This document shows, piece after piece, positions 1-64,000 of a stretch of DNA of 64,000 nucleotides (position 1 is its first letter; every line of letters starts with the position of its first letter). The position numbers were made by a program, and so were the translations under genes. The notes beneath the pieces are model-generated. The model was not told the origin of the DNA and did no database searches. It saw nothing but the letters and a program-made list of their open reading frames with translations. Source of the stretch: an uncultured Rhodopila sp. (lineage in GTDB: Bacteria > Pseudomonadota > Alphaproteobacteria > Acetobacterales > Acetobacteraceae); assembly GCA_903932145.1 (NCBI GenBank), contig CAIZFE010000086.1:1-64000 (forward strand), written 5' to 3'.

Positions 1-140
1 ACGGGTGCTTTGTCGAACCAAGGAACATGGCTCAGTCAGCAAGATGACCCTTGCCGAGTAGGCCAGGCGCCGGATACTGTTTCTTGCCCAATGGTGGGTG
101 AGACTGAAAACGCCTCACACACAGAAAAGCTGACACTCCC
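1..140. mobile_element. possible terminal segment of an insertion sequence cutting the HEPN gene
   Basis: On the minus strand HEPN-like coding sequence stops making sense at about position 140. Beyond it lie two imperfect copies of a motif of the form GCTTTTCTGT / GCGTTTTCAGT, about 20 bases apart (roughly 100-135). Repeated copies of such a motif near an outer TGTCA are a habit of some IS ends, for example of the IS21 type. No transposase is visible because the element would lie left of the window. This is inference from the break point and the repeats; a simple deletion is the alternative. Confidence 0.3.
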
Positions 141-280
141 ATGCCGCGTTCGACCAGCCACCGTTTACGTTTATCCGTCCGCGGCGCTTCCAGCGTTACG
201 TTGGCCATCTCGGTGCCGATAAGCTCAATTGCCTCGACGATGTCTGTCAATCGGGCTTGTGGCGATGCCGACGGCATCAA
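32..280 (-). pseudogene. truncated HEPN (DUF86) toxin-like gene
   Basis: The first roughly 45 residues read like the start of a DUF86/HEPN protein (RLTDIVEAIELI, then a KRKRWLVERG segment). The frame then runs into unrelated sequence and stops at about 82 codons. The family is usually 110-120 residues and carries its RNase motif RX4-6H in the missing C-terminal part, so the product cannot be an active HEPN ribonuclease. Its ATG overlaps the stop of the upstream MNT gene (ATGA), the standard arrangement of HEPN/MNT toxin-antitoxin operons. The break coincides with a possible insertion-sequence end at about 140. Confidence 0.6.
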
Positions 281-570
281 AAGACTTTCCGTGCCGACGA
301 TTCAATTCTGTCTCGCAGCACCGGATGCAGGCTGCGACGTGTCATGACGTCCGTCTTGCATCCCAGAATATGGGCAGCGGCCTCCTTAACATCCATCAAT
401 CCGACGAGTCCGAGCGACCCTTCCGGGTGATCGAAGAAAAGATCGACGTCGGAATCCTCTCGCGCCTCCCCTCGAGCCGTGGAGCCAAAGAGGTACAAAT
501 GCTCCACCCCAAGCCGCTTAAACTCGGCTTCGTGCTCTTGCAACCTTGCGATGACGGTATCACGGTCCAT
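277..570 (-). CDS. MNT-domain nucleotidyltransferase (antitoxin of a HEPN/MNT pair)
   Basis: A 97-residue minimal nucleotidyltransferase. The hallmark is GS at residues 29-30 followed by the metal-binding pair D41 and D43 in SDVDLFF. MNT proteins of this size are antitoxins that modify (AMPylate) the partner HEPN RNase. The ATG at 570 was chosen because the paralogue at 5613 has the same length and starts at the same place (MERDAV against MDRDTV); only a TTG lies further upstream. The partner gene downstream is broken, so this antitoxin appears to be an orphan. Confidence 0.85.
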   Translation of the reverse strand: MDRDTVIARLQEHEAEFKRLGVEHLYLFGSTARGEAREDSDVDLFFDHPEGSLGLVGLMDVKEAAAHILGCKTDVMTRRSLHPVLRDRIESSARKVF

Positions 571-720
571 ACCGGCCAAATAGCACAAGCCGCTTCATAA
601 ATCACCCAACCGCGCCGGTCCCGACCAACGCAGAGGCGCTTTTGCATGCGGCCACGGTCATCTGTGTGGTCGCGGTGCCCTCGATCATTGTCATATTGAT
701 CATGACAGTGGCGGTCGGGA

Positions 721-1818
721 TTATGTTCGCAACCTGGCAGGCCGCCCGCCGGGTCCCCGAGGCAGGCGCGGCCTCGCCTTCAGCGCGGGGGTCTCGACCC
801 CAACATGCAGTAGCCACGCAACCGGGATTGTCAGAGTGACCGACACTACCGCGGTGATCGCGACGCCAACGTATGGCGACCCGAGCGACAACTGGTCCAT
901 AATCCAGCCGGCGGCCGCCAGTCCGACCCAGTGTGTCAAATAGAACGGATAACTGATCGCACCGAGGAACATGATCGTCCGTGAGCGAAGAAATTGTAGC
1001 TGCCCGCGTGAAACGGCACCCACCAGGATTGTGGCGGCGGCCATCTCGAAGCAGCGCGTGATGCCGCCGTGCCCCAGGATCACGTTCGTCAATATCAGCA
1101 CAGTGATCGCGGCGGCCACGATCCACCTTCGTTGCAGAATTCGAACGGGTACCAACGATATGGAGGCACCAAGGATAAAAGCCGGAAAGAACACGATATA
1201 GGGGTTACCGCGAAACGCCGCCGTTGCGCCCATCGAGATTGCGAAAGCCAACAGCAGTTTCCACGTGGTCGCCCGGGTCACGCCCCACACCGCGAACAGC
1301 GACAGGCTGGCCACGACCTCGACCTGCAAGGACCATAACACGCCGTTCAGGGAGTGGCTCAGCAGCAGCATGTTCAGGGCCAGGTCCCTGGCCGAGGCTT
1401 CAAGCGATAAACCCAGCAACAACCCACTCGCGATTGCTAGCGGGAACAGACGATAGAGCCGTGCGCAGGCGTAATCCGGCAGATCAGCCAGGAAGCGGAG
1501 GTTCTTGCGCTGGAACGACGACCACAGGACATGGCCGCTGAGCACGAAAAATACGATCACTGCCGCGTCACTGGGCGCGAGCGCCGAAATCAGCCGCACG
1601 AGGATGTCGGTCCAGGGCATGGCCGGGAAATCGCGCAGACGGCTGCCCCAGAGCCCAATGCCTCCGACCTGGAGAACGGAATGGCCGAGGGCGACTGACA
1701 GGGCGGCGACCCCGCGTAAGCCGTCAAGGCCCGGATTCCGAGAGGCGGCAGCGGCATCCGCCGGAACCGAGCTGTTGACTTGAGGATCGGGAGAGGTGGT
1801 CTCGGTCTGAAGTAACAT
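721..1818 (-). CDS. acyltransferase family 3 membrane protein (OafA/YrhL-like)
   Basis: A 365-residue integral membrane O-acyltransferase. The N-terminal signature GLDGLRGVAALSVALGH holds the conserved Arg (R35) and His (H46) of the family, and about ten hydrophobic segments follow. Such enzymes transfer acetyl or other acyl groups from the cytoplasm to sugars of lipopolysaccharide or exopolysaccharide. The protein ends in a short Arg/Pro/Gly-rich tail. The acceptor cannot be told from sequence. A second member of the same broad family lies at 34650-35693. Neighbours give no pathway clue. Confidence 0.85.
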   Translation of the reverse strand: MLLQTETTSPDPQVNSSVPADAAAASRNPGLDGLRGVAALSVALGHSVLQVGGIGLWGSRLRDFPAMPWTDILVRLISALAPSDAAVIVFFVLSGHVLWSSFQRKNLRFLADLPDYACARLYRLFPLAIASGLLLGLSLEASARDLALNMLLLSHSLNGVLWSLQVEVVASLSLFAVWGVTRATTWKLLLAFAISMGATAAFRGNPYIVFFPAFILGASISLVPVRILQRRWIVAAAITVLILTNVILGHGGITRCFEMAAATILVGAVSRGQLQFLRSRTIMFLGAISYPFYLTHWVGLAAAGWIMDQLSLGSPYVGVAITAVVSVTLTIPVAWLLHVGVETPALKARPRLPRGPGGRPARLRT

Positions 1819-1962
1819 GTCTGGCGGGGCGTAGCACGGGACGCCACTTACGCAAATCGAGGGGCACGGAAAGCGGACCGGCGCCCAGCCGCGAATACGG
1901 TCACGCTCGCATCGACGTACTGTGCCCCCACGTTCGACATGGAGACCCTAAGCGGGGCGATA

Positions 1963-3084
1963 TCACTCATCAGCCGTTGCCCGGTTCATCGCAAAGCTCG
2001 GCACATACCCGGCCAGCGCGTTGCCTGCCGGCCGAATGGCTCTGAACAGCGCCCCCCGCAGCTTTTCCCCGATCTGGCCTTTTCGGATCGAGAACACGTA
2101 GGGCCGCACATGCGCCGCCACCTCGCCAAGCCGAGCGGCCACGTCACGATCCTCCACACCATCGAAAACCGCCGCCGCCGCCCGCGCCTCGTCCAGCAGG
2201 CGATCGAATGACCGCGTCAGCAGACCGCGAATGTCATCGAAATCGCCCCAGTATTCCTCGGGCACGTCCATGCGGATTCGGTCCAGATCGTCGCCGGCCG
2301 CCAGCGCTTCCCAGATCGCAAGCGGCGTAATGCGGCTGATGACGGCGTGGATTCGGCGGTATTCGGCACCCTTGATCTTCAGCCGCAGGCCATTGGTGAA
2401 GCGGACGACAAATCCTTCCTCCGACCGCGGCAACGCGTCGGCATGGCGAAGCAGATCGTGGAGGCTGAAGAAACGATGCCGCGTTGCCAGCCGCCAATCC
2501 AGGGCGGCAGCCGTTTCGAGAAGGTCGTCATGGTGCAGCTCCAATCCGTCCCCGTCATAGGCGGCCAGCAAAACCATCTCCGCCCGCTCGTAGTTCACGA
2601 CGATGCGGTTTTGCGGCCCGATGGCCTCGAACAGGTAGGTGCGGCCGGGTACCAGGCTGCCGATGCCGGGATGGGCCGCCAGGATTTCGCCGGCCCAGAT
2701 CGCCTGGGCGCTGGCGAGGTCCCCCTTGGTCGCCGTCAGCCACGCGCCGCGATGATGGAACGCGATGATCAGACTGCCATCCAGTTTTTCGTGGACGTCG
2801 AACGGCAAGGCCGGGATGCCGTCGGCGCGTTCCGAGATATTGAAGAATTTCGGGAACGGCGTCGCTACGACGGCACGAGCCACTCGGTCAAGCACCAGGC
2901 CGCGGGCCAGGATGGTGATGCCGTCCCAGACGCGATCATAGACCGCGCGCGACGTGTAGCACCACAGGCTCAGGTCGCCCCGGCGGCGCTCATAGACCAA
3001 ACCCAGCGAGCGGGCGCGTTCCAGACCATCGGCGAGCGTGTCGAAGGGCAGCAGGCGGGCAGGGTGGATAGGGGGTGGTTGCAT
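1963..3084 (-). CDS. T4 Rnl1-like RNA ligase
   Basis: A 373-residue protein with the nucleotidyltransferase motifs of ATP-dependent RNA ligases in order: motif I EKLDGS with the adenylated lysine at K100; RGLVLD about 35 residues before it; motif IIIa around 151-160 (LFEAIGP); motif IV EEGFVV at 212-217; motif V LRLKIKG with lysines at 226 and 228. This is the pattern of T4 RnlA, which seals 3'-OH and 5'-PO4 RNA ends, for example after anticodon cleavage. No polynucleotide kinase/phosphatase gene is adjacent, so a repair role is inference. It lies 101 bases downstream of the family A gene (3186-3944) on the same strand and may be co-transcribed with it. Confidence 0.85.
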   Translation of the reverse strand: MQPPPIHPARLLPFDTLADGLERARSLGLVYERRRGDLSLWCYTSRAVYDRVWDGITILARGLVLDRVARAVVATPFPKFFNISERADGIPALPFDVHEKLDGSLIIAFHHRGAWLTATKGDLASAQAIWAGEILAAHPGIGSLVPGRTYLFEAIGPQNRIVVNYERAEMVLLAAYDGDGLELHHDDLLETAAALDWRLATRHRFFSLHDLLRHADALPRSEEGFVVRFTNGLRLKIKGAEYRRIHAVISRITPLAIWEALAAGDDLDRIRMDVPEEYWGDFDDIRGLLTRSFDRLLDEARAAAAVFDGVEDRDVAARLGEVAAHVRPYVFSIRKGQIGEKLRGALFRAIRPAGNALAGYVPSFAMNRATADE

Positions 3085-3185
3085 GGTGGCAGATTAGCAG
3101 ATTGAGCTGATATCGTTCTATCACAGTGTCGGCGGCATCATGGCGGCGACGGGCTCTCTCATGGCTGGGGGAATGATCCCATTCG

Positions 3186-3944
3186 TCACGGCCGGGCTTG
3201 GTCCGGCCTCTCGGGACGTTCGCGATCGTTCGCAGGCACGTCCCGGCCGACGAAACGCGCTTTCGCCTTCGCTGCGCGCTTACCCTTACGCGGAGTCGTC
3301 TTATCCGACCCTCGGGACGGCTGCTTCCGGGGATTCGCGCTCACGGGCGTCTCAAAAGCCGTTGCATGAGAATCCATCTCATCATTCGAGACATCCTCCG
3401 CAACCCGCTTCCCCAAACAAGCCGCCGTCACCGAGACCGCCGCCTCAACCCGAGCCGAGACCGGCACCGCCGCTTCCTGCCGTCCGACCTCCGGATCAGC
3501 CACCCATAGCATACACCGCTCCGCGATATGCTTGGTCCAGGCGTCCTGGTTTGCCGCACCCTCGATCGCCTCCCGCTTCTGGCGCAGTGCCTGCACCCGC
3601 ATCAGACGGCCTTGCACCGACAGCGAGGTGCGCACCATCGATCCGTATTGCGCGTTCAGCCGCAACACCAACTCAATATCATCGGCGTTCTCACGGACCT
3701 GCCGCAGCATCTCCTCGGCCTGCGCCCGGGCGGCGATGCAATGGGCGGCGAGATCGATCTCATTCGCGCCGACCGGCATCAGCGCCGCCACCTTGGCGAT
3801 GGCGGCGTAATTTCTGGCGCGGAGCGCCTCGGGCGAGTCATCGAGCGGCGGCGGCAACAGGCCGGTGAGGGTGTACACCAATTGGTAATACATGGGCTGG
3901 GACAGATCGACGGCCGGACGCGGCGGCGGGGGTGAGGTTTTCAT
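3186..3944 (-). CDS. family A protein, full-length member (unknown function)
   Basis: A 252-residue protein that I do not recognise. The N-terminal 80 residues carry LLPPPLDDSPEALRARN and AAIAKVAALMPVGANEIDLA, which recur almost unchanged in the chimeric gene at 31578. A helical, charged middle follows, including SLSVQGRLMRVQAL. The C-terminus is very basic (Lys/Arg/Pro-rich after about residue 200), and its last residues are encoded by a copy of the window's palindromic repeat (3190-3208). The member at 61047 has the same overall plan. No signal peptide is visible; a cytoplasmic, possibly nucleic-acid-binding role is only a guess. The promoter is immediately upstream and may give a leaderless mRNA. 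Confidence 0.75.
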   Translation of the reverse strand: MKTSPPPPRPAVDLSQPMYYQLVYTLTGLLPPPLDDSPEALRARNYAAIAKVAALMPVGANEIDLAAHCIAARAQAEEMLRQVRENADDIELVLRLNAQYGSMVRTSLSVQGRLMRVQALRQKREAIEGAANQDAWTKHIAERCMLWVADPEVGRQEAAVPVSARVEAAVSVTAACLGKRVAEDVSNDEMDSHATAFETPVSANPRKQPSRGSDKTTPRKGKRAAKAKARFVGRDVPANDRERPERPDQARP

Positions 3945-3980
3945 TCCCGGAAAACTAGATTAATTTAGGAAATAAGTCAA
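3945..3980 (-). promoter_or_regulatory. predicted promoter of the family A gene, possibly leaderless
   Basis: Read on the minus strand there is a -35 TTGACT (3980-3975), a 17-base spacer, and a -10-like TAGTTT (3957-3952) only 7 bases before the ATG at 3944. Transcription would start at or next to the start codon, leaving no room for a ribosome binding site. The same TTGACT, 17-base spacer and ATG distance recur before the chimeric paralogue at 31578, and much of the spacer is conserved too (ATTTCCTA-ATTA). That conservation supports a real promoter. Confidence 0.6.
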
Positions 3981-4115
3981 GTAGCGTGCTGTCGCGCGTT
4001 ATGCGGGTTAATCAACGCCGGGATCGAGCCATGGGCCGGGTTGAGCCGTGCCCGCGAGGATGTCAGCATCGCGCAGCCGGTTTTGGGCGTGAAGCCGGAT
4101 CACGGAGGTTGCATC

Positions 4116-5171
4116 ATGCGGGTGGGCATTCAGTTCTTTCCCGATATCGGGCCGGAGGTGAAATCGGCGCGTGACTACTGGCAAGAGGCACTCCGCCTCG
4201 TGGCACTGGTCGATCGCTACTTCTATCACCACGTCCGCACGGTCGAACATTATTTCCTGCCTTATGGCGGTTACAGTCCCAATCCCGTGGTGTTTCTGGC
4301 CGCCGCCGCGCAGGTGACGCGGAACGCTCGGCTGATCACCGGCGCGGTCCTGCCGGCATTCAACCATCCGCTCAAGGTCGCCGGCGAACTGGCGATGCTC
4401 GATGCGTTATGCGACGGACGTCTGGATTGCGGCTTTGCCCGAGCGTTCCTGCCGCACGAATTTCACCATTTTGGTGTCAAACTGGACGAGAGCAGGGCTC
4501 GTTTCGACGAAGGTGTCGCACAAGTGCGCCTGTTGCTGGAGCAAGAGAACGTGACCAGCGAAGGCCGGTTTCATTCGTTCCGGAACATCACCTCCCTGCC
4601 GCGTCCAACCCAAACGCCAAGACCGCCATTTTACGTCGCGGCTCTGGGCACACCGGAGTCGTTCAGGCAGGCGGGGGCCAACGGCTATGGGATCATGGCG
4701 ATTCCAATGGCGGGCGGTGCCATGAAAGAGTTGATCGATATTTACCGGACCGCTTATGCGGCGGCGGGACACAAGGGGCAGGGGACGGTGATGCTGGCGT
4801 TTCACATGCTGTGCCATGAAAATCAGCAAGCGGCCGAGGCACTCGCCCGCGGGCCGATTAACCGTTACTTGCGGTCCCTGGTTGAGTCCGCGTCGGACTG
4901 GACGTCAGGCGCGCGGTCGGTGGACTATCCGGGCTATGATCAGGTCATCGCGGCGCTGGCGCGGGAAACCTTTGAGACGCAGGTCGAGAAATGCGCGGCC
5001 TGGGTCGGCACCCCCGAACGCATTCTCGATACGATCGCCACCTATGAGGCGCAAATTGGTCCGTTCGAGATCGCGTCTGTGCAGGTCAACTTCAATGATC
5101 TGCCACTCGCCGCGGCCGAAGCGTCGATGCGGTTGTTCGGCGAGAGGGTAATGCCGAGATTGGCACAGTGA
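4116..5171 (+). CDS. LLM-class flavin-dependent oxidoreductase
   Basis: A 351-residue luciferase-like monooxygenase, a TIM barrel that uses reduced FMN/F420-type flavin supplied by a partner reductase. Family features visible are the VEHYFLPYGG segment after the first strands, the conserved DALCDGRLDCGFARAF stretch, and a C-terminal GTPERIL helix followed by MRLFGERVMP. The start was placed at 4116 because GGAGG lies just upstream; an in-frame ATG at 4041 lacks this. It is divergent from the family A gene, 171 bases away. The substrate is unknown. One of five full LLM genes in the window. Confidence 0.85.
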   Translation: MRVGIQFFPDIGPEVKSARDYWQEALRLVALVDRYFYHHVRTVEHYFLPYGGYSPNPVVFLAAAAQVTRNARLITGAVLPAFNHPLKVAGELAMLDALCDGRLDCGFARAFLPHEFHHFGVKLDESRARFDEGVAQVRLLLEQENVTSEGRFHSFRNITSLPRPTQTPRPPFYVAALGTPESFRQAGANGYGIMAIPMAGGAMKELIDIYRTAYAAAGHKGQGTVMLAFHMLCHENQQAAEALARGPINRYLRSLVESASDWTSGARSVDYPGYDQVIAALARETFETQVEKCAAWVGTPERILDTIATYEAQIGPFEIASVQVNFNDLPLAAAEASMRLFGERVMPRLAQ

Positions 5172-5203
5172 TCACGGCGTGGACTGAACTGCGTTGACCG
5201 TGG

Positions 5204-5320
5204 CTATCCGCCCTTTGCCCGAGCGGCCGCCAACTCGTCCCGGTAATCCCGCTCAAGCGTCGGTCATTCATTATGCATGAGTATATCGTCGAGGCGCGGA
5301 ATCGGCGGCCGGCCCGTCAC
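5204..5320 (-). pseudogene. HEPN (DUF86) remnant with an internal deletion
   Basis: Immediately after the MNT gene, overlapping its stop (TAGTG), a GTG-started frame reads VTGRPPIPRLDDIL, the typical beginning of a DUF86/HEPN protein, then hits a stop after 18 codons. Past that stop the same frame continues with PTLERDYRDELAAARAKGG and a second stop, which looks like the C-terminal tail of the same family. About 70-80 central codons, including the RNase motif, are therefore missing. Too short for gene callers. This is the second HEPN loss in the window. Confidence 0.6.
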
Positions 5321-5613
5321 TAAAAGACCCGCGCAGCCGAAGTCTCAATCGTCGATTTCAAGGTTCTGTGAATACTATCTCGGCTCATAATGTCGGCGGT
5401 GCGGCCGAGGATATCGGAGGTTCGTTCCTTGACGTCCATCAGTTGGAAAAGTCTGAATTTTCCCTTTTCGTAGTCGAAGAACAGGTCCACGTCCGAGTCC
5501 TCTCGGGCTTGCCCCCGGGCGGTCGAGCCAAAGAGGTACAGATGTTCGACACCAAGCTGCCTTAGCTCGGCCTCATGTTCCTGTAGCCTCGTGATGACGG
5601 CATCGCGTTCCAT
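5320..5613 (-). CDS. MNT-domain nucleotidyltransferase (antitoxin), second copy
   Basis: 97 residues, closely similar to the gene at 277-570, with GS at 29-30 and D41/D43 in SDVDLFFDY. Same length and same start context. It would act as the MNT antitoxin that neutralises a HEPN RNase, but the downstream HEPN has only its two ends left. Survival of the nucleotidyltransferase without the toxin suggests either a recent decay or that the antitoxin acts on a HEPN protein elsewhere in the genome. Confidence 0.85.
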   Translation of the reverse strand: MERDAVITRLQEHEAELRQLGVEHLYLFGSTARGQAREDSDVDLFFDYEKGKFRLFQLMDVKERTSDILGRTADIMSRDSIHRTLKSTIETSAARVF

Positions 5614-5647
5614 GACGTGATCTTACCACACTCCAATGTTTCCGCCG

Positions 5648-6079
5648 TTATCCAACCAATCGCCGCGCAATCCCGATAATCCGGTGCGCCTCCGACCACA
5701 GCCCGTACTGCTCCAGCGCATCCATCGGCGCCCACACCGCGTTCGTCACATCGGTGGCAGCAACCGGCTCCCCCGCCACCCAGCGCGCGGCGAAATCCAG
5801 GATCGTGTAGTGGAACCGCACGCGCCCGTCCTCGTCCCGGCGGATCGTATCGACATGGGCGCAGAAGTGCAGATCGCCGACGGCCAGGCCGCATTCCTCC
5901 ATCAGTTCACGCCGGGCGGCTGCCTCGCAGGTTTCGCCGACGTCCTGAGCGCCTCCGGGCAGGGTCCAGCTTCCGACGTTGGGCGGTTTGCCGCGCTGGC
6001 ACAGCAACACGTGGTCGCCCTTGATCACCACGATGCCGATCCCGACGAACGGGCGCGTCGGATACTCGCGGTCCGTCAT
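5648..6079 (-). CDS. NUDIX hydrolase
   Basis: 143 residues. The NUDIX box GX5EX7REX2EEXG is complete: G43, E49, R57-E58, E61-E62, G64. The framing text FVGIGIVVIKGDHVLLCQRGKPP resembles the ADP-ribose / 8-oxo-dGTP class, but the substrate is not decided by sequence. The start at 6079 overlaps the stop of the DUF4340 gene (ATGA), placing it as the last gene of the ABC operon running from 10499 down to 5648. Longer readings upstream would overlap the preceding gene without a ribosome binding site. Confidence 0.9.
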   Translation of the reverse strand: MTDREYPTRPFVGIGIVVIKGDHVLLCQRGKPPNVGSWTLPGGAQDVGETCEAAARRELMEECGLAVGDLHFCAHVDTIRRDEDGRVRFHYTILDFAARWVAGEPVAATDVTNAVWAPMDALEQYGLWSEAHRIIGIARRLVG

Positions 6080-7101
6080 TTCTTGCCCGCATCGGGCGCG
6101 GGGGCCTCGGCCTTCAGATCGTCCATTCCCGGCACCAACGATTTCTCCTTCCAGGAGCCTATCTGATACGTCCATCCCGCCAGCCGCGCGTTCATCCGCT
6201 CCGCCTCGTCCTTCGTCTTGTCCGAACCGGCGACGGCGAACCGCGCCCACACATCTTTGTCAGCGTGGAACACACTGGCCGTTACCGCAAGCCCGTCGGT
6301 AGTGGTGAACACGGCATGCTCGGCCTTAGTCATCGGGACGTCGGCATCGGCCTTCACCGCCTGGAAGGTCAGCAACTCCAGCGCCCGGGCGACGGCTTCG
6401 ACTTTGTAGGTTTCCAGCTTCGGATGCTCCGCCGGCTGTTCGACTTCGAAATGCCCATCCGCCTGTCCGAACACCAGCGCGCCATCCCCGACGCGGACGG
6501 AGGCAATCCGGTCATGACCGATGTTCATCACATTCTGGTCCAGCCACAGCGCCGGATCGGCATCGACCTGCAACGATCCCTCGGCCAGCCAGGACTGGTT
6601 TTCGTCCGGGCGGCGCACATACACCTCGTCCGGAACGTTCGCCTGGCTGCGTACCCGCCGGTGCCCGACGATCGTCGCCACCATCGGGGTTCCGGCCGCA
6701 TCGACGACCCGCAATAAATCGGCCGAGGAACCGGCTGCATTCGGATCGTCCACGCCCAACCGGCTGAACTGAGCCGGATCGCTGGTCCGGGGCTCCATCA
6801 GCCGCAGTTCCGTCAGTCCCGTCAGCATCCCGCGCAGCTTGATCTCCTGCACCGGATAGTCGCGCATTGACGCGATCCCCCAACCACCGTCGGAACGTTT
6901 TTCGATGACGGTCTGCGTTCCCTGGTGAATGATTTCGATCCGCGCGGCGTTCTTCAACGCGGGCGCCAAATCGGGGAACATCAGCTTGCCGGACGCGACA
7001 TCGGTTCGCTCCGATAAAGTCGTCCGTGTCCCGAAATACCAACCGCCCGCCAATGCGACGACGGCCAGCGCCCCTAGCACGGCAACCGTTCCCGCCCTCA
7101 T
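6076..7101 (-). CDS. DUF4340 domain protein, membrane-anchored component of the Gld-like ABC system
   Basis: 341 residues. An N-terminal hydrophobic anchor (about residues 6-25) ends in a short WYFGTRT segment and is followed by a large exported domain of DUF4340 type, with a SDGGWGIASMRDYPVQ segment and repeated beta-rich units. In other bacteria DUF4340 genes sit next to GldG-like genes, as here; start and stop overlap by ATGA on both sides. Its likely place is the outer face of the inner membrane, bound to the GldG-like partner. The function of the complex outside gliding bacteria is not known. Confidence 0.85.
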   Translation of the reverse strand: MRAGTVAVLGALAVVALAGGWYFGTRTTLSERTDVASGKLMFPDLAPALKNAARIEIIHQGTQTVIEKRSDGGWGIASMRDYPVQEIKLRGMLTGLTELRLMEPRTSDPAQFSRLGVDDPNAAGSSADLLRVVDAAGTPMVATIVGHRRVRSQANVPDEVYVRRPDENQSWLAEGSLQVDADPALWLDQNVMNIGHDRIASVRVGDGALVFGQADGHFEVEQPAEHPKLETYKVEAVARALELLTFQAVKADADVPMTKAEHAVFTTTDGLAVTASVFHADKDVWARFAVAGSDKTKDEAERMNARLAGWTYQIGSWKEKSLVPGMDDLKAEAPAPDAGKK

Positions 7102-8999
7102 GTGCGCGTCCTCGACCGGCGCCGCCGTTGCACGATGCCCATGCCGATCGCCAGCACGGTCAGCAGCGTCGGGACCATAACGATCGTGAAGACACGCATC
7201 TCATTCGCCAACGTCGAGATATCGCGGTTCAGTTCCAACTGCACCGCCCGCAGTTTCTGCCGGGTTTCCAGCACATCCCGCGTCGCGGTATCGATCGCGG
7301 CACGCTGTTCCGGGGTGATGACCGCGTCAGCTTTATCCTTCTCGCCGCCGCCGGAACGCAGCGTCCGCAGTTGTTTCTCGGTCTCCTCCAGATGCGCCTG
7401 CAAGGTCTGTTGGGTCTGACGATACTGCGCCTCGGCATCCGCCTGCATGGCAGCGACCAGGGTAAACGGGTGATTGGTATCGCCGCGCGACCGCAGCCCG
7501 ATCAGCGCATCGCTGCCCGCAAGGGTGCCGATCAGGTTGGCGACGAACGCTCCGTTATCGGCGAACGGCGTGGCGGTCTGCTGCCCGAAGAAGTCGGCGA
7601 TACGCACCCAGAAGCGGTCCACCAGGATGTCGGAATCGGCGACCACCACCATGTTCGCCGGCCCATCCGTCTGGGCTTTATAGTCAGGAAATCCGTCCGG
7701 CCGTTTCTGGTCGCCGGTCAATGGCGGCGGACCGGAGAACGCCGACTTCAGCACGCCGCGCACGCGCGCCGCGATGACCCTGGGCGTGTTGTCGGACTTG
7801 AAATTCGCCAAAACCTTCGCCGGATCGGGCGTCTTGACCTGATCCACGGGGAACAGCCCGCTGTGGTCGCTGCTGGTCAGCAGCGGCGTGAAATCGATCG
7901 ACGATGCCGGCGCCTTCGCCAGATAGCCGGACGACGCCACCGTCACCTGCTGCAAATCCGCCGTCGCCGGGTCGTCGTGGTTGATTCCGTCGTGAATGGT
8001 GAACCAGGCGACATAGCTCACCGCCTGCACCCGGTCGTTGCCGCCGGTGCGCACGCGCCACGCTCCCGTCAGGTCGCCAACAACTTTGGTTGGGTCGAAT
8101 GCGATCCCCCAGGCATCGAACAAAGTCTTCAGGTCCGCGTGCGTGTCGGTCGGGGGCATGCCGGTTTGCGACGGCACTGCCGCCATTCCTTCACTCCACG
8201 GATCGATCATTGCCATCAGCTTGCCGCCGCGCATGACGAACTGGTCGATCGCATACAGAGTCGCGGGGGACAGGTTTTGCGCCTCCGCCACCAGCAGCAC
8301 CTGGATATCCGGATCGATCACCTGCGCGTCCAGCGGCACCGGCTTCACCGTGTTGGTCTGCCGCAGCAGCACCGAGGACGCATACGGTTGCCCGCCCGGA
8401 CCGCGTCCCTGCGACATCATCATGGCGCGCGGATCGCCATCCAGCGGCAGTGACGACATCACCCCGACGACCGGCCGTTTCGGATTGGAGAGTTCATAGA
8501 CCAACTTGGTCAGGTCGTATTCCAGGAACCGCTCCCGGTCGGCCTGGAAGAACGGGATGGTTCGCTCATCGTCTTCCTGGTTGGTGCCGGCCAGGCCGAA
8601 GTAGATCTGCGAGCCACCCTGATCCAGCGGCACCCCTTGCAGCCCATACGCCATCGCCCGGTCTTCGGTGTCGCTGAACGGTTCCGGATCGTACAGTTCC
8701 AGCTTCACCTTACCGCCGGAGATCGAGGCGTAATCCCGCAGCATCTCCCGCACATGGTCGGCATAGGTGCCATAGGTCGGCACCGTGCTGCCCAACTGTC
8801 GCGAGTAGAACAGCCGCAGCGTCACCGGCTCCTTCAGACTCGCCAGCACTTGCTTCGTCCCCGACGACAGCGAGTAGATTTTGCCCTGTGTCAGATCGAG
8901 TTGCACATTCGCCAGACGGGCGTCGGCGAACATGTTGATGCCAATGGCGATGGCCGCGACGGCGATCACGCCAACAATGGAAAACCATAATCTGCGCAT
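7098..8999 (-). CDS. GldG-like ABC transport auxiliary protein
   Basis: 633 residues. A membrane segment at about 5-27 is followed by a long periplasmic region with the GldG features DLTQGKIYSLSSGTKQVL and LRLFYSRQL and a Rossmann-like part, a coiled-coil-rich stretch near 530-590, and a second membrane helix near the C-terminus before a basic RRRRSR tail. The family was named from Flavobacterium gliding motility but is common in proteobacteria, where the role is unclear. It follows the permease by only 4 bases and overlaps the DUF4340 gene. Confidence 0.9.
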   Translation of the reverse strand: MRRLWFSIVGVIAVAAIAIGINMFADARLANVQLDLTQGKIYSLSSGTKQVLASLKEPVTLRLFYSRQLGSTVPTYGTYADHVREMLRDYASISGGKVKLELYDPEPFSDTEDRAMAYGLQGVPLDQGGSQIYFGLAGTNQEDDERTIPFFQADRERFLEYDLTKLVYELSNPKRPVVGVMSSLPLDGDPRAMMMSQGRGPGGQPYASSVLLRQTNTVKPVPLDAQVIDPDIQVLLVAEAQNLSPATLYAIDQFVMRGGKLMAMIDPWSEGMAAVPSQTGMPPTDTHADLKTLFDAWGIAFDPTKVVGDLTGAWRVRTGGNDRVQAVSYVAWFTIHDGINHDDPATADLQQVTVASSGYLAKAPASSIDFTPLLTSSDHSGLFPVDQVKTPDPAKVLANFKSDNTPRVIAARVRGVLKSAFSGPPPLTGDQKRPDGFPDYKAQTDGPANMVVVADSDILVDRFWVRIADFFGQQTATPFADNGAFVANLIGTLAGSDALIGLRSRGDTNHPFTLVAAMQADAEAQYRQTQQTLQAHLEETEKQLRTLRSGGGEKDKADAVITPEQRAAIDTATRDVLETRQKLRAVQLELNRDISTLANEMRVFTIVMVPTLLTVLAIGMGIVQRRRRSRTRT

Positions 9000-9003
9000 G
9001 GGA

Positions 9004-9735
9004 TCAGTCCGCCTTCCGCTGATCGACCAGCACGGTGTTCAGGAACAGGAAGAAGCCGATGAACGTCGCGAAGTAGATCAGGTCGCGCAGGGCGATGACG
9101 CCCCGGGTGAAGTTGGTGAAGCGGTCGGTGACGGCGATGCGGCGGGTGAACTCCCCCAATGCCGGGATGTTCGCCGACAGAAAGTCGTTGACGATCGGGT
9201 TGGATGCGACCGCGAACAGGAAGCAGATCGCCACCGCCAACACGAACGCGATCACCTGGTTTCGCGTCACCGCCGACATGGCCGCACCGACCGACAGAAA
9301 CGCGCCGGCAACCAGCAGGCACCCAAGATAGCCGGACGCGATCACGCCGTTATCGGGGGAACCGAGGATGTTCACCGCGATGACGAACGGGAACGTCAGC
9401 AGCAGGGCAATCGCACAGAACGCCCAGGCCGCGAGGAATTTGCCCAACACCGCCTGACCCTGGGTAATCGGCAAGGTCAACAGCAGCTCGATCGTGCCCA
9501 GCCGGCGTTCCTCCGCCCACAAGCGCATGGTGATGGCCGGGATCAGCAGCAGGAACACCCACGGGATGAAGGTGAAGAACGGGTTCAGATCAGCCTGCCC
9601 CCGGTCGAAGAACTGCCCGAGGTTGAACGTCATCGCCCCTTGCAGCACCAGGAAGATGACGATGAACACGGTGGCGACCGGCGTGGCAAAATAGGCGCGC
9701 AATTCCCGGTCGGCGATCGTGAGCGTCTTGCTCAT
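9004..9735 (-). CDS. ABC-2 type permease (GldF-like)
   Basis: 243 residues with six hydrophobic segments and the family's ELRAYFATPVATVF start. An extracytoplasmic loop after the first segment includes FFDRGQADLNPFFTF. The start at 9735 (MSKTLTIADRE) is fixed by ATGA overlap with the ATPase gene. It forms the membrane part of the transporter encoded by the operon. The substrate is unknown. Confidence 0.9.
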   Translation of the reverse strand: MSKTLTIADRELRAYFATPVATVFIVIFLVLQGAMTFNLGQFFDRGQADLNPFFTFIPWVFLLLIPAITMRLWAEERRLGTIELLLTLPITQGQAVLGKFLAAWAFCAIALLLTFPFVIAVNILGSPDNGVIASGYLGCLLVAGAFLSVGAAMSAVTRNQVIAFVLAVAICFLFAVASNPIVNDFLSANIPALGEFTRRIAVTDRFTNFTRGVIALRDLIYFATFIGFFLFLNTVLVDQRKAD

Positions 9736-10499
9736 TCCGCTTCCCCCTCCATGGTCAGCGCTCTGAAGACTTCGTCCAGCTCGCCGGACGGATGCCACCC
9801 AGCCAGTTCCTGTGGCGTCGCATCCGCCACGATCCGCCCGGCGGACAACACGATGGCGCGGGTACACACCGCATCGACCTCCTCCAGAATATGGGTGGAG
9901 ATGATGATCGCTTTATCCGGCGCCATGCTTCGGATCAGCTTACGCACCTGATGCTTCTGGTTCGGGTCCATACCGTCGGTCGGTTCGTCCAGCACCAGCA
10001 CCGCCGGGTCGTGCAACAGCGCCTGCGCCAGACCGACCCGGCGCTTGAAGCCTTTTGACAATGTCTCCACCGCTTGCAGCCGCACCCCCTGCAAGGTGGT
10101 CAGACCGAGCGCATGATCGACCCGGTCGGTCAGCTCGGAACCGGAAAAGCCGCGCACCCTGGCGCAGAACCGCAGGAAGCCCTCGACCGACATTTCGGGA
10201 TAGGTCGGTGCGCCTTCCGGCAGGTATCCCAGCACCCGACGGGCGGCGACGCTGTCGGTCTGAACGTCGTGACCTTCAATATGGGCGGTCCCGGCGGTCG
10301 GGATCATGAACCCGGCCAGCATGCGCATGGTGGTGGATTTGCCGGCGCCGTTGGGGCCGAGGAAGCCCAGCACCTCGCCTTTCCGCACCTTGAACGAGAC
10401 ATTATCCACCGCGGTGAAGGCGCCGAAGCGCTTGGTCAGTCCCTCAATTTCGATCGAAGCCAATTGGTCCGATGCGGCCCCGAGGCGTGTCGTCACCAT
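9732..10499 (-). CDS. ABC transporter ATP-binding protein (GldA-like)
   Basis: 255 residues. Walker A GPNGAGKST, Q-loop region GYLPEGAPTYPEM, signature SKGFKRRVGLAQALLHDP (a variant of LSGGQ with S-K-G-F), Walker B VLVLDEPTDGMDP, and H-loop STH. Matches the GldA / CcmA-NodI type of cytoplasmic ATPase paired with ABC-2 permeases. The start at 10499 was chosen because AGGGGAA lies 6 bases before it. First gene of the five-gene operon ATPase, permease, GldG-like, DUF4340, NUDIX. Confidence 0.9.
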   Translation of the reverse strand: MVTTRLGAASDQLASIEIEGLTKRFGAFTAVDNVSFKVRKGEVLGFLGPNGAGKSTTMRMLAGFMIPTAGTAHIEGHDVQTDSVAARRVLGYLPEGAPTYPEMSVEGFLRFCARVRGFSGSELTDRVDHALGLTTLQGVRLQAVETLSKGFKRRVGLAQALLHDPAVLVLDEPTDGMDPNQKHQVRKLIRSMAPDKAIIISTHILEEVDAVCTRAIVLSAGRIVADATPQELAGWHPSGELDEVFRALTMEGEAE

Positions 10500-10624
10500 G
10501 CGTTCCCCTGTATTTCCTTTGGCCGGCGGACATACCGCAACTACAGAGCGACGCAACCGGGCCGTGTTCAAGTTACCGATTATTAACGGGTTGGCTGCGT
10601 GACGCTCGGCCCCGGGCGCGGCCG

Positions 10625-11344
10625 TCAATCGAACAGAGAATCCACCGCATCCTGCAACAAATCGGGATTTGCCTCGGCCGGACCCGCCACCGCGGAGAGA
10701 GGCGGGTCCGCAACGGCGGCATTGACCTGTGACGCCGCGGTGTCACCCGGGGTCATATCGTTCAGTATCGTCTCTACATGCTGCAAATGCTGGATGGCGC
10801 GTCGAATGCGCTGGCCGGTGACGTCCTGGAACGAGCACGCCTCGAAGATCGCGTTGACCTTCTCATTGACCGCCAGCACCGACGCCGGATCGCTTTTGCC
10901 GTCGCGTACCCAATCCCCGATGGCCTCGGCCGCTTCCATGATCCGGTTCGCGGCGGCTTCTGTCGCTTGCACGACGGCTTCCAGTTCCAACCCGCTGTTG
11001 CGGGTCGCGGCGGCGGGCCGGGCAACCACGCTGGAGATTTGCTCGCGGATGGCTTGCAACTGTCCGGTCAGGTTGGTTTCAGAAAAATCCATCAGATCGA
11101 CGGTAGCGTGGATTTCCATACTGAGCTCGGCGATCCGCCGGTCCACGAAGCTGCGCAGATCGCCCATCTCCGCTCGGATGGTCGCACTGACGGCCTGCTG
11201 AATTTGGTCTGCCTGGTTCGCCACACTGCCTGCCCGTTGCCAAGGAACCGACAGTGTGATCGCATTCAGGTTAACATCCGGTAAACGCCGGGGCTGGACA
11301 TGCAAAAAAATCCTGAGCCTCTGACGGGGCCGCAAAACCAGCAT
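10625..11344 (-). CDS. CheZ-like protein phosphatase
   Basis: Up to 239 residues, mostly helical. The sequence CSFQDVTGQRIRRAIQHL at about 170-187 is the catalytic motif of CheZ, with D174 and Q178 matching the acid and glutamine that dephosphorylate CheY-P. The C-terminal LLQDAVDSLFD resembles the CheY-binding tail of CheZ. The first 40 codons look non-coding (Arg/Pro-rich) and no good ATG exists there; a GTG at 11224 is a plausible true start. No cheY or other chemotaxis genes are adjacent. Confidence 0.75.
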   Translation of the reverse strand: MLVLRPRQRLRIFLHVQPRRLPDVNLNAITLSVPWQRAGSVANQADQIQQAVSATIRAEMGDLRSFVDRRIAELSMEIHATVDLMDFSETNLTGQLQAIREQISSVVARPAAATRNSGLELEAVVQATEAAANRIMEAAEAIGDWVRDGKSDPASVLAVNEKVNAIFEACSFQDVTGQRIRRAIQHLQHVETILNDMTPGDTAASQVNAAVADPPLSAVAGPAEANPDLLQDAVDSLFD

Positions 11345-11370
11345 GGCGTCCGGTACATAGGGGAGGCGAC

Positions 11371-12723
11371 ATGGCTCGCGATAAAATCAGGATCGGCTGC
11401 GGCGCGGGGTTTTCCGACGACCGCATTCCACCGGGTGTGGACATCGTGGAGCGCGGCGAACTCGATTATCTGGCTATGGAGTGTCTGGCCGAACGCACGA
11501 TCGCGCGCGAAACGCTGGATCGGGCCAAGGACCCCTCCAAGGGCTACACACCCGTCCTGCTGGAGCGCATGGAGGCGATCATGCCGCCGGCGTTGCGGCG
11601 CGGCGTTAAGATCGTGACCAACATGGGCGCGGCCAATCCGATGGGCGCGGCGCGGATCCTGCGCAAGCACGCGCCGGAGTGGGGTTGCCCGGACTACACC
11701 TGCGCGGTGGTGCAAGGCGACGAGGTCACCGATATCATGCGCGCGCATCCGGAATTGCCGCTGATGGAAGACGGCGCGCCGTTGGAGTCGTTACTGAACC
11801 GGATGGCCTCCGCCAACGCCTATCTTGGCGCCGACGTTGTCGCGCAGGGGTTTGCCACCGGGGCCGATCTGGTGATCACCGGCCGGGTTGCTGATCCGGC
11901 ACTGTTTCTCGGTCCGATGTTGCACGCGTTCGGCTGGTCTTATGACGACTACCAGAAACTGGCCAACGGCACTCTGGCCGGACATTTGTTGGAGTGTTCC
12001 GGCCAGTTAACCGGTGGCTGCTTCGCCGATCCGGGCATGAAAGAGGTCGAGGACCTGGCGGGCCTCGGCTACCCTCTGGCCGATGTGTGGGCGGACGGAC
12101 GCGTCGAGGTCTCGAAAACCCCCGGATCAGGCGGCCGGCTGGACATAGCGACCTGCACGGAACAGCTTCTGTACGAGATGCACGACCCGTCGGCCTACAT
12201 CACACCGGACTGCGTGCTGGATGCGTCCGGCGTATCGTTCCGCCAATTGGCGCATGATCGCGTGGCGCTGGACGGCGCCCGCGGCAAGGCCCGCACACCG
12301 ACCCTGAAAGTCGTGGTCGGTTATTTCGATGGCTACATGGGCTCCGGTGAGATGGGTTTCGCCGGCATCAACGCGCTCGCGAGGGCGAAACTGGGGATCG
12401 AGGTGGTGAAGGAACGATTGCGCCGCCGCGGCCTGAGCTACGACGAGATGCGGATCGACCTGATCGGCATGAACGCGCTGCACGGCAACGATCCCAGCCT
12501 GTGTCCGGAACCCTACGAAGTTCGCCTGCGCATCGCCGCTCGCACCACCGACAAGAAGGCGGCCGAGGCAGTGGGCGCGGAAGTGCGCAGCCTGCACATG
12601 CAAGGCCCGACCGGGGCCGGCGGCGGGATCAATTTCGGAGCCAGACAGATACTGGCGGTGAAATCGGTGCTTATTCCGCGCGAATGGGTCAAACCTGAAA
12701 TCATCATGGAGCGCGCGGCATGA
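11371..12723 (+). CDS. AtuA-family protein (DUF1446, acyclic terpene utilisation)
   Basis: 450 residues of the AtuA/DUF1446 family: IRIGCGAGFSDDRI at the start, VTNMGAANP near 90, GADLVITGRVADPALFLGP near 170, and a Gly-rich MQGPTGAGGG near the end. In Pseudomonas atuA belongs to the citronellol/geraniol cluster, but the biochemical step of AtuA is not established and many homologues sit in other catabolic operons. AGGGGAGG lies just upstream of the ATG. Overlaps the next gene by ATGA; that gene supplies the small domain often fused to it. Confidence 0.9.
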   Translation: MARDKIRIGCGAGFSDDRIPPGVDIVERGELDYLAMECLAERTIARETLDRAKDPSKGYTPVLLERMEAIMPPALRRGVKIVTNMGAANPMGAARILRKHAPEWGCPDYTCAVVQGDEVTDIMRAHPELPLMEDGAPLESLLNRMASANAYLGADVVAQGFATGADLVITGRVADPALFLGPMLHAFGWSYDDYQKLANGTLAGHLLECSGQLTGGCFADPGMKEVEDLAGLGYPLADVWADGRVEVSKTPGSGGRLDIATCTEQLLYEMHDPSAYITPDCVLDASGVSFRQLAHDRVALDGARGKARTPTLKVVVGYFDGYMGSGEMGFAGINALARAKLGIEVVKERLRRRGLSYDEMRIDLIGMNALHGNDPSLCPEPYEVRLRIAARTTDKKAAEAVGAEVRSLHMQGPTGAGGGINFGARQILAVKSVLIPREWVKPEIIMERAA

Positions 12724-13073
12724 CCGTCCGTGTGTACGACCTCGGCCATGCGCGCGCCGGGGACAAAGGGAATACCTCGAATATTTCGGTAACGGCTTAT
12801 AACGACGAGGGCTGGCAGGTGCTGCAACGTGAACTGACTCCGGAACGGGTTCTGGCGCATTTTCGGCACCTGACTCCCGGCCCGGTGCGGCGGTATGAAC
12901 TGCCGCAACTGCGCGCACTGAACTTCGTCATCGAAAACGCGCTGGGCGGCGGCGTCACGCGGTCCCTGGCGATCGATCCGCATGGCAAGAGCCTGAGCGC
13001 GCTGATGCTGACGATCAACCTACCGGGACATAATGAAAGGCCGGCAGGACTGGCAGCACCGGCGAAGGTGTGA
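12720..13073 (+). CDS. AtuA-associated small protein with ferredoxin-like fold
   Basis: 117 residues of the short AtuA-partner domain, recognisable from VRVYDLGHARAGDKGNTSNI at the start and LNFVIENALGGGVTRSL in the middle. In many genomes the domain is fused to the C-terminus of the AtuA-like protein; here it is a separate gene translationally coupled to it. It most likely forms a complex with the 11371 product. Followed after 48 bases by an MFS carrier that may import the shared substrate. Confidence 0.85.
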   Translation: MTVRVYDLGHARAGDKGNTSNISVTAYNDEGWQVLQRELTPERVLAHFRHLTPGPVRRYELPQLRALNFVIENALGGGVTRSLAIDPHGKSLSALMLTINLPGHNERPAGLAAPAKV

Positions 13074-13121
13074 AACGCTGACAACAAGCAGGGCCGTCAG
13101 AGCCCGGAGAAGGGGAAACGC

Positions 13122-14507
13122 ATGTTTGAAGTCCTGGACCAGCGGCAATCGCTGACTGGCAATCAGAAGCGTATCGTCGCCGCCGCGATACTCGGCGATA
13201 TGTTGGAGTTTTTCGACTATTTCCTGATTGGCTTCGTGCTGGCGTTCGTCGTCGGACCATGGAAGCTGACCTTCATGCAATCGGCGATCGTTCTGCTGTC
13301 GTCGGGCATCGGCGCCATGCTGGGGGCGGCGTTCTGGGGCTGGATGGCGGACAAGATCGGCCGCCGGCCGGTGTTCAACATGACCATCCTGAACTTTTCG
13401 ATCGCGACGGGCATTCTATACTTCACGCCGGATAACGGCTGGATCTTCCTGACGGTCATGCGAACGTTCGTCGGCTTCGGTGTCGGCGGACTGTATTGCG
13501 TCGATCTGCCCTTGGTCCAGGAGTTCATGCCGGCCCGCAAACGCGGTTTCATCGGTGGTCTGGTCACCGCATTCATTCCCATCGGCGTGATGATCGGCAG
13601 CCTGTTCGGTGCCTATCTGGCACCAGAGGTCGGCTGGCGCGGCCTTTTTGCCGCCGGAGTGCTGCCGGCGCTCGCGGTTTTGGTGGTACGGGCATGGGTG
13701 CCGGAATCACCGCGCTGGCTGTTGCGTCAGGGACGTGTCGCGGATGCCAAGAAATCGCTCGCCTGGGCGCTGGAGATGGACCCGAACGATTTGCCCGACC
13801 CGACGCCGTTGGAATGCGAGTCCACGCCGACGCGGTTCCTCGATTTGTTCAGGTATCCGCGTAGCCTGATCGTTTCGTGGTTCGGTAATCTTGGGGCACA
13901 GACCGGCGTTTATGGGGTTCTGCTATGGGCGCCGACATTGTTCGTCCTGGTGCTGCATGTGTCCCCGGCCGAGGCCTCCAAGGCGATGATCGCCGTCACG
14001 ATCGGCGGCGTGGTCGGACGCGTATCGTTCTCCATGCTGTCGGAGAAAATCGGACGCCGTAAATCGGGTGGTCTGCTCGGCTTCGGCGCCGCGCTGTTCA
14101 TCGCGTTGGCGGGGATTTACCATGGCGACATGATCTTTGGCGTATCGGCCTTCTGGCTGCTGCTGATTGTTGCGTTCTTCTTTGCCGATGGCGGTTTCGC
14201 GGTCGTCGGTCCCTACGCGGCGGAGGTCTGGCCGTCCCATTTGCGGACCTCCGGCATGGGCAGCGCCTACGGTTTCGGCGGTCTCGGCAAGATCATCGGT
14301 CCGTTGGGATTGGCATTGGTTGTGGGCAGTTCCAACGTGGTGAAGCCCGATGCCACGCTGGACGCGATCCAACCCGCGTTTCTGTATCTCGCCAGTTGGT
14401 TCGTCATGGCCGGGGCGGTTTATTTCTTCCTTGGTATCGAGACGAAAGGCCGCTCTATCGAGGAGATCGACCGCGATCTGAAGGCGGTCGCGGCAGCCGC
14501 GGAGTAA
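13122..14507 (+). CDS. MFS transporter, sugar/aromatic-acid type
   Basis: 461 residues with 12 predicted membrane segments. The loop 2-3 motif appears as GWMADKIGRRPVF, its repeat in the second half as SEKIGRRKSGG, and VPESPRWLL follows segment 6, as in the sugar/metabolite porter group. LEFFDYFLIGF in segment 1 resembles carriers for organic acids and aromatics. It lies directly behind the AtuA pair with a ribosome binding site (GGAGAAGGGG) before its ATG, so it probably belongs to that operon. Confidence 0.9.
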   Translation: MFEVLDQRQSLTGNQKRIVAAAILGDMLEFFDYFLIGFVLAFVVGPWKLTFMQSAIVLLSSGIGAMLGAAFWGWMADKIGRRPVFNMTILNFSIATGILYFTPDNGWIFLTVMRTFVGFGVGGLYCVDLPLVQEFMPARKRGFIGGLVTAFIPIGVMIGSLFGAYLAPEVGWRGLFAAGVLPALAVLVVRAWVPESPRWLLRQGRVADAKKSLAWALEMDPNDLPDPTPLECESTPTRFLDLFRYPRSLIVSWFGNLGAQTGVYGVLLWAPTLFVLVLHVSPAEASKAMIAVTIGGVVGRVSFSMLSEKIGRRKSGGLLGFGAALFIALAGIYHGDMIFGVSAFWLLLIVAFFFADGGFAVVGPYAAEVWPSHLRTSGMGSAYGFGGLGKIIGPLGLALVVGSSNVVKPDATLDAIQPAFLYLASWFVMAGAVYFFLGIETKGRSIEEIDRDLKAVAAAAE

Positions 14508-14537
14508 GGAAACGGCCGAATAGTCCGACCCAACCCC

Positions 14538-14623
14538 GTCATGGCGGGCGAAGGCCCGCCATCCACGCCTTATGTTGGTCCAGACCTGCAAGGCGTAGAT
14601 GGCGGGCATTCGCCCGCCATGAC
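14538..14623. repeat. paired palindromic repeat (REP/BIME-like)
   Basis: Two hairpins in opposite orientation: ATGGCGGGC-GAAG-GCCCGCCAT at 14541-14562 and ATGGCGGGC-ATTC-GCCCGCCAT at 14599-14620, each with a perfect 9-base stem and 4-base loop. The outer flanks (GTC/GAC) and inner flanks (ACGCCT/AGGCGT) are also complementary, so the whole unit is one large imperfect palindrome. It lies between convergent genes and could also end transcription from both sides. Confidence 0.8.
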
Positions 14624-14674
14624 GATGGTGACGCGCCAGAGAAACGACGGCCCCATTCAAAATGCGCGCACGCG

Positions 14675-15991
14675 TTACCCCAGGGCCAAAGCCTCGGTCA
14701 CCGTCCCGCGGCATTCACCAAACCCGATCGAAACGAACCCGTCTCTGCGAGCGGTTGCCCGAAAGATGACCTCATCGCCATCGACCAGATAGGTCCGCGT
14801 CTCCCCGTTCGGGAATGAAACCGGGTTACGCCCGCCGCGGGTCATCTCCAGCAGGCATCCCTCCGATCCCGGCGCGGTTCCCGACACCGTGCCGCTGCCG
14901 AACAGATCGCCGGGTTGGAGGTTGCAGCCGTTCGACGTGTGATGCGCCACCATCTGCGCAACGGTCCAATACAGCATCGACGCATTCGACCGCGACAGCC
15001 CATGCGGTGCCGCGCCGGCTTGGCGCATCTTCGGTGTCAGCAGCAGCACCTGAAAGCCGATGTCGAACCCGCCGTGGGCCTGATCCGCCGGATCGTTCAA
15101 ATGCGGCAACGGCGCGGGATCACCGGCCGGACGCGGCGGCTGAGCAATCCGGAACGGCGCCAGCGCCTCGGCCGTAACGATCCACGGGGAAACGAATGTC
15201 GAGAGACTCTTGGACAGAAACGGGCCGAGCGGCTGTGATTCCCACGACTGGATATCGCGCGCGGACCAATCGTTCAGCAGGCAGAAACCGGCGACGTGCC
15301 GGGATGCCTCGGCAATCGGGATGGGTGAGCCGATGTCGTTGCCGGGTCCGATCCACACCCCCAGTTCGAGCTCATAATCCAAATTACGGCACGGCCCGAA
15401 ATCAGGTGCGGCCTGCTCCGGCGGCTTGCGCTGCCCATTGGGTCTGCGAACCAACCCGCCCGACGGCCGCACCGATGACGCTCGGCTGTGATACGCTACG
15501 GGAACGTATTTGTAGTTCGGCATCAAGGGATTGTCCGGCCGGTTGATTCGGCCCGCCGTTTCCGCGTGATGAATGCCCGCGAAGAAATCAGTGAAGTCGC
15601 CGATGCGGGCGGGCAGATGCATCGCGCAGCGGTCGGAGTCGTGCACCAGCCGGCCCGCGATAGCCTTGACGGCATCCGCGTTGTTGGCATCCAGGATGTC
15701 ACCCACACGCCGGCGCAACGCCTGCCGCGCGGCCGGCCCGGCCTCCAGCAACGGGTTCAGTATACGCCCGGCAGCCGCCTCGGCCGCATCGCGCGCCGCA
15801 CCCGTGAACAGGCCGGCTTCCAGCGCGGCGCCGATGTCGAAAATACTGTCACCGATCGCGATACCGCCCCGGGCCGAACCACAATCGGGGCTGAACACAC
15901 CCAGCGGAAGGTTTTGGATCGGGAATGTCGCGTGACCGTTGGCGGAACTCACCCAACTGGTCCGGTCGGCTTTATGCGTGTCGTCGATCAT
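14675..15991 (-). CDS. fahA: fumarylacetoacetase (fumarylacetoacetate hydrolase)
   Basis: 438 residues. N-terminal SH3-like domain, then the catalytic domain with the YHSRASS segment containing the general-base His, the metal ligands in DYELELGVW, and LLNDWSARDIQSWE; it ends with GFGECRG. It cleaves 4-fumarylacetoacetate to fumarate and acetoacetate, the last step of tyrosine/homogentisate breakdown. Start at MIDDTHKADRTSW (15991); a longer open frame upstream overlaps the divergent promoter region. No homogentisate dioxygenase or isomerase is adjacent, so it may serve another acylpyruvate-type substrate. Confidence 0.9.
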   Translation of the reverse strand: MIDDTHKADRTSWVSSANGHATFPIQNLPLGVFSPDCGSARGGIAIGDSIFDIGAALEAGLFTGAARDAAEAAAGRILNPLLEAGPAARQALRRRVGDILDANNADAVKAIAGRLVHDSDRCAMHLPARIGDFTDFFAGIHHAETAGRINRPDNPLMPNYKYVPVAYHSRASSVRPSGGLVRRPNGQRKPPEQAAPDFGPCRNLDYELELGVWIGPGNDIGSPIPIAEASRHVAGFCLLNDWSARDIQSWESQPLGPFLSKSLSTFVSPWIVTAEALAPFRIAQPPRPAGDPAPLPHLNDPADQAHGGFDIGFQVLLLTPKMRQAGAAPHGLSRSNASMLYWTVAQMVAHHTSNGCNLQPGDLFGSGTVSGTAPGSEGCLLEMTRGGRNPVSFPNGETRTYLVDGDEVIFRATARRDGFVSIGFGECRGTVTEALALG

Positions 15992-16073
15992 CGGCGTTCT
16001 CCCATGCGTTGATCCATGGATAGCGCGGCATGCGCTTGACGTAAAACCGCGCGGCTTGCCTTTGCCGCCCGCC

Positions 16074-16091
16074 TGAGCCAACGTTGGCTCA
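16074..16091. promoter_or_regulatory. 18-base perfect palindrome, probable operator
   Basis: TGAGCCAACGTTGGCTCA is a perfect dyad in the 145-base gap between divergent fahA and an MFS carrier. Its size and position fit a dimeric repressor site (GntR, MarR or LacI type) controlling both directions. It has no loop, so a terminator is unlikely. A TTGACG at 16036-16041 could be a -35 element for the plus-strand gene. No regulator gene is next to it. Confidence 0.6.
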
Positions 16092-16136
16092 TAAAGGACG
16101 CTGAAAGCGTCAGGAATTCCCGGGGGAAACCATACT

Positions 16137-17498
16137 ATGAGCCGAAACCAAACGCTGACCCCGGAGTTGATCGGGCGGGCGATAGACAAGATCCCATTGA
16201 ACAAGGCGCTGATGTTCATCATCGCCGTGGCAGCAGCCGGGTTTTTCTTCGACTCCTTCGATTTGCTGATAGTTTCCTATGCGTTGCCGTTGATCAAACA
16301 GGAGTTCGTACTCGATCCCAAACAACTGGGTTTGATCGGGTCGGCCGCGTTGGCCGGCATGGGATGCGGCTCGTGGTTTTGGGGTTGGGTCGCCGACAAA
16401 TGGGGACGGCGGGTGGTGTTCACGGCCACCGTGCTGATGTTCTCGCTGTGCACCGGCATCGCGGGCCTATCGATGTCATTGAGCTTTCTGGTCGGCGCCC
16501 GCTTCCTGACCGGTCTCGGGCTCGGTGGCATGGTGCCGATTGATCAGGCGCTGGTGGCGGAGTTTGCCCCCGCGAGGATTCGCGGCCGGGTCAGCGCGGT
16601 GCTGCCGTTCTGCTGGCCGATCGGGATCTTTGCCGCTGCTGGCGCCGGTTTGGCGATCGTGCCGAATTTTGGCTGGCGCTGGCTGTTCGCATTGGGGGCA
16701 TTGCCGGCGATCCTGGCCTACTTCATCCGGCGCGGTATCCCGGAATCGCCGCGCTGGCTGGCCGACCAGGGCCGGCATGACGAAGCCCGCGAGGCACTGG
16801 CCTATGTAGGCGTGGACGACGCAACGATCGAGTTGGCGCGCGCCGAACTCGCCGCCATGCCCGCCCGCGCGCGGGAGCAAGATGCGACCTTCGCGGATTT
16901 GTTCACGCCGCCGTATTTACGCCGCGTGGCACACACATGGCTGATGTGGTTCTGTTCCGTTTTCGCATCGACGGCATTCAGCGTTTGGCTGCCGTCGATT
17001 TTCGCGACCTATTACCATATTGGACTGACCCGGTCGCTGACGTACACGTTCATGGTTGCCGGCACGTCGGTTGTCGGCCGTGCCTGTGCCTTTAGCCTGA
17101 TCGATGTGTTTGGCCGGAAGGCTTTGATCGTGATTGGCTATGGCGTGGCGGGTTGCGCGGCGTTGATCTTTACTCAGGTGAGTACGGAAGCGGCTTTGCT
17201 AAGCACGGCAATGCTATATGGGTTTTTTGCTGATATCGGTTCGTTGGCGATGACCGTCTATACGCCGGAGGTCTATCCCGTGCGCATTCGCGGCAAGGGC
17301 GCCGCCATCGCGATGGGTTGGGGTCGTTTCGGCGGCATGCTGTCGCCCGTTGTCGCGGGCTTCCTGATCAGTGCTGACAATCTGATCTGGGTGTGGGGGT
17401 TGATGGCGGCTTTCCAGTTCACCTCGGCCGGGCTGACATTGGTGATGGCACATGAAACCAGCGGGCGGAATTTGGAAGCGGTGGCAAAGCCGGCCTAG
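16137..17498 (+). CDS. MFS transporter (metabolite:H+ symporter type)
   Basis: 453 residues with 12 membrane segments. FFFDSFDLLIVSYALP in segment 1, GWVADKWGRRVVF in loop 2-3 and IPESPRWLADQGR after segment 6 place it near the aromatic acid / sugar porters. It is a different lineage from the carrier at 13122. Preceded by the palindromic operator at 16074-16091 and divergent from fahA, suggesting co-regulation and uptake of a related compound. Confidence 0.9.
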   Translation: MSRNQTLTPELIGRAIDKIPLNKALMFIIAVAAAGFFFDSFDLLIVSYALPLIKQEFVLDPKQLGLIGSAALAGMGCGSWFWGWVADKWGRRVVFTATVLMFSLCTGIAGLSMSLSFLVGARFLTGLGLGGMVPIDQALVAEFAPARIRGRVSAVLPFCWPIGIFAAAGAGLAIVPNFGWRWLFALGALPAILAYFIRRGIPESPRWLADQGRHDEAREALAYVGVDDATIELARAELAAMPARAREQDATFADLFTPPYLRRVAHTWLMWFCSVFASTAFSVWLPSIFATYYHIGLTRSLTYTFMVAGTSVVGRACAFSLIDVFGRKALIVIGYGVAGCAALIFTQVSTEAALLSTAMLYGFFADIGSLAMTVYTPEVYPVRIRGKGAAIAMGWGRFGGMLSPVVAGFLISADNLIWVWGLMAAFQFTSAGLTLVMAHETSGRNLEAVAKPA

Positions 17499-17518
17499 CT
17501 GCGAACGTTTGCTAATCC

Positions 17519-17601
17519 GTGAATGACGGGCGAGGGCCCGTCATTCACGGTTTGCGGTTGCGGTGAAGGAAAGGCGTGGATGGCAGGCCTTCGCCTGCCA
17601 T
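17519..17601. repeat. two palindromic repeats between convergent genes
   Basis: A perfect 13-base-stem hairpin at 17519-17548 (arm GTGAATGACGGGC, loop GAGG) is followed by ATGGCAGGC-CTTC-GCCTGCCAT at 17580-17601. The second is a near copy of the stem at 14541, differing by one base pair. They sit between the convergent ends of the MFS and hydrolase genes and may also work as a two-way terminator, though T-runs are lacking. Confidence 0.75.
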
Positions 17602-17634
17602 GACGGGGAGAGTTTAGCCGACAAGTGCCAGCGG

Positions 17635-18420
17635 TTAATCCAGGAACGCGCGTAGTTGCTCGACCACGAATTCCGGCCGTTCCCGCACCGATGCGTGGCC
17701 GGCGACCGGGACTTCGACAACCTTGCTGCCGGGGATCGTTTCGTTCATCCAGGCTGCCGCGTCCTTGAACGATTGACGTTCGGCGGAGCCCAGCATGATC
17801 AGCGTTTCGGCGGTAATTTTCTTGGTCTGCTCGCGGGCGTCCAGCGTCGCCAGGGCTTCGCACGCCAGGGCGTAACCCTCGTTCTCGCAAGCCTCGAATG
17901 TTTCGCGCACATGCCGCACGTTCGGGCCATTTTCGTTGCGGGAGCCTTCGGTGAAGAAGATCTGCAGCAGCGTCGGGATCAGGGCAGTGACACCTTCGGT
18001 CCGAGCGACGGCGGCGCGTTTCGGCCACATCGCCCGAGACTCTTCGTCATAGCGGGGCGAGCAATCCATCAGCACCAGTTTGTCCACCATCTCGGGATAC
18101 GTGCCCGCGAAATGCTGTGCGATGCTGCCGCCGAGCGAAATGCCGATCAGGTGGAACTTCGTCAGGCCCTCGCGCAGAGCGACCTGATGCAATTGTTCAG
18201 TCAGTTCGGGCACGCCGTACTGGTGGCCGGGCAGCGGGGTACCGGGATGTCCGGGCAGGCTGTAGCCGATCAGTTCGTTCTGATCCATCAGCGGGTCCAG
18301 CACGTCCCACATGCGGTGCGATTGGCCGAGGCAGTGAATCATGACCAGCGGCTTGCCGGTCCCGCGCCGGTGCAGTTGGATCAGGCCGGGGTCGAGCGGT
18401 TGCGGGTTCCAGTTTTCCAT
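17635..18420 (-). CDS. alpha/beta hydrolase (3-oxoadipate enol-lactonase-like)
   Basis: 261 residues. Oxyanion region VMIHCLGQSHRMW, nucleophile elbow GISLGGS with Ser95, and a late histidine in VAGHASV near the C-terminus. Overall similar to PcaD-type enol-lactone hydrolases and related C-C hydrolases. Start at 18420 (MENWNPQ) because AAAGGAA lies upstream; a longer open frame passes through a palindromic repeat and is unlikely to be coding. Probably part of the catabolic stretch with the SDR and LLM genes upstream on the same strand. Confidence 0.85.
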   Translation of the reverse strand: MENWNPQPLDPGLIQLHRRGTGKPLVMIHCLGQSHRMWDVLDPLMDQNELIGYSLPGHPGTPLPGHQYGVPELTEQLHQVALREGLTKFHLIGISLGGSIAQHFAGTYPEMVDKLVLMDCSPRYDEESRAMWPKRAAVARTEGVTALIPTLLQIFFTEGSRNENGPNVRHVRETFEACENEGYALACEALATLDAREQTKKITAETLIMLGSAERQSFKDAAAWMNETIPGSKVVEVPVAGHASVRERPEFVVEQLRAFLD

Positions 18421-18546
18421 GGGGTCGGTTTCCTTTGCTGGTGGGGTGGGGTGTCGCAACGAGACAAGGCCGGGCCAAGCCCCATTGGCATCAGACAAGC
18501 GTTCGGTGGAGAAAATTCGTTCTCCGCAGGAGGCTTTATTTTCTCC

Positions 18547-18755
18547 GTCATGACCGGGCTTGGCCCGGTCACCCGCGACTTCCTGTGTCGTGCCAGACAA
18601 AGTCGTGGGTAACCGGGCCAAGCCCGGTCATGACGAATGGGTAAATCCTCCCCTCCCGACGGCTTATCCTGGTGCCTATGGGGCCAAGCCCAGCCATGAC
18701 CGATGGGAACATGCTGTTATCGAGTGCTAAAGGATGCCGGACCAAGGCCGGCCAT
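18547..18755. repeat. cluster of palindromic repeats in a 368-base gene-free gap
   Basis: TGACCGGGC-TTG-GCCCGGTCA at 18551-18571 and its inverted partner at 18611-18634 form a large palindrome with complementary outer and inner flanks (GTCA/TGAC, CGACTT/AAGTCG). Degenerate relatives follow at about 18681-18700 (GGGCCAAGCCCAGCCATGAC) and 18739-18755. The rest of 18421-18788 holds nothing gene-like. These elements lie between two genes of the same strand. Confidence 0.75.
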
Positions 18756-18788
18756 GGCACCTCAAAGTGGTGGCTGGCTGCTGGATAG

Positions 18789-19619
18789 TTACTCCGCCGG
18801 AAAGGCGCCAACATCCTGTGGATGGAGAACAAAGCCCGCCGGGATGGCGTTTAACCTGGCAGCCTCGGCTGGTGGCAGGGAGGTGTCCCATGTCATCGCA
18901 TCGAAACGATAACCGTTGACCTTGTTGGCCTCTTCTGAAACGACGAACAGCAGCGGCGGCACCATCTGATCGGGTTCGACCAGTTTGGATACCTTGCCCT
19001 CGCGGCTCCAATCCCGCATCACCTGCGACATGCCGGGGGTGTTCGCGCCGGCGCCGGGGTTGACGATGTTCACCGTCACACCCGTATCGACCAATGTCTT
19101 GGCCCAGATTTCGGTTGTCATCTCCAGCGCCGCCTTGGACGAGCCATACGGCACGCTGCCCGGCCGGTTCATTGTATCGAGCTTGGTTGTGACGTTGATA
19201 ATCCGGCCCCAACCTTGTTTCAGCATCAACGGCGCCACCCGGCGGCCCATCTGATCGGCGGCAACGTAGTTGGTGTCCATCACGTTCTGGATGATCTCAT
19301 CAGAGATTTCCCAGAACTTCTTCGGACCTGCGGTGAAACGATCGGGGTCGATATACGTGAAGGTCAGCCCGGCATTGTTCACCAGGATGTCGATCCGGCC
19401 GAACGCCGAAAGAGCCTCTGCCACAACCTGATCGCACACGGCAGGGGAGCGGATGTCCGCCACCATCGGACGCACGTTTTCAGTGCCTTCCATGGCCGCT
19501 ACATCCTCCGGCAGATGCCCGACCGCCAGGACCTTTACCCCTGTGGCGGCCAGACCCAGGGTCATGCTGCGCCCCAGGCCGCGCAGCCCGCCGGTTACGA
19601 TCGCGACGCGACCGGTCAT
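18789..19619 (-). CDS. short-chain dehydrogenase/reductase
   Basis: 276 residues. NAD(P)-binding TGGLRGLG at 9-16, NNAG at about 90, and the catalytic YGSSK. There is an insertion around IDPDRFTAGPKKFWEIS and an extended tail. It oxidises or reduces an alcohol/ketone of unknown identity. Its start overlaps the stop of the LLM gene by ATGA, so the two are co-translated and probably act on successive intermediates. Confidence 0.85.
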   Translation of the reverse strand: MTGRVAIVTGGLRGLGRSMTLGLAATGVKVLAVGHLPEDVAAMEGTENVRPMVADIRSPAVCDQVVAEALSAFGRIDILVNNAGLTFTYIDPDRFTAGPKKFWEISDEIIQNVMDTNYVAADQMGRRVAPLMLKQGWGRIINVTTKLDTMNRPGSVPYGSSKAALEMTTEIWAKTLVDTGVTVNIVNPGAGANTPGMSQVMRDWSREGKVSKLVEPDQMVPPLLFVVSEEANKVNGYRFDAMTWDTSLPPAEAARLNAIPAGFVLHPQDVGAFPAE

Positions 19620-20653
19620 TCCGCGGCTTCCGTCTGCGCAGGCGCTTCCGTCCGGAAATGCGGCATCACTTCTGTCGCGAAACGGCGAAGATTAACCCGT
19701 GACGTGCCGCCGCCGTTCAGCAGGATGTATTCGACGCCCTGCGACCGCAGCCGTTCGATCTTGCGGCAGATTTCATCCGGCGTGCCAAACAGCGTCGCTT
19801 CCTCATTCGCCTCGCGCGTGTCGGAGAACGCCATGATGCTGGCTTTGTTGTTGTTGTCGGGCGTCTGGCTGACGGCATGCAGGCGGTGCTGAGCCGTCAT
19901 CCGGCGTTCGATCGCCGCATTCTTTTCCTCGACGGTGTCGGCGACGAAGAACGCCCGCGCGACGCCAACCTTGGACGGGTCGAATGCGTGCCCATTGGCC
20001 AGCATCGCCGCCTTGTAGGTGTTGAACCGGTGCATCGTCTCGTCCATCGACGCAAATTGGTCCAGCAGCAGGTTGTGCCCGCGTGCGGCGACTTTGCGGA
20101 TGCTGCCCTCGCTGCCGGCGCCCTGCCAAAATGGCGGGTGCGGCCGCTGATTGGTCGGCGGCTCGACAACGATGTCGTCGAATTGCCAATACTTGCCGTG
20201 GAACGTGAAGCGCTCGTTCGATGTCCAGGACTTGGTGATGATGTCGATCGACTCGTTGAAGCGGTCCTCGGCTTCTTCCATTGGGATGCGGAACCCGACG
20301 AATTCGTTGTGCCGGTAGCCCTTGCCGACACCGAAATCCAGCCGGCCGCCGGACAGCAGATCGACGGTCGCGGCCTGTTCGGCCAGCAGCACCGGGTTGT
20401 GCCACGGCAGCACCAGCACGGCGGTTCCGAGCCTCAGTGTGGTGGTCTTGGCGCCGATCCAGCCCAGCAGATTCAGTGTGGCGGAGACCTGGCCAAAACC
20501 CGTAAAATGATGCTCGACCATAAACGAACTGTGGAAACCGAGCGCTTCGGCTTCGATCAGATACTCAATGTAATCCTTGAACCCGGCCGCGCTATCAACG
20601 TCGGGTCCCTGGTTACGCTGTGCCTGCGCGGCGCCGAACAGTCCGAAACGCAT
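19616..20653 (-). CDS. LLM-class flavin-dependent oxidoreductase
   Basis: 345 residues. Luciferase-like TIM barrel: FMVEHHFTGFG near 45, LGTAVLVLPWHNPVLLAEQ near 75-93, the conserved DLLSGGRLDFGVGKGY, and C-terminal GTPDEICRKIERL with FATEVMPHF. A reduced-flavin-dependent oxygenase; the substrate cannot be read from sequence. Coupled by ATGA to the SDR downstream. Confidence 0.88.
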   Translation of the reverse strand: MRFGLFGAAQAQRNQGPDVDSAAGFKDYIEYLIEAEALGFHSSFMVEHHFTGFGQVSATLNLLGWIGAKTTTLRLGTAVLVLPWHNPVLLAEQAATVDLLSGGRLDFGVGKGYRHNEFVGFRIPMEEAEDRFNESIDIITKSWTSNERFTFHGKYWQFDDIVVEPPTNQRPHPPFWQGAGSEGSIRKVAARGHNLLLDQFASMDETMHRFNTYKAAMLANGHAFDPSKVGVARAFFVADTVEEKNAAIERRMTAQHRLHAVSQTPDNNNKASIMAFSDTREANEEATLFGTPDEICRKIERLRSQGVEYILLNGGGTSRVNLRRFATEVMPHFRTEAPAQTEAAE

Positions 20654-20745
20654 ACTCTCACTCCACTTACTCGTTGGTATCAGACTGTCCCGACGCGGCT
20701 AAAATGTCCACCCCGGTCTCTGGCGCACCGGTCGTGCCGCGTCCG

Positions 20746-21825
20746 TTAGCGGGGCCGATTGGGCGCGGTTTGCAGGAACTCTCGCAGGTTTTCCGCCCAG
20801 AATGGCGCGATCGCCGTCGTGCCGTGTCCACGCGTTTGGGCGCTTGCCGGGATCAGCAGCAGGCGGCCGTTCTTCACATGCGTCATCGCCGCCGCCATCA
20901 GCCCGGTCTCCGGTGGATTGCGCTCGTCGTCGGCGGAGTTGATCGCCAGGACGGGTGCGGAGATCCGGTCGAGCATCGGTGCGGGATTGTAATCACGGGA
21001 TGATTCCCACTGATAGATGAAGTCGTTGGCGTCCGCCGGGGGCGCCGCCGCCAAACGTTCGTCCACCAGTTTGTCGGCTTTGTCCCGTGTAGGAGCCAGC
21101 GCCGCATAGGCCAGGGTTCCACCGCTGGTGCCGATCCCCATGAACACGTTGGCCAACCGCAGCGAGGGGGGCTGAGTGGTGTAGTTACCGTTGTCATAGG
21201 CCGGGTCTTGCCGGATCGTTTCGATCAACATGCGCCGCATCATCCAGTTGCGGCTGGACATCTCGGTCGGCTGCGACGCCATCGGCACCAACGCATCCAT
21301 GAATTCGGGATAGGTCACGCCCCAATCCCAGGCATGCATCCCGCCCATCGAGTTGCCGATCACCAGCCGCAGATGCTGAATGTGCAGCCCCTCGGTCAGC
21401 AGCCGGTATTGGGCTAAAACCATATCGTCGTAGTTGTAATGCGGAAATTTCGTCCGCAGGCCTTCCGACGGCCGAGCCGACTGGCCGGCGCCGAGTGCGT
21501 CCGGCAAGATGATGAAGTATTTCGTTGCGTCCAAAGGTTGCCCCTCGCCAAACAACGCCCCGGCAAATCCCGGGTTCAGCATCGCTCGGCCGGACTGCGC
21601 GGTGCCATGCAGCACCAGCACGGGTTCCCCATTCGGATTGCCGATCGTCGTGTAGTGCAACCGCAACGCCGGTATGGTCTCTCCGGTGTGGAATTTGAAG
21701 TCGGTGGCGACCCAATCGGCTTCCTGCGCGACGGGGTAACTGGCCGCGAAAGCGGGCAGCGCTCCGATGACAAAGCCGGCGAACAGTGCCGCGCGCATCC
21801 AGATGCCTGTCGTTCTTACGTCCAT
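20746..21825 (-). CDS. exported alpha/beta hydrolase (homoserine acetyltransferase-like fold)
   Basis: 359 residues. The start at 21825 (MDVRTTGIW, GGGGCGG upstream) gives an N-terminal signal peptide ending near ALPAFAA, so the enzyme is likely periplasmic. The nucleophile elbow reads GNSMGGMHAW, and the core resembles the MetX/homoserine O-acetyltransferase group. Exported members are usually esterases or lactonases rather than MetX. It lies 92 bases upstream of the LLM gene on the same strand and probably belongs to the same cluster. Confidence 0.8.
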   Translation of the reverse strand: MDVRTTGIWMRAALFAGFVIGALPAFAASYPVAQEADWVATDFKFHTGETIPALRLHYTTIGNPNGEPVLVLHGTAQSGRAMLNPGFAGALFGEGQPLDATKYFIILPDALGAGQSARPSEGLRTKFPHYNYDDMVLAQYRLLTEGLHIQHLRLVIGNSMGGMHAWDWGVTYPEFMDALVPMASQPTEMSSRNWMMRRMLIETIRQDPAYDNGNYTTQPPSLRLANVFMGIGTSGGTLAYAALAPTRDKADKLVDERLAAAPPADANDFIYQWESSRDYNPAPMLDRISAPVLAINSADDERNPPETGLMAAAMTHVKNGRLLLIPASAQTRGHGTTAIAPFWAENLREFLQTAPNRPR

Positions 21826-21990
21826 GTCCGCCCCGGTTCTTTGTGCAAGGAGGCGACACGGCCGAACCGGCTGTCCGGGTCGGCATGTCTCCTCGTTCCG
21901 GAATGACAGCAGGACCATGGCGATGGGTCAATGACCGCACGATGCGCCATCGCCCGCCGCCGCCGGGCGTTTGGCGTCAGGCGTTTGGCG

Positions 21991-23616
21991 TCAGGCCGCT
22001 TTTTTTAGCTTCTTGCTTTTGTTCGGACGTATTTGGCTCGGCGCGCTGCCACCCTTGGCGCGGTCGAGCACAAATTTAGCGTAGTCGTCCATGTCGCCAT
22101 TAAACGGCTTCACGGTGCCATCCGCCGCCAACCACAGCCGGTCGGCCACCAGTTCCATCAATGACCGGTCATGGGTGATCAGGATGACCGCGCCCTTGTA
22201 GTCATTTAGTGCGTCCAGCAGAGCGCGCCGGCTGTCGATATCCAGATGGTTGGTGGGCTCATCCAAAATCAGCAGATGCGGCGCCGCCATGGCGACCATG
22301 TTCAGAAGCAAGCGGGCACGCTCGCCGCCGGACAGGTTCTCCACCGTGGTGGACTGCTTGTCGAAGCCGATGCCGAACCCGGCCAGGCGGGAGCGGTGCT
22401 GCGTCTCGGTGTCGTCCAGGCGTTCCCGCCGGATGATGTCCAAGGGGGTGTCGGCGGGGTCGAGCGCCTCGATCTGGTGCTGGTGGAACCAGCCGACCTT
22501 GATGCGGCGTTCGCGCTGCATGTGGCCGGATTGAAGGCCCAGGGCGCCCGCCGCCATCTTCGCGAAGGTGGACTTGCCGGCGCCGTTGACGCCCAGCAGG
22601 CCGATGCGGTCGTCCACATCCAGCCGCAGGTTGAGGTTTCTCAGGATCGGTACGCCGTCATAGCCGACCGACGCGTTCTCCAACCCCATCAACGGAGGCG
22701 ACAACGGCCGTCCGGGAGAGGGGAGAATGAACGGCGCGACGCGCTCCTCGATCGTGGTTGCGACTGGCTCCATCTTCGCCAGTCGCTTCATGCGCGATTG
22801 CGCCTGGGCGGCCTTGCTGGCGGTGGCCCTAAAACGATCGACGAAGCTTTGCAGATGCGCGCGTTCGGCATCCTGTTTGACGGCGAACGCCGCCAGCAGG
22901 CGCGCCTTCTCACCACGGCGTTTCTCGAATTCGTCGTAGCCGCCGCTGTAGAGATCCAATTTGCCGGACTGCAGATGCAGGATTGCATCGACGGAATTGT
23001 TCAGCAGTTCACGGTCGTGGCTGATGATGATCGCCGCGTTCGGGTATTTGCGCAGCCGAGCTTCCAGCCACATCGCGCCTTCAAGGTCGAGGTAGTTGGT
23101 CGGTTCGTCCAGCAGCAGCATGTCAGGTTCGGCGAACAGCGCCGCCGCCAACGCCACACGCATACGCCAGCCGCCGGAGAATTCCGCCATCGGACGTGAC
23201 AGATCGGCCACCGAGAATCCCAGACCGGCCAGAATTTCGCCGGCCCTGGCAGGCGCTCGGTCGGCACCGATCTCCTCTAGCCGAGCATAGATGTCGGCAA
23301 TGCGTTCGGGTTCGGCGGTTTCCAGTTCGGCGTACAGCGCGTCGCGCTGAGTGTCCGCCTCCAGGATCGTCTCCAACAGGCTGACCGGGGTGGCGGGATG
23401 CTCCTGGTCCACACTGGCGATGCGGGCGAGCTTTGGCATACTGATCTCACCGCCGTCGGCGGATAATTGGCCGAGGATCAGCTTGAACAGCGTCGATTTG
23501 CCGACGCCATTACGGCCCACCAGGCCGACTTTGGCGGTGGATGGGATCAGCACGCTGGCATGGTCGAAGAAGCGCCGTCCCCATGCGTTGAACACGAGGT
23601 CATCAATTTGCAGCAT
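21991..23616 (-). CDS. ABC-F family ATPase (ribosome-associated type)
   Basis: 541 residues with two ABC cassettes and no membrane segments. First: GRNGVGKST, FSGGWRMRVALAAALF, LLLDEPTNYLD. Second: GVNGAGKST, LSGGERARLLL, LILDEPTNHLDIDS. The linker between them is rich in charged helix (the ABC-F arm), and the C-terminus is lysine-rich. Such proteins act on translating ribosomes (EttA/Uup/YheS group). No antibiotic-resistance context is seen, so a housekeeping role is likely. Confidence 0.92.
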   Translation of the reverse strand: MLQIDDLVFNAWGRRFFDHASVLIPSTAKVGLVGRNGVGKSTLFKLILGQLSADGGEISMPKLARIASVDQEHPATPVSLLETILEADTQRDALYAELETAEPERIADIYARLEEIGADRAPARAGEILAGLGFSVADLSRPMAEFSGGWRMRVALAAALFAEPDMLLLDEPTNYLDLEGAMWLEARLRKYPNAAIIISHDRELLNNSVDAILHLQSGKLDLYSGGYDEFEKRRGEKARLLAAFAVKQDAERAHLQSFVDRFRATASKAAQAQSRMKRLAKMEPVATTIEERVAPFILPSPGRPLSPPLMGLENASVGYDGVPILRNLNLRLDVDDRIGLLGVNGAGKSTFAKMAAGALGLQSGHMQRERRIKVGWFHQHQIEALDPADTPLDIIRRERLDDTETQHRSRLAGFGIGFDKQSTTVENLSGGERARLLLNMVAMAAPHLLILDEPTNHLDIDSRRALLDALNDYKGAVILITHDRSLMELVADRLWLAADGTVKPFNGDMDDYAKFVLDRAKGGSAPSQIRPNKSKKLKKAA

Positions 23617-23778
23617 GGGTGTGGATCAATCCGCGGGAGTGTTGCAGCGCACTGTATCTGCTGCGGTGCACAAAAGCGAGGATCATCGCCAGGTATCAGG
23701 TATGTGCCAACGTCTGATTTTCCCACCGCATCTTAACGATTTGTCAAGGAATTGGCAGTACGCTGGCGGACGTGTTGG

Positions 23779-23817
23779 TGCTCCCGGGAAATCCGTTCGG
23801 TAAATCCCGCGGGAGCA
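23779..23817. promoter_or_regulatory. long hairpin upstream of the 23.9 kb cassette
   Basis: TGCTCCCGGGA (23779-23789) pairs with TCCCGCGGGAGCA (23805-23817), an 11-base-pair stem with a small bulge. It lies 60 bases before the first gene of the cassette, followed by TTGACT at about 23830. It could be an operator for the downstream ribbon-helix-helix-like protein or part of a leader RNA; nothing in the sequence decides this. Confidence 0.4.
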
Positions 23818-23877
23818 GCAACATCCCTATTGACTTTCGGGTCTGAAAGTTGCAACTTGAATGTAAGGCAGAGCAGC

Positions 23878-24276
23878 ATGCCGGATACAATAGGCTTCAA
23901 TCTCGCGAAGGTTTTGGGTGCTGAAAGTGCTTCGATCGAATGTCTGACGCTGTATATCCCAAGCAAGGATGCGGCCGGTAATGACTTCGATCAACGGCCC
24001 TGGATTGATCAGGCTTTAACATTGCTCGCTGAAATTGGCGGCGGGGCGACGGTTCTGCCACCGGCTGAAGGGGCTTGGCTCAATCCCGAAACGGGGGTTT
24101 TGATCAAGGAAAGTGTTGTGTTGATCTACACTTATGTCGATCCCGACTGTTTCGCGGCCTCGCTGGGTAATCTACGCCGTTTCGCCCATCGTCTTGGGCG
24201 TGAAACACGCCAGGGCGAAGTTATTCTGGAATTTGCGGCTCGCCTTTATAAGATACGGCAATTTGATCACGGATGA
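23878..24276 (+). CDS. unknown 132-residue protein, first gene of a two-gene cassette
   Basis: I do not recognise it with certainty. The layout of short strands and helices (LTLYIPSK..., ALTLLAEIGGGATVLPPAEG, W, then VVLIYTYVDPDCF and a final RQGEVILEFAARL strand) recalls compact ferredoxin-like domains such as DUF3574, but this is only a resemblance. No signal peptide. The ATG at 23878 was chosen because upstream codons run through the hairpin. The gene is followed directly by a possible ribbon-helix-helix protein, an order seen in some toxin-antitoxin operons. Confidence 0.6.
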   Translation: MPDTIGFNLAKVLGAESASIECLTLYIPSKDAAGNDFDQRPWIDQALTLLAEIGGGATVLPPAEGAWLNPETGVLIKESVVLIYTYVDPDCFAASLGNLRRFAHRLGRETRQGEVILEFAARLYKIRQFDHG

Positions 24277-24287
24277 AGGAGGCACCC

Positions 24288-24755
24288 ATGTTCCGCTACC
24301 CGCCCATCAAGAATCCGCAGGCAAAGGAACCAACCGTGGCACGACGACTCGTTTTGACTGATGAACCTAAGCCGCGCGTGGTGTTGACCGACACCACCAA
24401 GCGTCGCGTCAGCGTTGCCGATCTGGCCGCTGCGCTGGGTGCCAGCGAGGTTTCGCCGGCACCTTCATCCGGTGGTTCGCCGGTCTCCTGGTTCGCCGCC
24501 CGAGAAGAAGTCGCCAGACGTCTGCGCTCGACCGGGGGGCGTCCAGGATTGCCCGATGCCGAACCGCGCAAGGTCACGCTGACGGATGCGGAATGGGACA
24601 TGGCCAAACAGCTCACTGAAACCATGGCCGAACCGGGCTTTCGCCCGTCGGTCGGTCAGGTCGCCGGTGTGCTGCTGGGTCAGGCGATCCGGTCGGCGCA
24701 CGCATCGATGCCGACCGGGACCACCGAAGCCGACGTTACAAGAACCCGATACTGA
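24288..24755 (+). CDS. small protein with ribbon-helix-helix-like C-terminal half
   Basis: 155 residues. The N-terminal third contains a repeated R-x-V-L-T-D motif (RRLVLTDEPKPRVVLTD at 19-35). Residues 93-135 (RKVTLTDAEW... SVGQVAGVLLGQAI) have the strand-helix-helix spacing of ribbon-helix-helix DNA-binding domains. The start is 24288, with AAGGAGG 6 bases before; an ATG at 24273 overlaps the previous stop but places the ribosome binding site inside the frame. Its 3' end overlaps the convergent TRAP permease gene by 20 bases. Confidence 0.6.
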   Translation: MFRYPPIKNPQAKEPTVARRLVLTDEPKPRVVLTDTTKRRVSVADLAAALGASEVSPAPSSGGSPVSWFAAREEVARRLRSTGGRPGLPDAEPRKVTLTDAEWDMAKQLTETMAEPGFRPSVGQVAGVLLGQAIRSAHASMPTGTTEADVTRTRY

Positions 24756-26595
24756 ACCACGGCACGGCGGCGACCACGATCAGTCCGGCGAGCACCGCCA
24801 ACAGGTAAGGCCAGATGCGTCGCATCGCGGCATCAGGCGATACCCGCCCGATTGCGCAGGCGCTGTAATATCCCACCCCGAACGGGGGCGCGAACAGGCC
24901 GATGCCCATCGCGAGGATGACCACCATCGCGTAGTGGACCTCGTTAATGCCCACCAGTTTGGCCGACGGAAACAGCAGCGGCCCGAACAGCACGATGGCC
25001 GGAATACCCTCCAGCACGCTGCCGAGCACGATGAACGCGAGGATGGAAACCGCCATGAATCCGGCGGCGCCTCCTGGCATCTGGGTCATCGCGGCAGCCA
25101 ACTGGCGGGAGAATCCGGACTGGGTCAGCGCCCAGGCCATGCCGGTTGCCGTGCCGATGATCAGCAGGATGGCGCCCGATAGCGCCGCCGTTTCCACCAG
25201 CATCGGAAACAGGCGCCGCAGTGGAAATTGCCGATACACCAGGACGCCCATCGCGACCGCATAGACGATGCCGATGGTCGAAACCTCGGTCGCGGTGGCG
25301 ACGCCTTCGATCACCGCTGTGCGGATCACGAACGGCAGGACCAAAGCGGGCAGGGAGATGATGAACGCCTTGCCGATGACGCTCCAGGGCGGGCGTTTGA
25401 CGCCGGCCATGTTTTCGTTGCGGCCTCGGTAGCGGGCGACCAGCGCCAGCGCGATTGCCAGCACGACGGCCGGCATCAGCCCGCCGGTGAACAAGGCGGC
25501 GATCGAAACCCCGGTCACCGACCCGATGGTGATCAGCACCAGGGACGGCGGGATCGTCTCGCTCATGGCGCCGGAGGCGGCCAACAGGGAAACCAGTTCA
25601 CCTTCGTTGAAGCCGCGCCGTTTCATGTCGGGGAACAGGACGGGGGCGACCGCCGCCATGTCCGCCGCCTTGGAGCCGGAGATGCCGGATACCAGGTACA
25701 TGGCGCCGAGCAGCACGTAGGACAGGCCGCCTCGCACATGACCCAAAAGCGAGGACAGGAAGTTCACCATGGCTCGGGCCATGCCGGTCATCTCGATCAG
25801 CAGGCCGAGGAACACGAACAACGGCACGGCGAGCAGGATCAGCGAACTCATGCCTTCGTCCATGCGGGAAACGACGACGGTCAGCGGCGTGCGGGTCAGG
25901 GTCGCCAGATAGGCCAGGGTGGCCAGTCCGAAGGCGAAGCCGATGGGCACTGACAACAGGACGGCGGCGCCCAGCAAGACGACGAAGAACAGCACCAGGT
26001 TCCAGTTGCCGAATCCCTTCAGCCACGGACCTGCGAAATGCAGGGTTGTCGCCAGGACCGCGACGACGGCCACGCCGAACACGGCGTCCTTCCACGACAA
26101 TCGGAGCAACCGGGACAGCGCTGTCACCACCATCAGCGCCGCGCCCACCGGGATCGCCATAGCTCGGAAGGTGTTGTGGATGCCCAGCGCCGGGGTCTCG
26201 ATGAACCATTCGTCGGATGCGTATTCCCAGGCGGAGGGCAGTACCATCAGCAGAAATATGGCTACGGCCGCCGAGGCCAGAGCATCGGTTCGCGCCCGTC
26301 CGGCCGCCGACATGCCGCCGATGATCGCGGTCAGGCGCATGTGTTCGGATCGTTGCAAAGCGATCACGCTGCCGAGCATGGCCAGCCACAGGAACAGTAT
26401 GGAGGCCAGTTCGTCGGTCCAGACGAGTGGCGAATGGAACGCGTAGCGGGCTGTCACGCCGGTGAACAACACGACAATTTCCGCCAGCACCAGCAAGGCG
26501 GCTGGCCCCTCGGCAATCAGGCGCAGCAATCCGTCGATGCGGGCGGCGAGCAGGCTGGGGGCCGGAGCGATGCCGGCGGAAATGTCGTGTGCCAT
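24736..26595 (-). CDS. TRAP transporter fused permease (DctQ-DctM)
   Basis: 619 residues. Residues about 20-180 are the four-helix small subunit DctQ (ending in the LLRLSWKDAVFG region); about 190-615 are the large subunit DctM with its 12 segments and the conserved GVSIAALFTGGLMPA and FAPPFGVGYYSACAIG stretches. Works with the periplasmic DctP encoded just upstream (1-base gap) to import an organic acid or similar anion using a sodium or proton gradient. Confidence 0.92.
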   Translation of the reverse strand: MAHDISAGIAPAPSLLAARIDGLLRLIAEGPAALLVLAEIVVLFTGVTARYAFHSPLVWTDELASILFLWLAMLGSVIALQRSEHMRLTAIIGGMSAAGRARTDALASAAVAIFLLMVLPSAWEYASDEWFIETPALGIHNTFRAMAIPVGAALMVVTALSRLLRLSWKDAVFGVAVVAVLATTLHFAGPWLKGFGNWNLVLFFVVLLGAAVLLSVPIGFAFGLATLAYLATLTRTPLTVVVSRMDEGMSSLILLAVPLFVFLGLLIEMTGMARAMVNFLSSLLGHVRGGLSYVLLGAMYLVSGISGSKAADMAAVAPVLFPDMKRRGFNEGELVSLLAASGAMSETIPPSLVLITIGSVTGVSIAALFTGGLMPAVVLAIALALVARYRGRNENMAGVKRPPWSVIGKAFIISLPALVLPFVIRTAVIEGVATATEVSTIGIVYAVAMGVLVYRQFPLRRLFPMLVETAALSGAILLIIGTATGMAWALTQSGFSRQLAAAMTQMPGGAAGFMAVSILAFIVLGSVLEGIPAIVLFGPLLFPSAKLVGINEVHYAMVVILAMGIGLFAPPFGVGYYSACAIGRVSPDAAMRRIWPYLLAVLAGLIVVAAVPWFSIGFL

Positions 26596-26596
26596 G

Positions 26597-27604
26597 TCAG
26601 GAGAGAGAGCCGACTTCGGATTCCAGGATCGCCCAGGCCTCGTCGCCGAATTTCTTCTTCCACTCGGCGTAGAAGCCGGCGGCCTTCAAGGCTTCGCGGA
26701 ATGCCGGCTTGTCCACTTCGACGAATTCCAGGCCTTTGGATTTCAGGTCGTCGGCGACAGACCCGTTCAGCCTGGCAATGTCGTCCCGCTCCTGCAGCGC
26801 CGAGGCGTTCAGTTCGCGGGCAATGATGGTTTGTGCCTCGGCGGGTAGTGCCGCGAACCCGCGCTTGTTGCCCAGCATCCAGAACCCGTCCCACATGTGG
26901 CTGGTCATGGAGCAGTATTTCTGCACCTCGTACAGCTTGGCGATCTGGATCAGGGTCAGCGGGTTTTCCTGGCCCTCGGCGATCTTGGTTTGCAGCGCCG
27001 AATAGACCTCGGCGAAGTTGATGCTGATCGGGGAGGCGCCCAAAGCGGCGAACATCGACGTCCACAACGGCGACACCGGCACGCGGATCTTGAAGCCCTT
27101 CAGGTCGGCCGGCCCCTTGATCGGGTGCGTCGAACTGGTGATCTGGCGGAAGCCGTTATCCCAGATTTTGTCGAAGGCGATCAGGCCGCGCTTGTCCACT
27201 TCGGACCGGACATGCGCACCGAGGCTGCCGTCCATTGCTTTCCAAACCGTGTCGTAGTCCTTGAACGCAAAGCCGATGCCGTTGATGGACGCGGCCGGGA
27301 CCAATGTCGACAGAATCAGGCCGGACAGCGTGAAAAAGTCGATCGCGCCCGACCGAAGCTGCGACAGCATGTCCGTGTCGGAGCCGAGCTGATTATTCGG
27401 GAACACGTTAATCTCGACCGCGCCGTTGGTCGCGGCCTTGATGCGATCGGCGGCTTCCTGCTGGCGGATCGATTGCGGGTGCGTGGCCGGCGAATTATTC
27501 GCCAGCTTCAGGCTGAACTCCGCTGCCCGGGCAGGGCGGGTGTTGATGGCGAACAGAGGCAGCGCAGCCCCTGCGATCAGGGTGCGGCGGTTTAACAGCG
27601 ACAT
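26597..27604 (-). CDS. dctP: TRAP transporter substrate-binding protein DctP
   Basis: 335 residues. Twin-arginine-like start MSLLNRRTLIAGAALPLF and cleavage near ARAAEF, then a DctP-type binding protein: HPQSIRQQEAADRIKAATNGAVEINVFPNNQLG early, and the DLKGFKIRVP segment with the conserved Arg that binds the ligand carboxylate. Start at 27604, not the earlier in-frame ATG, because the signal peptide then begins correctly. Partner of the fused permease immediately downstream. Confidence 0.9.
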   Translation of the reverse strand: MSLLNRRTLIAGAALPLFAINTRPARAAEFSLKLANNSPATHPQSIRQQEAADRIKAATNGAVEINVFPNNQLGSDTDMLSQLRSGAIDFFTLSGLILSTLVPAASINGIGFAFKDYDTVWKAMDGSLGAHVRSEVDKRGLIAFDKIWDNGFRQITSSTHPIKGPADLKGFKIRVPVSPLWTSMFAALGASPISINFAEVYSALQTKIAEGQENPLTLIQIAKLYEVQKYCSMTSHMWDGFWMLGNKRGFAALPAEAQTIIARELNASALQERDDIARLNGSVADDLKSKGLEFVEVDKPAFREALKAAGFYAEWKKKFGDEAWAILESEVGSLS

Positions 27605-27839
27605 GCGGGTTCCTTGGGCGTTTGGTCCGGGCGGCAAAATACTGACTGGGACGGGGGTGGCAAGGGACGTTTCCGAGGGGCAGGTTAGAAATATGGCTTA
27701 TAGACCCTATTTATTTCGGGCCGTCGGCGGTCCCCACCGATGGCTTGGGTTGGCCGGGAGCGGTAGGGGTGCTTTCGGACCAGGATAACGAAGAGAGATG
27801 AATCTGCCGATCAGCAGACGCGGCAAGCAACAAAATGGC

Positions 27840-27856
27840 CGCGTCTGGAAGACGCG
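27840..27856 (-). terminator. possible terminator after the DUF262 module
   Basis: On the minus strand CGCGTCT-TCC-AGACGCG, a perfect 7-base stem with a 3-base loop, lies 12 bases past the stop of the last module gene and is followed by CCATTTTG. The T-run is short, so this is a moderate candidate. Confidence 0.45.
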
Positions 27857-27867
27857 CCCATCATCAC

Positions 27868-28829
27868 TCAGCTCTTTGTAATCTTCGGGCCAAGATAAAA
27901 TATTTCTAGCTTCTTCCGATCCTTCCCCAGCGGCCATTCGAAGTGCATCCGGAAAAATCGATGGCTGATCTTGCCGTGCCAGTGCGCGAAATAGCTGCCG
28001 CCCGATGTCCGTTCAAACGTCATTTCCTTGGCAAACATTTTCTGATTTGTCGCAGATTCACCGGTAAACAGTGCCCTCTCGCCGGTGAAATAAGTCTCGA
28101 CGATCTCCCGCGCGACCGGTCCATCCACGCCAGCTTCGCTTCGGCCCGCGACATAGTCGTTGAGTACCTTCATCAGTTCTAGGCTACGATCACGCAGCGA
28201 TGCTTCGAATGGCTCGCGGGCGAGAGCGGAGTTAGCGTGGAGTTCACCGATTTCGAGATTGGGAAAGCGTCGCCGTGCGGCCTCAATCAAAGCGGGCCAT
28301 GACCCAATAAGTCCCTCTGCCGCGAGCGCTTGATTGACGAGCGCGTCGGTCTCCCAGAGATTGGACACGGAGTAGCGGCCGTAACGTTCCTCGCGCAACC
28401 CATGATCGACCCTGAGCAGGCTAACCGCGAAATTGATCCTTCCCCCGACGAAGCTATAGGTAGCGCACTCTACTCCTGCCTTAGTCCTCCGCGCGGCCTC
28501 ACCCAGTCCCGTCGTCGTGACTTCGACGTCCTGATACTCAAAGTAGTCGTCGGCCTCGTCCAACCGGTCATCGTCGACGAAGGGGCCAGTTTTGTCGAGC
28601 CAAGAGAAAGTAGCCGCTCGCAAATCCTTGTCGCGAAGCTCGAACAACGCCCGGGGACGTTGATCTCGGGAGCGACCATCGCCTCCTGCAATGAGCGGGT
28701 CGACCGCAGATTCTGCCAGATCGCCGGAATCCTGACGCGCGCGGCTAACAGGCCGCGAAGTACCCTTTCGAACTCGGTACGGTCGGAAAATTGCGCTTGG
28801 AGAGACGCGTCGTTAAGATACCACCGCAC
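27868..28829 (-). pseudogene. third gene of the DUF262/AAA module, interrupted by a frameshift
   Basis: Two overlapping minus-strand frames make one protein of about 320 residues. The first starts with GTG at 28829, one base after the AAA gene stop, and reads VRWYLNDASLQ to NLRSTRSL. From about 28690 the sense passes to the other frame (RDQRPRALFELRDKDL ... HGKISHRFFRMHFEWP) and runs to 27868. No slippery heptamer is visible at the junction. The frame change is either a real mutation or a sequence error. I cannot name the family. The full-frame C-terminal part has conserved-looking GERALFTGESATNQKMF and LGPKITK segments. Confidence 0.65.
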
Positions 28830-28830
28830 C

Positions 28831-29946
28831 TCAGCCCCACCCGGCGAGCCGCGCGACATCCTTATCGCCCTGATCGAAGAAGCCGTCGGGCCACTCGTTT
28901 ATTCGACCCTCGCTGTCAATTCGCGGATTGGTGACGCCATGCCCCTGAAGAGAACTTCCAGCGAAGAACAAGAGGCTGAGTTGCTCAGCCTCTAATACCT
29001 TATCGCGGACGGCAAGCCTAATTCCATTGAGCACGTGGTCACTGTGCGTTTCGACGATTACTTGGATACCTGCCGCAGCGAAAACGGCTAGGAGATGCCC
29101 CATGCGCGACTGCGCTGAGGGATGAAGATGCGCCTCGGGGCTATCGATTACGACGATGCTGCCGGGCTCGGCGGCGAGTAGCGCGACCAGGATCGGGAAG
29201 GCGTAGGTCAGGCCGTAGCCGACATTTGCCGGGCGTCTCCATTCGCCTGTTTCAGACAGTCTGAATTGGAGCGCAAACATTGATGCAACCGACAATGACT
29301 GCACATTGGCGTTCGCATTCGGTGCAAGGCGGCTGAGCCAAGCGTCGATCTGTTTTCGAAACACCGTAGCGGGTTCGTCCGGGCATCGCCGAGCGGGATC
29401 GATTTCCGCGTCCGCGAATTCGTGATACCAATAGCTGGCGAAGCGTCCGTCAACGCCCACGTCGGGGGATTGGCTACTGACGAGATCGGGGGTCGGGAAC
29501 GCTTCGGCCGGTCCAGCGCGCACCGCACTCAGATGGACGAGGCGAGCGAGGCACTCGGAGAGTTCGGGCCAATTGCCGCTGCCGTCGTCCCTCGTTACGG
29601 TGAGGCTGCGAGCGCCGGTCTTTGCGGTTGCACTTAACGCCAATGACTTTTTATCGCCGAACAGCTTGAAATGTGCGGTAGCGTCGAGAGACTGCGCGCG
29701 AATAACATCGCCGGCGGATCCAAGGCGAACGATCGCGCCGTTTAGGGGCAAGTCGCCCGTGGCCGCCTCGCAGGTCCAGGTGCGGCGGCGCGCAGCCTGG
29801 GCCAGCAGGAGGATCGGCTGGAGTGCGGTTGATTTGCCAGCCCCGTTAAAGCCACTCAACACCGTCAGGGATGCCAACGGAACGCGCAGCTGTTCGAAGC
29901 ATTTGAAGTCCTCGATTTGCAGCGCCTTCAGGATCGGGTTGGTCAC
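28831..29946 (-). CDS. AAA/RecF-like ATPase with DUF3696-type C-terminus
   Basis: 371 residues. Walker A GFNGAGKST at about 33-41, Walker B with acidic tail SIVVIDSPEAHLHP, and H-loop/switch ETHSDH: the SMC/RecF/OLD-like ATPase core found in many phage-defence systems. The last 30 residues (RIDSEGRINEWPDGFFDQ) match the DUF3696 tail. Overlaps the DUF262 gene by ATGA and the third gene begins one base after its stop, so the three form a strict unit. Likely a nucleotide-dependent sensor or regulator of the module. Confidence 0.85.
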   Translation of the reverse strand: MTNPILKALQIEDFKCFEQLRVPLASLTVLSGFNGAGKSTALQPILLLAQAARRRTWTCEAATGDLPLNGAIVRLGSAGDVIRAQSLDATAHFKLFGDKKSLALSATAKTGARSLTVTRDDGSGNWPELSECLARLVHLSAVRAGPAEAFPTPDLVSSQSPDVGVDGRFASYWYHEFADAEIDPARRCPDEPATVFRKQIDAWLSRLAPNANANVQSLSVASMFALQFRLSETGEWRRPANVGYGLTYAFPILVALLAAEPGSIVVIDSPEAHLHPSAQSRMGHLLAVFAAAGIQVIVETHSDHVLNGIRLAVRDKVLEAEQLSLLFFAGSSLQGHGVTNPRIDSEGRINEWPDGFFDQGDKDVARLAGWG

Positions 29947-31061
29947 AGCGCCATCTCCTCCGCGTCCTCGAGTGTTTTGAATCGCTGGTGCACGGCCTGC
30001 GTGCTATTGGTCGAATACGTAATCGACTTCGCGAATGTGTCGTCCTTGACCCGATCAATCATGAAGTCGCGGAGGGCGGCATCGTTTTTGGGATCGAATG
30101 TCTCGGCGAAGCGAGCGAACACCACTGCGCTTACCTCGAACAGTGAGATATTGATGGGACTGCGCGCGGCCACGTCCAACTCGGACGCCAATGATTTGCG
30201 AAAGGCATGCTGATGGAACAGCCGGTAGGAAAGCGTCATTGCGGCATCAAATCTGCGGCGGAGATCGAGCTGTGCCTGCTCGTCGCAGTCGGCCAGAAGC
30301 TTGATTCCCCTCGCTAAGAACCCGTCCATGTCGCCGGTCCGGTAGTTCTGCCATCCGATCAGCGAGAAGGCGACAAACCGATTGATCGCCTCGCGGTCTC
30401 GCATGGTCAGCCTGTCCAGCGATCCGGCGGTGGCCGTTTGGAATGGTGTGCCCTCTGCGGCCGATTTGAGCCATTGCGTTGCAGGCCCGTTGTAAAGCGC
30501 GTTCCGCATTTGCTGGCGCGTGAGCATCGCCCCGCTATTGACGCGCTCGAAAATGTCGAGCCGGGCGCGCTCGGGCGCCTTCGCATCAAGAATGTACATG
30601 GTGAGCTGAGTATCTGCCACGCGCTCTTGCAGGTTCAGTGGTAGCCGCTCAAAGGTCTTTCCTTCCAGCTCATGCGATCCAGCGTTTTGTCCACTGACTA
30701 GCCCGGTCAGCTTCAATTCGCCGCCGAGGAAACGGGCAAATGTTGTGAGGCGCTGCAAGCCGTCGACCACGATGATTCGCCCGTCCGGCGCCTCGGCCAC
30801 GTAGAAGACCGGCAGTGGTATACGCATGATACAGCTCTCGATGAGCTTGGACTGCTTGGCGTTCGGCCATACGAAGTCACGTTGAAAATCAGGATCCAGG
30901 ATGTAGCGCTTCTTCTGGATGCGGTTAACGACCTCGCCGACCGTACGCTGTTCGGTGCGTACAAATACCGCGTCGAGCGGGTAGTCGCCCCAGCCGTCGC
31001 CGCTAGGATCTTCTACGCCTTCAGGCTCATCGGCGACGTCGACAGGCGGTTGTTCATTCAT
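29943..31061 (-). CDS. DUF262 (GmrS/ParB-like) protein
   Basis: About 372 residues. An acidic N-terminal stretch, then the DUF262 core: DPDFQRDFVWPNAKQSKLIESCI, IPLPVFYVAE, and the hallmark VDGLQRLTT. DUF262 is the N-terminal half of the type IV restriction enzyme GmrSD, where DUF1524 supplies the HNH nuclease. No DUF1524 or HNH motif is seen in the C-terminal half here, so this is a nuclease-less or diverged DUF262 protein. Start uncertain: ATGs at 31061 and 31073, and a longer frame to 31172; none has a clear ribosome binding site. Confidence 0.85.
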   Translation of the reverse strand: MNEQPPVDVADEPEGVEDPSGDGWGDYPLDAVFVRTEQRTVGEVVNRIQKKRYILDPDFQRDFVWPNAKQSKLIESCIMRIPLPVFYVAEAPDGRIIVVDGLQRLTTFARFLGGELKLTGLVSGQNAGSHELEGKTFERLPLNLQERVADTQLTMYILDAKAPERARLDIFERVNSGAMLTRQQMRNALYNGPATQWLKSAAEGTPFQTATAGSLDRLTMRDREAINRFVAFSLIGWQNYRTGDMDGFLARGIKLLADCDEQAQLDLRRRFDAAMTLSYRLFHQHAFRKSLASELDVAARSPINISLFEVSAVVFARFAETFDPKNDAALRDFMIDRVKDDTFAKSITYSTNSTQAVHQRFKTLEDAEEMAL

Positions 31062-31542
31062 GTGCGCTACCATTCTGGGTTTTGCTCGCCGTTGGCTGGT
31101 CTGCGGCGTCGTTTCAATCTCTCTTGGGCCACTATCCCGGCTTCCCTTATCCCAACCCAACCGCGTGGCCAATCAAGAAACCGCGCCACATAAAGCATCG
31201 TTACATCTTCCCTGGAAAAGTGTACCCCTAATCCCCGCCGACGCTCTCAGTCGGCGGCTTCCCTCTCAGACGCCTCACTTCCGTGGCAGTCAATGGCCCA
31301 TAACTGAAATGGTGTCCGCTTTTGGGGTCCAGTGCTTACGTTCGGATCGACCGCCATTGGCGCCGAGCGCACGTAACATTGCAGCTGTTTGCTTCCGGTC
31401 CGCCCATGACGATGGGGAAACGGCATCGACCTGAGGCGGTTATGTCCGGACCGGCCCTTCGGCCGGCGATAACTGTGCCGAAATCCGGTTGCCACATCTG
31501 GGTTCACCTGATGAACCCAGACCAGAACAGAACCAGGACGCC
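31062..31542. other. gene-free, hairpin-rich gap upstream of the DUF262 module
   Basis: No gene is recognisable over about 480 bases. Three perfect hairpins are visible: CCGCCGAC/GTCGGCGG at 31235-31257 (7-base loop), CCGGCC-CTTC-GGCCGG at 31451-31466, and CTGGGTTCA/TGAACCCAG at 31498-31520 (5-base loop). The last lies just upstream of the chimeric gene's promoter. The text around 31310-31345 (TGTCCGCTTTTGGGGTCC) looks like degenerate intergenic sequence rather than coding. The gap is the likely boundary of the accessory island. Confidence 0.5.
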
Positions 31543-31577
31543 TTGACTAATTTCCTACATTAGGTTATCAGTCAGGG
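31543..31577 (+). promoter_or_regulatory. predicted promoter of the chimeric gene, possibly leaderless
   Basis: TTGACT (31543-31548), 17-base spacer, TATCAG (31566-31571), then 6 bases to the ATG at 31578. It matches the promoter at 3945-3980 in element spacing and in much of the spacer sequence, so the promoter was duplicated together with the coding start. Transcription should begin at about the start codon, implying a leaderless mRNA. Confidence 0.6.
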
Positions 31578-32153
31578 ATGGAAACCTTATCCCCACCACC
31601 GGCCATCGATCTTTCCAAGTACCTGTATCATCAGGTCATCTATACCCTCACCCGCCTGTTGCCGCCGCCGATTGATGACTCGCCCACGGCGCTGCTCGCC
31701 AGAAACCACACCGCCATCGCCAAGGTCGCCGCGCTGCTGCCGGTCGGTGCGAATGAGCTCGATCTCGCGGCCGAGTGCATCGCTGCGGCGCGCGAGGAGG
31801 CGGGGCGGGCGGTCGAGACGTTGTTCAACGACTTCCTGCGGCAGACGTTCGAGATGCTGATGCCGCCCGGCTATACGTCGATGGCGTCGATGAAGAATTT
31901 TGTCCGCAACCGCGCCGCGCTGCGCGGCGACAAGCTGACGGCTGAGGCGCTGATCGACAGCGGCACGGCGCTGATCGGTAGCCCCAAGACGGTGCTGGCG
32001 GGTATCGAGCGGATGCGGGAGCGAACCGGATTTGGGATTCTCGTGGCGATGCTTCAGTTCGGCATCCTTTCGGACGAACTCACCCGGCGTAACATGGACC
32101 TGTTCGCCGCCGAGGTGATGCCGCATTTGAGAGACCGATACCTCGTGCCGTAA
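31578..32153 (+). CDS. chimera: family A N-terminus fused to LLM oxidoreductase C-terminus
   Basis: 191 residues. Residues 1 to about 78 are nearly the same as the start of the 3944 gene (LLPPPIDDSPTALLARN, AIAKVAALLPVGANELDLAA). Residues about 79-188 are the C-terminal third of a luciferase-like oxidoreductase (MLMPPGYTSMASM, ALIGSPKTVLAGIERM, MDLFAAEVMPHLRD). The junction is near 31810. The flavin barrel is incomplete, so no oxidoreductase activity is expected. The frame is clean across the join, and the promoter is intact, so it may be expressed. It could be a pseudogene by origin. Confidence 0.7.
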   Translation: METLSPPPAIDLSKYLYHQVIYTLTRLLPPPIDDSPTALLARNHTAIAKVAALLPVGANELDLAAECIAAAREEAGRAVETLFNDFLRQTFEMLMPPGYTSMASMKNFVRNRAALRGDKLTAEALIDSGTALIGSPKTVLAGIERMRERTGFGILVAMLQFGILSDELTRRNMDLFAAEVMPHLRDRYLVP

Positions 32154-32271
32154 CCTGCCGCGAGCTTCGGCTGATGCCTGGACTAAACGGCCCAAGCTGA
32201 TTGAGCATAGTTGGGGCTGTAAACCTTTTGGTAAGAATTGCGGCGTAGTCTCGGTCGTTGGAGATCGAGAC

Positions 32272-33219
32272 ATGTTGAATTCCGCTGTACGTTCGTTTTT
32301 TGGACGATTGCCACCGCGCCAGTTCGGAGCGTCGAATTTGCCCGTCGCTGCGCTGGCACCTGACATTCTGCCGGTTAGGCCGGTTGGGCCGGTCGTGACT
32401 GGGGCTGAAAAGAGCCGAACCGACTGGCCGGCCGCACGGTTGTCGTTGTCCAACACTCTGTGGGGAAACGGCTACATCGTCCCTGGCGGCGAGTTCGAGA
32501 TCCTACGTCTGACCCGGCCGCTGGGTGCTTCATCCGCGGCCAGCCTGCTGATCGTTGGCGTTGGCAGCGGCGGTCCGGCCGTGGCCGTCACACGCAACCT
32601 TGGGGCCCGGGTGGTGGGGATGGAAAGCGATCCCGTGCTGCTCGCCGCAGCCAGAGGACTTGTCGTACGGTCCCAACTTGATCGCAAAGTAACACTGCAA
32701 GCCTGGGAGCCGAACGCTCCGGCGTTTGGCGTCGCCGGCCATCATCATTGCGTGGCCCTGGAGCCGTTTCAAGACGGGCAACCAGAACCCATCGCCGTTG
32801 CACTCGCGCAGGCGTTAAAGCCGGGCGGCCAAATGGTGATCGCTGCGCTGGCGGCCGCCGCGCCGCTGAACCCCGCCGACCGGACTGTGCGCCGTTGGGC
32901 CGAATTGGAGCAACGCGATCCGTCCTCCGTGCTGACTTCCGTAGCGGTGACCCGGATGCTCGGTCGTATCGGGTTGGATGTCCGCATCGCCGAGGACATC
33001 TCCGTTCGGCATATGGAAGATGCATTGTTGGGATGGCGTATGTTGTTGCGTGACTTGCCGGCGACCCGGCCTACTTCGGTGCAAGCCGCGCAATTGGCCC
33101 GCGAGGCGGAGTTGTGGCTGCTGCGACGCCGGTTGGTCCGGGACGGGCGGCTGCGGATGATGCACTGGCATGCGATGAGCCGGCCACCCTCCGTCGTCCC
33201 GTCCGAGTGGGTGAATTGA
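32272..33219 (+). CDS. class I SAM-dependent methyltransferase
   Basis: 315 residues. A SAM-binding motif I LLIVGVGSGGPAVAV followed by the acidic end of strand 2 (GARVVGMESDP) and ALKPGGQMVIAALA (motif III). The N-terminal 70 residues include DWPAARLSLSNTLWG. The C-terminal part is helical and Arg-rich. The acceptor substrate is unknown. It precedes a secreted GH5 glycosidase by 88 bases and may belong to a polysaccharide-related group. Confidence 0.75.
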   Translation: MLNSAVRSFFGRLPPRQFGASNLPVAALAPDILPVRPVGPVVTGAEKSRTDWPAARLSLSNTLWGNGYIVPGGEFEILRLTRPLGASSAASLLIVGVGSGGPAVAVTRNLGARVVGMESDPVLLAAARGLVVRSQLDRKVTLQAWEPNAPAFGVAGHHHCVALEPFQDGQPEPIAVALAQALKPGGQMVIAALAAAAPLNPADRTVRRWAELEQRDPSSVLTSVAVTRMLGRIGLDVRIAEDISVRHMEDALLGWRMLLRDLPATRPTSVQAAQLAREAELWLLRRRLVRDGRLRMMHWHAMSRPPSVVPSEWVN

Positions 33220-33307
33220 CATCTTCGCTAGCGACAACGATTGCCATTCACGCGGGCGTACTGATCCGGGCAGAACAGGTCGGCAACCAGAGCGGAAGCG
33301 CAATACC

Positions 33308-34537
33308 ATGGGTTATCCGATACAGGCGATACGCACCGTCGCGTTCTGCGCGATGATCACGGTTGGGGCGAACCAAGCGATCGGAGCGGAGGCGGGTGCC
33401 TGCGCGGGCCGACCCGCGAACGGGCTGCTTCCCCCCGGGTATTTGCATACAGCGGGATCTCAGATCGTAGATGACGCTGGCAAACCGGTTCGTATCGCCT
33501 CGGTGGGCTGGAACCAGGGGTTCGAGAACCCGGACGAAGCCATGCGCAAGATCGTGCAAACCGGATTCAACGCCGTGCGGTTTTCCTGGGTGGACGCAAC
33601 CATGGAGCGTGATCTGCGGACGATCGACGGTGTTGTGGCTGCCGCGGCCAACAGGGGTGTGAAGGTGATCCTGGATCATCACACGAATGAGGCTGGAACC
33701 GAGGCTGACGGCTGGGGCGCTCAGCAAAAGAACGGGCTTTGGTTTGACAGCGGACCGGGAACGGATGGAACGAACGGCGCCGGCGTCAATGGGACCGTCA
33801 CGCAGGCGATCTTTCAGGCGCATTGGGTGGAGGTTGCCAAACGCTACGCCGGCAACAGCACGGTGATCGGCTTCGACCTGGATAACGAGCCACTGGTGAT
33901 CCGTGGCGGAGCGACCTGGGGCCGTGGCGGCGTCACTGACATTCGAATGATGTATCAGACCGTCGGCAACGCCATATTGGCGGTCAATCCCGGAGCCTTG
34001 ATCATTGCGGAGGGGCCGCAGGATTACAGCACCGACAAGCCGTGGGGCGACCTATCGAAAGTGCGCTTCGCCCCGGTCGAATTGGCCATCCCAAACAAGG
34101 TTGTTTACTCGGTGCACGATTACCCGCGTTACGTCTCCGGGGTTCGGGAGGACAGCGGCCCGGGCAAGGTGGCTCGCATGAACCGGGCCTGGGGCTATCT
34201 GGTTTCCGAGAATATCGCACCGGTCTGGATCGGCGAGATGGGGGCGAACTTCGACGGTAGTTGGGGACATGAAAATGTTGCGGAAAGCCGTGCGTGGGCA
34301 TCCACTCTGGTCAATTACCTGAATGGTCAGCTTGGCGACCTGGGCGGGCCCCACTTCACAGGGTCGCAGCAGGGTATCTCCACGAACTGGTGGGCCTGGG
34401 GGCACCTGCCCGGGCAGTCGCTGAATGGCACACTCGCCGAGGATGGGACGCCGCGCCGGGCGCAATACGAGGTGTATCGTCAATTGCAGCCACAGGCTGA
34501 CTGCGGGATCGGCGCGGACAGGGCCTCGGCGCAGTAG
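33308..34537 (+). CDS. secreted glycoside hydrolase family 5 (cellulase-like)
   Basis: 409 residues. Signal peptide through about residue 27 (VGANQAIGA), then a GH5 TIM barrel: acid/base Glu194 in GFDLDNEP, HDYPRY near 270, and nucleophile Glu310 in WIGEMGANF. It hydrolyses beta-1,4-glucans or related beta-glycans outside the inner membrane. Neighbouring methyltransferase and acyltransferase suggest a role with an exopolysaccharide. Full length for the family's catalytic domain; no carbohydrate-binding module. Confidence 0.88.
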   Translation: MGYPIQAIRTVAFCAMITVGANQAIGAEAGACAGRPANGLLPPGYLHTAGSQIVDDAGKPVRIASVGWNQGFENPDEAMRKIVQTGFNAVRFSWVDATMERDLRTIDGVVAAAANRGVKVILDHHTNEAGTEADGWGAQQKNGLWFDSGPGTDGTNGAGVNGTVTQAIFQAHWVEVAKRYAGNSTVIGFDLDNEPLVIRGGATWGRGGVTDIRMMYQTVGNAILAVNPGALIIAEGPQDYSTDKPWGDLSKVRFAPVELAIPNKVVYSVHDYPRYVSGVREDSGPGKVARMNRAWGYLVSENIAPVWIGEMGANFDGSWGHENVAESRAWASTLVNYLNGQLGDLGGPHFTGSQQGISTNWWAWGHLPGQSLNGTLAEDGTPRRAQYEVYRQLQPQADCGIGADRASAQ

Positions 34538-34649
34538 GCTCTGTAGCTGGGTTCCGCGTTGGACCTGCAAAATCTACACGTCAGCTTGGCAACGATCCGC
34601 CCGCCCGGGACATTGGCTGTCTCGTATCAGCGGACGTGGCGAATTTGGT

Positions 34650-35693
34650 CTATCCCACCGCGGGCAAGGTGGAGGCCGCCCGCCTCGTCTTCAGTCTAAG
34701 CTGGAGCGGCTGTTCGATGAAACGATGTGTGGCATGACCTGCAATCGCACTGACGATCAGTCCGATGACGATCATCGCGGCCAAATTGGCCGATATCGGG
34801 CGGATCAACAGGTACACGGCCGGTATCACGAAACCATGGGTCAGATAGGTGACATAGGATGCGTTACCGGCTGCGAGCAACCATTGAGGCAGCCAGGGGC
34901 GTAGTGACAATTCGGTCGATACGGTCGCGGCCACGATAAAGGCAGCCGGAACACCCCAGGTCAACGGACGCGCGAACCCGCCGCCAACCGGCACGACCAT
35001 CAGAAGTGCAAACGCGATTATGCCGATGGCAGCGGCAACGGTAAGGCGCACGTTCCGTAAGTGTGGAACAGCATTGCCGATGACAATGCCGAAGATAAAT
35101 TCAATGACGATGGTATTGGCGAAGCTGCCCGCCGGAAGCACAAACGACAGCGCGGCGAACGCCAGCAGCAAAGGCGCACAAACCCGCATGATCGGGACCC
35201 TGAAGACGAGGGCGGCAGCGATCAGAATGTAAAAGAACATCTCGTAGCTTAAGGTCCAGCCGACCGGCAGCACCGGCCTGATGATGCCGAGCGCATCGCG
35301 AACCGGTAGCAGCGCATAGGAGCCGGCCACGTAGAATGGATCGAGCGTCGTTCGCGTTGCCAAAGCTGGCAACGCAAGAACCGAAACGATCTTCAGTGTG
35401 GTGACGACCCAATATAATGGCATGATCCGAATCATGCGACCTTTCGAGAAGGCCCAGGCCGCGTTGCGCCGTCCGGCACTGCGCTGCACCGAAATCGTCA
35501 TCACCAGGCCGCTGATGACGAAGAAGATGTCAACGCCCGCCGAACCATTCGGCCAATACTCTATCGGGGCGTACCCCGGCGTGTGGGTCGTCCACTGCTC
35601 CACGGCGTGGTAGGCGACCACCAGCAAGGCCGCGACGGCCCGCAGGCACTGGACGCCCAAAAGTTCGTCTCGACCTGGTCGCACCACGCTCAT
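34650..35693 (-). CDS. acyltransferase family 3 membrane protein
   Basis: 347 residues. The signature LLGVQCLRAVAALLVVAYHA (Arg18, His29) and about ten membrane segments define an acyltransferase 3 / OafA-like protein. Start at 35693 (MSVVRPGRDE); the longer frame upstream is low-complexity and lacks a signal. Converges with the GH5 gene. A modification of a surface or secreted polysaccharide is likely; the substrate is not known. Confidence 0.85.
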   Translation of the reverse strand: MSVVRPGRDELLGVQCLRAVAALLVVAYHAVEQWTTHTPGYAPIEYWPNGSAGVDIFFVISGLVMTISVQRSAGRRNAAWAFSKGRMIRIMPLYWVVTTLKIVSVLALPALATRTTLDPFYVAGSYALLPVRDALGIIRPVLPVGWTLSYEMFFYILIAAALVFRVPIMRVCAPLLLAFAALSFVLPAGSFANTIVIEFIFGIVIGNAVPHLRNVRLTVAAAIGIIAFALLMVVPVGGGFARPLTWGVPAAFIVAATVSTELSLRPWLPQWLLAAGNASYVTYLTHGFVIPAVYLLIRPISANLAAMIVIGLIVSAIAGHATHRFIEQPLQLRLKTRRAASTLPAVG

Positions 35694-36025
35694 GCTGGCA
35701 CAATCAGAGATGACGATTCTTGTCCGTCGATCGGTCGCGCCTCGTGTTTCGATGCTAGTATGGCTGGGCCGGTATCCATCTGGTGAGCCTCCAGTCGAAA
35801 GCAGATCGCCTGGACCGTGTGCGACACAAAAAATCGCATGCAAGCACCTGCTTGATAGGACCTACATAGGATTCGGCGAGGCGAAACAAAGCAATTTTAC
35901 GAACAGACGGACTTTCCGGAATAATATCACGAAGATGTTTAGTTCTATCTTGTCGGCACGACGTGACCGCCGGGCCGCGTGCTACGCCAGATGTCCGGAT
36001 GCGTCCAAAATTAGGCATCCACGGG
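35694..36025. other. gene-free stretch of about 330 bases, locally AT-rich
   Basis: Between the end of the YihY gene and the start of the acyltransferase, both on the minus strand. About 35825-35945 is clearly AT-richer than the surroundings and could hold the acyltransferase promoter; no clear -35/-10 pair, repeat or gene remnant was seen. Confidence 0.4.
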
Positions 36026-36925
36026 TCAGTCCTCCCGCTTCCTGTGCGCTCTGATCGTACCGTCTTCGAGCAGTGCATTCAATTCCGCACCTAACAGAAC
36101 GGCGTAGGCCGAGATGTAAAACCACAGCATCACCCCGACCGCGGCACCGAGCGATCCGTAGGTTGCGCCGAAGGTGCCGAGTCGGGAGATGTACAGCGAC
36201 AACAATTCGGACGCGAACAGCCACAACACCGTGGCGAGCGTCGCGCCCGGCTTGATCCGTGGGTGCGGCGGGGACGGCCGGGACGGTCCGAACCGATACA
36301 GCAGACAGATCGCGGCGAAGAAGAACCCGATCAGCATGGCCATGCCGGCCGCATGGATCAGGCTGCCCCCGTGGCTTGAAAGTCCGAGGAAATTGATCGC
36401 TGGCGGCAGCAGCAGCAACACGCTGATCGCCAGGATCGCGCAAAATACCGCGACCAGCGTCATTGCCAGGCCGATCGCCTGAAATTGCAGAAACGGGCGT
36501 TGCTCCGTTACATCGTAGGCGACGTTGACGGCGGACAGGACCGATTTGCTACCGGTGGCACTGCTCCAGAACGTCAGCAGGAAGCTGACCAGCAGATGAA
36601 TGCTCAAATCGCCATTACTCTGGTCAACCAACTGATGCACGCGGTCCTCGATCAGGCTGAACGCGGGCGCTGGCAACAAGCCTGACAAGGTGATCAACTG
36701 CTGTTCGGCCGTCGCCGGGTCCAGGATCATGCCGCCGACGGAGATCAGCATGCTGATCGCCGGAAATAGGGCCAGCGTCGCGTAGAACGCGCAGCCGGCG
36801 GCGGCGAGGGAGACGCGGTCGGTGGTGCTCGCGCGCAAAGTCCGCCCCAACAACCCGAACCAGGTCACACGAGTTTGAGTCGATTCGGCCCGGACGGCGG
36901 GCTTTGGGGGTTGTTCCGGTGCCAC
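36026..36925 (-). CDS. YihY/virulence factor BrkB family membrane protein
   Basis: 299 residues. The core with six membrane segments begins LAAAGCAFYATLALFPAISML (the usual A-FY-LALFP signature) and includes TFGATYGSLGAAVGVMLWFYISAYAVLLGAELNA. Function is not established; the old RNase BN label for this family is incorrect. Divergent from the decarboxylase at 37188 across a 262-base gap that contains a run of eight G at 37011-37018 and no gene. Confidence 0.88.
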   Translation of the reverse strand: MAPEQPPKPAVRAESTQTRVTWFGLLGRTLRASTTDRVSLAAAGCAFYATLALFPAISMLISVGGMILDPATAEQQLITLSGLLPAPAFSLIEDRVHQLVDQSNGDLSIHLLVSFLLTFWSSATGSKSVLSAVNVAYDVTEQRPFLQFQAIGLAMTLVAVFCAILAISVLLLLPPAINFLGLSSHGGSLIHAAGMAMLIGFFFAAICLLYRFGPSRPSPPHPRIKPGATLATVLWLFASELLSLYISRLGTFGATYGSLGAAVGVMLWFYISAYAVLLGAELNALLEDGTIRAHRKRED

Positions 36926-37187
36926 GTCGTCCTCGGTTGCGGAGTCGTGAACGTCATGTGGCGGTGCGGGGGCGGTTTTTTAACCAGTACACAATTTTCC
37001 TATTGCATGGGGGGGGTGGGGGTCTTAAGTGCCCCTCACGCAGCAACGCACGTGCCTCTGGCCCTCTGTGGTTACGCAACGACGTCAAGCGTTCTGGCAA
37101 TCGTTTGGTCGCTGGTTCGTTCGACCGTTTCGTCAACTACGCTCATCGCCTGGAAAGGTGAGCGTCTAACTAGGGAGGCCGGGTGCG

Positions 37188-38318
37188 ATGACTCCGAAAA
37201 TCGCCCGATTCCTGTCGCAACACCAGCCGGCTACGCCGTGCATGGTGATGGACATTGACCGTGTGGAAGACAACTTCCGGGCGCTGTGCAAGGCGCTGCC
37301 GCTGGCGCGTATCTATTACGCGGTGAAGGCAAATCCGGCGCATCAGGTGCTGGAACGGCTGGTCAGTCTGTCCAGCCATTTCGATGCCGCGAGCATCGAA
37401 GAGGTGGAGGCATGCCTTGACGCCGGTGCGCGTCCGGCCGCGATCAGCTTCGGCAATACCATCAAAAAGGTGTCGGCGATTAAGCGCGCGCATGACGCCG
37501 GCGTGACGATGTTCGCGTTCGATTCGCGTGAAGAGCTGACGAAGCTGGCCAGCCACGCACCTGGCGCCCGCGTCTATTGCCGCATTCTGGTGGAGAATGA
37601 GGGCGCCGAATGGCCGCTGTCGCGCAAATTCGGCACAACCATCGAGAGTGCTCGGGAGTTGATGCTGGAAGCCGGGGAACTCGGACTGGACCCGTATGGG
37701 CTGTCGTTCCACGTCGGCAGCCAGCAGACCACGACGAACGCGTACGAAGTTGCGATCGGCAAGGTGGCGATGCTGTTCACCGACCTGACCGAGGCCGGGG
37801 TCAATCTGCGCATGATGAACCTGGGCGGCGGTTTCCCGACCCGGTATCGCGACGACGTGCCGGAGATCGACCGGTTCGGCGACGCGATCATGACGGCGAT
37901 GACCGAGCACTTTGGGAATAATTTGCCAGACATGGTGATCGAGCCGGGCCGTTACGTCGTTGGCGACGCTGGCGTGGTACAGGCCGAGGTGGTGCTGGTG
38001 AGCCAGCGTGATAAGAACAGCCCGGTGCGCTGGGTGTACCTGGACATCGGCCGGTTTGGCGGTTTGGCGGAAACGGAAGGCGAGTCGATTAAATACCGCA
38101 TCACGACGCCGTATGACGGGACTGCGACGGGGCCGGTTGCGATCGCGGGTCCGACCTGCGATGGGGCTGACATCATGTACGAAAAATCGAACTACCGGTT
38201 GCCGCTGGCGCTGACCTCTGGCGACCGGGTGGAGCTGCAAGCCACGGGTGCGTATGTGACGACGTATTGCAGCACGAAGTTCAATGGCTTCGCGCCGTTG
38301 GCGGAGTACTATTTGTAG
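37188..38318 (+). CDS. PLP-dependent ornithine/lysine-type decarboxylase (alanine racemase fold)
   Basis: 376 residues. PLP lysine K47 in YYAVKANP, GGGFP at 213-217 for phosphate binding, EPGR at 252-255, and the catalytic Cys at 324 in GPTCDGAD from the second domain. This is the group IV decarboxylase pattern (ornithine decarboxylase, lysine/ornithine decarboxylase, distant from LysA). It would make putrescine or cadaverine. AGGGAGG precedes the ATG. No other polyamine genes are adjacent. Confidence 0.88.
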   Translation: MTPKIARFLSQHQPATPCMVMDIDRVEDNFRALCKALPLARIYYAVKANPAHQVLERLVSLSSHFDAASIEEVEACLDAGARPAAISFGNTIKKVSAIKRAHDAGVTMFAFDSREELTKLASHAPGARVYCRILVENEGAEWPLSRKFGTTIESARELMLEAGELGLDPYGLSFHVGSQQTTTNAYEVAIGKVAMLFTDLTEAGVNLRMMNLGGGFPTRYRDDVPEIDRFGDAIMTAMTEHFGNNLPDMVIEPGRYVVGDAGVVQAEVVLVSQRDKNSPVRWVYLDIGRFGGLAETEGESIKYRITTPYDGTATGPVAIAGPTCDGADIMYEKSNYRLPLALTSGDRVELQATGAYVTTYCSTKFNGFAPLAEYYL

Positions 38319-38351
38319 GCTTGGTCCCGCGGACGCCCCGAACCCATCGTC

Positions 38352-38374
38352 ATCCCCGGACTTGATCCGGGGAT
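38352..38374. repeat. palindromic repeat ATCCCCGGA type
   Basis: ATCCCCGGA-CTTGA-TCCGGGGAT, a perfect 9-base stem. The same unit in the opposite orientation is at 42626-42648, on the other side of the DUF4132 gene. It begins a gene-free stretch (38319-38796) that also holds an IS66 remnant and an AT-rich segment at about 38755-38790, which could be a promoter or simply spacer. Confidence 0.7.
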
Positions 38375-38466
38375 CCGTCTGGACTCAGGCGGTTGAGCGG
38401 ATCCCCGGTAAGCGTCGCGCCGGCCCCACATGGCGCTGGCAGGGCCGGATATGCTGATCTTGCGTC

Positions 38467-38640
38467 ATGGACACGGACCCCATCATCACCGAACAGCACG
38501 CGGAACCAAGGAGCGCTCGTACGAGTACTCTCAAGGGTGGTCGCGGAGCGGGCATCGAGCTGACCACGGGCGGCGAACCCCGGCGCCGCTGATCGACCGA
38601 GCAGAAGCAGGCGATCGCTGCGGAAAGCCTGTTGCCAGGT
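38467..38640 (+). pseudogene. remnant of an IS66-family tnpA gene
   Basis: From an ATG at 38467 the frame reads 41 codons ending GGEPRRR, then a TGA at 38590 where IS66 TnpA proteins have Trp, then STEQKQAIAAESLLPG in the same frame. RRRWS-x-E-x-K-x-x-I-x-x-ESL is the characteristic N-terminal helix-turn-helix start of IS66 OrfA/TnpA. After about 38640 the similarity ends, so the copy carries a nonsense mutation and has lost its 3' part. No tnpB, tnpC or terminal repeats were found nearby. Confidence 0.65.
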
Positions 38641-38796
38641 GTGCATTGTCCGGCGGATTGGCGGCCGGAAGAGCCACCCTGGGTTACACCGGATCCGATG
38701 CGGATGATGAAAGCCAGGGCTGGGTTTTGTAGCGGTGCAATATGGGCGATGCGCTGAGTATATAATTTATTTATCGTAATATAAACGAGCGAGGCG

Positions 38797-41700
38797 TCAG
38801 GACCATTCCGCCTTCGACTCCCAATCTTCGTCGAAGCCGGTGCCGGCGGCGGCGATCTTGTACAGGTCTTTCCATACCTCGATCAGCAGCACCGGCGGCA
38901 GGTCGCGCAGCCGTTGCGCAATGCCTCCGCCATGGCGGAACACACTCAATGAAGTCAGCGCCGCCTGTAGGTTGCTCTCTGGCATCGCGGCGCCAGTGAA
39001 CTCGATCCGCACTACTAGGCGCAGCGAGGCGAACGGTTTGTCGTAGCTGGTGAAAATGTTGTGCTCCTCGGCCTGACCGCGCTGGTAGCCCAGCTTTGTG
39101 GCGGCCGCGCGCAGCTTGAAAGTTTCGATCATCCAGCCTTTGCGGTCCTCGATCTCGATGGCGTCATCGCGTAAAGCGGTTAGATCGGGCACCGGGCGGT
39201 CGAACTGATCGAACAGCGGCGTCACCTTGTAATTGGCCAGGTGCGTGCGCCACCTCTTGGCTGTGTCTTCCGGCACCAGCGCGCTGTGCGCGACCCGGAT
39301 CCGGGCGAACCCATCCAGGCTGACCGACACATCGGCGCAATCGGTCAATGTGCCGTCGCCGATTGGGCGGAAGCTGCCGACGACCTGGCCGCCCGCGTCA
39401 AGGCCGGCGAACACCAGGCGCCTGCACAGCGGACCGACGATCGGATGCCGCAGCAGGTAAGTGCCAAATTCTTCAGGTGGCCAGACCCTGGCGGCGCACA
39501 TCGCCTCGTATAGCCGAGCGGTCTGTATTTCCGCGGTTTGCTTGATTTCCTTGCGCAGGCTGGCGAGCGCCTTCTTGGCGGCGGCCAAGTCTTCATGCTC
39601 GCTGGCCAGCGCGCCCTGCGGCAAGGTCGGCAGCGCCTTGATCGGCTTCCCGGCGGGGTTGGTCAGTGTCACCGCGAAGTCTTTGCCTGCCGTATCGAGT
39701 TGCACGCGGAACACACGATCGCCGATTGGCAGGTCCAGCACGCCGTTGGCGTCCAGGCCCCCGGTCGGCATGGTGCGATCGGCCAGTTCGTCGCGGCCCC
39801 AGCCGTTCTCGGTGGCGATTTCGTCGACAAGTTCGCTCGCTCGCGTCTGCACGGCGGCGGTGCGGTAGCGGTTGGCGGTGGCCAGGACCAGTTGCAGCGC
39901 CTTGCATTGCGCGGTGCGCGGGTAGTGGTCGCGGAAATAGGCGCGGACCATTTGCGCCGCGTCGGCACCGGGCGCGTGGCGCGCGAGGGCAAGGATGCCA
40001 CGGTGGTCGTTGGCGCTGGTCAGGTATTCCGCCAGCTTTTCGCGCCGCAGCTGATCGAACGCCTGCTCCAGGGTGAAATCCTTTATCGATTGATGAATCA
40101 TGGCGAGGCGGCCGGCGGCGTGAGTGTGGGCATAGGCAGCGGCGTCCTCGGCCGAGTGGCGGCGCGTGTCCCGGGCGATGAAAGCCGACAGGACCAGTGT
40201 GCCGAGCTTGGCCGCACCGGTGGAGTCCAACCGGTCGAGCGTCATCCGCATCAGCGGATCGCCGCCAGGTAGCTTCGTCTTGTCGGTGAGCACTAGCCAC
40301 CAGCGGACAAGTTCCGCCGGCACCGGGCGGCCGTCCTGCCATTTCAGCGGTGGCAAGGCGTCCATCGGGAACCAGGCGGAGAGTTTCGTCGCGGTCTTCG
40401 CCAGTCCCGCCTTTGCCTGGGTCAGTAATTTTTCTTCGGAGAATTGATCGGAGATGTCATCGCCGAGCGTGGTTAGGGCGCGAAGTAAGGCGGCGCGGAC
40501 CGGTTCGGCCTTTTCTTTCTCTAGCGCAGCACGCAGCGCGGCGATGTCGCTGGCGGTGCCCATTTTCGCTAGCAATACCGCGGCGCGAAGGCGATGCGCG
40601 GCATTGGGGCTGGTGAGGCGGCCGATCAGCATCGGTGTCGCCGCTTCGACTCGGTGAAGCAGCGTGCGCGCCGCTGGTGCCGCTTTCGGGTGGCCGGCCA
40701 TGGCCGCGTCGAGCACGCCGGGCAGGAAGCGGTGGGGCAGTTCCGGCAGCAGCGATAGGATGTTGAGGGCTTTCAGCGTGTCGTCGTCGCCGCGTCTATG
40801 GCTCGATCGCCATGCGGCGAGGCCGAAATACGGGTCCAGGGCGGCCAAGTGTTGCGCCATCAGCGGCCACAGCGCTTGATTCAAGCCTTCGTAACGCAAC
40901 TCGAATTGGTCGTCGTAATCGCCTGGTCGCCAGATGATCCACTCCGCGGCGTCAAGACCGTCGCCCGCCCATGGTTGCGCCATGGTCAGAACAGCACGCA
41001 TGTCCAAGCCCTGCCGGATAAGCGATTGCAACCGTTTGGCGGCAGGGCAGATATTATCCCCTAGCAGACTAGAACATTCGCTCCCGCCATGTCCGAACAA
41101 ACCGTTCACGCCGAATTTCACAACAGCGAGGCGAGTCAGATGCCAAGGGGTAACATCGGGACGCGCCAGAAACGCGGTCAAGGCGCGATCGAACACCTTG
41201 TTGGCAACGTCATAGATGGACGAATGCGTATGCACCATGGTTCTTGCCGCTGCGAGCGAGGCCGCGTTCTCCTCTGGGTGCGTCTTTCCGTCGGCTGCCC
41301 AGGCGATTAGGTGCAAGCCAACGGGATCGAAGCCCTCATCCTTGGTATGGCCCCACGTCGCGCGCACTTCACGCCGCAACCGATCTGCCCCAATAACGGC
41401 TAGCTGCAATGCTGCAGGGAAAATGTCAGGAAACGGCGTTTCCGGCGGAAGAGTGAAGGGCGGGACGGCGATCCAGTTGCCGTCAGCCGACCAGTAGCCG
41501 GTTTCGTCGTCAACACGCTGCTCTGTCGCGTTTGTATCGGTGGCTGCCAGCGCCAACAGCGCCTCCCGCAGCGCTTGCCCAACGGGGCGAACCGTCTCTG
41601 TCTCCAGCCGCGTCCGCAGTGTGCCCTCCGCCTCGCTGCCAATGATGCGGCCAAGAAGCTGGACAGCGATCAGCCGATCTTGCGTGTCTTTGGCTGCCAG

Positions 41701-42588
41701 CAGAGCTTCAGCGCTCGCGCGCAAACGCATCCGGTCGGCACCTCGCAGTGCGGCCAGGGCGGCGGCGGCCACCTGCTTGTTGCCGCGTAGCAGCTTGATC
41801 ACCTCGCCCATCAGGGCAGGGTTGGTCATGCCGATTTCTTTTGCGATCCAATCCAGTGCCCCCACCTGTGCAGCGGGGGGCAGTCGCCGCACGCCTGTTA
41901 TCATTGCCTCGACCGCGTCGGCGAGCACACCGGACAGGCCGGGCAACACCTTGATATTGCTACTGTTCCAACCCCACGAGTCCTGGGAGGCAAACCAGAC
42001 GTCGATAAATGCATCCGCGCCGACCGCGTCGAGTTTCAGCAGTTCAAGACACCGCTCGGCGTCGAGTACGCCCACAGGGCGGGTCGGCCAGCGCCCGGCC
42101 GGTCTGCAAGACTTGAACGCCTCCAGCAACGCACGAAACCACGCTGGCGAGAACTGCGTGGGCGGGCGAGCCGAAGAAAGTGCGGTGGATCGGCTGTCTA
42201 GCGCGACGAACACCTGGCCGAGGCGGCGAAACACGGCAGCATCCCAGCTCTCGCAGCCATACAGGAAGCGAACCCTGGCCTCGTCGCGCAAAGTATTCCG
42301 GGCCAAGGTTAAAGGATCACCATAAGGACCATCCGGTTGCGGAAGGGGCAGCATGCGAGTGAAACTGGGGGCGAGGCCAGCCAGTTTTGGCAGACGCAGC
42401 AACAGCGTCTCGTTCTCGCCGCTCAACAGGTAACCCAGGATTTCGGTGCTGAGCCACGGCTTAAGGTCGTCGGCTTCGCCCAAATAGGTACGCAGCGCTG
42501 CTACGTCGGCATCCGATAGACGGCGGTTCACATTCGCCGCCTCATTCGTAGGCCCAGGAGCCGTCAACACATTGTTCAAGATGATCAC
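38797..42588 (-). CDS. very large DUF4132 protein
   Basis: About 1263 residues. The C-terminal 350 residues match the DUF4132 / MolR-type domain (segments FAGLDAGGQVVGSFRPI, DQFDRPVPDL, HNIFTSYDKPF). The long preceding part is alpha-helical and rich in HEAT-like repeats (KMGTASDIAALRAALEKEK, ALLRALTTLGDD). No membrane segment or signal peptide. Function unknown. Start uncertain: the ORF extends to 42804, but the first codons pass through a palindromic repeat and overlap the LLM gene, so the GTG at 42588 is preferred. Confidence 0.75.
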   Translation of the reverse strand: MIILNNVLTAPGPTNEAANVNRRLSDADVAALRTYLGEADDLKPWLSTEILGYLLSGENETLLLRLPKLAGLAPSFTRMLPLPQPDGPYGDPLTLARNTLRDEARVRFLYGCESWDAAVFRRLGQVFVALDSRSTALSSARPPTQFSPAWFRALLEAFKSCRPAGRWPTRPVGVLDAERCLELLKLDAVGADAFIDVWFASQDSWGWNSSNIKVLPGLSGVLADAVEAMITGVRRLPPAAQVGALDWIAKEIGMTNPALMGEVIKLLRGNKQVAAAALAALRGADRMRLRASAEALLAAKDTQDRLIAVQLLGRIIGSEAEGTLRTRLETETVRPVGQALREALLALAATDTNATEQRVDDETGYWSADGNWIAVPPFTLPPETPFPDIFPAALQLAVIGADRLRREVRATWGHTKDEGFDPVGLHLIAWAADGKTHPEENAASLAAARTMVHTHSSIYDVANKVFDRALTAFLARPDVTPWHLTRLAVVKFGVNGLFGHGGSECSSLLGDNICPAAKRLQSLIRQGLDMRAVLTMAQPWAGDGLDAAEWIIWRPGDYDDQFELRYEGLNQALWPLMAQHLAALDPYFGLAAWRSSHRRGDDDTLKALNILSLLPELPHRFLPGVLDAAMAGHPKAAPAARTLLHRVEAATPMLIGRLTSPNAAHRLRAAVLLAKMGTASDIAALRAALEKEKAEPVRAALLRALTTLGDDISDQFSEEKLLTQAKAGLAKTATKLSAWFPMDALPPLKWQDGRPVPAELVRWWLVLTDKTKLPGGDPLMRMTLDRLDSTGAAKLGTLVLSAFIARDTRRHSAEDAAAYAHTHAAGRLAMIHQSIKDFTLEQAFDQLRREKLAEYLTSANDHRGILALARHAPGADAAQMVRAYFRDHYPRTAQCKALQLVLATANRYRTAAVQTRASELVDEIATENGWGRDELADRTMPTGGLDANGVLDLPIGDRVFRVQLDTAGKDFAVTLTNPAGKPIKALPTLPQGALASEHEDLAAAKKALASLRKEIKQTAEIQTARLYEAMCAARVWPPEEFGTYLLRHPIVGPLCRRLVFAGLDAGGQVVGSFRPIGDGTLTDCADVSVSLDGFARIRVAHSALVPEDTAKRWRTHLANYKVTPLFDQFDRPVPDLTALRDDAIEIEDRKGWMIETFKLRAAATKLGYQRGQAEEHNIFTSYDKPFASLRLVVRIEFTGAAMPESNLQAALTSLSVFRHGGGIAQRLRDLPPVLLIEVWKDLYKIAAAGTGFDEDWESKAEWS

Positions 42589-42625
42589 CCGCACGGATAC
42601 CGGAATGAACAACGTAACGGTTACG

Positions 42626-42648
42626 ATCCCCGGATCAAGTCCGGGGAT
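42626..42648. repeat. palindromic repeat ATCCCCGGA type, inverted copy
   Basis: ATCCCCGGA-TCAAG-TCCGGGGAT, the reverse complement of the unit at 38352-38374. It lies in the short gap between the LLM stop (42672) and the likely DUF4132 start. Confidence 0.7.
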
Positions 42649-42671
42649 GACGGGGCGTGGAACTCGCCCCT

Positions 42672-43868
42672 CTAAGTTGCGTCCCGCCCACCCAGCGTGC
42701 GTGATTTGAAGTCCTCGGGGACCGCCGCGCCGACGTCGGTAAACGCGCGCCGCACGGCATCGGGAGTCTGACCGAAGATCTGCTTCCGGTTCTCTCCCGC
42801 CCACGCCGCCGATCCGACCGGGGCGTCAAGCGACTGCTGGAATACCGGCATCACGTAACGGGCGAACAACTCGTAGCTGCGCATCGTCTGCTCCCGCGTT
42901 GCCCATTCGTGCGCTCGGAATAGAATCCCTCCAAAGCCGCCCTGGCTGTATTCCAGCAGCCGCTTGATCCCCTTGGCGACTGTCTCCGGCGAGCCGACCA
43001 GCGTCGTTCCCATCTTCACGCCATCGGTCAACGGGTCGTCGGAACGGCCGGGCGGCCGGCCCAGCGTGTCCTCAAAATAGGTGATAGTTTCGTTGCGCTC
43101 GCCTTTGCGGACCTCGCGCAAGGCCTCTTCGTCGTCCTCGGCGATATGGGCGTTGACGACAACGCGCCATTTCTTCCGGCTGATGGTCTTGCCCGACTTT
43201 GCCGCGGCTGCTTCGGCGATCTTCCATTGGGTGGCCAAAGCCTCCGGCCCACCCGGCAGGCCGGCGCCGATCGACAGCACGCCGGTGCCGTGCGTGCCCG
43301 CCGCGATCATGCCGAACGGCGTGATCGTGCTAGCGACGGCGATTTCGAAATGCGGATCGCTGTAGGGTGCCAGATGCAGGCGCGCGTCGTTCATCTCGAA
43401 CCAGTCGGTCTTGATGGTGACGCGCTCCTCCATCTTCAGAAGCTGCATGATGGCATCCAGCGATTCCAGCATGCGCGGCCGTTGTGTGGCCGGCGCGATC
43501 CCCAGCATATACGCGTCCGACGTCAGCGCCCCCGGCCCGCAGCCCAGCATCGCTCGGCCTTTCGTCATGTGATCCAACTGCACCCAGCGCTGCGCCACCA
43601 TGAACGGATGGTGATACGGCAGGCTGGTGACGCCCGATCCGAGCTTGATGTGCTTGGTCTTTTCCGCCGCCGCCGCGATGATCAGTTCGGGGGATGCGAT
43701 GATCTCCCATCCTGCCGAGTGGTGCTCGCCGATCCAGGCCTCATCGTAGCCGAGGTAGTCCAGCCACTGGATCAGTTCCACGTCGCGATCCATCGCCAGG
43801 GTCGGGTTTTCGCCCAACCGGTGAAACGGGGCGAGGAAAATGCCGAAGGTCAAGCCGCGACGGGCCAT
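42672..43868 (-). CDS. LLM-class flavin-dependent oxidoreductase (limonene monooxygenase-like)
   Basis: 398 residues, the longest LLM protein here. GIFLAPFHRLGENPTLAMDRDVELI at the start and WIGEHHSAGWEIIASPELIIAAAAEKT near 45 resemble bacterial limonene 1,2-monooxygenase-type enzymes; GTTLVGSPETVAKGIKRL and ELFARYVMPVF close the barrel. There is a C-terminal extension of about 50 residues. Terpene oxidation is possible but unproven; the AtuA genes lie 30 kb away. Confidence 0.85.
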   Translation of the reverse strand: MARRGLTFGIFLAPFHRLGENPTLAMDRDVELIQWLDYLGYDEAWIGEHHSAGWEIIASPELIIAAAAEKTKHIKLGSGVTSLPYHHPFMVAQRWVQLDHMTKGRAMLGCGPGALTSDAYMLGIAPATQRPRMLESLDAIMQLLKMEERVTIKTDWFEMNDARLHLAPYSDPHFEIAVASTITPFGMIAAGTHGTGVLSIGAGLPGGPEALATQWKIAEAAAAKSGKTISRKKWRVVVNAHIAEDDEEALREVRKGERNETITYFEDTLGRPPGRSDDPLTDGVKMGTTLVGSPETVAKGIKRLLEYSQGGFGGILFRAHEWATREQTMRSYELFARYVMPVFQQSLDAPVGSAAWAGENRKQIFGQTPDAVRRAFTDVGAAVPEDFKSRTLGGRDAT

Positions 43869-44004
43869 GGGTGTTGCTCCAAATCAGATGCCCCATTCTG
43901 CCCCGGATACCCACCGGTAGCCAAGGGTGGGATTGGGCTGATGCGCTCTCGGTCAGTTGACAGAATGATTCTGGGAGCGAATTGAGTCGTGGTCGCCGCC
44001 CTCG

Positions 44005-44481
44005 TCAGGGCATATCTGGCAGCGCGCCGAACCGCTCCTGTAATGCAACAACATCGTCGTTCAACAGGGCGTCGAGTCCGACCGGGCAGGTCTCCGGCCA
44101 TGCCCGGGGCGGAACGCCATCGATCTCAACCACCCGGATTTGACGGAGTGCTTTGCCATACAACGCATCAAGGTTAATCAACTGCCGCATCGACGGCGCG
44201 AACCGCTGCTCGGCATCTGCCTGGAACGCCATGACTTCCTGCCGCCAGTGATTCGCGGATGCACTGTCCGGCCACCCCTGTAGCTTCAGCAGATGTACCA
44301 GCATCTGGCGCAGGAAACTGCGTACCGCGTTGAGTTGGGAGACACCCACGTCCTCGATCTCCTCGGCGACGTGCGCCCAGTCAACATCGTTAACGCGTTC
44401 GCCGAGCGAAATGCGCCGCAGCAGGGCGGCTTGGTGCGCCGACCAGGCCAGGATGTCGTGTTGGTAAAGACTGTCCGGCAT
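44005..44481 (-). CDS. DUF29 domain protein
   Basis: 158 residues of the DUF29 family, recognised from YQHDILAWSAHQAALLRR and the DVDWAHVAEEIEDVGVSQLNAVRSFLRQMLVHLLKLQ core. Common in Acetobacteraceae and cyanobacteria, function unknown, cytoplasmic. It is divergent from the SDR gene at 44615. Confidence 0.88.
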   Translation of the reverse strand: MPDSLYQHDILAWSAHQAALLRRISLGERVNDVDWAHVAEEIEDVGVSQLNAVRSFLRQMLVHLLKLQGWPDSASANHWRQEVMAFQADAEQRFAPSMRQLINLDALYGKALRQIRVVEIDGVPPRAWPETCPVGLDALLNDDVVALQERFGALPDMP

Positions 44482-44614
44482 GGTTTCCTACTTAGCGGCA
44501 CCGGCGGCGGGACGCAAGGAAAGCGGCCATCGCGTTCTCCGGCAACCCGCGCTCTTGGCATCGGCGCCACGCCGCCTCACACTCCGGGGAACCATACCAG
44601 GAGGGAACCAAACC

Positions 44615-45367
44615 ATGCGCCTGCAAGACAAAGTCGCCATTATCACCGGTGCCGCATCGGGCATGGGCGCGGCAACCGCGCGCCGTTTCGGTAAGGAAGG
44701 CGCGAAGGTCGTCATCGCCGACATGCTGGAGGAAGAGGGCAGGGCGGTGGCCGACGACATCAACAAGGCGGGCGGCAAGGCGGTCTTCATGGCACTGAAC
44801 GTCGCCGACGAGGCCGGCTGGAAGACCGTCGTGGATGAGACCGTGAAGGCCTTCGGCAAGCTGGACATCCTGGTCAACAACGCCGGCATCAGCGGCAGCG
44901 CGACCAATGACCTGTTGGACTCCGCGCTGTGGTACCGCGTCATGGAGGTCAACAGCACCGGCACGTTCCTGGGCACGGCGGCGGCGGTGCCGGCGATGCA
45001 AAAGAACGGTGGCGGATCGATCATCAACCTGTCGTCGATCTCCGGCGTGGTTGGCCAGACGATGGTGCATATGAGCTACAACGCCTCGAAGGGCGCGGTG
45101 CGCACGATGACCAAGGCGACCGCCGTGCAGTTCGGCAAGGACAACATCCGTTGCAACTCCGTCCATCCTGGTTTGATGCCGCCGATGCGGACATCCGGCG
45201 CCACGGCCGATCCGGTGGTGCGGGCGAAGATGCTGAAGGCGGTGCCGTTGGGCCGCAATGGCGAGGTGGACGAAGTCGCCAATGCGATTCTGTTCCTGGC
45301 CTCGGACGAGGCGTCGTATGTGACGGGAACGGAACTGCTGGTAGATGGTGGCTATCTGGCGATGTGA
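44615..45367 (+). CDS. short-chain dehydrogenase/reductase
   Basis: 250 residues of a classical SDR: TGAASGMG (cofactor), NNAG near 87-90, S...Y...K site with YNASKGAVR, and a C-terminal LFLASDEASYVTGTELLVDGGY. Start at 44615 with AGGAGGGAA upstream. Resembles cyclopentanol/3-oxoacyl-type dehydrogenases; substrate unknown. Stands alone on the plus strand. Confidence 0.88.
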   Translation: MRLQDKVAIITGAASGMGAATARRFGKEGAKVVIADMLEEEGRAVADDINKAGGKAVFMALNVADEAGWKTVVDETVKAFGKLDILVNNAGISGSATNDLLDSALWYRVMEVNSTGTFLGTAAAVPAMQKNGGGSIINLSSISGVVGQTMVHMSYNASKGAVRTMTKATAVQFGKDNIRCNSVHPGLMPPMRTSGATADPVVRAKMLKAVPLGRNGEVDEVANAILFLASDEASYVTGTELLVDGGYLAM

Positions 45368-45482
45368 TGGAACGGATCGCGGGCGAGCGGAGGCGGGGTT
45401 TCTGTCCCCGCCTTTCCGATCGGCATGGTTTCATCCGACCCGGCCACCTATCGGAGGTGGCCGGGTCGGGCTGGACCTACAC

Positions 45483-47342
45483 TTATGGCGTTACGATCGG
45501 AAAATTAGCGGTGAGCGGCTCGATCAGATCGGTCAACGCAGAATACAGCGCTGCATCGCCCTCAATCATGATGCTGCCCGATGCGACGCAAGGTTCCACC
45601 GCGACGCCCTCAAGCAAGGTCGCCAAAAGATCCGGCCATGACAGCCTGACCGTGATGTTGGCGTTCGGATCGGCGACGCCGGCCTCATGAACCAATACGC
45701 CGTTTTCAACCGTAATGAGATGGCGTTCGCCCCGATCGGTCAGTTCGATATTGATCGTGAATGCGCGTTCGGCGGCCTTGTCCGGATTGACCCGCACCGC
45801 CGCGAAGTCGAGCATCATGGGCGTCGTTGCCGCTGCCAGAACATCGGGACTGAAGCCGGCGGATGGCAGTCGCGCCGGGCCGGTACGCAACTCCTGCGCT
45901 CCGGTCAGATAGATGTTGCGCCAGGTTCCTGCCTCCGATTCAAAGCCCAACAGCGTGTAGATCGCCGCCAATTGTTCTCGGGCCGCCGCATTGGTTTCGT
46001 CCGCGAACACAACGTGGTTGAGTAACGTGGCCGCCCACCGCAAGTCGCCGTCCGCCTCGGACACTGATGCCAGCGCTTTCACCGCCTCGGCACCGCCCAT
46101 CGCGGCGACATACTTCTTCGCCGCCGGCTCCGGCGGCAACGGGTTCAGATTCGCCGGATTGGCGTCATACCACCCGAGGTAACGCTGATAGATCGCCTTC
46201 GAATTGTGGCTCATGGTCCCGTAGTAGCCACGATTGAACCATTGCTTGGACAGAACATCGGGCAGACGCAGTGTTTCGGCGATCTCCATTGCCGTCAGGC
46301 CGGTGTTCATCAGCCGCACCGTCTGATCGTGCAGAAATTTGTACGCGTCACGATGACTGCGCAGGAACGCGACGATCTCATCCCCGCCGAAGCGCGGAAT
46401 GCCATGGGCGGCGAACATGACGTCGCTCTTGTGCGCGAACAGCCGGATCGATTCCGTCAGATAGTCGGCCCACGCCTTCGCATCGCGCACCAGGGCACCC
46501 CGGGCGGGCAGTAGATTGTGCATGGTGAGGTTTGCATTCTCGGCCATGAACACCGCTCGGTGCTCCGGCAGATAAAAATTCATTTCGGCCGGCGCTTCGG
46601 TCCCCGGCGTAAGCTGGAACACCATTGTTACGTCGCCGATCGTCATCTCCTGGCCGGTTCGCGTAATGACATCAGTCGGGGCAATCAGTGACAGCGTGCC
46701 GCGCGATGGCCGAGGCCCCAGCCCGGAGGTTATTTCACCCTCGGCACAGCAGGCCAGCGTGTGGCCGAACTGAAAACGCGCGCGGCGCAGCATCGCCGGA
46801 CCGGCGATGATGTTCTCCGAAATCGCGTTTTCCAGGAACCCTTCCGGGGCGATCACCTTAACGGTCCCGGCGGCTACCGCGGCGGCGGTCGTGACACCGC
46901 CGACGCCGCCGTAATGATCGACATGGCTGTGCGAATAGATGACGGCCAGGACCGGCTTTCGCGCCACATGTTCGAACAGGAGGTCGAGGGCGGCCCGCGC
47001 GACCTCGGTCGTCGTCAGCGGATCGACAACAATCCAGCCCGCGCCGGCATCGATGAACGAGACGGTCGAGACATCGAAGCCGCGCACCTGATAAATGCGC
47101 TCCGCGACTTTAAACAGACCATGCTGCGTCAGGATGCGCGCCTGCCGCCACAGGCTGGGATTGGCCGTCTCCGGTGCCTCGGTTTCCAGGAAGCGATAGG
47201 ATGATAGATCGTAGGCGACGCGACCGTCGGCACGTTTGATCACCGGATCGGCGCGTGTGGCGATAAAGCCGCGATTGGCAAAATCGAAATCCTTGCGGTC
47301 GTCGGCGGCTACCAACTGCCGCGCTTCTTCGATCTGGCTCAT
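45483..47342 (-). CDS. alkyl sulfatase (SdsA1-type metallo-beta-lactamase fold)
   Basis: 619 residues. Metal-binding motif H138-x-H140-x-D142-H143 in YSHSHVDHYGG, GYYGTMSHNSKAIYQRYLGWYDANP typical of SDS hydrolases, then the dimerisation region and a C-terminal SCP2-like lipid-binding domain. It splits alkyl sulfates to alcohol and sulfate. Unlike SdsA1 it starts without a signal peptide, so it is likely cytoplasmic. Start at 47342 is supported by GAGGAAAT upstream; an ATG 30 bases earlier is the alternative. Last gene of a run with an ABC importer. Confidence 0.88.
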   Translation of the reverse strand: MSQIEEARQLVAADDRKDFDFANRGFIATRADPVIKRADGRVAYDLSSYRFLETEAPETANPSLWRQARILTQHGLFKVAERIYQVRGFDVSTVSFIDAGAGWIVVDPLTTTEVARAALDLLFEHVARKPVLAVIYSHSHVDHYGGVGGVTTAAAVAAGTVKVIAPEGFLENAISENIIAGPAMLRRARFQFGHTLACCAEGEITSGLGPRPSRGTLSLIAPTDVITRTGQEMTIGDVTMVFQLTPGTEAPAEMNFYLPEHRAVFMAENANLTMHNLLPARGALVRDAKAWADYLTESIRLFAHKSDVMFAAHGIPRFGGDEIVAFLRSHRDAYKFLHDQTVRLMNTGLTAMEIAETLRLPDVLSKQWFNRGYYGTMSHNSKAIYQRYLGWYDANPANLNPLPPEPAAKKYVAAMGGAEAVKALASVSEADGDLRWAATLLNHVVFADETNAAAREQLAAIYTLLGFESEAGTWRNIYLTGAQELRTGPARLPSAGFSPDVLAAATTPMMLDFAAVRVNPDKAAERAFTINIELTDRGERHLITVENGVLVHEAGVADPNANITVRLSWPDLLATLLEGVAVEPCVASGSIMIEGDAALYSALTDLIEPLTANFPIVTP

Positions 47343-47370
47343 GGATTTCCTCGCGCTGTCTAAAGCCGAC

Positions 47371-47402
47371 ACATGTTACCATAGAAGCCCGAGATAACAT
47401 GT
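47371..47402. promoter_or_regulatory. inverted repeat upstream of the alkyl sulfatase
   Basis: ACATGTTA (47371-47378) and TAACATGT (47395-47402) form an inverted repeat with a 16-base spacer, centre to centre 24 bases, with further CGAC/GTCG pairing outside. The spacing fits a dimeric regulator binding on one face of the helix. It lies 28 bases before the sulfatase start and after the importer's binding-protein gene. Confidence 0.45.
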
Positions 47403-47455
47403 CGATGTTCACAAGGTCGCATCTCGCTATCGCCATCGAGCGAAAATCGGCGGAA

Positions 47456-48505
47456 TCACGGCTTCCACGCCTTCGCCTGTGCCTCGATCGCCGCCTGATC
47501 AAATGCATTCATCTCATCCACCAGATCGTTGGTGACGACCTCTCCAACCGGCGTCGCAACCGGCGACACTTTCCATTTCGTCAGAAAATCGATGTAATTG
47601 GCGAAATTGGTCAGATTGCTTTCGCCCCATTTCGTCACGCCACCGGACGCCAGATCCCAGTGCGCGATCCGAGCGCTCAGGACTTTCACGTCGTCGCGGA
47701 TGGCGGTGTCCTCGTCTTTGCCGGTGGGTTTGGTCTGCGGAAAGACTTCGTACAGGATGCGGATCGCGGCTTCCGGATTGGCCATGGCGAACGCCTCTCC
47801 CATCGCCAATCCACGCCCCAGCGCGACCGCCTCTGCCCGATGATCCTTGAGGGTCTTGTCCAGGGCAAACAAGCTGTTGCCGGGGAACGGCGCCATCTCT
47901 CCCAACGGCAACATGCGCAGCTTGATACCGGCGTTTTCGACCATCGCGTATTGTGTATCGAACTGCGACAGCGCATCGATTTGCTTCGACCGCAGCAGCG
48001 CCGCCGTTTGCGCGCCTTCACCCGCCACGACGAGATGCGCCTGCGTGTTCGGGTCCAGACCGACACTGGCAAGCTGCGCCCGCGCCACCACCACGCCGCC
48101 GGACGCCATCGAAATCACACCGATCGTCTTGCCCTTCAAATCAGCCAGAGTCTGGATCGGGCTGTCGGCTGGGACCGCGATCCCGTAAGTGAAGCTCTGA
48201 TACGTCGTATAGAACAGCTTCCCGTTCACCCCTTGTGGATGAATGATCAGAACGGGTTCGATCGAGGGCTGGGAGAACAGCAACTCCCCGGTCGCGACCT
48301 GTTTCACGCAGTCGGTCGCACCGGGCAGCGGCGTCAGGATCACCTTCAGGCCCTCGTCCGCGAACCAGCCAAACTTCTGGGCGATGGCGAACGGAGAGGC
48401 GGCGCCGCTGACCGTGTTGGCGCACCAGCCGACACGGATGGTGGTTTCCGCCTGCGCCGCGGAAACAGAGGCAAACGACAGCGCGGCGGCGAGAAGAAGG
48501 CGCAT
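47456..48505 (-). CDS. ABC transporter substrate-binding protein (NitT/TauT/NMT1 type)
   Basis: 349 residues. Signal peptide ending near SAAQAETT, then an NMT1/SsuA-like fold (FAIAQKFGWFADEGLKV, GATDCVKQVATGEL, LKGKTIGVISMASGGVV). The NitT/TauT family imports nitrate, taurine, alkanesulfonates and related sulfur compounds. Followed on the same strand by the alkyl sulfatase and preceded by its permease, so an alkyl sulfate or sulfonate is a reasonable substrate guess. Confidence 0.88.
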   Translation of the reverse strand: MRLLLAAALSFASVSAAQAETTIRVGWCANTVSGAASPFAIAQKFGWFADEGLKVILTPLPGATDCVKQVATGELLFSQPSIEPVLIIHPQGVNGKLFYTTYQSFTYGIAVPADSPIQTLADLKGKTIGVISMASGGVVVARAQLASVGLDPNTQAHLVVAGEGAQTAALLRSKQIDALSQFDTQYAMVENAGIKLRMLPLGEMAPFPGNSLFALDKTLKDHRAEAVALGRGLAMGEAFAMANPEAAIRILYEVFPQTKPTGKDEDTAIRDDVKVLSARIAHWDLASGGVTKWGESNLTNFANYIDFLTKWKVSPVATPVGEVVTNDLVDEMNAFDQAAIEAQAKAWKP

Positions 48506-48568
48506 ACAAATTACTCCAGGGAAACGGAACCGGTGTGACGGGTGGTGGACAGAACAAGTCCTGGTTTT

Positions 48569-49357
48569 TTAGTTTTTGTCCGGCCTGATCCCGGCCTGCC
48601 GGCTCGCCGGGTCCCAGAACAGCAGGCGCTTGCGCACCAGTGTCACTGACATGTTCAGCACCAGTCCCACCACCGACAGGATCAGCAGGATCGAGAATTG
48701 CCCGGCTACATCCATGGTGAAATTCATACTCTGAATCAGCATCCCCAGGCCGGCCTGGGCGCCCACGAACTCGCCCACGATGGCGCCAATCAGCGCGAAG
48801 ATCATCGCGATTTCCAGACCGGCAAAGATGTACGGCAGCGCGTTCGGCACCCGCAACATGGTGAAAATCTGGATCGGTGTGGCGGCCAGAGAGCGCATCA
48901 GACTGATCCGGTCCTCATCGGCCGACCGCAGCCCGACGATGGTGTTGATCATCAGCGGGAAAAAACAAACCAGCGCCGAGTTGACGACCTTGGAGGTCAT
49001 GCCCAGTCCGAACCAGACGATGATCAGCGGCGCCAGCGCGACTTTCGGCATCGCCTGGAACATCACGACGATGGGATAGATGAAGTAGTCGAACCGCCGG
49101 GACAGCGCGACGCAGGTGCCGAGCAACAGCCCTCCGAGTGAGCCGAAGATGAAGCCGAAGGCGGTTTCCATCAGGGTGACGCCGATATGCTCCTGATACA
49201 GGCCGGTGACGGTACCGCGATACAGGGCCATGCCGACGGCGGACGGGGTGGGCAGCAGGAACGCCGGGATCTCCAGCAGGCGCACGGCGGCCTCCCACAG
49301 CCCCAGCAGCAGCACGATGAATACCAGGCGCAACAGGAAATTCCGGACGGTGTTCAT
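48569..49357 (-). CDS. ABC transporter permease (NitT/TauT type)
   Basis: 262 residues with six membrane segments and the cytoplasmic EAA loop recognisable as LMRSLAATPIQIFTMLRVPNALPYIFAGLEIA. Overlaps the ATPase gene by ATGA. Membrane part of the importer with the 47456 and 49354 products. Confidence 0.9.
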   Translation of the reverse strand: MNTVRNFLLRLVFIVLLLGLWEAAVRLLEIPAFLLPTPSAVGMALYRGTVTGLYQEHIGVTLMETAFGFIFGSLGGLLLGTCVALSRRFDYFIYPIVVMFQAMPKVALAPLIIVWFGLGMTSKVVNSALVCFFPLMINTIVGLRSADEDRISLMRSLAATPIQIFTMLRVPNALPYIFAGLEIAMIFALIGAIVGEFVGAQAGLGMLIQSMNFTMDVAGQFSILLILSVVGLVLNMSVTLVRKRLLFWDPASRQAGIRPDKN

Positions 49358-50151
49358 TCGATGCCTCCCGACGCGTTCAGGCCGGTGCGGATGCGTTTGA
49401 CGTAGGCACCGAACTCCGGGGTGTTCATCACATCCAGGCCGCGCGGACGGGGCAGGTCGATCTTCAGCACATCGGCGATCCGGCCGGGCCGTGGTGTCAT
49501 CACCAGCACCCGGTCGGCCAGATAGACCGCCTCGCCGATCGAGTGCGTAATGAACAGCACGGTCTTCTTCCGCTCCATCCAGATGCGCTGTAGTTCCTGG
49601 TTCATCGACTCCCGCGTCATCGCATCCAGCGCGCCGAACGGTTCGTCCATCAATAATAGCGCCGGGTCGTGGATCAGGCCGCGCACCAACGCGACGCGTT
49701 GCTGCATCCCGCCGGATAGCTCCCAGGGAAAACGGTGCTCGAACCCTTCAAGGCCGACCAGTTTCAACAGGTTCATCGCTTTGGCGCGCATTGTGTCGCG
49801 TCCCAGGCGCTGTACATCCACGGGCAACAAAGCGTTGTTCAGCACGCTCCGCCAGGGGAACAAGACCGGCGACTGGAAAACGACGCCAATGTCGCGCCGA
49901 GGCCCGGTGATCTTGGTGCCGTGCAGAAACGCCTGCCCGGTGCTTTGCGGTAACAGCCCGGCCAGAATGCGCAGCAGCGTCGATTTACCGCAGCCGGAGG
50001 GGCCGACGACCACGACCAACTCGCCTTCGTCAACGGTAAAGTCGATTTCACTCAATGCCAGAACGGGTGCGGCTTCGGTGCCGAATCGCTTGGATAGGTG
50101 TCGTACCGCGATCATCTCGCGGGCCGCGCTTCGAATGTGTGATCCATCCAC
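49354..50151 (-). CDS. ABC transporter ATP-binding protein (NitT/TauT type)
   Basis: 265 residues. Walker A GPSGCGKST, signature LSGGMQQR, Walker B LLLMDEPFGALD, H-loop THSIGEAVYLADR: the SsuB/TauB-like group. First gene of the importer operon. A second possible start lies at 50115 (MIAVRHLSKRFG), which may be the real one. Confidence 0.9.
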   Translation of the reverse strand: MDGSHIRSAAREMIAVRHLSKRFGTEAAPVLALSEIDFTVDEGELVVVVGPSGCGKSTLLRILAGLLPQSTGQAFLHGTKITGPRRDIGVVFQSPVLFPWRSVLNNALLPVDVQRLGRDTMRAKAMNLLKLVGLEGFEHRFPWELSGGMQQRVALVRGLIHDPALLLMDEPFGALDAMTRESMNQELQRIWMERKKTVLFITHSIGEAVYLADRVLVMTPRPGRIADVLKIDLPRPRGLDVMNTPEFGAYVKRIRTGLNASGGIE

Positions 50152-50275
50152 GCCTGTTTTTTCCTCCGTTGGCCGGAAGCAAGCCCGAGCAGCGGGGGGA
50201 ATGCAAGCCCGGGCGTTAACCGATCGGTAAGTATTTGCTGCTAGATGGTGGACCGGAGCAGGAATCCGGGCACCC

Positions 50276-51928
50276 GTGATGAAGGACTACCTCGACAGTA
50301 TTCGGAAGTTTGGCATGGCACGCGTGGCCATGCTGGTTGGCGTCACTCTTGGCATTATTGCGGCCTTCGTCTGGCTGGAGGTGCAGGGGCCGGGACGCGC
50401 GCGCATGGCGGTGCTGGCATCCGATCTCGACCCGGCAACGGCGCAGCAACTGACGACGGAACTAACGGCTCGGAAAATCCCGTACCGGTTGGATGGCAGC
50501 CAAATTCTGGTTCCCGACAGCGACATGGCCGCCGCCCGGACGATGCTGTCCGCCAACGGCCCGTCTGCCGCGGGGGGAACCGGTTACGAGATTTTCGACC
50601 GCGGCAACGACCTGGCGGTGACCGACTTCGACCAACAGGTCAAGCTGACCCGAGCGTTGGAAGGCGAACTGGCCCGTACCATCGTATCGGTGCGTGGTAT
50701 TACGCATGCGCGCGTTCACCTGGTGTTGCCGCACCGGGAGCCATTCGCCCATACAAAGCAGAATGCGCAGGCGAGCGTGATGTTGACGATCCCCGGACGG
50801 CAGATGCTGTCGCCAGAGGCGATCCAGTCGATCGTCAATCTTGTCGCGGCGGGCGTCCCGGGATTGCGTCCGCAGGACGTGACCGTGGTGGATTCCAACC
50901 TGCATCTGCTGGTGCAGGCCGGCGACACCAACGACCCCCGTACGAAGTCCACGATGGAGGAGGATATTCGCCAGAAGACCGAAATGCGTATGGCCCAGGC
51001 GGTGGAACTGATGCTGGAACGCAGTCTGGGAGCGGGCCATGTGCATGCGGAAGCCTCGATCCGCATGAACTTCGACAAGGTGAACGAAACCCGCGAAAAA
51101 TTTGATCCGGACGGATCGGTGGTGCGCAGCACGCAGAACGTAACGTCGAACAACAAGACCACGGACAAGACGGGCCCGGTATCGTTGCAAAACAACCTGC
51201 CGAACGCCGATGCCGGGACAACCGCCAGCGGCAGTCAGGAAGGACGCCAGGAAGAAACCACCAACTACGAAATCGGCAAGACTGTGCGAGCGGTCGTGCA
51301 TGACCAGCCACAGGTGGAACGGGTGACCCTGGCGGTGATGGTCGATGGAGTCGATGAGGTCGCCGCGGACGGCCGGCACACCTGGAAGGCGCGCGACCAG
51401 GCGTCACTCGATCAGATCGAGAAACTGGTGAAAAGCGCGATCGGTTTCGATGAGTCGCGTGGCGACAGGTTGGACGTTGTCAGCATGCCGTTTGTCGCCA
51501 TGCCGGATGTTCCGGAAACCGCGCCTGCTGTGTCGCCCGGCAAGGCGACTGGCGACCTGCTGACATTCGTGCAGATGATTGCCTTTGGTGTGGTTGGCTT
51601 CGGAATCATCATCCTGACGGCACGCTCCATCCTCACCGCGATCAGCAAAGGCCCGGTCAACCTGTCGATCGCGGCCGGCCCGAATGGGGAGATCGCGACA
51701 GCCGGCTCCAATCCCGGACTTGCGCCGCCGCTGTCGGACGGATCGGAGCCGGATGACGGGGACTATGGCGGCACGGTGGAGGAGGCCAACGATCTCAACG
51801 TGCAGATGGCTCGGGTCGAGGGCAAGCTGAAGGCATCGTCTCTTCGCAAGGTCACGCAATTGGTGGACATGCACCCGGACACCACGCTGGCCATCATCCG
51901 AAGCTGGATAGCGACCGACACCAAATGA
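50276..51928 (+). CDS. fliF: flagellar MS-ring protein FliF
   Basis: 550 residues. Membrane segment at about 16-35, then the ring-building motifs (VLASDLDPATAQQLTTELTARKIPYRL, GYEIFDRGNDLAVTDFDQQVKLTRALEGELARTI, RVHLVLP), a low-complexity loop around 300-340, a second membrane segment around 425-450, and a C-terminal FliG-binding helix (LVDMHPDTTLAIIRSWI). Forms the MS ring of the flagellar basal body in the inner membrane. No fliG, fliH, fliN or other flagellar gene follows, which is unusual. Confidence 0.9.
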   Translation: MMKDYLDSIRKFGMARVAMLVGVTLGIIAAFVWLEVQGPGRARMAVLASDLDPATAQQLTTELTARKIPYRLDGSQILVPDSDMAAARTMLSANGPSAAGGTGYEIFDRGNDLAVTDFDQQVKLTRALEGELARTIVSVRGITHARVHLVLPHREPFAHTKQNAQASVMLTIPGRQMLSPEAIQSIVNLVAAGVPGLRPQDVTVVDSNLHLLVQAGDTNDPRTKSTMEEDIRQKTEMRMAQAVELMLERSLGAGHVHAEASIRMNFDKVNETREKFDPDGSVVRSTQNVTSNNKTTDKTGPVSLQNNLPNADAGTTASGSQEGRQEETTNYEIGKTVRAVVHDQPQVERVTLAVMVDGVDEVAADGRHTWKARDQASLDQIEKLVKSAIGFDESRGDRLDVVSMPFVAMPDVPETAPAVSPGKATGDLLTFVQMIAFGVVGFGIIILTARSILTAISKGPVNLSIAAGPNGEIATAGSNPGLAPPLSDGSEPDDGDYGGTVEEANDLNVQMARVEGKLKASSLRKVTQLVDMHPDTTLAIIRSWIATDTK

Positions 51929-51939
51929 ACTTGCGGCGC

Positions 51940-52686
51940 TTAAAGCAGTTGGCCGCCGTCCACCACGATCGTCTGGCCGGTGACCCAGGTTGCCAACGGC
52001 GAGGCCAGGAACATGACGACGTTGGCGACTTCGGCCGGCGTCCCCAGCCGCCCGAACGGAATCGAATTCAGCACCGCGCCATACAATTTCGGATTTTCCG
52101 TCTTTCGCAGGTCCCACACGCCGCCGGGGAACTCGATCGACCCGGGGGCCACGCCGTTCACCCGCACGCCAGCCCGGGCGTACATCGCCGCCTGGGTGTT
52201 GGTGTAATGGATGACCGCCGCCTTGATCGCTCCGTATGGCGGTTGCCGCGCGGCGGCGCGCAACGCGGAGATCGAGGACGTATTCACCACGCAGCCTTTC
52301 GACGCCTTCAGGAACGGCAGGGCCGCCTGTGTCGCATGCACGATCGCCAGCATGTCGATCGCCAGGCTGGTGACCCAGCCGGCCTCATCGTCGGTCGAGC
52401 CAAAGGCGGACGCATTGTTCACCAGTATGTCGATGCCGCCGAGTGCCGCGGCGGCTTCGGCGATATAAGTCTTGATGGACGGCTCATTCCCCAGATCCAC
52501 GGAGGACGCGTGCGCGGTGCGGCCCAGGGCGGCGATCTCGCTACGTGTGGATTCGAGCGCTTCGGCACCGCGTGCGCAGATGGAGACGTCGGCCCCGCTC
52601 GCGGCCAGTCCCAGAGCGATGGCGCGGCCGATGCCGCGGCTGCCGCCGCAAATGACCGCCTTGCGGCCGGTAAAGTCGATGTTCAT
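51940..52686 (-). CDS. short-chain dehydrogenase/reductase
   Basis: 248 residues of a classical SDR: CGGSRGIG, NNASAFG, catalytic YGAIKAAVIHYT, and C-terminal PLATWVTGQTIVVDGGQ. Start at 52686 (MNIDFTGRKAVICGG). Convergent with fliF, 12 bases from its stop. Substrate unknown. Confidence 0.88.
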   Translation of the reverse strand: MNIDFTGRKAVICGGSRGIGRAIALGLAASGADVSICARGAEALESTRSEIAALGRTAHASSVDLGNEPSIKTYIAEAAAALGGIDILVNNASAFGSTDDEAGWVTSLAIDMLAIVHATQAALPFLKASKGCVVNTSSISALRAAARQPPYGAIKAAVIHYTNTQAAMYARAGVRVNGVAPGSIEFPGGVWDLRKTENPKLYGAVLNSIPFGRLGTPAEVANVVMFLASPLATWVTGQTIVVDGGQLL

Positions 52687-52796
52687 GGCGAACCCCCGGT
52701 GGTTGTTATCCGCATCGAACACCGTTTTGGCGGCGTGATGCAAACCGGGGACGGTTGTTATACCAACCGCCGTTGCTGCCGACTGTCGCCCCGTCG

Positions 52797-52849
52797 TCAT
52801 GGCCCGGCTTGTCCGGGCCACCTATGCCCTGACGGTGCCGGGCCATGAC
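52797..52849. repeat. palindromic repeat pair, CATGGCCCGG type
   Basis: TGGCCCGG-CTTGT-CCGGGCCA at 52800-52820 with an inverted partial copy (GTGCCGGGCCATGAC) at about 52835-52849. Lies in a 248-base gap between two minus-strand genes. Confidence 0.65.
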
Positions 52850-52934
52850 GGCCGTGGAATGGCAGTACGTCAATGTCAACGGCGGCTGGTATCAAATGCA
52901 GAACCGGAACATTGTCCGGGTTTGCCGGAACCGC

Positions 52935-53864
52935 CTAAGCTGGTTGTTCGGCGACAACCAATTGTGCCAACTCCATCTTTCCGTCGCGCAGCAACTTTAC
53001 CTCCACTGCGGTGCCGACGCGATCGGGACCGAGGAAGGCCCGAAGTGCCTGCGGTCCGGATGCACTGGTGCCATTCAGCGCCAACAGCACGTCGCCAATC
53101 CGCACCCCGGCCACGGCGGCGGGGCCGCCTTTCGTGATGCTGACGACCAGACGCCCCGAACTCTGTCCGGCGAGGGCTGTGAGCCGTTCGGGTACCATGA
53201 TCGGCTGTAAGGCGACGCCAAGCCAGCCCGGCCGGCCAGGGACCGCGGCCAATGGCGGGGCAGGCGTCGCGGTTTGCGGTTGGGGCGCCGCATGGAAAAA
53301 CTCGCCGGTTTGAGACGGCATCACCATCCGGCCGATCAAGGCACCCGGGACCACCATGGCTTCGCCCTGTGCACCAATCGTGGCGAGGCCGATCAGGCGG
53401 CCACGGGGGTCGAGGACGAGGCTGCCTTGCCCGATCGTCTCTCCGGGGAGATCCAATACAGGGGCCTGGCCGTCGGCGGTGCGGACGAAACGATGGACCG
53501 CGGTCAGACGCACGGTCGGGGCCGCATCGGCATCAGCGCCGAGCACAACCGCCAAACTGCCGACCGTCGTGGTGGCGAACACGGGATTGGCCACAGGCCA
53601 TGGCGCGTCGAGTCGCAGCGTGGCGAGATTGATATCCGAATCGCGCGCGCCGGGACAGGCAGCCGTCACGGTCCGGTTTGGCAGGACGATCGTGTAACTA
53701 TCCAGCGCCGGCAGCACCTGATCCGTCGTCACCAGGGTACCGCCCGGACAGATCAGGCCGGCGATGTGGCGGTTCGGGGCAAGCCGGATGGCGCACAACG
53801 ATGGTGCTGCCAATTGCACCAGGCGGGAAATCGAGGCGGAAAACGCGATCAGGGCGTCCGTCAT
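52935..53864 (-). CDS. HtrA-like protein with PDZ domain and lost catalytic residues
   Basis: 309 residues. The first 180 residues follow the trypsin-like plan of HtrA/DegP, but the His position reads LVTTDQV instead of TN-H-VV, and the serine loop reads GQGSLVLDPRGRLIG instead of GNSGGPL. A PDZ domain follows at about 210-300 (GWLGVALQ ... ITKGGPAAVAGVRIGDVLLALNG). No signal peptide. Most likely a non-proteolytic binding protein derived from a protease. Confidence 0.75.
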   Translation of the reverse strand: MTDALIAFSASISRLVQLAAPSLCAIRLAPNRHIAGLICPGGTLVTTDQVLPALDSYTIVLPNRTVTAACPGARDSDINLATLRLDAPWPVANPVFATTTVGSLAVVLGADADAAPTVRLTAVHRFVRTADGQAPVLDLPGETIGQGSLVLDPRGRLIGLATIGAQGEAMVVPGALIGRMVMPSQTGEFFHAAPQPQTATPAPPLAAVPGRPGWLGVALQPIMVPERLTALAGQSSGRLVVSITKGGPAAVAGVRIGDVLLALNGTSASGPQALRAFLGPDRVGTAVEVKLLRDGKMELAQLVVAEQPA

Positions 53865-54166
53865 GAAATCCGTGTTTCCCCGGGCCGGTCATATTCAAGA
53901 AAAAATTCGCACATATCCCAACCGATCGCCCGTATGCCTGTCTTTGTTCCGACGTTCCGTATTTTATTTGTAATATCGGCTGCCCAACCGCAAGTCCAAT
54001 TAATTGCCCTGTTTTTTCATCGCGCCCGTAAGGCGTTCAATCCACCGATCCCGTGCTGGTTCGATCGGAGAATTGCACTGCATGCCGAAGCCGGTGCAGG
54101 CTTGGCGGAATGTGGCGCGCCAATCGGACAGCGCGGCCTTTACGTCCGGCCGGGGAGACAATGGGA
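53865..54166. other. divergent control region of the molybdenum-hydroxylase operon
   Basis: About 300 bases without a gene between the PDZ gene (minus) and the 2Fe-2S gene (plus). The part from 53890 to 54020 is AT-rich and is the likely promoter area; I could not settle a particular -35/-10 pair. No dyad longer than 6 bases was noticed. Confidence 0.4.
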
Positions 54167-54634
54167 ATGAGTATCGGATTGACCGTCAATGGACGGGACG
54201 TGGCGCTGAACGCCGATCCGGTGACTCCGCTGCTGGACGTGCTGCGCAACTACCTCGATCTGAAGGGCACGCGCTACGGCTGCGGGCTGGAGCAATGTGG
54301 CACCTGCATGGTGCTGATCGACGGTGAGGCGGCATACTCCTGCGCCCGCGAGATCGGTTCGGTTGCAGGCTGCTCGGTGGTTACCATTGAAGGGCTGGGG
54401 ACTCCCCAGCATCCGCACAGGCTGCAAACCGCGTTCCTGGAGGAGCAGGCGGGCCAGTGCGGCTACTGCCTGTCCGGCATTATCATCAGTGCGAAGGCGT
54501 TGCTGGACCGCAATCCGGCTCCGTCACGGGCGGACATTGTCGCCGCACTGGACAAGCATTTGTGCCGCTGCGGCACGCATACACGGATCATCGCAGCGGT
54601 CCAAAAAGCCGCCCTGATGGGAGAAGTCGCATGA
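54167..54634 (+). CDS. (2Fe-2S) subunit of a two-subunit molybdenum hydroxylase
   Basis: 155 residues. Plant-type ferredoxin cluster (YGCGLEQCGTCM and a later Cys in AYSC) followed by the helical domain with the second cluster (QCGYCLSG ... CRCGTH). This is the small subunit of xanthine dehydrogenase-type enzymes. The start at 54167 has GGGGAGA 8 bases before it; ATG 54161 is too close. Overlaps the large-subunit gene by ATGA. Confidence 0.9.
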   Translation: MSIGLTVNGRDVALNADPVTPLLDVLRNYLDLKGTRYGCGLEQCGTCMVLIDGEAAYSCAREIGSVAGCSVVTIEGLGTPQHPHRLQTAFLEEQAGQCGYCLSGIIISAKALLDRNPAPSRADIVAALDKHLCRCGTHTRIIAAVQKAALMGEVA

Positions 54635-56739
54635 GCGACACCCTGCCACTGAGCATCGTCAACAACCGCCGCATGGACAAATGGCTCGGCTTCCAGCCGG
54701 ACCGCACCGTCAGGCTCGCCGTCGGGAAGGTGGAGATCGGGCAGGGGGTGCTGACGGCTCTGTCGCAGATCGCCGCCGAGGAGTTGGACGTGGCGATCGG
54801 CCGGATCGACATTCTGTCGGGTGACACGGCGGATGCTCCGGATGAGGGATCCACCAGTTCCAGCCAGTCGATCGAGGTATCCGGCCGGTCGGTGCGGCTG
54901 GTCAGCGCGGAACTGCGGACCAGGGTGATTGGCCGATTGGCGCAACGGTTGAACTGCGCGCCGGAAGACCTGTCCGTGGAGGACGGCGTGTTCCTGCAGG
55001 ACGGCAACCCGACCGGGCACGATTACTGGAGTTTCGCCGCGCCGGAGGATTTCGCGGCGGCGATCGAGGGTTCGGCGGTGCCGAAGCCTTTTGCCTCCTA
55101 TCGGGTGGTGGGGCAGCCTGTGCCTCGGCGGGATTTGATTGCGAAGGTTTCGGGGGCGGCGTTCATTCACGATATCGTGAGGTCGGACATGCTGCATGCT
55201 CGGGCGCTGCGGCAGCCGTCGCGGGGGGCGCGGTTGCAGGCGCTGGATGAGGCGGCGATCCGCCGGGCTGCCGGTGGGGCGATTCAGATCGTTCGGGTTG
55301 GCGATTTCGTGGCGTTTGTTGGGGCGGATGAGACCGTTGTTCAGCGGGCGGCGGTGGCGGCTCCGGTGCATGCGGTTTGGACCGGAGTGCGGGAGCTGAC
55401 GCCGTTGCAGCAAGAGGCGGCTTGGTTCCGCGACCAGCCTTCGGATGACCGGTTCATTGGTGATCCGGGACCACCGTCGGAGGTCGGTATGGTCGTCAGC
55501 GAGACGTATTCGCGGCCGTTTGTCGCGCATGCGGCGCTGGCTCCGTCGTGTGGGTTGGCGGAGTATCGGGATGGGCATTTGTCTGTGTGGTCGCACACGC
55601 AGGGAGTCTATCCGTTACGGAATGCTTTGGCGGACATTCTGGGGTTGCAGCGGGATCAGGTGACGGTAAGGCACGCGCATGGGGCGGGGTGTTACGGGCA
55701 TAATGGCGCTGACGACGCCGCCTTGGACGCGGCGATCATTGCGCTACAGGTGCCGGATCGGTGCATCCGGGTGCAGTGGCGGCGCGAGGAAGAGTTCGGG
55801 TATGAGCCTGTCAGCACGGCGCACATGACTCGGTTGCGCGCGGCGTTGGACGACAACGGCCGGCCGGTGGATTGGACGGCGGAGGTTTGGGCGGGTTCTC
55901 ACGTGCAGCGGCCGGTGTTTGGCGGTGTGATGCTGGCGCATGAGGCGCTGCCGAACCCGCCACCTCCGGCCAAGGCGAACGACCCGACCGAGGCGAATGG
56001 CGGTGGCGGCACGCGCAACGGATTTCCGATGTACGATTTTCCGGCCAAGCGGGTCATCCATCATCTGGCGCTGCAAACGCCGGTGCGGACGTCGTCTCTG
56101 CGCGGGTTGGGCGCGCTACCGAACGTCTATGCGCTGGAATGTTTCATGGACGAACTGGCCGAACGGGCGGGTATTGATCCGGTGGAATACCGGCTGTCGC
56201 TGCTGTCCGATCCTCGGGCGCGGCATCTGATCGAGAACGTGGCGGCGCGGTGCGATTGGGCGTCTCGGTGGCCGGTTGGGACCGGGCGCGGCCTCGGGCT
56301 GGCGTGGAGCCGCTACAAGAACAAGGCGGCGTATGCGTGCGTGGCGGTGGAGTTGGATGTCGATCAGGACGTTCGGCTGCGCCGGGTTTGGTGCGCGGCG
56401 GACGCGGGGCTGGTGATCAACCCGGATGGCGCGCGTAATCAGTTGGAGGGCGGGATCGTGCATGCCGCCAGTATGACGCTGAAGGAGCAGGTGACGCTGG
56501 ACGGCGATGGCATCACTTCGCTGGACTGGGCGAGTTATCCGATCATGAAGTTCTCCGAAGTGCCGGAGATTGACGTGGAAATCGTTGCCCGCCCGGAGCT
56601 TCCCACATTGGGGATGGGCGAATGCACGTTTGGCCCCACGGCGGCGGCAATCGGGAATGCGGTGGCGCATGCGCTGGGGGTGCGGATCAGGGATATGCCG
56701 CTGACGCGGGAACGGATCGCCGCGGCATTGGTGCGGTGA
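54631..56739 (+). CDS. molybdopterin-binding large subunit of a xanthine dehydrogenase-type hydroxylase
   Basis: 702 residues. Aldehyde oxidase/xanthine dehydrogenase fold with the Mo-cofactor regions (GKVEIGQGVLTALSQ, AHGAGCYGHNGADDAA) and the catalytic Glu664 in GMGECTFGP. With the 2Fe-2S gene it forms a two-subunit enzyme of the isoquinoline 1-oxidoreductase / nicotinate hydroxylase type; no FAD subunit gene is present. It would hydroxylate an N-heterocycle or oxidise an aldehyde. Codons in the middle (about 55090-55700) are markedly richer in G-ending and TTG/GGG/CGG types than the start. Confidence 0.88.
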   Translation: MSDTLPLSIVNNRRMDKWLGFQPDRTVRLAVGKVEIGQGVLTALSQIAAEELDVAIGRIDILSGDTADAPDEGSTSSSQSIEVSGRSVRLVSAELRTRVIGRLAQRLNCAPEDLSVEDGVFLQDGNPTGHDYWSFAAPEDFAAAIEGSAVPKPFASYRVVGQPVPRRDLIAKVSGAAFIHDIVRSDMLHARALRQPSRGARLQALDEAAIRRAAGGAIQIVRVGDFVAFVGADETVVQRAAVAAPVHAVWTGVRELTPLQQEAAWFRDQPSDDRFIGDPGPPSEVGMVVSETYSRPFVAHAALAPSCGLAEYRDGHLSVWSHTQGVYPLRNALADILGLQRDQVTVRHAHGAGCYGHNGADDAALDAAIIALQVPDRCIRVQWRREEEFGYEPVSTAHMTRLRAALDDNGRPVDWTAEVWAGSHVQRPVFGGVMLAHEALPNPPPPAKANDPTEANGGGGTRNGFPMYDFPAKRVIHHLALQTPVRTSSLRGLGALPNVYALECFMDELAERAGIDPVEYRLSLLSDPRARHLIENVAARCDWASRWPVGTGRGLGLAWSRYKNKAAYACVAVELDVDQDVRLRRVWCAADAGLVINPDGARNQLEGGIVHAASMTLKEQVTLDGDGITSLDWASYPIMKFSEVPEIDVEIVARPELPTLGMGECTFGPTAAAIGNAVAHALGVRIRDMPLTRERIAAALVR

Positions 56740-56837
56740 GTTTTTGAGGACGTAACGATAGCGGGTTGGCGGCTTGGAATCTTGCCCTGAAGGGCGCGCC
56801 GTGGAACCATCGCCTCAACGCACGAGGAAGCACGTCC

Positions 56838-57578
56838 ATGATCGAAGAAGTCCGCGACATTCAAACCCGCTCCGGCGCGATGGAGACGTTTATCGTCCAT
56901 CCCGAGCGCAACGGGCCGCATCCGGTCGTGTTCATGCTGATGGACGCGCCCGGCATTCGCGAGGAACTGTATGACATGGCGCGCCGGCTGTGCAGCGTCG
57001 GCTACTATGTCGTGCTGCCGAACCTGTATTACCGCGCTGGTAAAGACACGAAATACGGCCCGGACGTCACCGACAAGGGCAGTGCCGAACAGGCTCGGAT
57101 GCGGGCGGTTCGCACCAGGATGACGATCCCGCCGGTGATGGACGATTTTGCCGACATGCTGGCGTTTGTGGATACGCAACCGGCGGCGAAGCCAGGCGTC
57201 GTTGGAACGCACGGATATTGCATGAGCGGACCGTATTCCCTGGCCGCCGCTGCCAGGTTTCCCGACCGAGTCGCTGCCGCCGCGTCGTTCTACGGCACAT
57301 GGCTGGTCAGCGAGAATGAGGAAAGCCCGCACCTGACCTTGGCCAAGGCGAAGGGAGAATTGTACATCGCCTGCGCCGAACACGATGAACTGGCGCCGCT
57401 GCCGATGGTGGCGGAACTGAAGGCGCTGTTCGATGCGTCCGGTAACGGCGGCGAACTGGAGATTTACCCTGAAGTGCATCACGGTTTCGCGTTCCCGACT
57501 CGCTGGTGTTACGACAAGCAGGGTGCCGAGCGGCATTGGGAGCGGTTGATCGCGCTATATCGGCGTCGTTTGGGCTGA
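56838..57578 (+). CDS. dienelactone hydrolase family protein
   Basis: 246 residues. Nucleophile Cys128 in THGYCMSG, acid Asp183 in EHDELAP, and His215 in EVHHGF: the Cys-Asp-His triad of dienelactone hydrolases. It opens a lactone or hydrolyses an ester in aromatic or heterocycle breakdown. Third gene of the operon, 99 bases after the molybdenum subunit and 7 bases before the LLM gene. Start at 56838 (MIEEVRD), with an AGGAAG stretch upstream. Confidence 0.88.
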   Translation: MIEEVRDIQTRSGAMETFIVHPERNGPHPVVFMLMDAPGIREELYDMARRLCSVGYYVVLPNLYYRAGKDTKYGPDVTDKGSAEQARMRAVRTRMTIPPVMDDFADMLAFVDTQPAAKPGVVGTHGYCMSGPYSLAAAARFPDRVAAAASFYGTWLVSENEESPHLTLAKAKGELYIACAEHDELAPLPMVAELKALFDASGNGGELEIYPEVHHGFAFPTRWCYDKQGAERHWERLIALYRRRLG

Positions 57579-57584
57579 ACCGCG

Positions 57585-58763
57585 ATGACCAATATGGAAC
57601 TGTGGAATCATTGCGAAAATCCGTATCCGTTCGTCCCGGCTGAGGTGCTGGATGCGGCGGAATCGGTGCGCGCCAGCCTGCCCAGCAAATACTGCGACCC
57701 GGAAATCGCCGCGCGTTTGTACGACGAGGTGTTCGAGGAATATCAGCGCTGTGACGAGGTAGGCCTGAATATCGTCACCAACGAACATCATTCCGGCATC
57801 AACAATCTCTGGGCGGCCAGCCCGGTGATTACCGGGATCGTCGCGCGCATGACGAAAAAGGTCCGCATTCTGTCGTTGGGCACGCTGATCACGGTGCGGC
57901 CCGATCCGGTGCGGGTGGCGACTGAGTATGCAACGATCGACGTGATCTCGCGCGGGCGGTTGGACATCGGCTTCGTCAAGTCCGGCGCGACCGAGATGGT
58001 CTCCGGCGACGCCAACCCGATGCGGATACGCGAGCGCGAATGGGAAGCGATCGATCTGATCGAAAAAACCCTGACCAGCCATGACGGGCCGTTCAGTTGG
58101 GAGGGGAAGTTCTTTACGCATCCACATGTGAATGTGTGGCCGCGGCCGTATCAGCAGCCTCGGCCGGAATTCTGGGCGGCGACCAGCGACATGCCGACCT
58201 GTGCCGAACTGGGGCGGCGCGGTTACGTAAACACGCTGCTGTTCGGTGGTTACGATCGGACGCGGCAGGCGTTCGAGACGTACAAGCAGGCTCGCGCTGC
58301 CGCCGCCTTGCCGGCGCCGGGAGAGGATCGTTTCTCGTACATGGCATTTTGCTACGTCGGTGATACGGATGAGGAAGCGTTTCGGATCGGCCAGAAGATC
58401 GCTTGGTTTCTGACGGTCAGTATCAAAAGCGCGCCGCAGATGTCGAAGTTCATGCCGGGCCAGTTGCCGCCGGAACTGACTCCCGCCGCGTGGCGGGCGG
58501 GGGCGTCGAAGCGTCCGACCAATCTGACGGTGGAGGCTTTGATCGGCCAGGGTCAGATGTTCGCGGGCAATCCGGATACAGTGGTGAAACAGATCAAGGC
58601 GTTTCGCGAACGTGTCGGCGGCGTTGGACGAATTATCATGATGACGCGCCAGGGGCTGGTGACGCATGCCGAGGCGATGAAGAGTTTCGACCTCGCCGCG
58701 AACGAAGTGCTGCCGCAACTACAGGACCTGTCGCCGATCGAACAGCGGGCGGCCGCCGAATGA
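57585..58763 (+). CDS. LLM-class flavin-dependent oxidoreductase
   Basis: 392 residues. Luciferase-like barrel: NIVTNEHHSGINNLWAASP, LSLGTLITVRPDPVRVATEYATIDVISRGRLDIGF, and FAGNPDTVVKQIKAFRERVGGVGRI. Starts 7 bases after the hydrolase stop and overlaps the next gene by ATGATGA, so it is coupled on both sides. In this operon it likely oxygenates the product of the molybdenum hydroxylase or of the hydrolase. Confidence 0.88.
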   Translation: MTNMELWNHCENPYPFVPAEVLDAAESVRASLPSKYCDPEIAARLYDEVFEEYQRCDEVGLNIVTNEHHSGINNLWAASPVITGIVARMTKKVRILSLGTLITVRPDPVRVATEYATIDVISRGRLDIGFVKSGATEMVSGDANPMRIREREWEAIDLIEKTLTSHDGPFSWEGKFFTHPHVNVWPRPYQQPRPEFWAATSDMPTCAELGRRGYVNTLLFGGYDRTRQAFETYKQARAAAALPAPGEDRFSYMAFCYVGDTDEEAFRIGQKIAWFLTVSIKSAPQMSKFMPGQLPPELTPAAWRAGASKRPTNLTVEALIGQGQMFAGNPDTVVKQIKAFRERVGGVGRIIMMTRQGLVTHAEAMKSFDLAANEVLPQLQDLSPIEQRAAAE

Positions 58764-59542
58764 TGAAGCATGAACTGGAGATTCTGCGCGCCGGGGATGA
58801 AACCGCTGACACGCTGTTGTTGATCCACGGCATCAACCCGATCTCTCCCAAGGCTGCGTTCGTGGCCGATCTGGCGCGGTCGCATTATGTCGTCGCACCG
58901 TCGCATCCGGGATTCGGGGCATCACCGCTGCCGCCCGATTTCGATACGATGTATGATATGGTGAACCTGTATCTGGACGTGCTGGACCATCTTCCGGACG
59001 CAACGACCGTTGTTGGTTTCGGGTTTGGTGGTTGGATCGCGGCGGAACTGGCGGTCGCCGGGCATCCGAAATTGCAGCGTCTGGTGCTGGTCGATCCGGT
59101 CGGTATCAAGATCGGTGGCCGCGAGGACCGCGACATCGTCCACATGTTCAACACCAATCCGGTCGAATTGAATCACCGAAGCTGGCATGATCCCGCCGCG
59201 CGTCCCGCCGGGATCTATGGCCTCGGCTGGCAGGCGGTGATCAGCGACGATATGACCGATGCCGAGATGATTTCCCTGGCGCGGAACTGGGATTCGCTGT
59301 GCCTGTTCGCGTGGCGGCCGCATATGTTCAATCCGCAACTGAAGAACTGGCTGCATCGCATCAGCGTTCCGACTTTGGTCTTGTGGGGCGAGAGCGACCG
59401 TATCGTCACGCCGGACTACGGCCGTCACTACGCCAGCCTGATTCCCGGGGCGGCGTTCGAAACGATCCCGCGCGCCGGACACCATCCGGAACTGGAACAG
59501 CCCGCCGCGTTCGTCGCGGCAATCGATCGGTTTGTGTCATGA
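58760..59542 (+). CDS. alpha/beta hydrolase fold protein with a changed nucleophile elbow
   Basis: 260 residues. Fold features are clear (LLLIHGINPISPKAAFVADLA, SHPGFGASPLP, LVLWGESDRIVTPDY, AGHHPELEQP), but the elbow that should read G-x-S-x-G-G reads VVGFGFGGWIAAEL, with Gly in place of Ser. Either the catalysis is different or the protein is a non-catalytic partner. Overlaps the LLM gene and the following small gene by ATGA. Confidence 0.8.
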   Translation: MMKHELEILRAGDETADTLLLIHGINPISPKAAFVADLARSHYVVAPSHPGFGASPLPPDFDTMYDMVNLYLDVLDHLPDATTVVGFGFGGWIAAELAVAGHPKLQRLVLVDPVGIKIGGREDRDIVHMFNTNPVELNHRSWHDPAARPAGIYGLGWQAVISDDMTDAEMISLARNWDSLCLFAWRPHMFNPQLKNWLHRISVPTLVLWGESDRIVTPDYGRHYASLIPGAAFETIPRAGHHPELEQPAAFVAAIDRFVS

Positions 59543-59889
59543 TTTTCATCGTTCGTACTGACGCCGGACAAACGCCGCCATTGAACGCCAGGATGGTGCG
59601 CAAGACGCCCGCCATCGTGCCGGACAGTGCTGGGAAAACGGACATCTTCTGCCTCGGAGACCCGGAGGCGGCGAAGGCCGAGGGGTGGCCGGTCGTGCCG
59701 GTGCATGACGGCTGGTATGCTGACGATAGCGGCGGCGGCATGGCGATCTGGGGCCAGGGCCTGTTCTGGGAGGTGCGGGACACGCCGTTCACCGTCAAGC
59801 AAGCGTGCGGACCAGAGGCATGGCCGGCGGACTTGCGGCACGACCGGGATGCTGTGGTGAACGTGCGGCAGGCGATTTTCCGAGGCTGA
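59539..59889 (+). CDS. small unknown protein at the end of the operon
   Basis: 116 residues, no recognised domain. Overlaps the hydrolase stop by ATGA. Features seen: LNARMVRKTPAIVPDSAGKTDIFCLGDPE and WYADDSGGGMAIWGQGLFWEVRDTPFTVKQ. No signal peptide or membrane segment. A subunit or accessory of the preceding enzymes is possible. Confidence 0.65.
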   Translation: MIFIVRTDAGQTPPLNARMVRKTPAIVPDSAGKTDIFCLGDPEAAKAEGWPVVPVHDGWYADDSGGGMAIWGQGLFWEVRDTPFTVKQACGPEAWPADLRHDRDAVVNVRQAIFRG

Positions 59890-60013
59890 CCCGATGGGCT
59901 GAGGGGCAGTCAAGGACGCGAATTTGTCCAAACAGAACCTGAGCGTTAACGAAATCTTCATTATTGGCTGGTATGGAGGTTAATCCGTCGCATCCCACGA
60001 TCAGGAAACAGCC

Positions 60014-60496
60014 TTGGCCACACCTCTCGTCCTTTACTCCACGATCACCAGATTGGCTGATAGCCTGGGGCAAAAATACTATAACGGCCAACACTATGTG
60101 TGGTGCGCGCCCCATGATCAGGCTGATCGCAATGCGCTTCGCAACCCGCCTTCATCCGATCCGCTCTCCATCTATTGGCGGTTCTATCGAGATATCTCTG
60201 ACGGTGACGGACATAGTCCGTATATCGAAGCAAATCGTAGTGGCTTGCTCGTCGGTGCGTCCGTCAAGGAAAAGCGAGGGGTGATCGACCGGCCAACGCG
60301 AGAGCGGATCGCAACCATGGTGACACAGGCACCCCTCCAAGATTTTTTCCCGCTTTTCCTTGTTATTCCCTATGCTTCGGTCAGTAGTTTTGTGAGGGCA
60401 GCGGATATAGCGATCGTGGCCAGGGCGACATCGGATGAGTATATTATCGAGCAGCTCCCAAGGGCCTATTTCGACGTTCTCGAATTGCATGGGTGA
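60014..60496 (+). CDS. unknown protein, first gene of a 60 kb two-gene cassette
   Basis: 160 residues. TTG start at 60014 with AGGAAA upstream; no in-frame ATG fits. Conserved-looking positions include KYYNGQHYVWCAPHD near the N-terminus, NPPSSDPLSIYWRFYRDI, and YIIEQLPRAYFDVLEL at the end. I do not recognise a named domain. The next gene overlaps its 3' end by 8 bases. The pair is unlike the surrounding metabolic genes and looks like a mobile or defence-type cassette. Confidence 0.6.
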   Translation: MATPLVLYSTITRLADSLGQKYYNGQHYVWCAPHDQADRNALRNPPSSDPLSIYWRFYRDISDGDGHSPYIEANRSGLLVGASVKEKRGVIDRPTRERIATMVTQAPLQDFFPLFLVIPYASVSSFVRAADIAIVARATSDEYIIEQLPRAYFDVLELHG

Positions 60497-60845
60497 CGCG
60501 ATGATGGTGTCAGGCAATCGCCTTCAGGGTCTCAGTTGGCCGCTTCTGGTGGAAGTGGTCTATCTCGCGGGCCGCTACCTCAGGCATGGCCTGACATGGG
60601 ACGCGTTTCAGCGCCAACTCGAAGCGGACGTACAAATCCCGAACCGGCAGCGCGCGGTCGCGATCGTACACGCGGTCATTAACGATATCGAGACGGCGGA
60701 GCAGACGGAGATCGGAAGTCTCTCGCTTGAAAAACGCCAGACCTATCTTGCATCGCTGAATGCGCTGCTCATGGAGAAGACCCGCGCATCGGCTGTGTCA
60801 GACGATGTTGAGGACGCGCTCGCGGAGCTGAGGGCAATACCATAG
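60489..60845 (+). CDS. unknown helical protein, second gene of the 60 kb cassette
   Basis: 118 residues, almost entirely helical, with RNRQRAVAIVHAVINDIETAE-like charged stretches (PNRQRAVAIVHAVINDI at about 57-73) and SLSLEKRQTYLASLNALL. Start at 60489 overlaps the first gene; ATGs at 60501 and 60504 are alternatives. No named domain. Probably binds the first protein. Confidence 0.55.
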   Translation: MGDAMMVSGNRLQGLSWPLLVEVVYLAGRYLRHGLTWDAFQRQLEADVQIPNRQRAVAIVHAVINDIETAEQTEIGSLSLEKRQTYLASLNALLMEKTRASAVSDDVEDALAELRAIP

Positions 60846-61046
60846 GCGGCTCGCGGCGCGGTTCCTTCTGGTCGTTTGTCTGTCCCGTGCATCGCGCTCA
60901 CGGGGGCTCCAGCCGTCAACGCCTCCGAGAGACATCATTTTGCAAGTCGGCGATCCGTAGCGGGTCACACAAGATTCATGTTGCGTTCTTATTCAACCTG
61001 AGGTAGATAAATAGAACATATTATGAACTCATGCTAGGAGGCCCGC

Positions 61047-61772
61047 ATGTCTCTCGCCGAACCGCCGATCGATGCCGTGGATGTGATCTTCGAAAACATT
61101 CTCGCCTTCCTCCTGCCGTTCTTTCTGTTCGCGGCGGGCAGTGAGGCGGCCCTCGCGCGATCGGCGATCCGGGAACTGGCGGAAGCCTATGATGCCGCGA
61201 CGGTGACCGAACTCGAACTGGTCGGCCGGATTTTGGGCTTTAGCGTCGTGGCGATGGACAACTTACGGTTGTCGATGGCCCAAGGGATGTCGGACAATAA
61301 GAAACTGCGGTACCGCTCGAACGCGGTGGCGCTCAGCCGGGCAGGGGATCGTTGCCGGGAGATTCTCGACATCGTGCAGAGCCATCGGACGTCGGCGCAC
61401 AAGACGCCGCCAAGCGAGTTGCCGCGTGTTCCCGCGCCCGCGGTCGAACCGGCTCCTCCGGTCCCGGCGCCGAAAGCGCCCGCGGGGCATCCGGTTGCGT
61501 CCAACAGCAAGGCGCCGATTGCCAGGTTGCTGGCGAACGCTGTGCCGGCCGGCGGATTGCCAGCCGATTTCCTGTCGGGAACGCCCAAGGATATTGAATC
61601 CATGAAGCGCGATGCTCGTATTCTCATCGCGGCCTTTGCGAGGAACGGCGCCGCATTGGGGCCGGCGACGGCGGTGCTGCCGACTAATCCCGATCCGGCC
61701 GCCATGGTCGATGCCGCCGTGCGGCAGGCGTTCGCCCAAACCAGGGGGCCAATCAACCCAGCCAGTCGCTGA
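61047..61772 (+). CDS. family A protein, third member (diverged)
   Basis: 241 residues. Shares the plan of the 3186-3944 protein: a hydrophobic N-terminus with LLPFFLFAAGSEAALARSAI, an ELVGRILGFSVVAMDNLRLS middle, and RYRSNAVALSRAGDRCREIL aligned with SLSVQGRLMRVQALRQ, followed by a Pro/Ala-rich linker (PRVPAPAVEPAPPVPAPKAP) and a helical end. Unlike the others it has a normal leader with AGGAGG before the ATG and a possible promoter TTGCGT-17-TAGATA at about 60980-61008. Function unknown. Confidence 0.7.
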   Translation: MSLAEPPIDAVDVIFENILAFLLPFFLFAAGSEAALARSAIRELAEAYDAATVTELELVGRILGFSVVAMDNLRLSMAQGMSDNKKLRYRSNAVALSRAGDRCREILDIVQSHRTSAHKTPPSELPRVPAPAVEPAPPVPAPKAPAGHPVASNSKAPIARLLANAVPAGGLPADFLSGTPKDIESMKRDARILIAAFARNGAALGPATAVLPTNPDPAAMVDAAVRQAFAQTRGPINPASR

Positions 61773-61834
61773 ACGAAAACGGCACCTACTCGTTCGACCG
61801 TCCTGACGGCTCAGGGCACCCGACCAGCGCCGGA

Positions 61835-62839
61835 TTACCCCGCCCGGATCAATCCCGACGCCGTCATCTGGGTCCGTGACGCCCGCATGCTCTCACCGAC
61901 CGCCAGTGCCGCCGCCAACGCGCGCCGGCCAACCGCCGCATCCACCAGCACCGGCGCTCCGTCCAGCACCGACGCCACGAACGCCGCATGTTCGGCGGCC
62001 AGCGAGTCGTGTTCTGCCCAGGCGACATCCTCGATCCCGAACCCGGCCACGCCCGCCACCGGCTGCTGACCGGGCGGCAAGGCGCCGCCGCCCGGAGCGC
62101 GTGCGATCACCGTCAACGTCCGAGCGGCGAAGTCGGCGGCGATGTAGGAGTCCTGGGCGAAGATGCGCATCCGGCGTTCCGTGCGCGGCGAAATCCGGCT
62201 GGCGGTAATCGTCGCGACCGCACCGTTACGAAACCGCAGGCGGGCGTTGGAGATGTCCTCATGCGGGCTGGCGACCGGGGCGCCGACCGCATCGACGCTT
62301 TCAATCTCGCTGTCGATCAGGGCCAGCACCAGATCCAGATCATGAATCATCAGATCGAGGATGACCGACACATCCGTGCCGCGGGGCTTGAACGGGGCCA
62401 TGCGGGTCGCCTCGATATACAGCGGCGCACCAATGCGGCCCGCCATCGCGCGATATGCGCCGGAGAAACGCTCCAGGTGTCCGACCTGCAGAACAAGTCC
62501 GCGTTCCGTCGCGACAGCGGCCATTTCGTCGGCCTGAGCCAACGTGGCGGCGATCGGCTTTTCCACCAGCACATGCTTGCCCGCGTGCAAGGCCCGGGTC
62601 GCGAGTTCGTAATGCGCCTTGGCCGGAGCGGCGATGATCACGGCGTCGGAGGCGTCCAGCAGCGCGGCAAAGTCCAGCGCCTCGGCTCCTGCCTCCCAAC
62701 CGACGGTCTTGGCGCGTTCCTGGTCGGGGTCAAAAATGCCCGACAATTTGGCGCGGGAGGACGCGGCGACCTTCAGCGCATGGTAGCGCCCGAAGTGTCC
62801 GGCGCCCGCGATCCCGATCCGAAGCATTGATTCTGGCAT
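61835..62839 (-). CDS. Gfo/Idh/MocA family oxidoreductase
   Basis: 334 residues. NAD(P)-binding IGIAGAGHFGRYHALK, then GKHVLVEKPIAATLAQADEM with the conserved EKP lysine, and a C-terminal alpha/beta domain with LMIHDLDLVLALI. Acts on a sugar, sugar nucleotide or similar polyol. Start at 62839 with GAGG upstream; ATG 62827 is the alternative. Divergent from UDP-glucose dehydrogenase, which suggests nucleotide-sugar metabolism. Confidence 0.88.
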   Translation of the reverse strand: MPESMLRIGIAGAGHFGRYHALKVAASSRAKLSGIFDPDQERAKTVGWEAGAEALDFAALLDASDAVIIAAPAKAHYELATRALHAGKHVLVEKPIAATLAQADEMAAVATERGLVLQVGHLERFSGAYRAMAGRIGAPLYIEATRMAPFKPRGTDVSVILDLMIHDLDLVLALIDSEIESVDAVGAPVASPHEDISNARLRFRNGAVATITASRISPRTERRMRIFAQDSYIAADFAARTLTVIARAPGGGALPPGQQPVAGVAGFGIEDVAWAEHDSLAAEHAAFVASVLDGAPVLVDAAVGRRALAAALAVGESMRASRTQMTASGLIRAG

Positions 62840-63032
62840 GACAATCCTCGGCTTTGTAACTGAACGTTGCGCGAATCCGGGTGTCAACGATCTGGTGCCA
62901 GACATCCGACCTATCGCGTTCGTGTCAAGGGGGCATATGCGTAACAATGCCACCGCCGTCTTAGGTAAATCGCTGGAAACCGCCGCCGCCATGTGCTTAT
63001 GCGACCGTACAGCGGCTCAAGGACTCTGGAAC

Positions 63033-64000
63033 ATGCGCATAACGATGATTGGCGGCGGCTATGTCGGCCTGGTTTCCGGCGCCTGCTTCGCCGAATTTGG
63101 CACCGAGGTGACGGTCGTTGAAACCGACGGAAACAAACTGGCCGCCCTGCGCGAGGGCCGCATGCCGATCTACGAACCAGGCCTTGAACAACTGGTGCGG
63201 GAAAACGTCGCCGCCGGCCGTTTGACCTTCACCGGCGATCTGGCCTCGGCGGTGGACGGAACCGAGGCGGTGTTCATCGCTGTGGGCACGCCCACTCGCC
63301 GTGGCGATGGCCACGCGGATCTGACATATGTCTATGCAGCCGCCGAACAGGTCGCCCGCGCCCTGACAGGCTATGCCGTGATCGTCACCAAATCCACTGT
63401 GCCGGTGGGCACCGGGCGCCGCATCAAGGAAATCGTCGCCGCCACGCGCCCCGACCTGGACTTCGACGTCGCCTCCAATCCGGAATTTCTGCGTGAAGGC
63501 AATGCGATCGGCGACTTCATGCGTCCGGACCGGGTGGTGATCGGCGCCGAGACCGAACGCACCCGCGAGATCATGCGCCGGCTGTACCGGCCGCTGTATC
63601 TGATCGAGGCCCCCATCGTCTTCACCGCGATCGAAACCGCCGAACTGACGAAATACGCGGCCAACGCCTTCCTGGCGATGAAGGTTACTTTCATCAACGA
63701 GATGGCCGATCTGTGTGAGAAAGTCGGCGCCGACGTGCATGACGTGGCGCGCGGCATCGGCCTGGACGGCCGTATCGGCCGGAAATTCCTGCATCCCGGC
63801 CCGGGATATGGTGGGTCGTGCTTCCCGAAGGATACTTTGGCACTGGTGCGCACCGCCCAGGATTACGGCGCCCCGTCACGGTTGGTGGAGGCGACCGTCG
63901 CTGTCAACGATGCGCGCAAGTCCAGCATGGCGATGCGCGTCATCGCCGCTTGCGGCGGTTCGGTTCGTGGTAAGACCATCGCGGTGCTGGGCCTGACCTT
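63033..64000 (+). CDS. ugd: UDP-glucose 6-dehydrogenase (partial, runs off the window)
   Basis: The first 322 residues are present. NAD-binding IGGGYVGLVSGACFAEFG at 6-23, KSTVPVGTG near 120-128, catalytic Lys207 in ELTKYAANAFLA, and catalytic Cys263 in GYGGSCFPKDT. Converts UDP-glucose to UDP-glucuronate for polysaccharide synthesis. No stop within the window. It faces the Gfo/Idh/MocA gene across about 190 bases. Confidence 0.92.
   Translation, partial: MRITMIGGGYVGLVSGACFAEFGTEVTVVETDGNKLAALREGRMPIYEPGLEQLVRENVAAGRLTFTGDLASAVDGTEAVFIAVGTPTRRGDGHADLTYVYAAAEQVARALTGYAVIVTKSTVPVGTGRRIKEIVAATRPDLDFDVASNPEFLREGNAIGDFMRPDRVVIGAETERTREIMRRLYRPLYLIEAPIVFTAIETAELTKYAANAFLAMKVTFINEMADLCEKVGADVHDVARGIGLDGRIGRKFLHPGPGYGGSCFPKDTLALVRTAQDYGAPSRLVEATVAVNDARKSSMAMRVIAACGGSVRGKTIAVLGLT

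Follow-up and report, generated by a model that had tools for sequence, protein, structure and literature searches.

The interval from 27868 to 31061 of the window (the whole stretch of 64,000 nucleotides analyzed) is, judged by its sequence, a copy in a new place of the known anti-phage system Menshen (NsnABC), whose gene names we take to be NsnA, NsnB, and NsnC. The reading considered likely as a whole is that of a horizontally acquired Menshen operon whose split nsnC is probably silent, and in whose intact form NsnA and NsnB would gate a RelE-like NsnC ribonuclease. The initial annotation had proposed a candidate defense system; a defense system it is, but not an unnamed one, as it matches Menshen both in PADLOC and in print. 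Passages of the review PMC10952713, citing Millman et al. 2022, present Menshen as a published system that has a DUF262 gene and lacks DUF1524, and report that resistance is lost when the DUF262 gene is mutated or deleted.

Three tightly packed genes on the minus strand make up the unit. The gene nsnA (29943..31061) starts with ATG and encodes an intact DUF262/GmrSD_N protein of 372 aa with the motif VDGLQRLTT; nsnB (28831..29946) starts with GTG and encodes an intact ABC/SMC-type ATPase of 371 aa with the P-loop GFNGAGKS and a DUF3696 tail. The first piece of nsnC (28653..28829), read from a GTG at 28829 that lies one base past the nsnB stop, holds the N-terminal 59 or so residues in a frame that differs from the rest, and the second piece (27868..28647) is a 259-aa ORF equivalent to about residues 62-320 of NsnC, the last ~130 of which are predicted to form a RelE-like domain. 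The end-to-end packing originally described, with a four-base ATGA overlap between nsnA and nsnB followed by a one-base gap, is present, but the third gene is not in one frame, and no single frame here encodes the expected third protein of about 320 residues.

Pfam bears out the domains that had been named by eye, namely DUF262 (GmrSD_N in NsnA, 1.8e-22) and an SMC/RecF-like ATPase with a DUF3696 tail (AAA_21, 1.8e-22, and DUF3696, 5.7e-11, in NsnB), and likewise finds no DUF1524 (HNH) domain anywhere in the unit. NsnC has no Pfam match above chance, and in this respect nothing marks the third family as a known housekeeping enzyme. The PADLOC models assign all three genes: NsnA matches at 2.7e-113 over residues 28-366, NsnB at 6.1e-98 over residues 6-369, and the two pieces of NsnC at 6.2e-89 (second, residues 62-318) and 6.9e-11 (first, residues 1-59), in the expected place and order.

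Menshen loci are scattered among distant bacteria. A single scan of a species-genome collection with two conserved NsnC peptide patterns, which is blind to distant forms, found 14 loci, 13 of them in A-B-C order; these 13 belong to the Alpha-, Beta-, and Gammaproteobacteria and, in one case, to a Chthoniobacteraceae MAG, class and phylum being read from the names. One intact example is that of Sphingobium naphthae (L004), whose NsnA and NsnB share 78% and 67% identity, respectively, with those of the window, while its NsnC is 64% identical to the relative P0005. At the fourteenth locus (L016, 4989-8354, Agrobacterium cavarae), a C-terminal remnant of nsnC lies beside a Tn3-family transposase (DDE_Tnp_Tn3, 9e-142), a picture that would fit the destruction of a Menshen operon by a transposon. 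The plasmid scan gave three matches, and the two that were opened, a conjugative Cupriavidus plasmid and a cyanobacterial (Crinalium) plasmid, are both annotated with DUF262, DUF3696, and hypothetical protein genes in that order; the phage scan for NsnC gave no matches. Co-occurrence of the three families thus extends over several classes and a cyanobacterial plasmid rather than one lineage. Among 193 relatives, NsnC was found only in the window's own genome, which has one DUF262 gene.

The operon lies within an accessory segment (27722..32208) that also holds an ORF at 31578-32153 and in which blastn finds nothing homologous to G011, the best congener: homology stops at 27721 and restarts at 32209. 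From the solute-binding gene (26597-27637) to a gene for a 315-aa protein (32272-33219) the distance is 4,634 bases here versus about 120-820 bases in congeners, measured between matched stretches in the 13 of 32 other congeners that carry both genes on one contig. A 112-aa-type gene occupies this site in nine of the 13 congeners examined (it was not found in G008, G006, G030, or G029), and in G011 it is a Cupin_2 gene in Pfam (6.3e-08). At the same place the window has a probable cupin gene start cut off by the segment (27693..27734, plus strand; MAYRPYLFRAVGGP), which is 50% identical to the G011 gene over 14 residues, a match that is weak alone (E 1.8) and lies where it is expected. Since only these apparent first 14 codons are retained, the segment, about 4.5 kb long, appears to have taken the place of most of the cupin gene, and we infer that this strain acquired the Menshen operon horizontally. 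No segment ends, integrase, or repeats were recognized at the insertion.

The surroundings of the unit had been called an island of hairpins with a chimeric gene. The two gaps flanking the unit do contain four short inverted repeats, each 8-12 bases long, of which three are perfect and one is 92%, a count that has no chance control. Hairpins at 27815-27861, 31235-31257, and 31497-31521, on both sides of the operon, are possible terminators or insertion traces. The chimeric gene, taken to be the 191-aa ORF on the plus strand (31578..32153), has no Pfam match, but its first ~70 codons do belong to a small repeated gene family: the stretch 31542-31787 has 19 near-complete copies in the genome at 72-82% identity, plus partial ones, and one copy lies at 3730-3991 of the window.

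The three genes are not all in open frames here, as nsnC is split; in the sequence as given, the break lies between 28653 and 28647. Each of 15 relatives examined, 13 of them at genome loci and two on plasmids, has NsnC in a single frame without an internal stop (some of the 15 are almost identical; L016 was left out, as only its C-terminal third matches), and NsnC measures 310-330 aa in 99 of the 119 listed relatives (P0005-P0123, from 276 passing the threshold). One listed relative, P0061 (247 aa; L003, 8001-8957), looks too short, as the DNA has a full NsnC frame from a GTG start, and the annotated nsnC gene on the Cupriavidus plasmid likewise begins 252 bases into the match. Because nsnC is split, the Menshen copy in the window is probably non-working; a single frame change has probably silenced nsnC and left the effector gene dead.

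Conservation bears on the age of this break. All 45 residues found to be invariant across 59 NsnC homologues (picked from the 99 proteins of 310-330 aa at less than 75% mutual identity) are retained in the two pieces of nsnC, and NsnA and NsnB keep 120 of 121 and 73 of 75 positions, respectively, that are invariant in 12 relatives. Because nearly all of these residues are kept in the three proteins, the break is either recent or an assembly error. The latter explanation, in which the frame change is a sequencing or assembly error and the strain has a complete, working Menshen system, is clearly the less likely one: the break adjoins a run of C and G bases, and intact NsnA and NsnB together with the fully kept NsnC residues look like genes under selection, but the assembly figures are good (100% complete, 0.13 contamination, a contig of 448,529 bases), and the 259-aa form of NsnC is represented in the protein collection by four member sequences on five contigs, the window's being the longest, so that other assemblies may share the break. 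Loss of nsnC by a true frame change is the preferred reading.

The initial annotation had suggested the third protein as the effector, and this is probably right, given a predicted model in which the last ~130 residues of NsnC resemble the RelE, YoeB, and YafQ toxins and Cami1. Sequence identity to these is only 5-15%, and no RelE-type Pfam family was found at E <= 5 among the 59 NsnC members. The RelE-like predicted fold carries conserved H, K, and R residues. An H-x-K...R motif lies about 35 residues from the end in 16 of 19 third genes, versus a mean of 0.34 in 2000 shuffles, and in ten of 13 versus 0.24 when proteins similar to P0005 are removed (the largest shuffled count is three in both sets); both comparisons are descriptive only, as the motif was chosen after the protein ends had been viewed. 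The exceptions are L094, where inspection by eye shows a longer form, L078, which lacks the Arg, and L093, which has no motif yet is NsnC by PADLOC. A non-exhaustive search of the literature returned nothing that joins Menshen with RelE, except for a single review in which both words occur once.

The third gene varies among NsnA-like neighborhoods. An NsnA relative at E <= 1e-30 is present in 51 of 398 genomes of the phylum, the window's own included; beyond that genome 61 places were listed, of which 40 were fetched. At 21 of these 40 an NsnB relative follows (partial in L082), and at 19 of the 21 a third gene of 249-344 aa comes after it; the next ORF in L082 is 128 aa, and the fetched stretch of L087 ends. 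By BLAST, six of the 19 third genes resemble P0005, and profile comparison links one divergent group (g1) to NsnC at a probability of 95 and another (g2) at only 48. Li et al. 2025 (NAR gkaf357) reportedly deals with domain polymorphism in Menshen. No NsnB relative follows at the remaining 19 places (another ORF at 17, no ORF found at two); seven such ORFs were scanned, of which six hit HEPN families but no PADLOC model, and that of L107 is PD-T4-2_B. At these seven places (L097, L098, L103, L105, L107, L108, and L109), a weaker NsnA-like DUF262 gene is followed by a gene of 165-225 aa. DUF262-HEPN neighbors are not new: passages of a 2013 survey (PMC3710099) list operons that combine RiboL-PSP-HEPN genes with genes of ParB type.

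Where the system is intact, NsnA (a DUF262 NTPase) and NsnB (an ABC-type ATPase) would most likely form a joint sensor and gate that controls NsnC. Infection would lead them to release or activate the RelE/YafQ-like domain at the C-terminus of NsnC, and this domain would cut mRNA, probably on ribosomes, and so halt phage production. That NsnC is a RelE-type ribonuclease restrained by the DUF262 NTPase and the ABC ATPase, with Menshen cutting mRNA and stopping translation rather than restricting DNA, is put at about even chances. Restriction of the GmrSD type IV kind, in which NsnA would bind modified phage DNA and NsnB and NsnC would cut it, is unlikely: NsnA does have a GmrSD_N domain, and a passage of PMC10952713 mentions an OLD nuclease predicted for Menshen, but the unit has no DUF1524/HNH domain, NsnB has no TOPRIM nuclease match, and the C-terminal model of NsnC resembles RNase toxins. 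A programmed frameshift making short and long forms of NsnC would suit two long pieces in neighboring frames with no other damage seen, but is highly improbable given the one-frame NsnC of every relative checked.

The locus thus adds another copy to the Menshen loci; the footprint of its insertion is visible, and its effector gene is probably dead. An excerpt of a 2026 review (PMC12926258) gives the mechanism of Menshen as unknown, and the value of the locus lies in a testable idea, that NsnC is an RNase of RelE fold, with named invariant residues. If this is true, DUF262 proteins, taken together with the DUF262-HEPN pairs, would be general triggers of RNA-cutting effectors.

In common with GmrSD, BrxU, and SspE, which combine DUF262 with DUF1524, the unit has a DUF262 protein (VDGLQR here, DGQQR there); in contrast to them, it lacks the HNH nuclease and has an ATPase and NsnC instead. 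PD-T4-2 and the DUF262-HEPN pairs also place a DUF262 protein beside a candidate effector, and NsnA matches PD-T4-2_A at 4.6e-27; however, no NsnB-like gene was detected beside DUF262 at those loci, where the partner is HEPN-type or PD-T4-2_B, and neither nsnC piece matches PD-T4-2_B in PADLOC. The predicted fold of the NsnC C-terminus resembles that of the RelE, YoeB, and YafQ toxins and Cami1, whereas NsnC matches no model of a RelE-type family and has an N-terminal part of ~180 residues joined on. From Menshen itself the window copy differs in its split nsnC, and it resembles that system in three PADLOC matches and in the gene order common to 13 of the 14 related loci.
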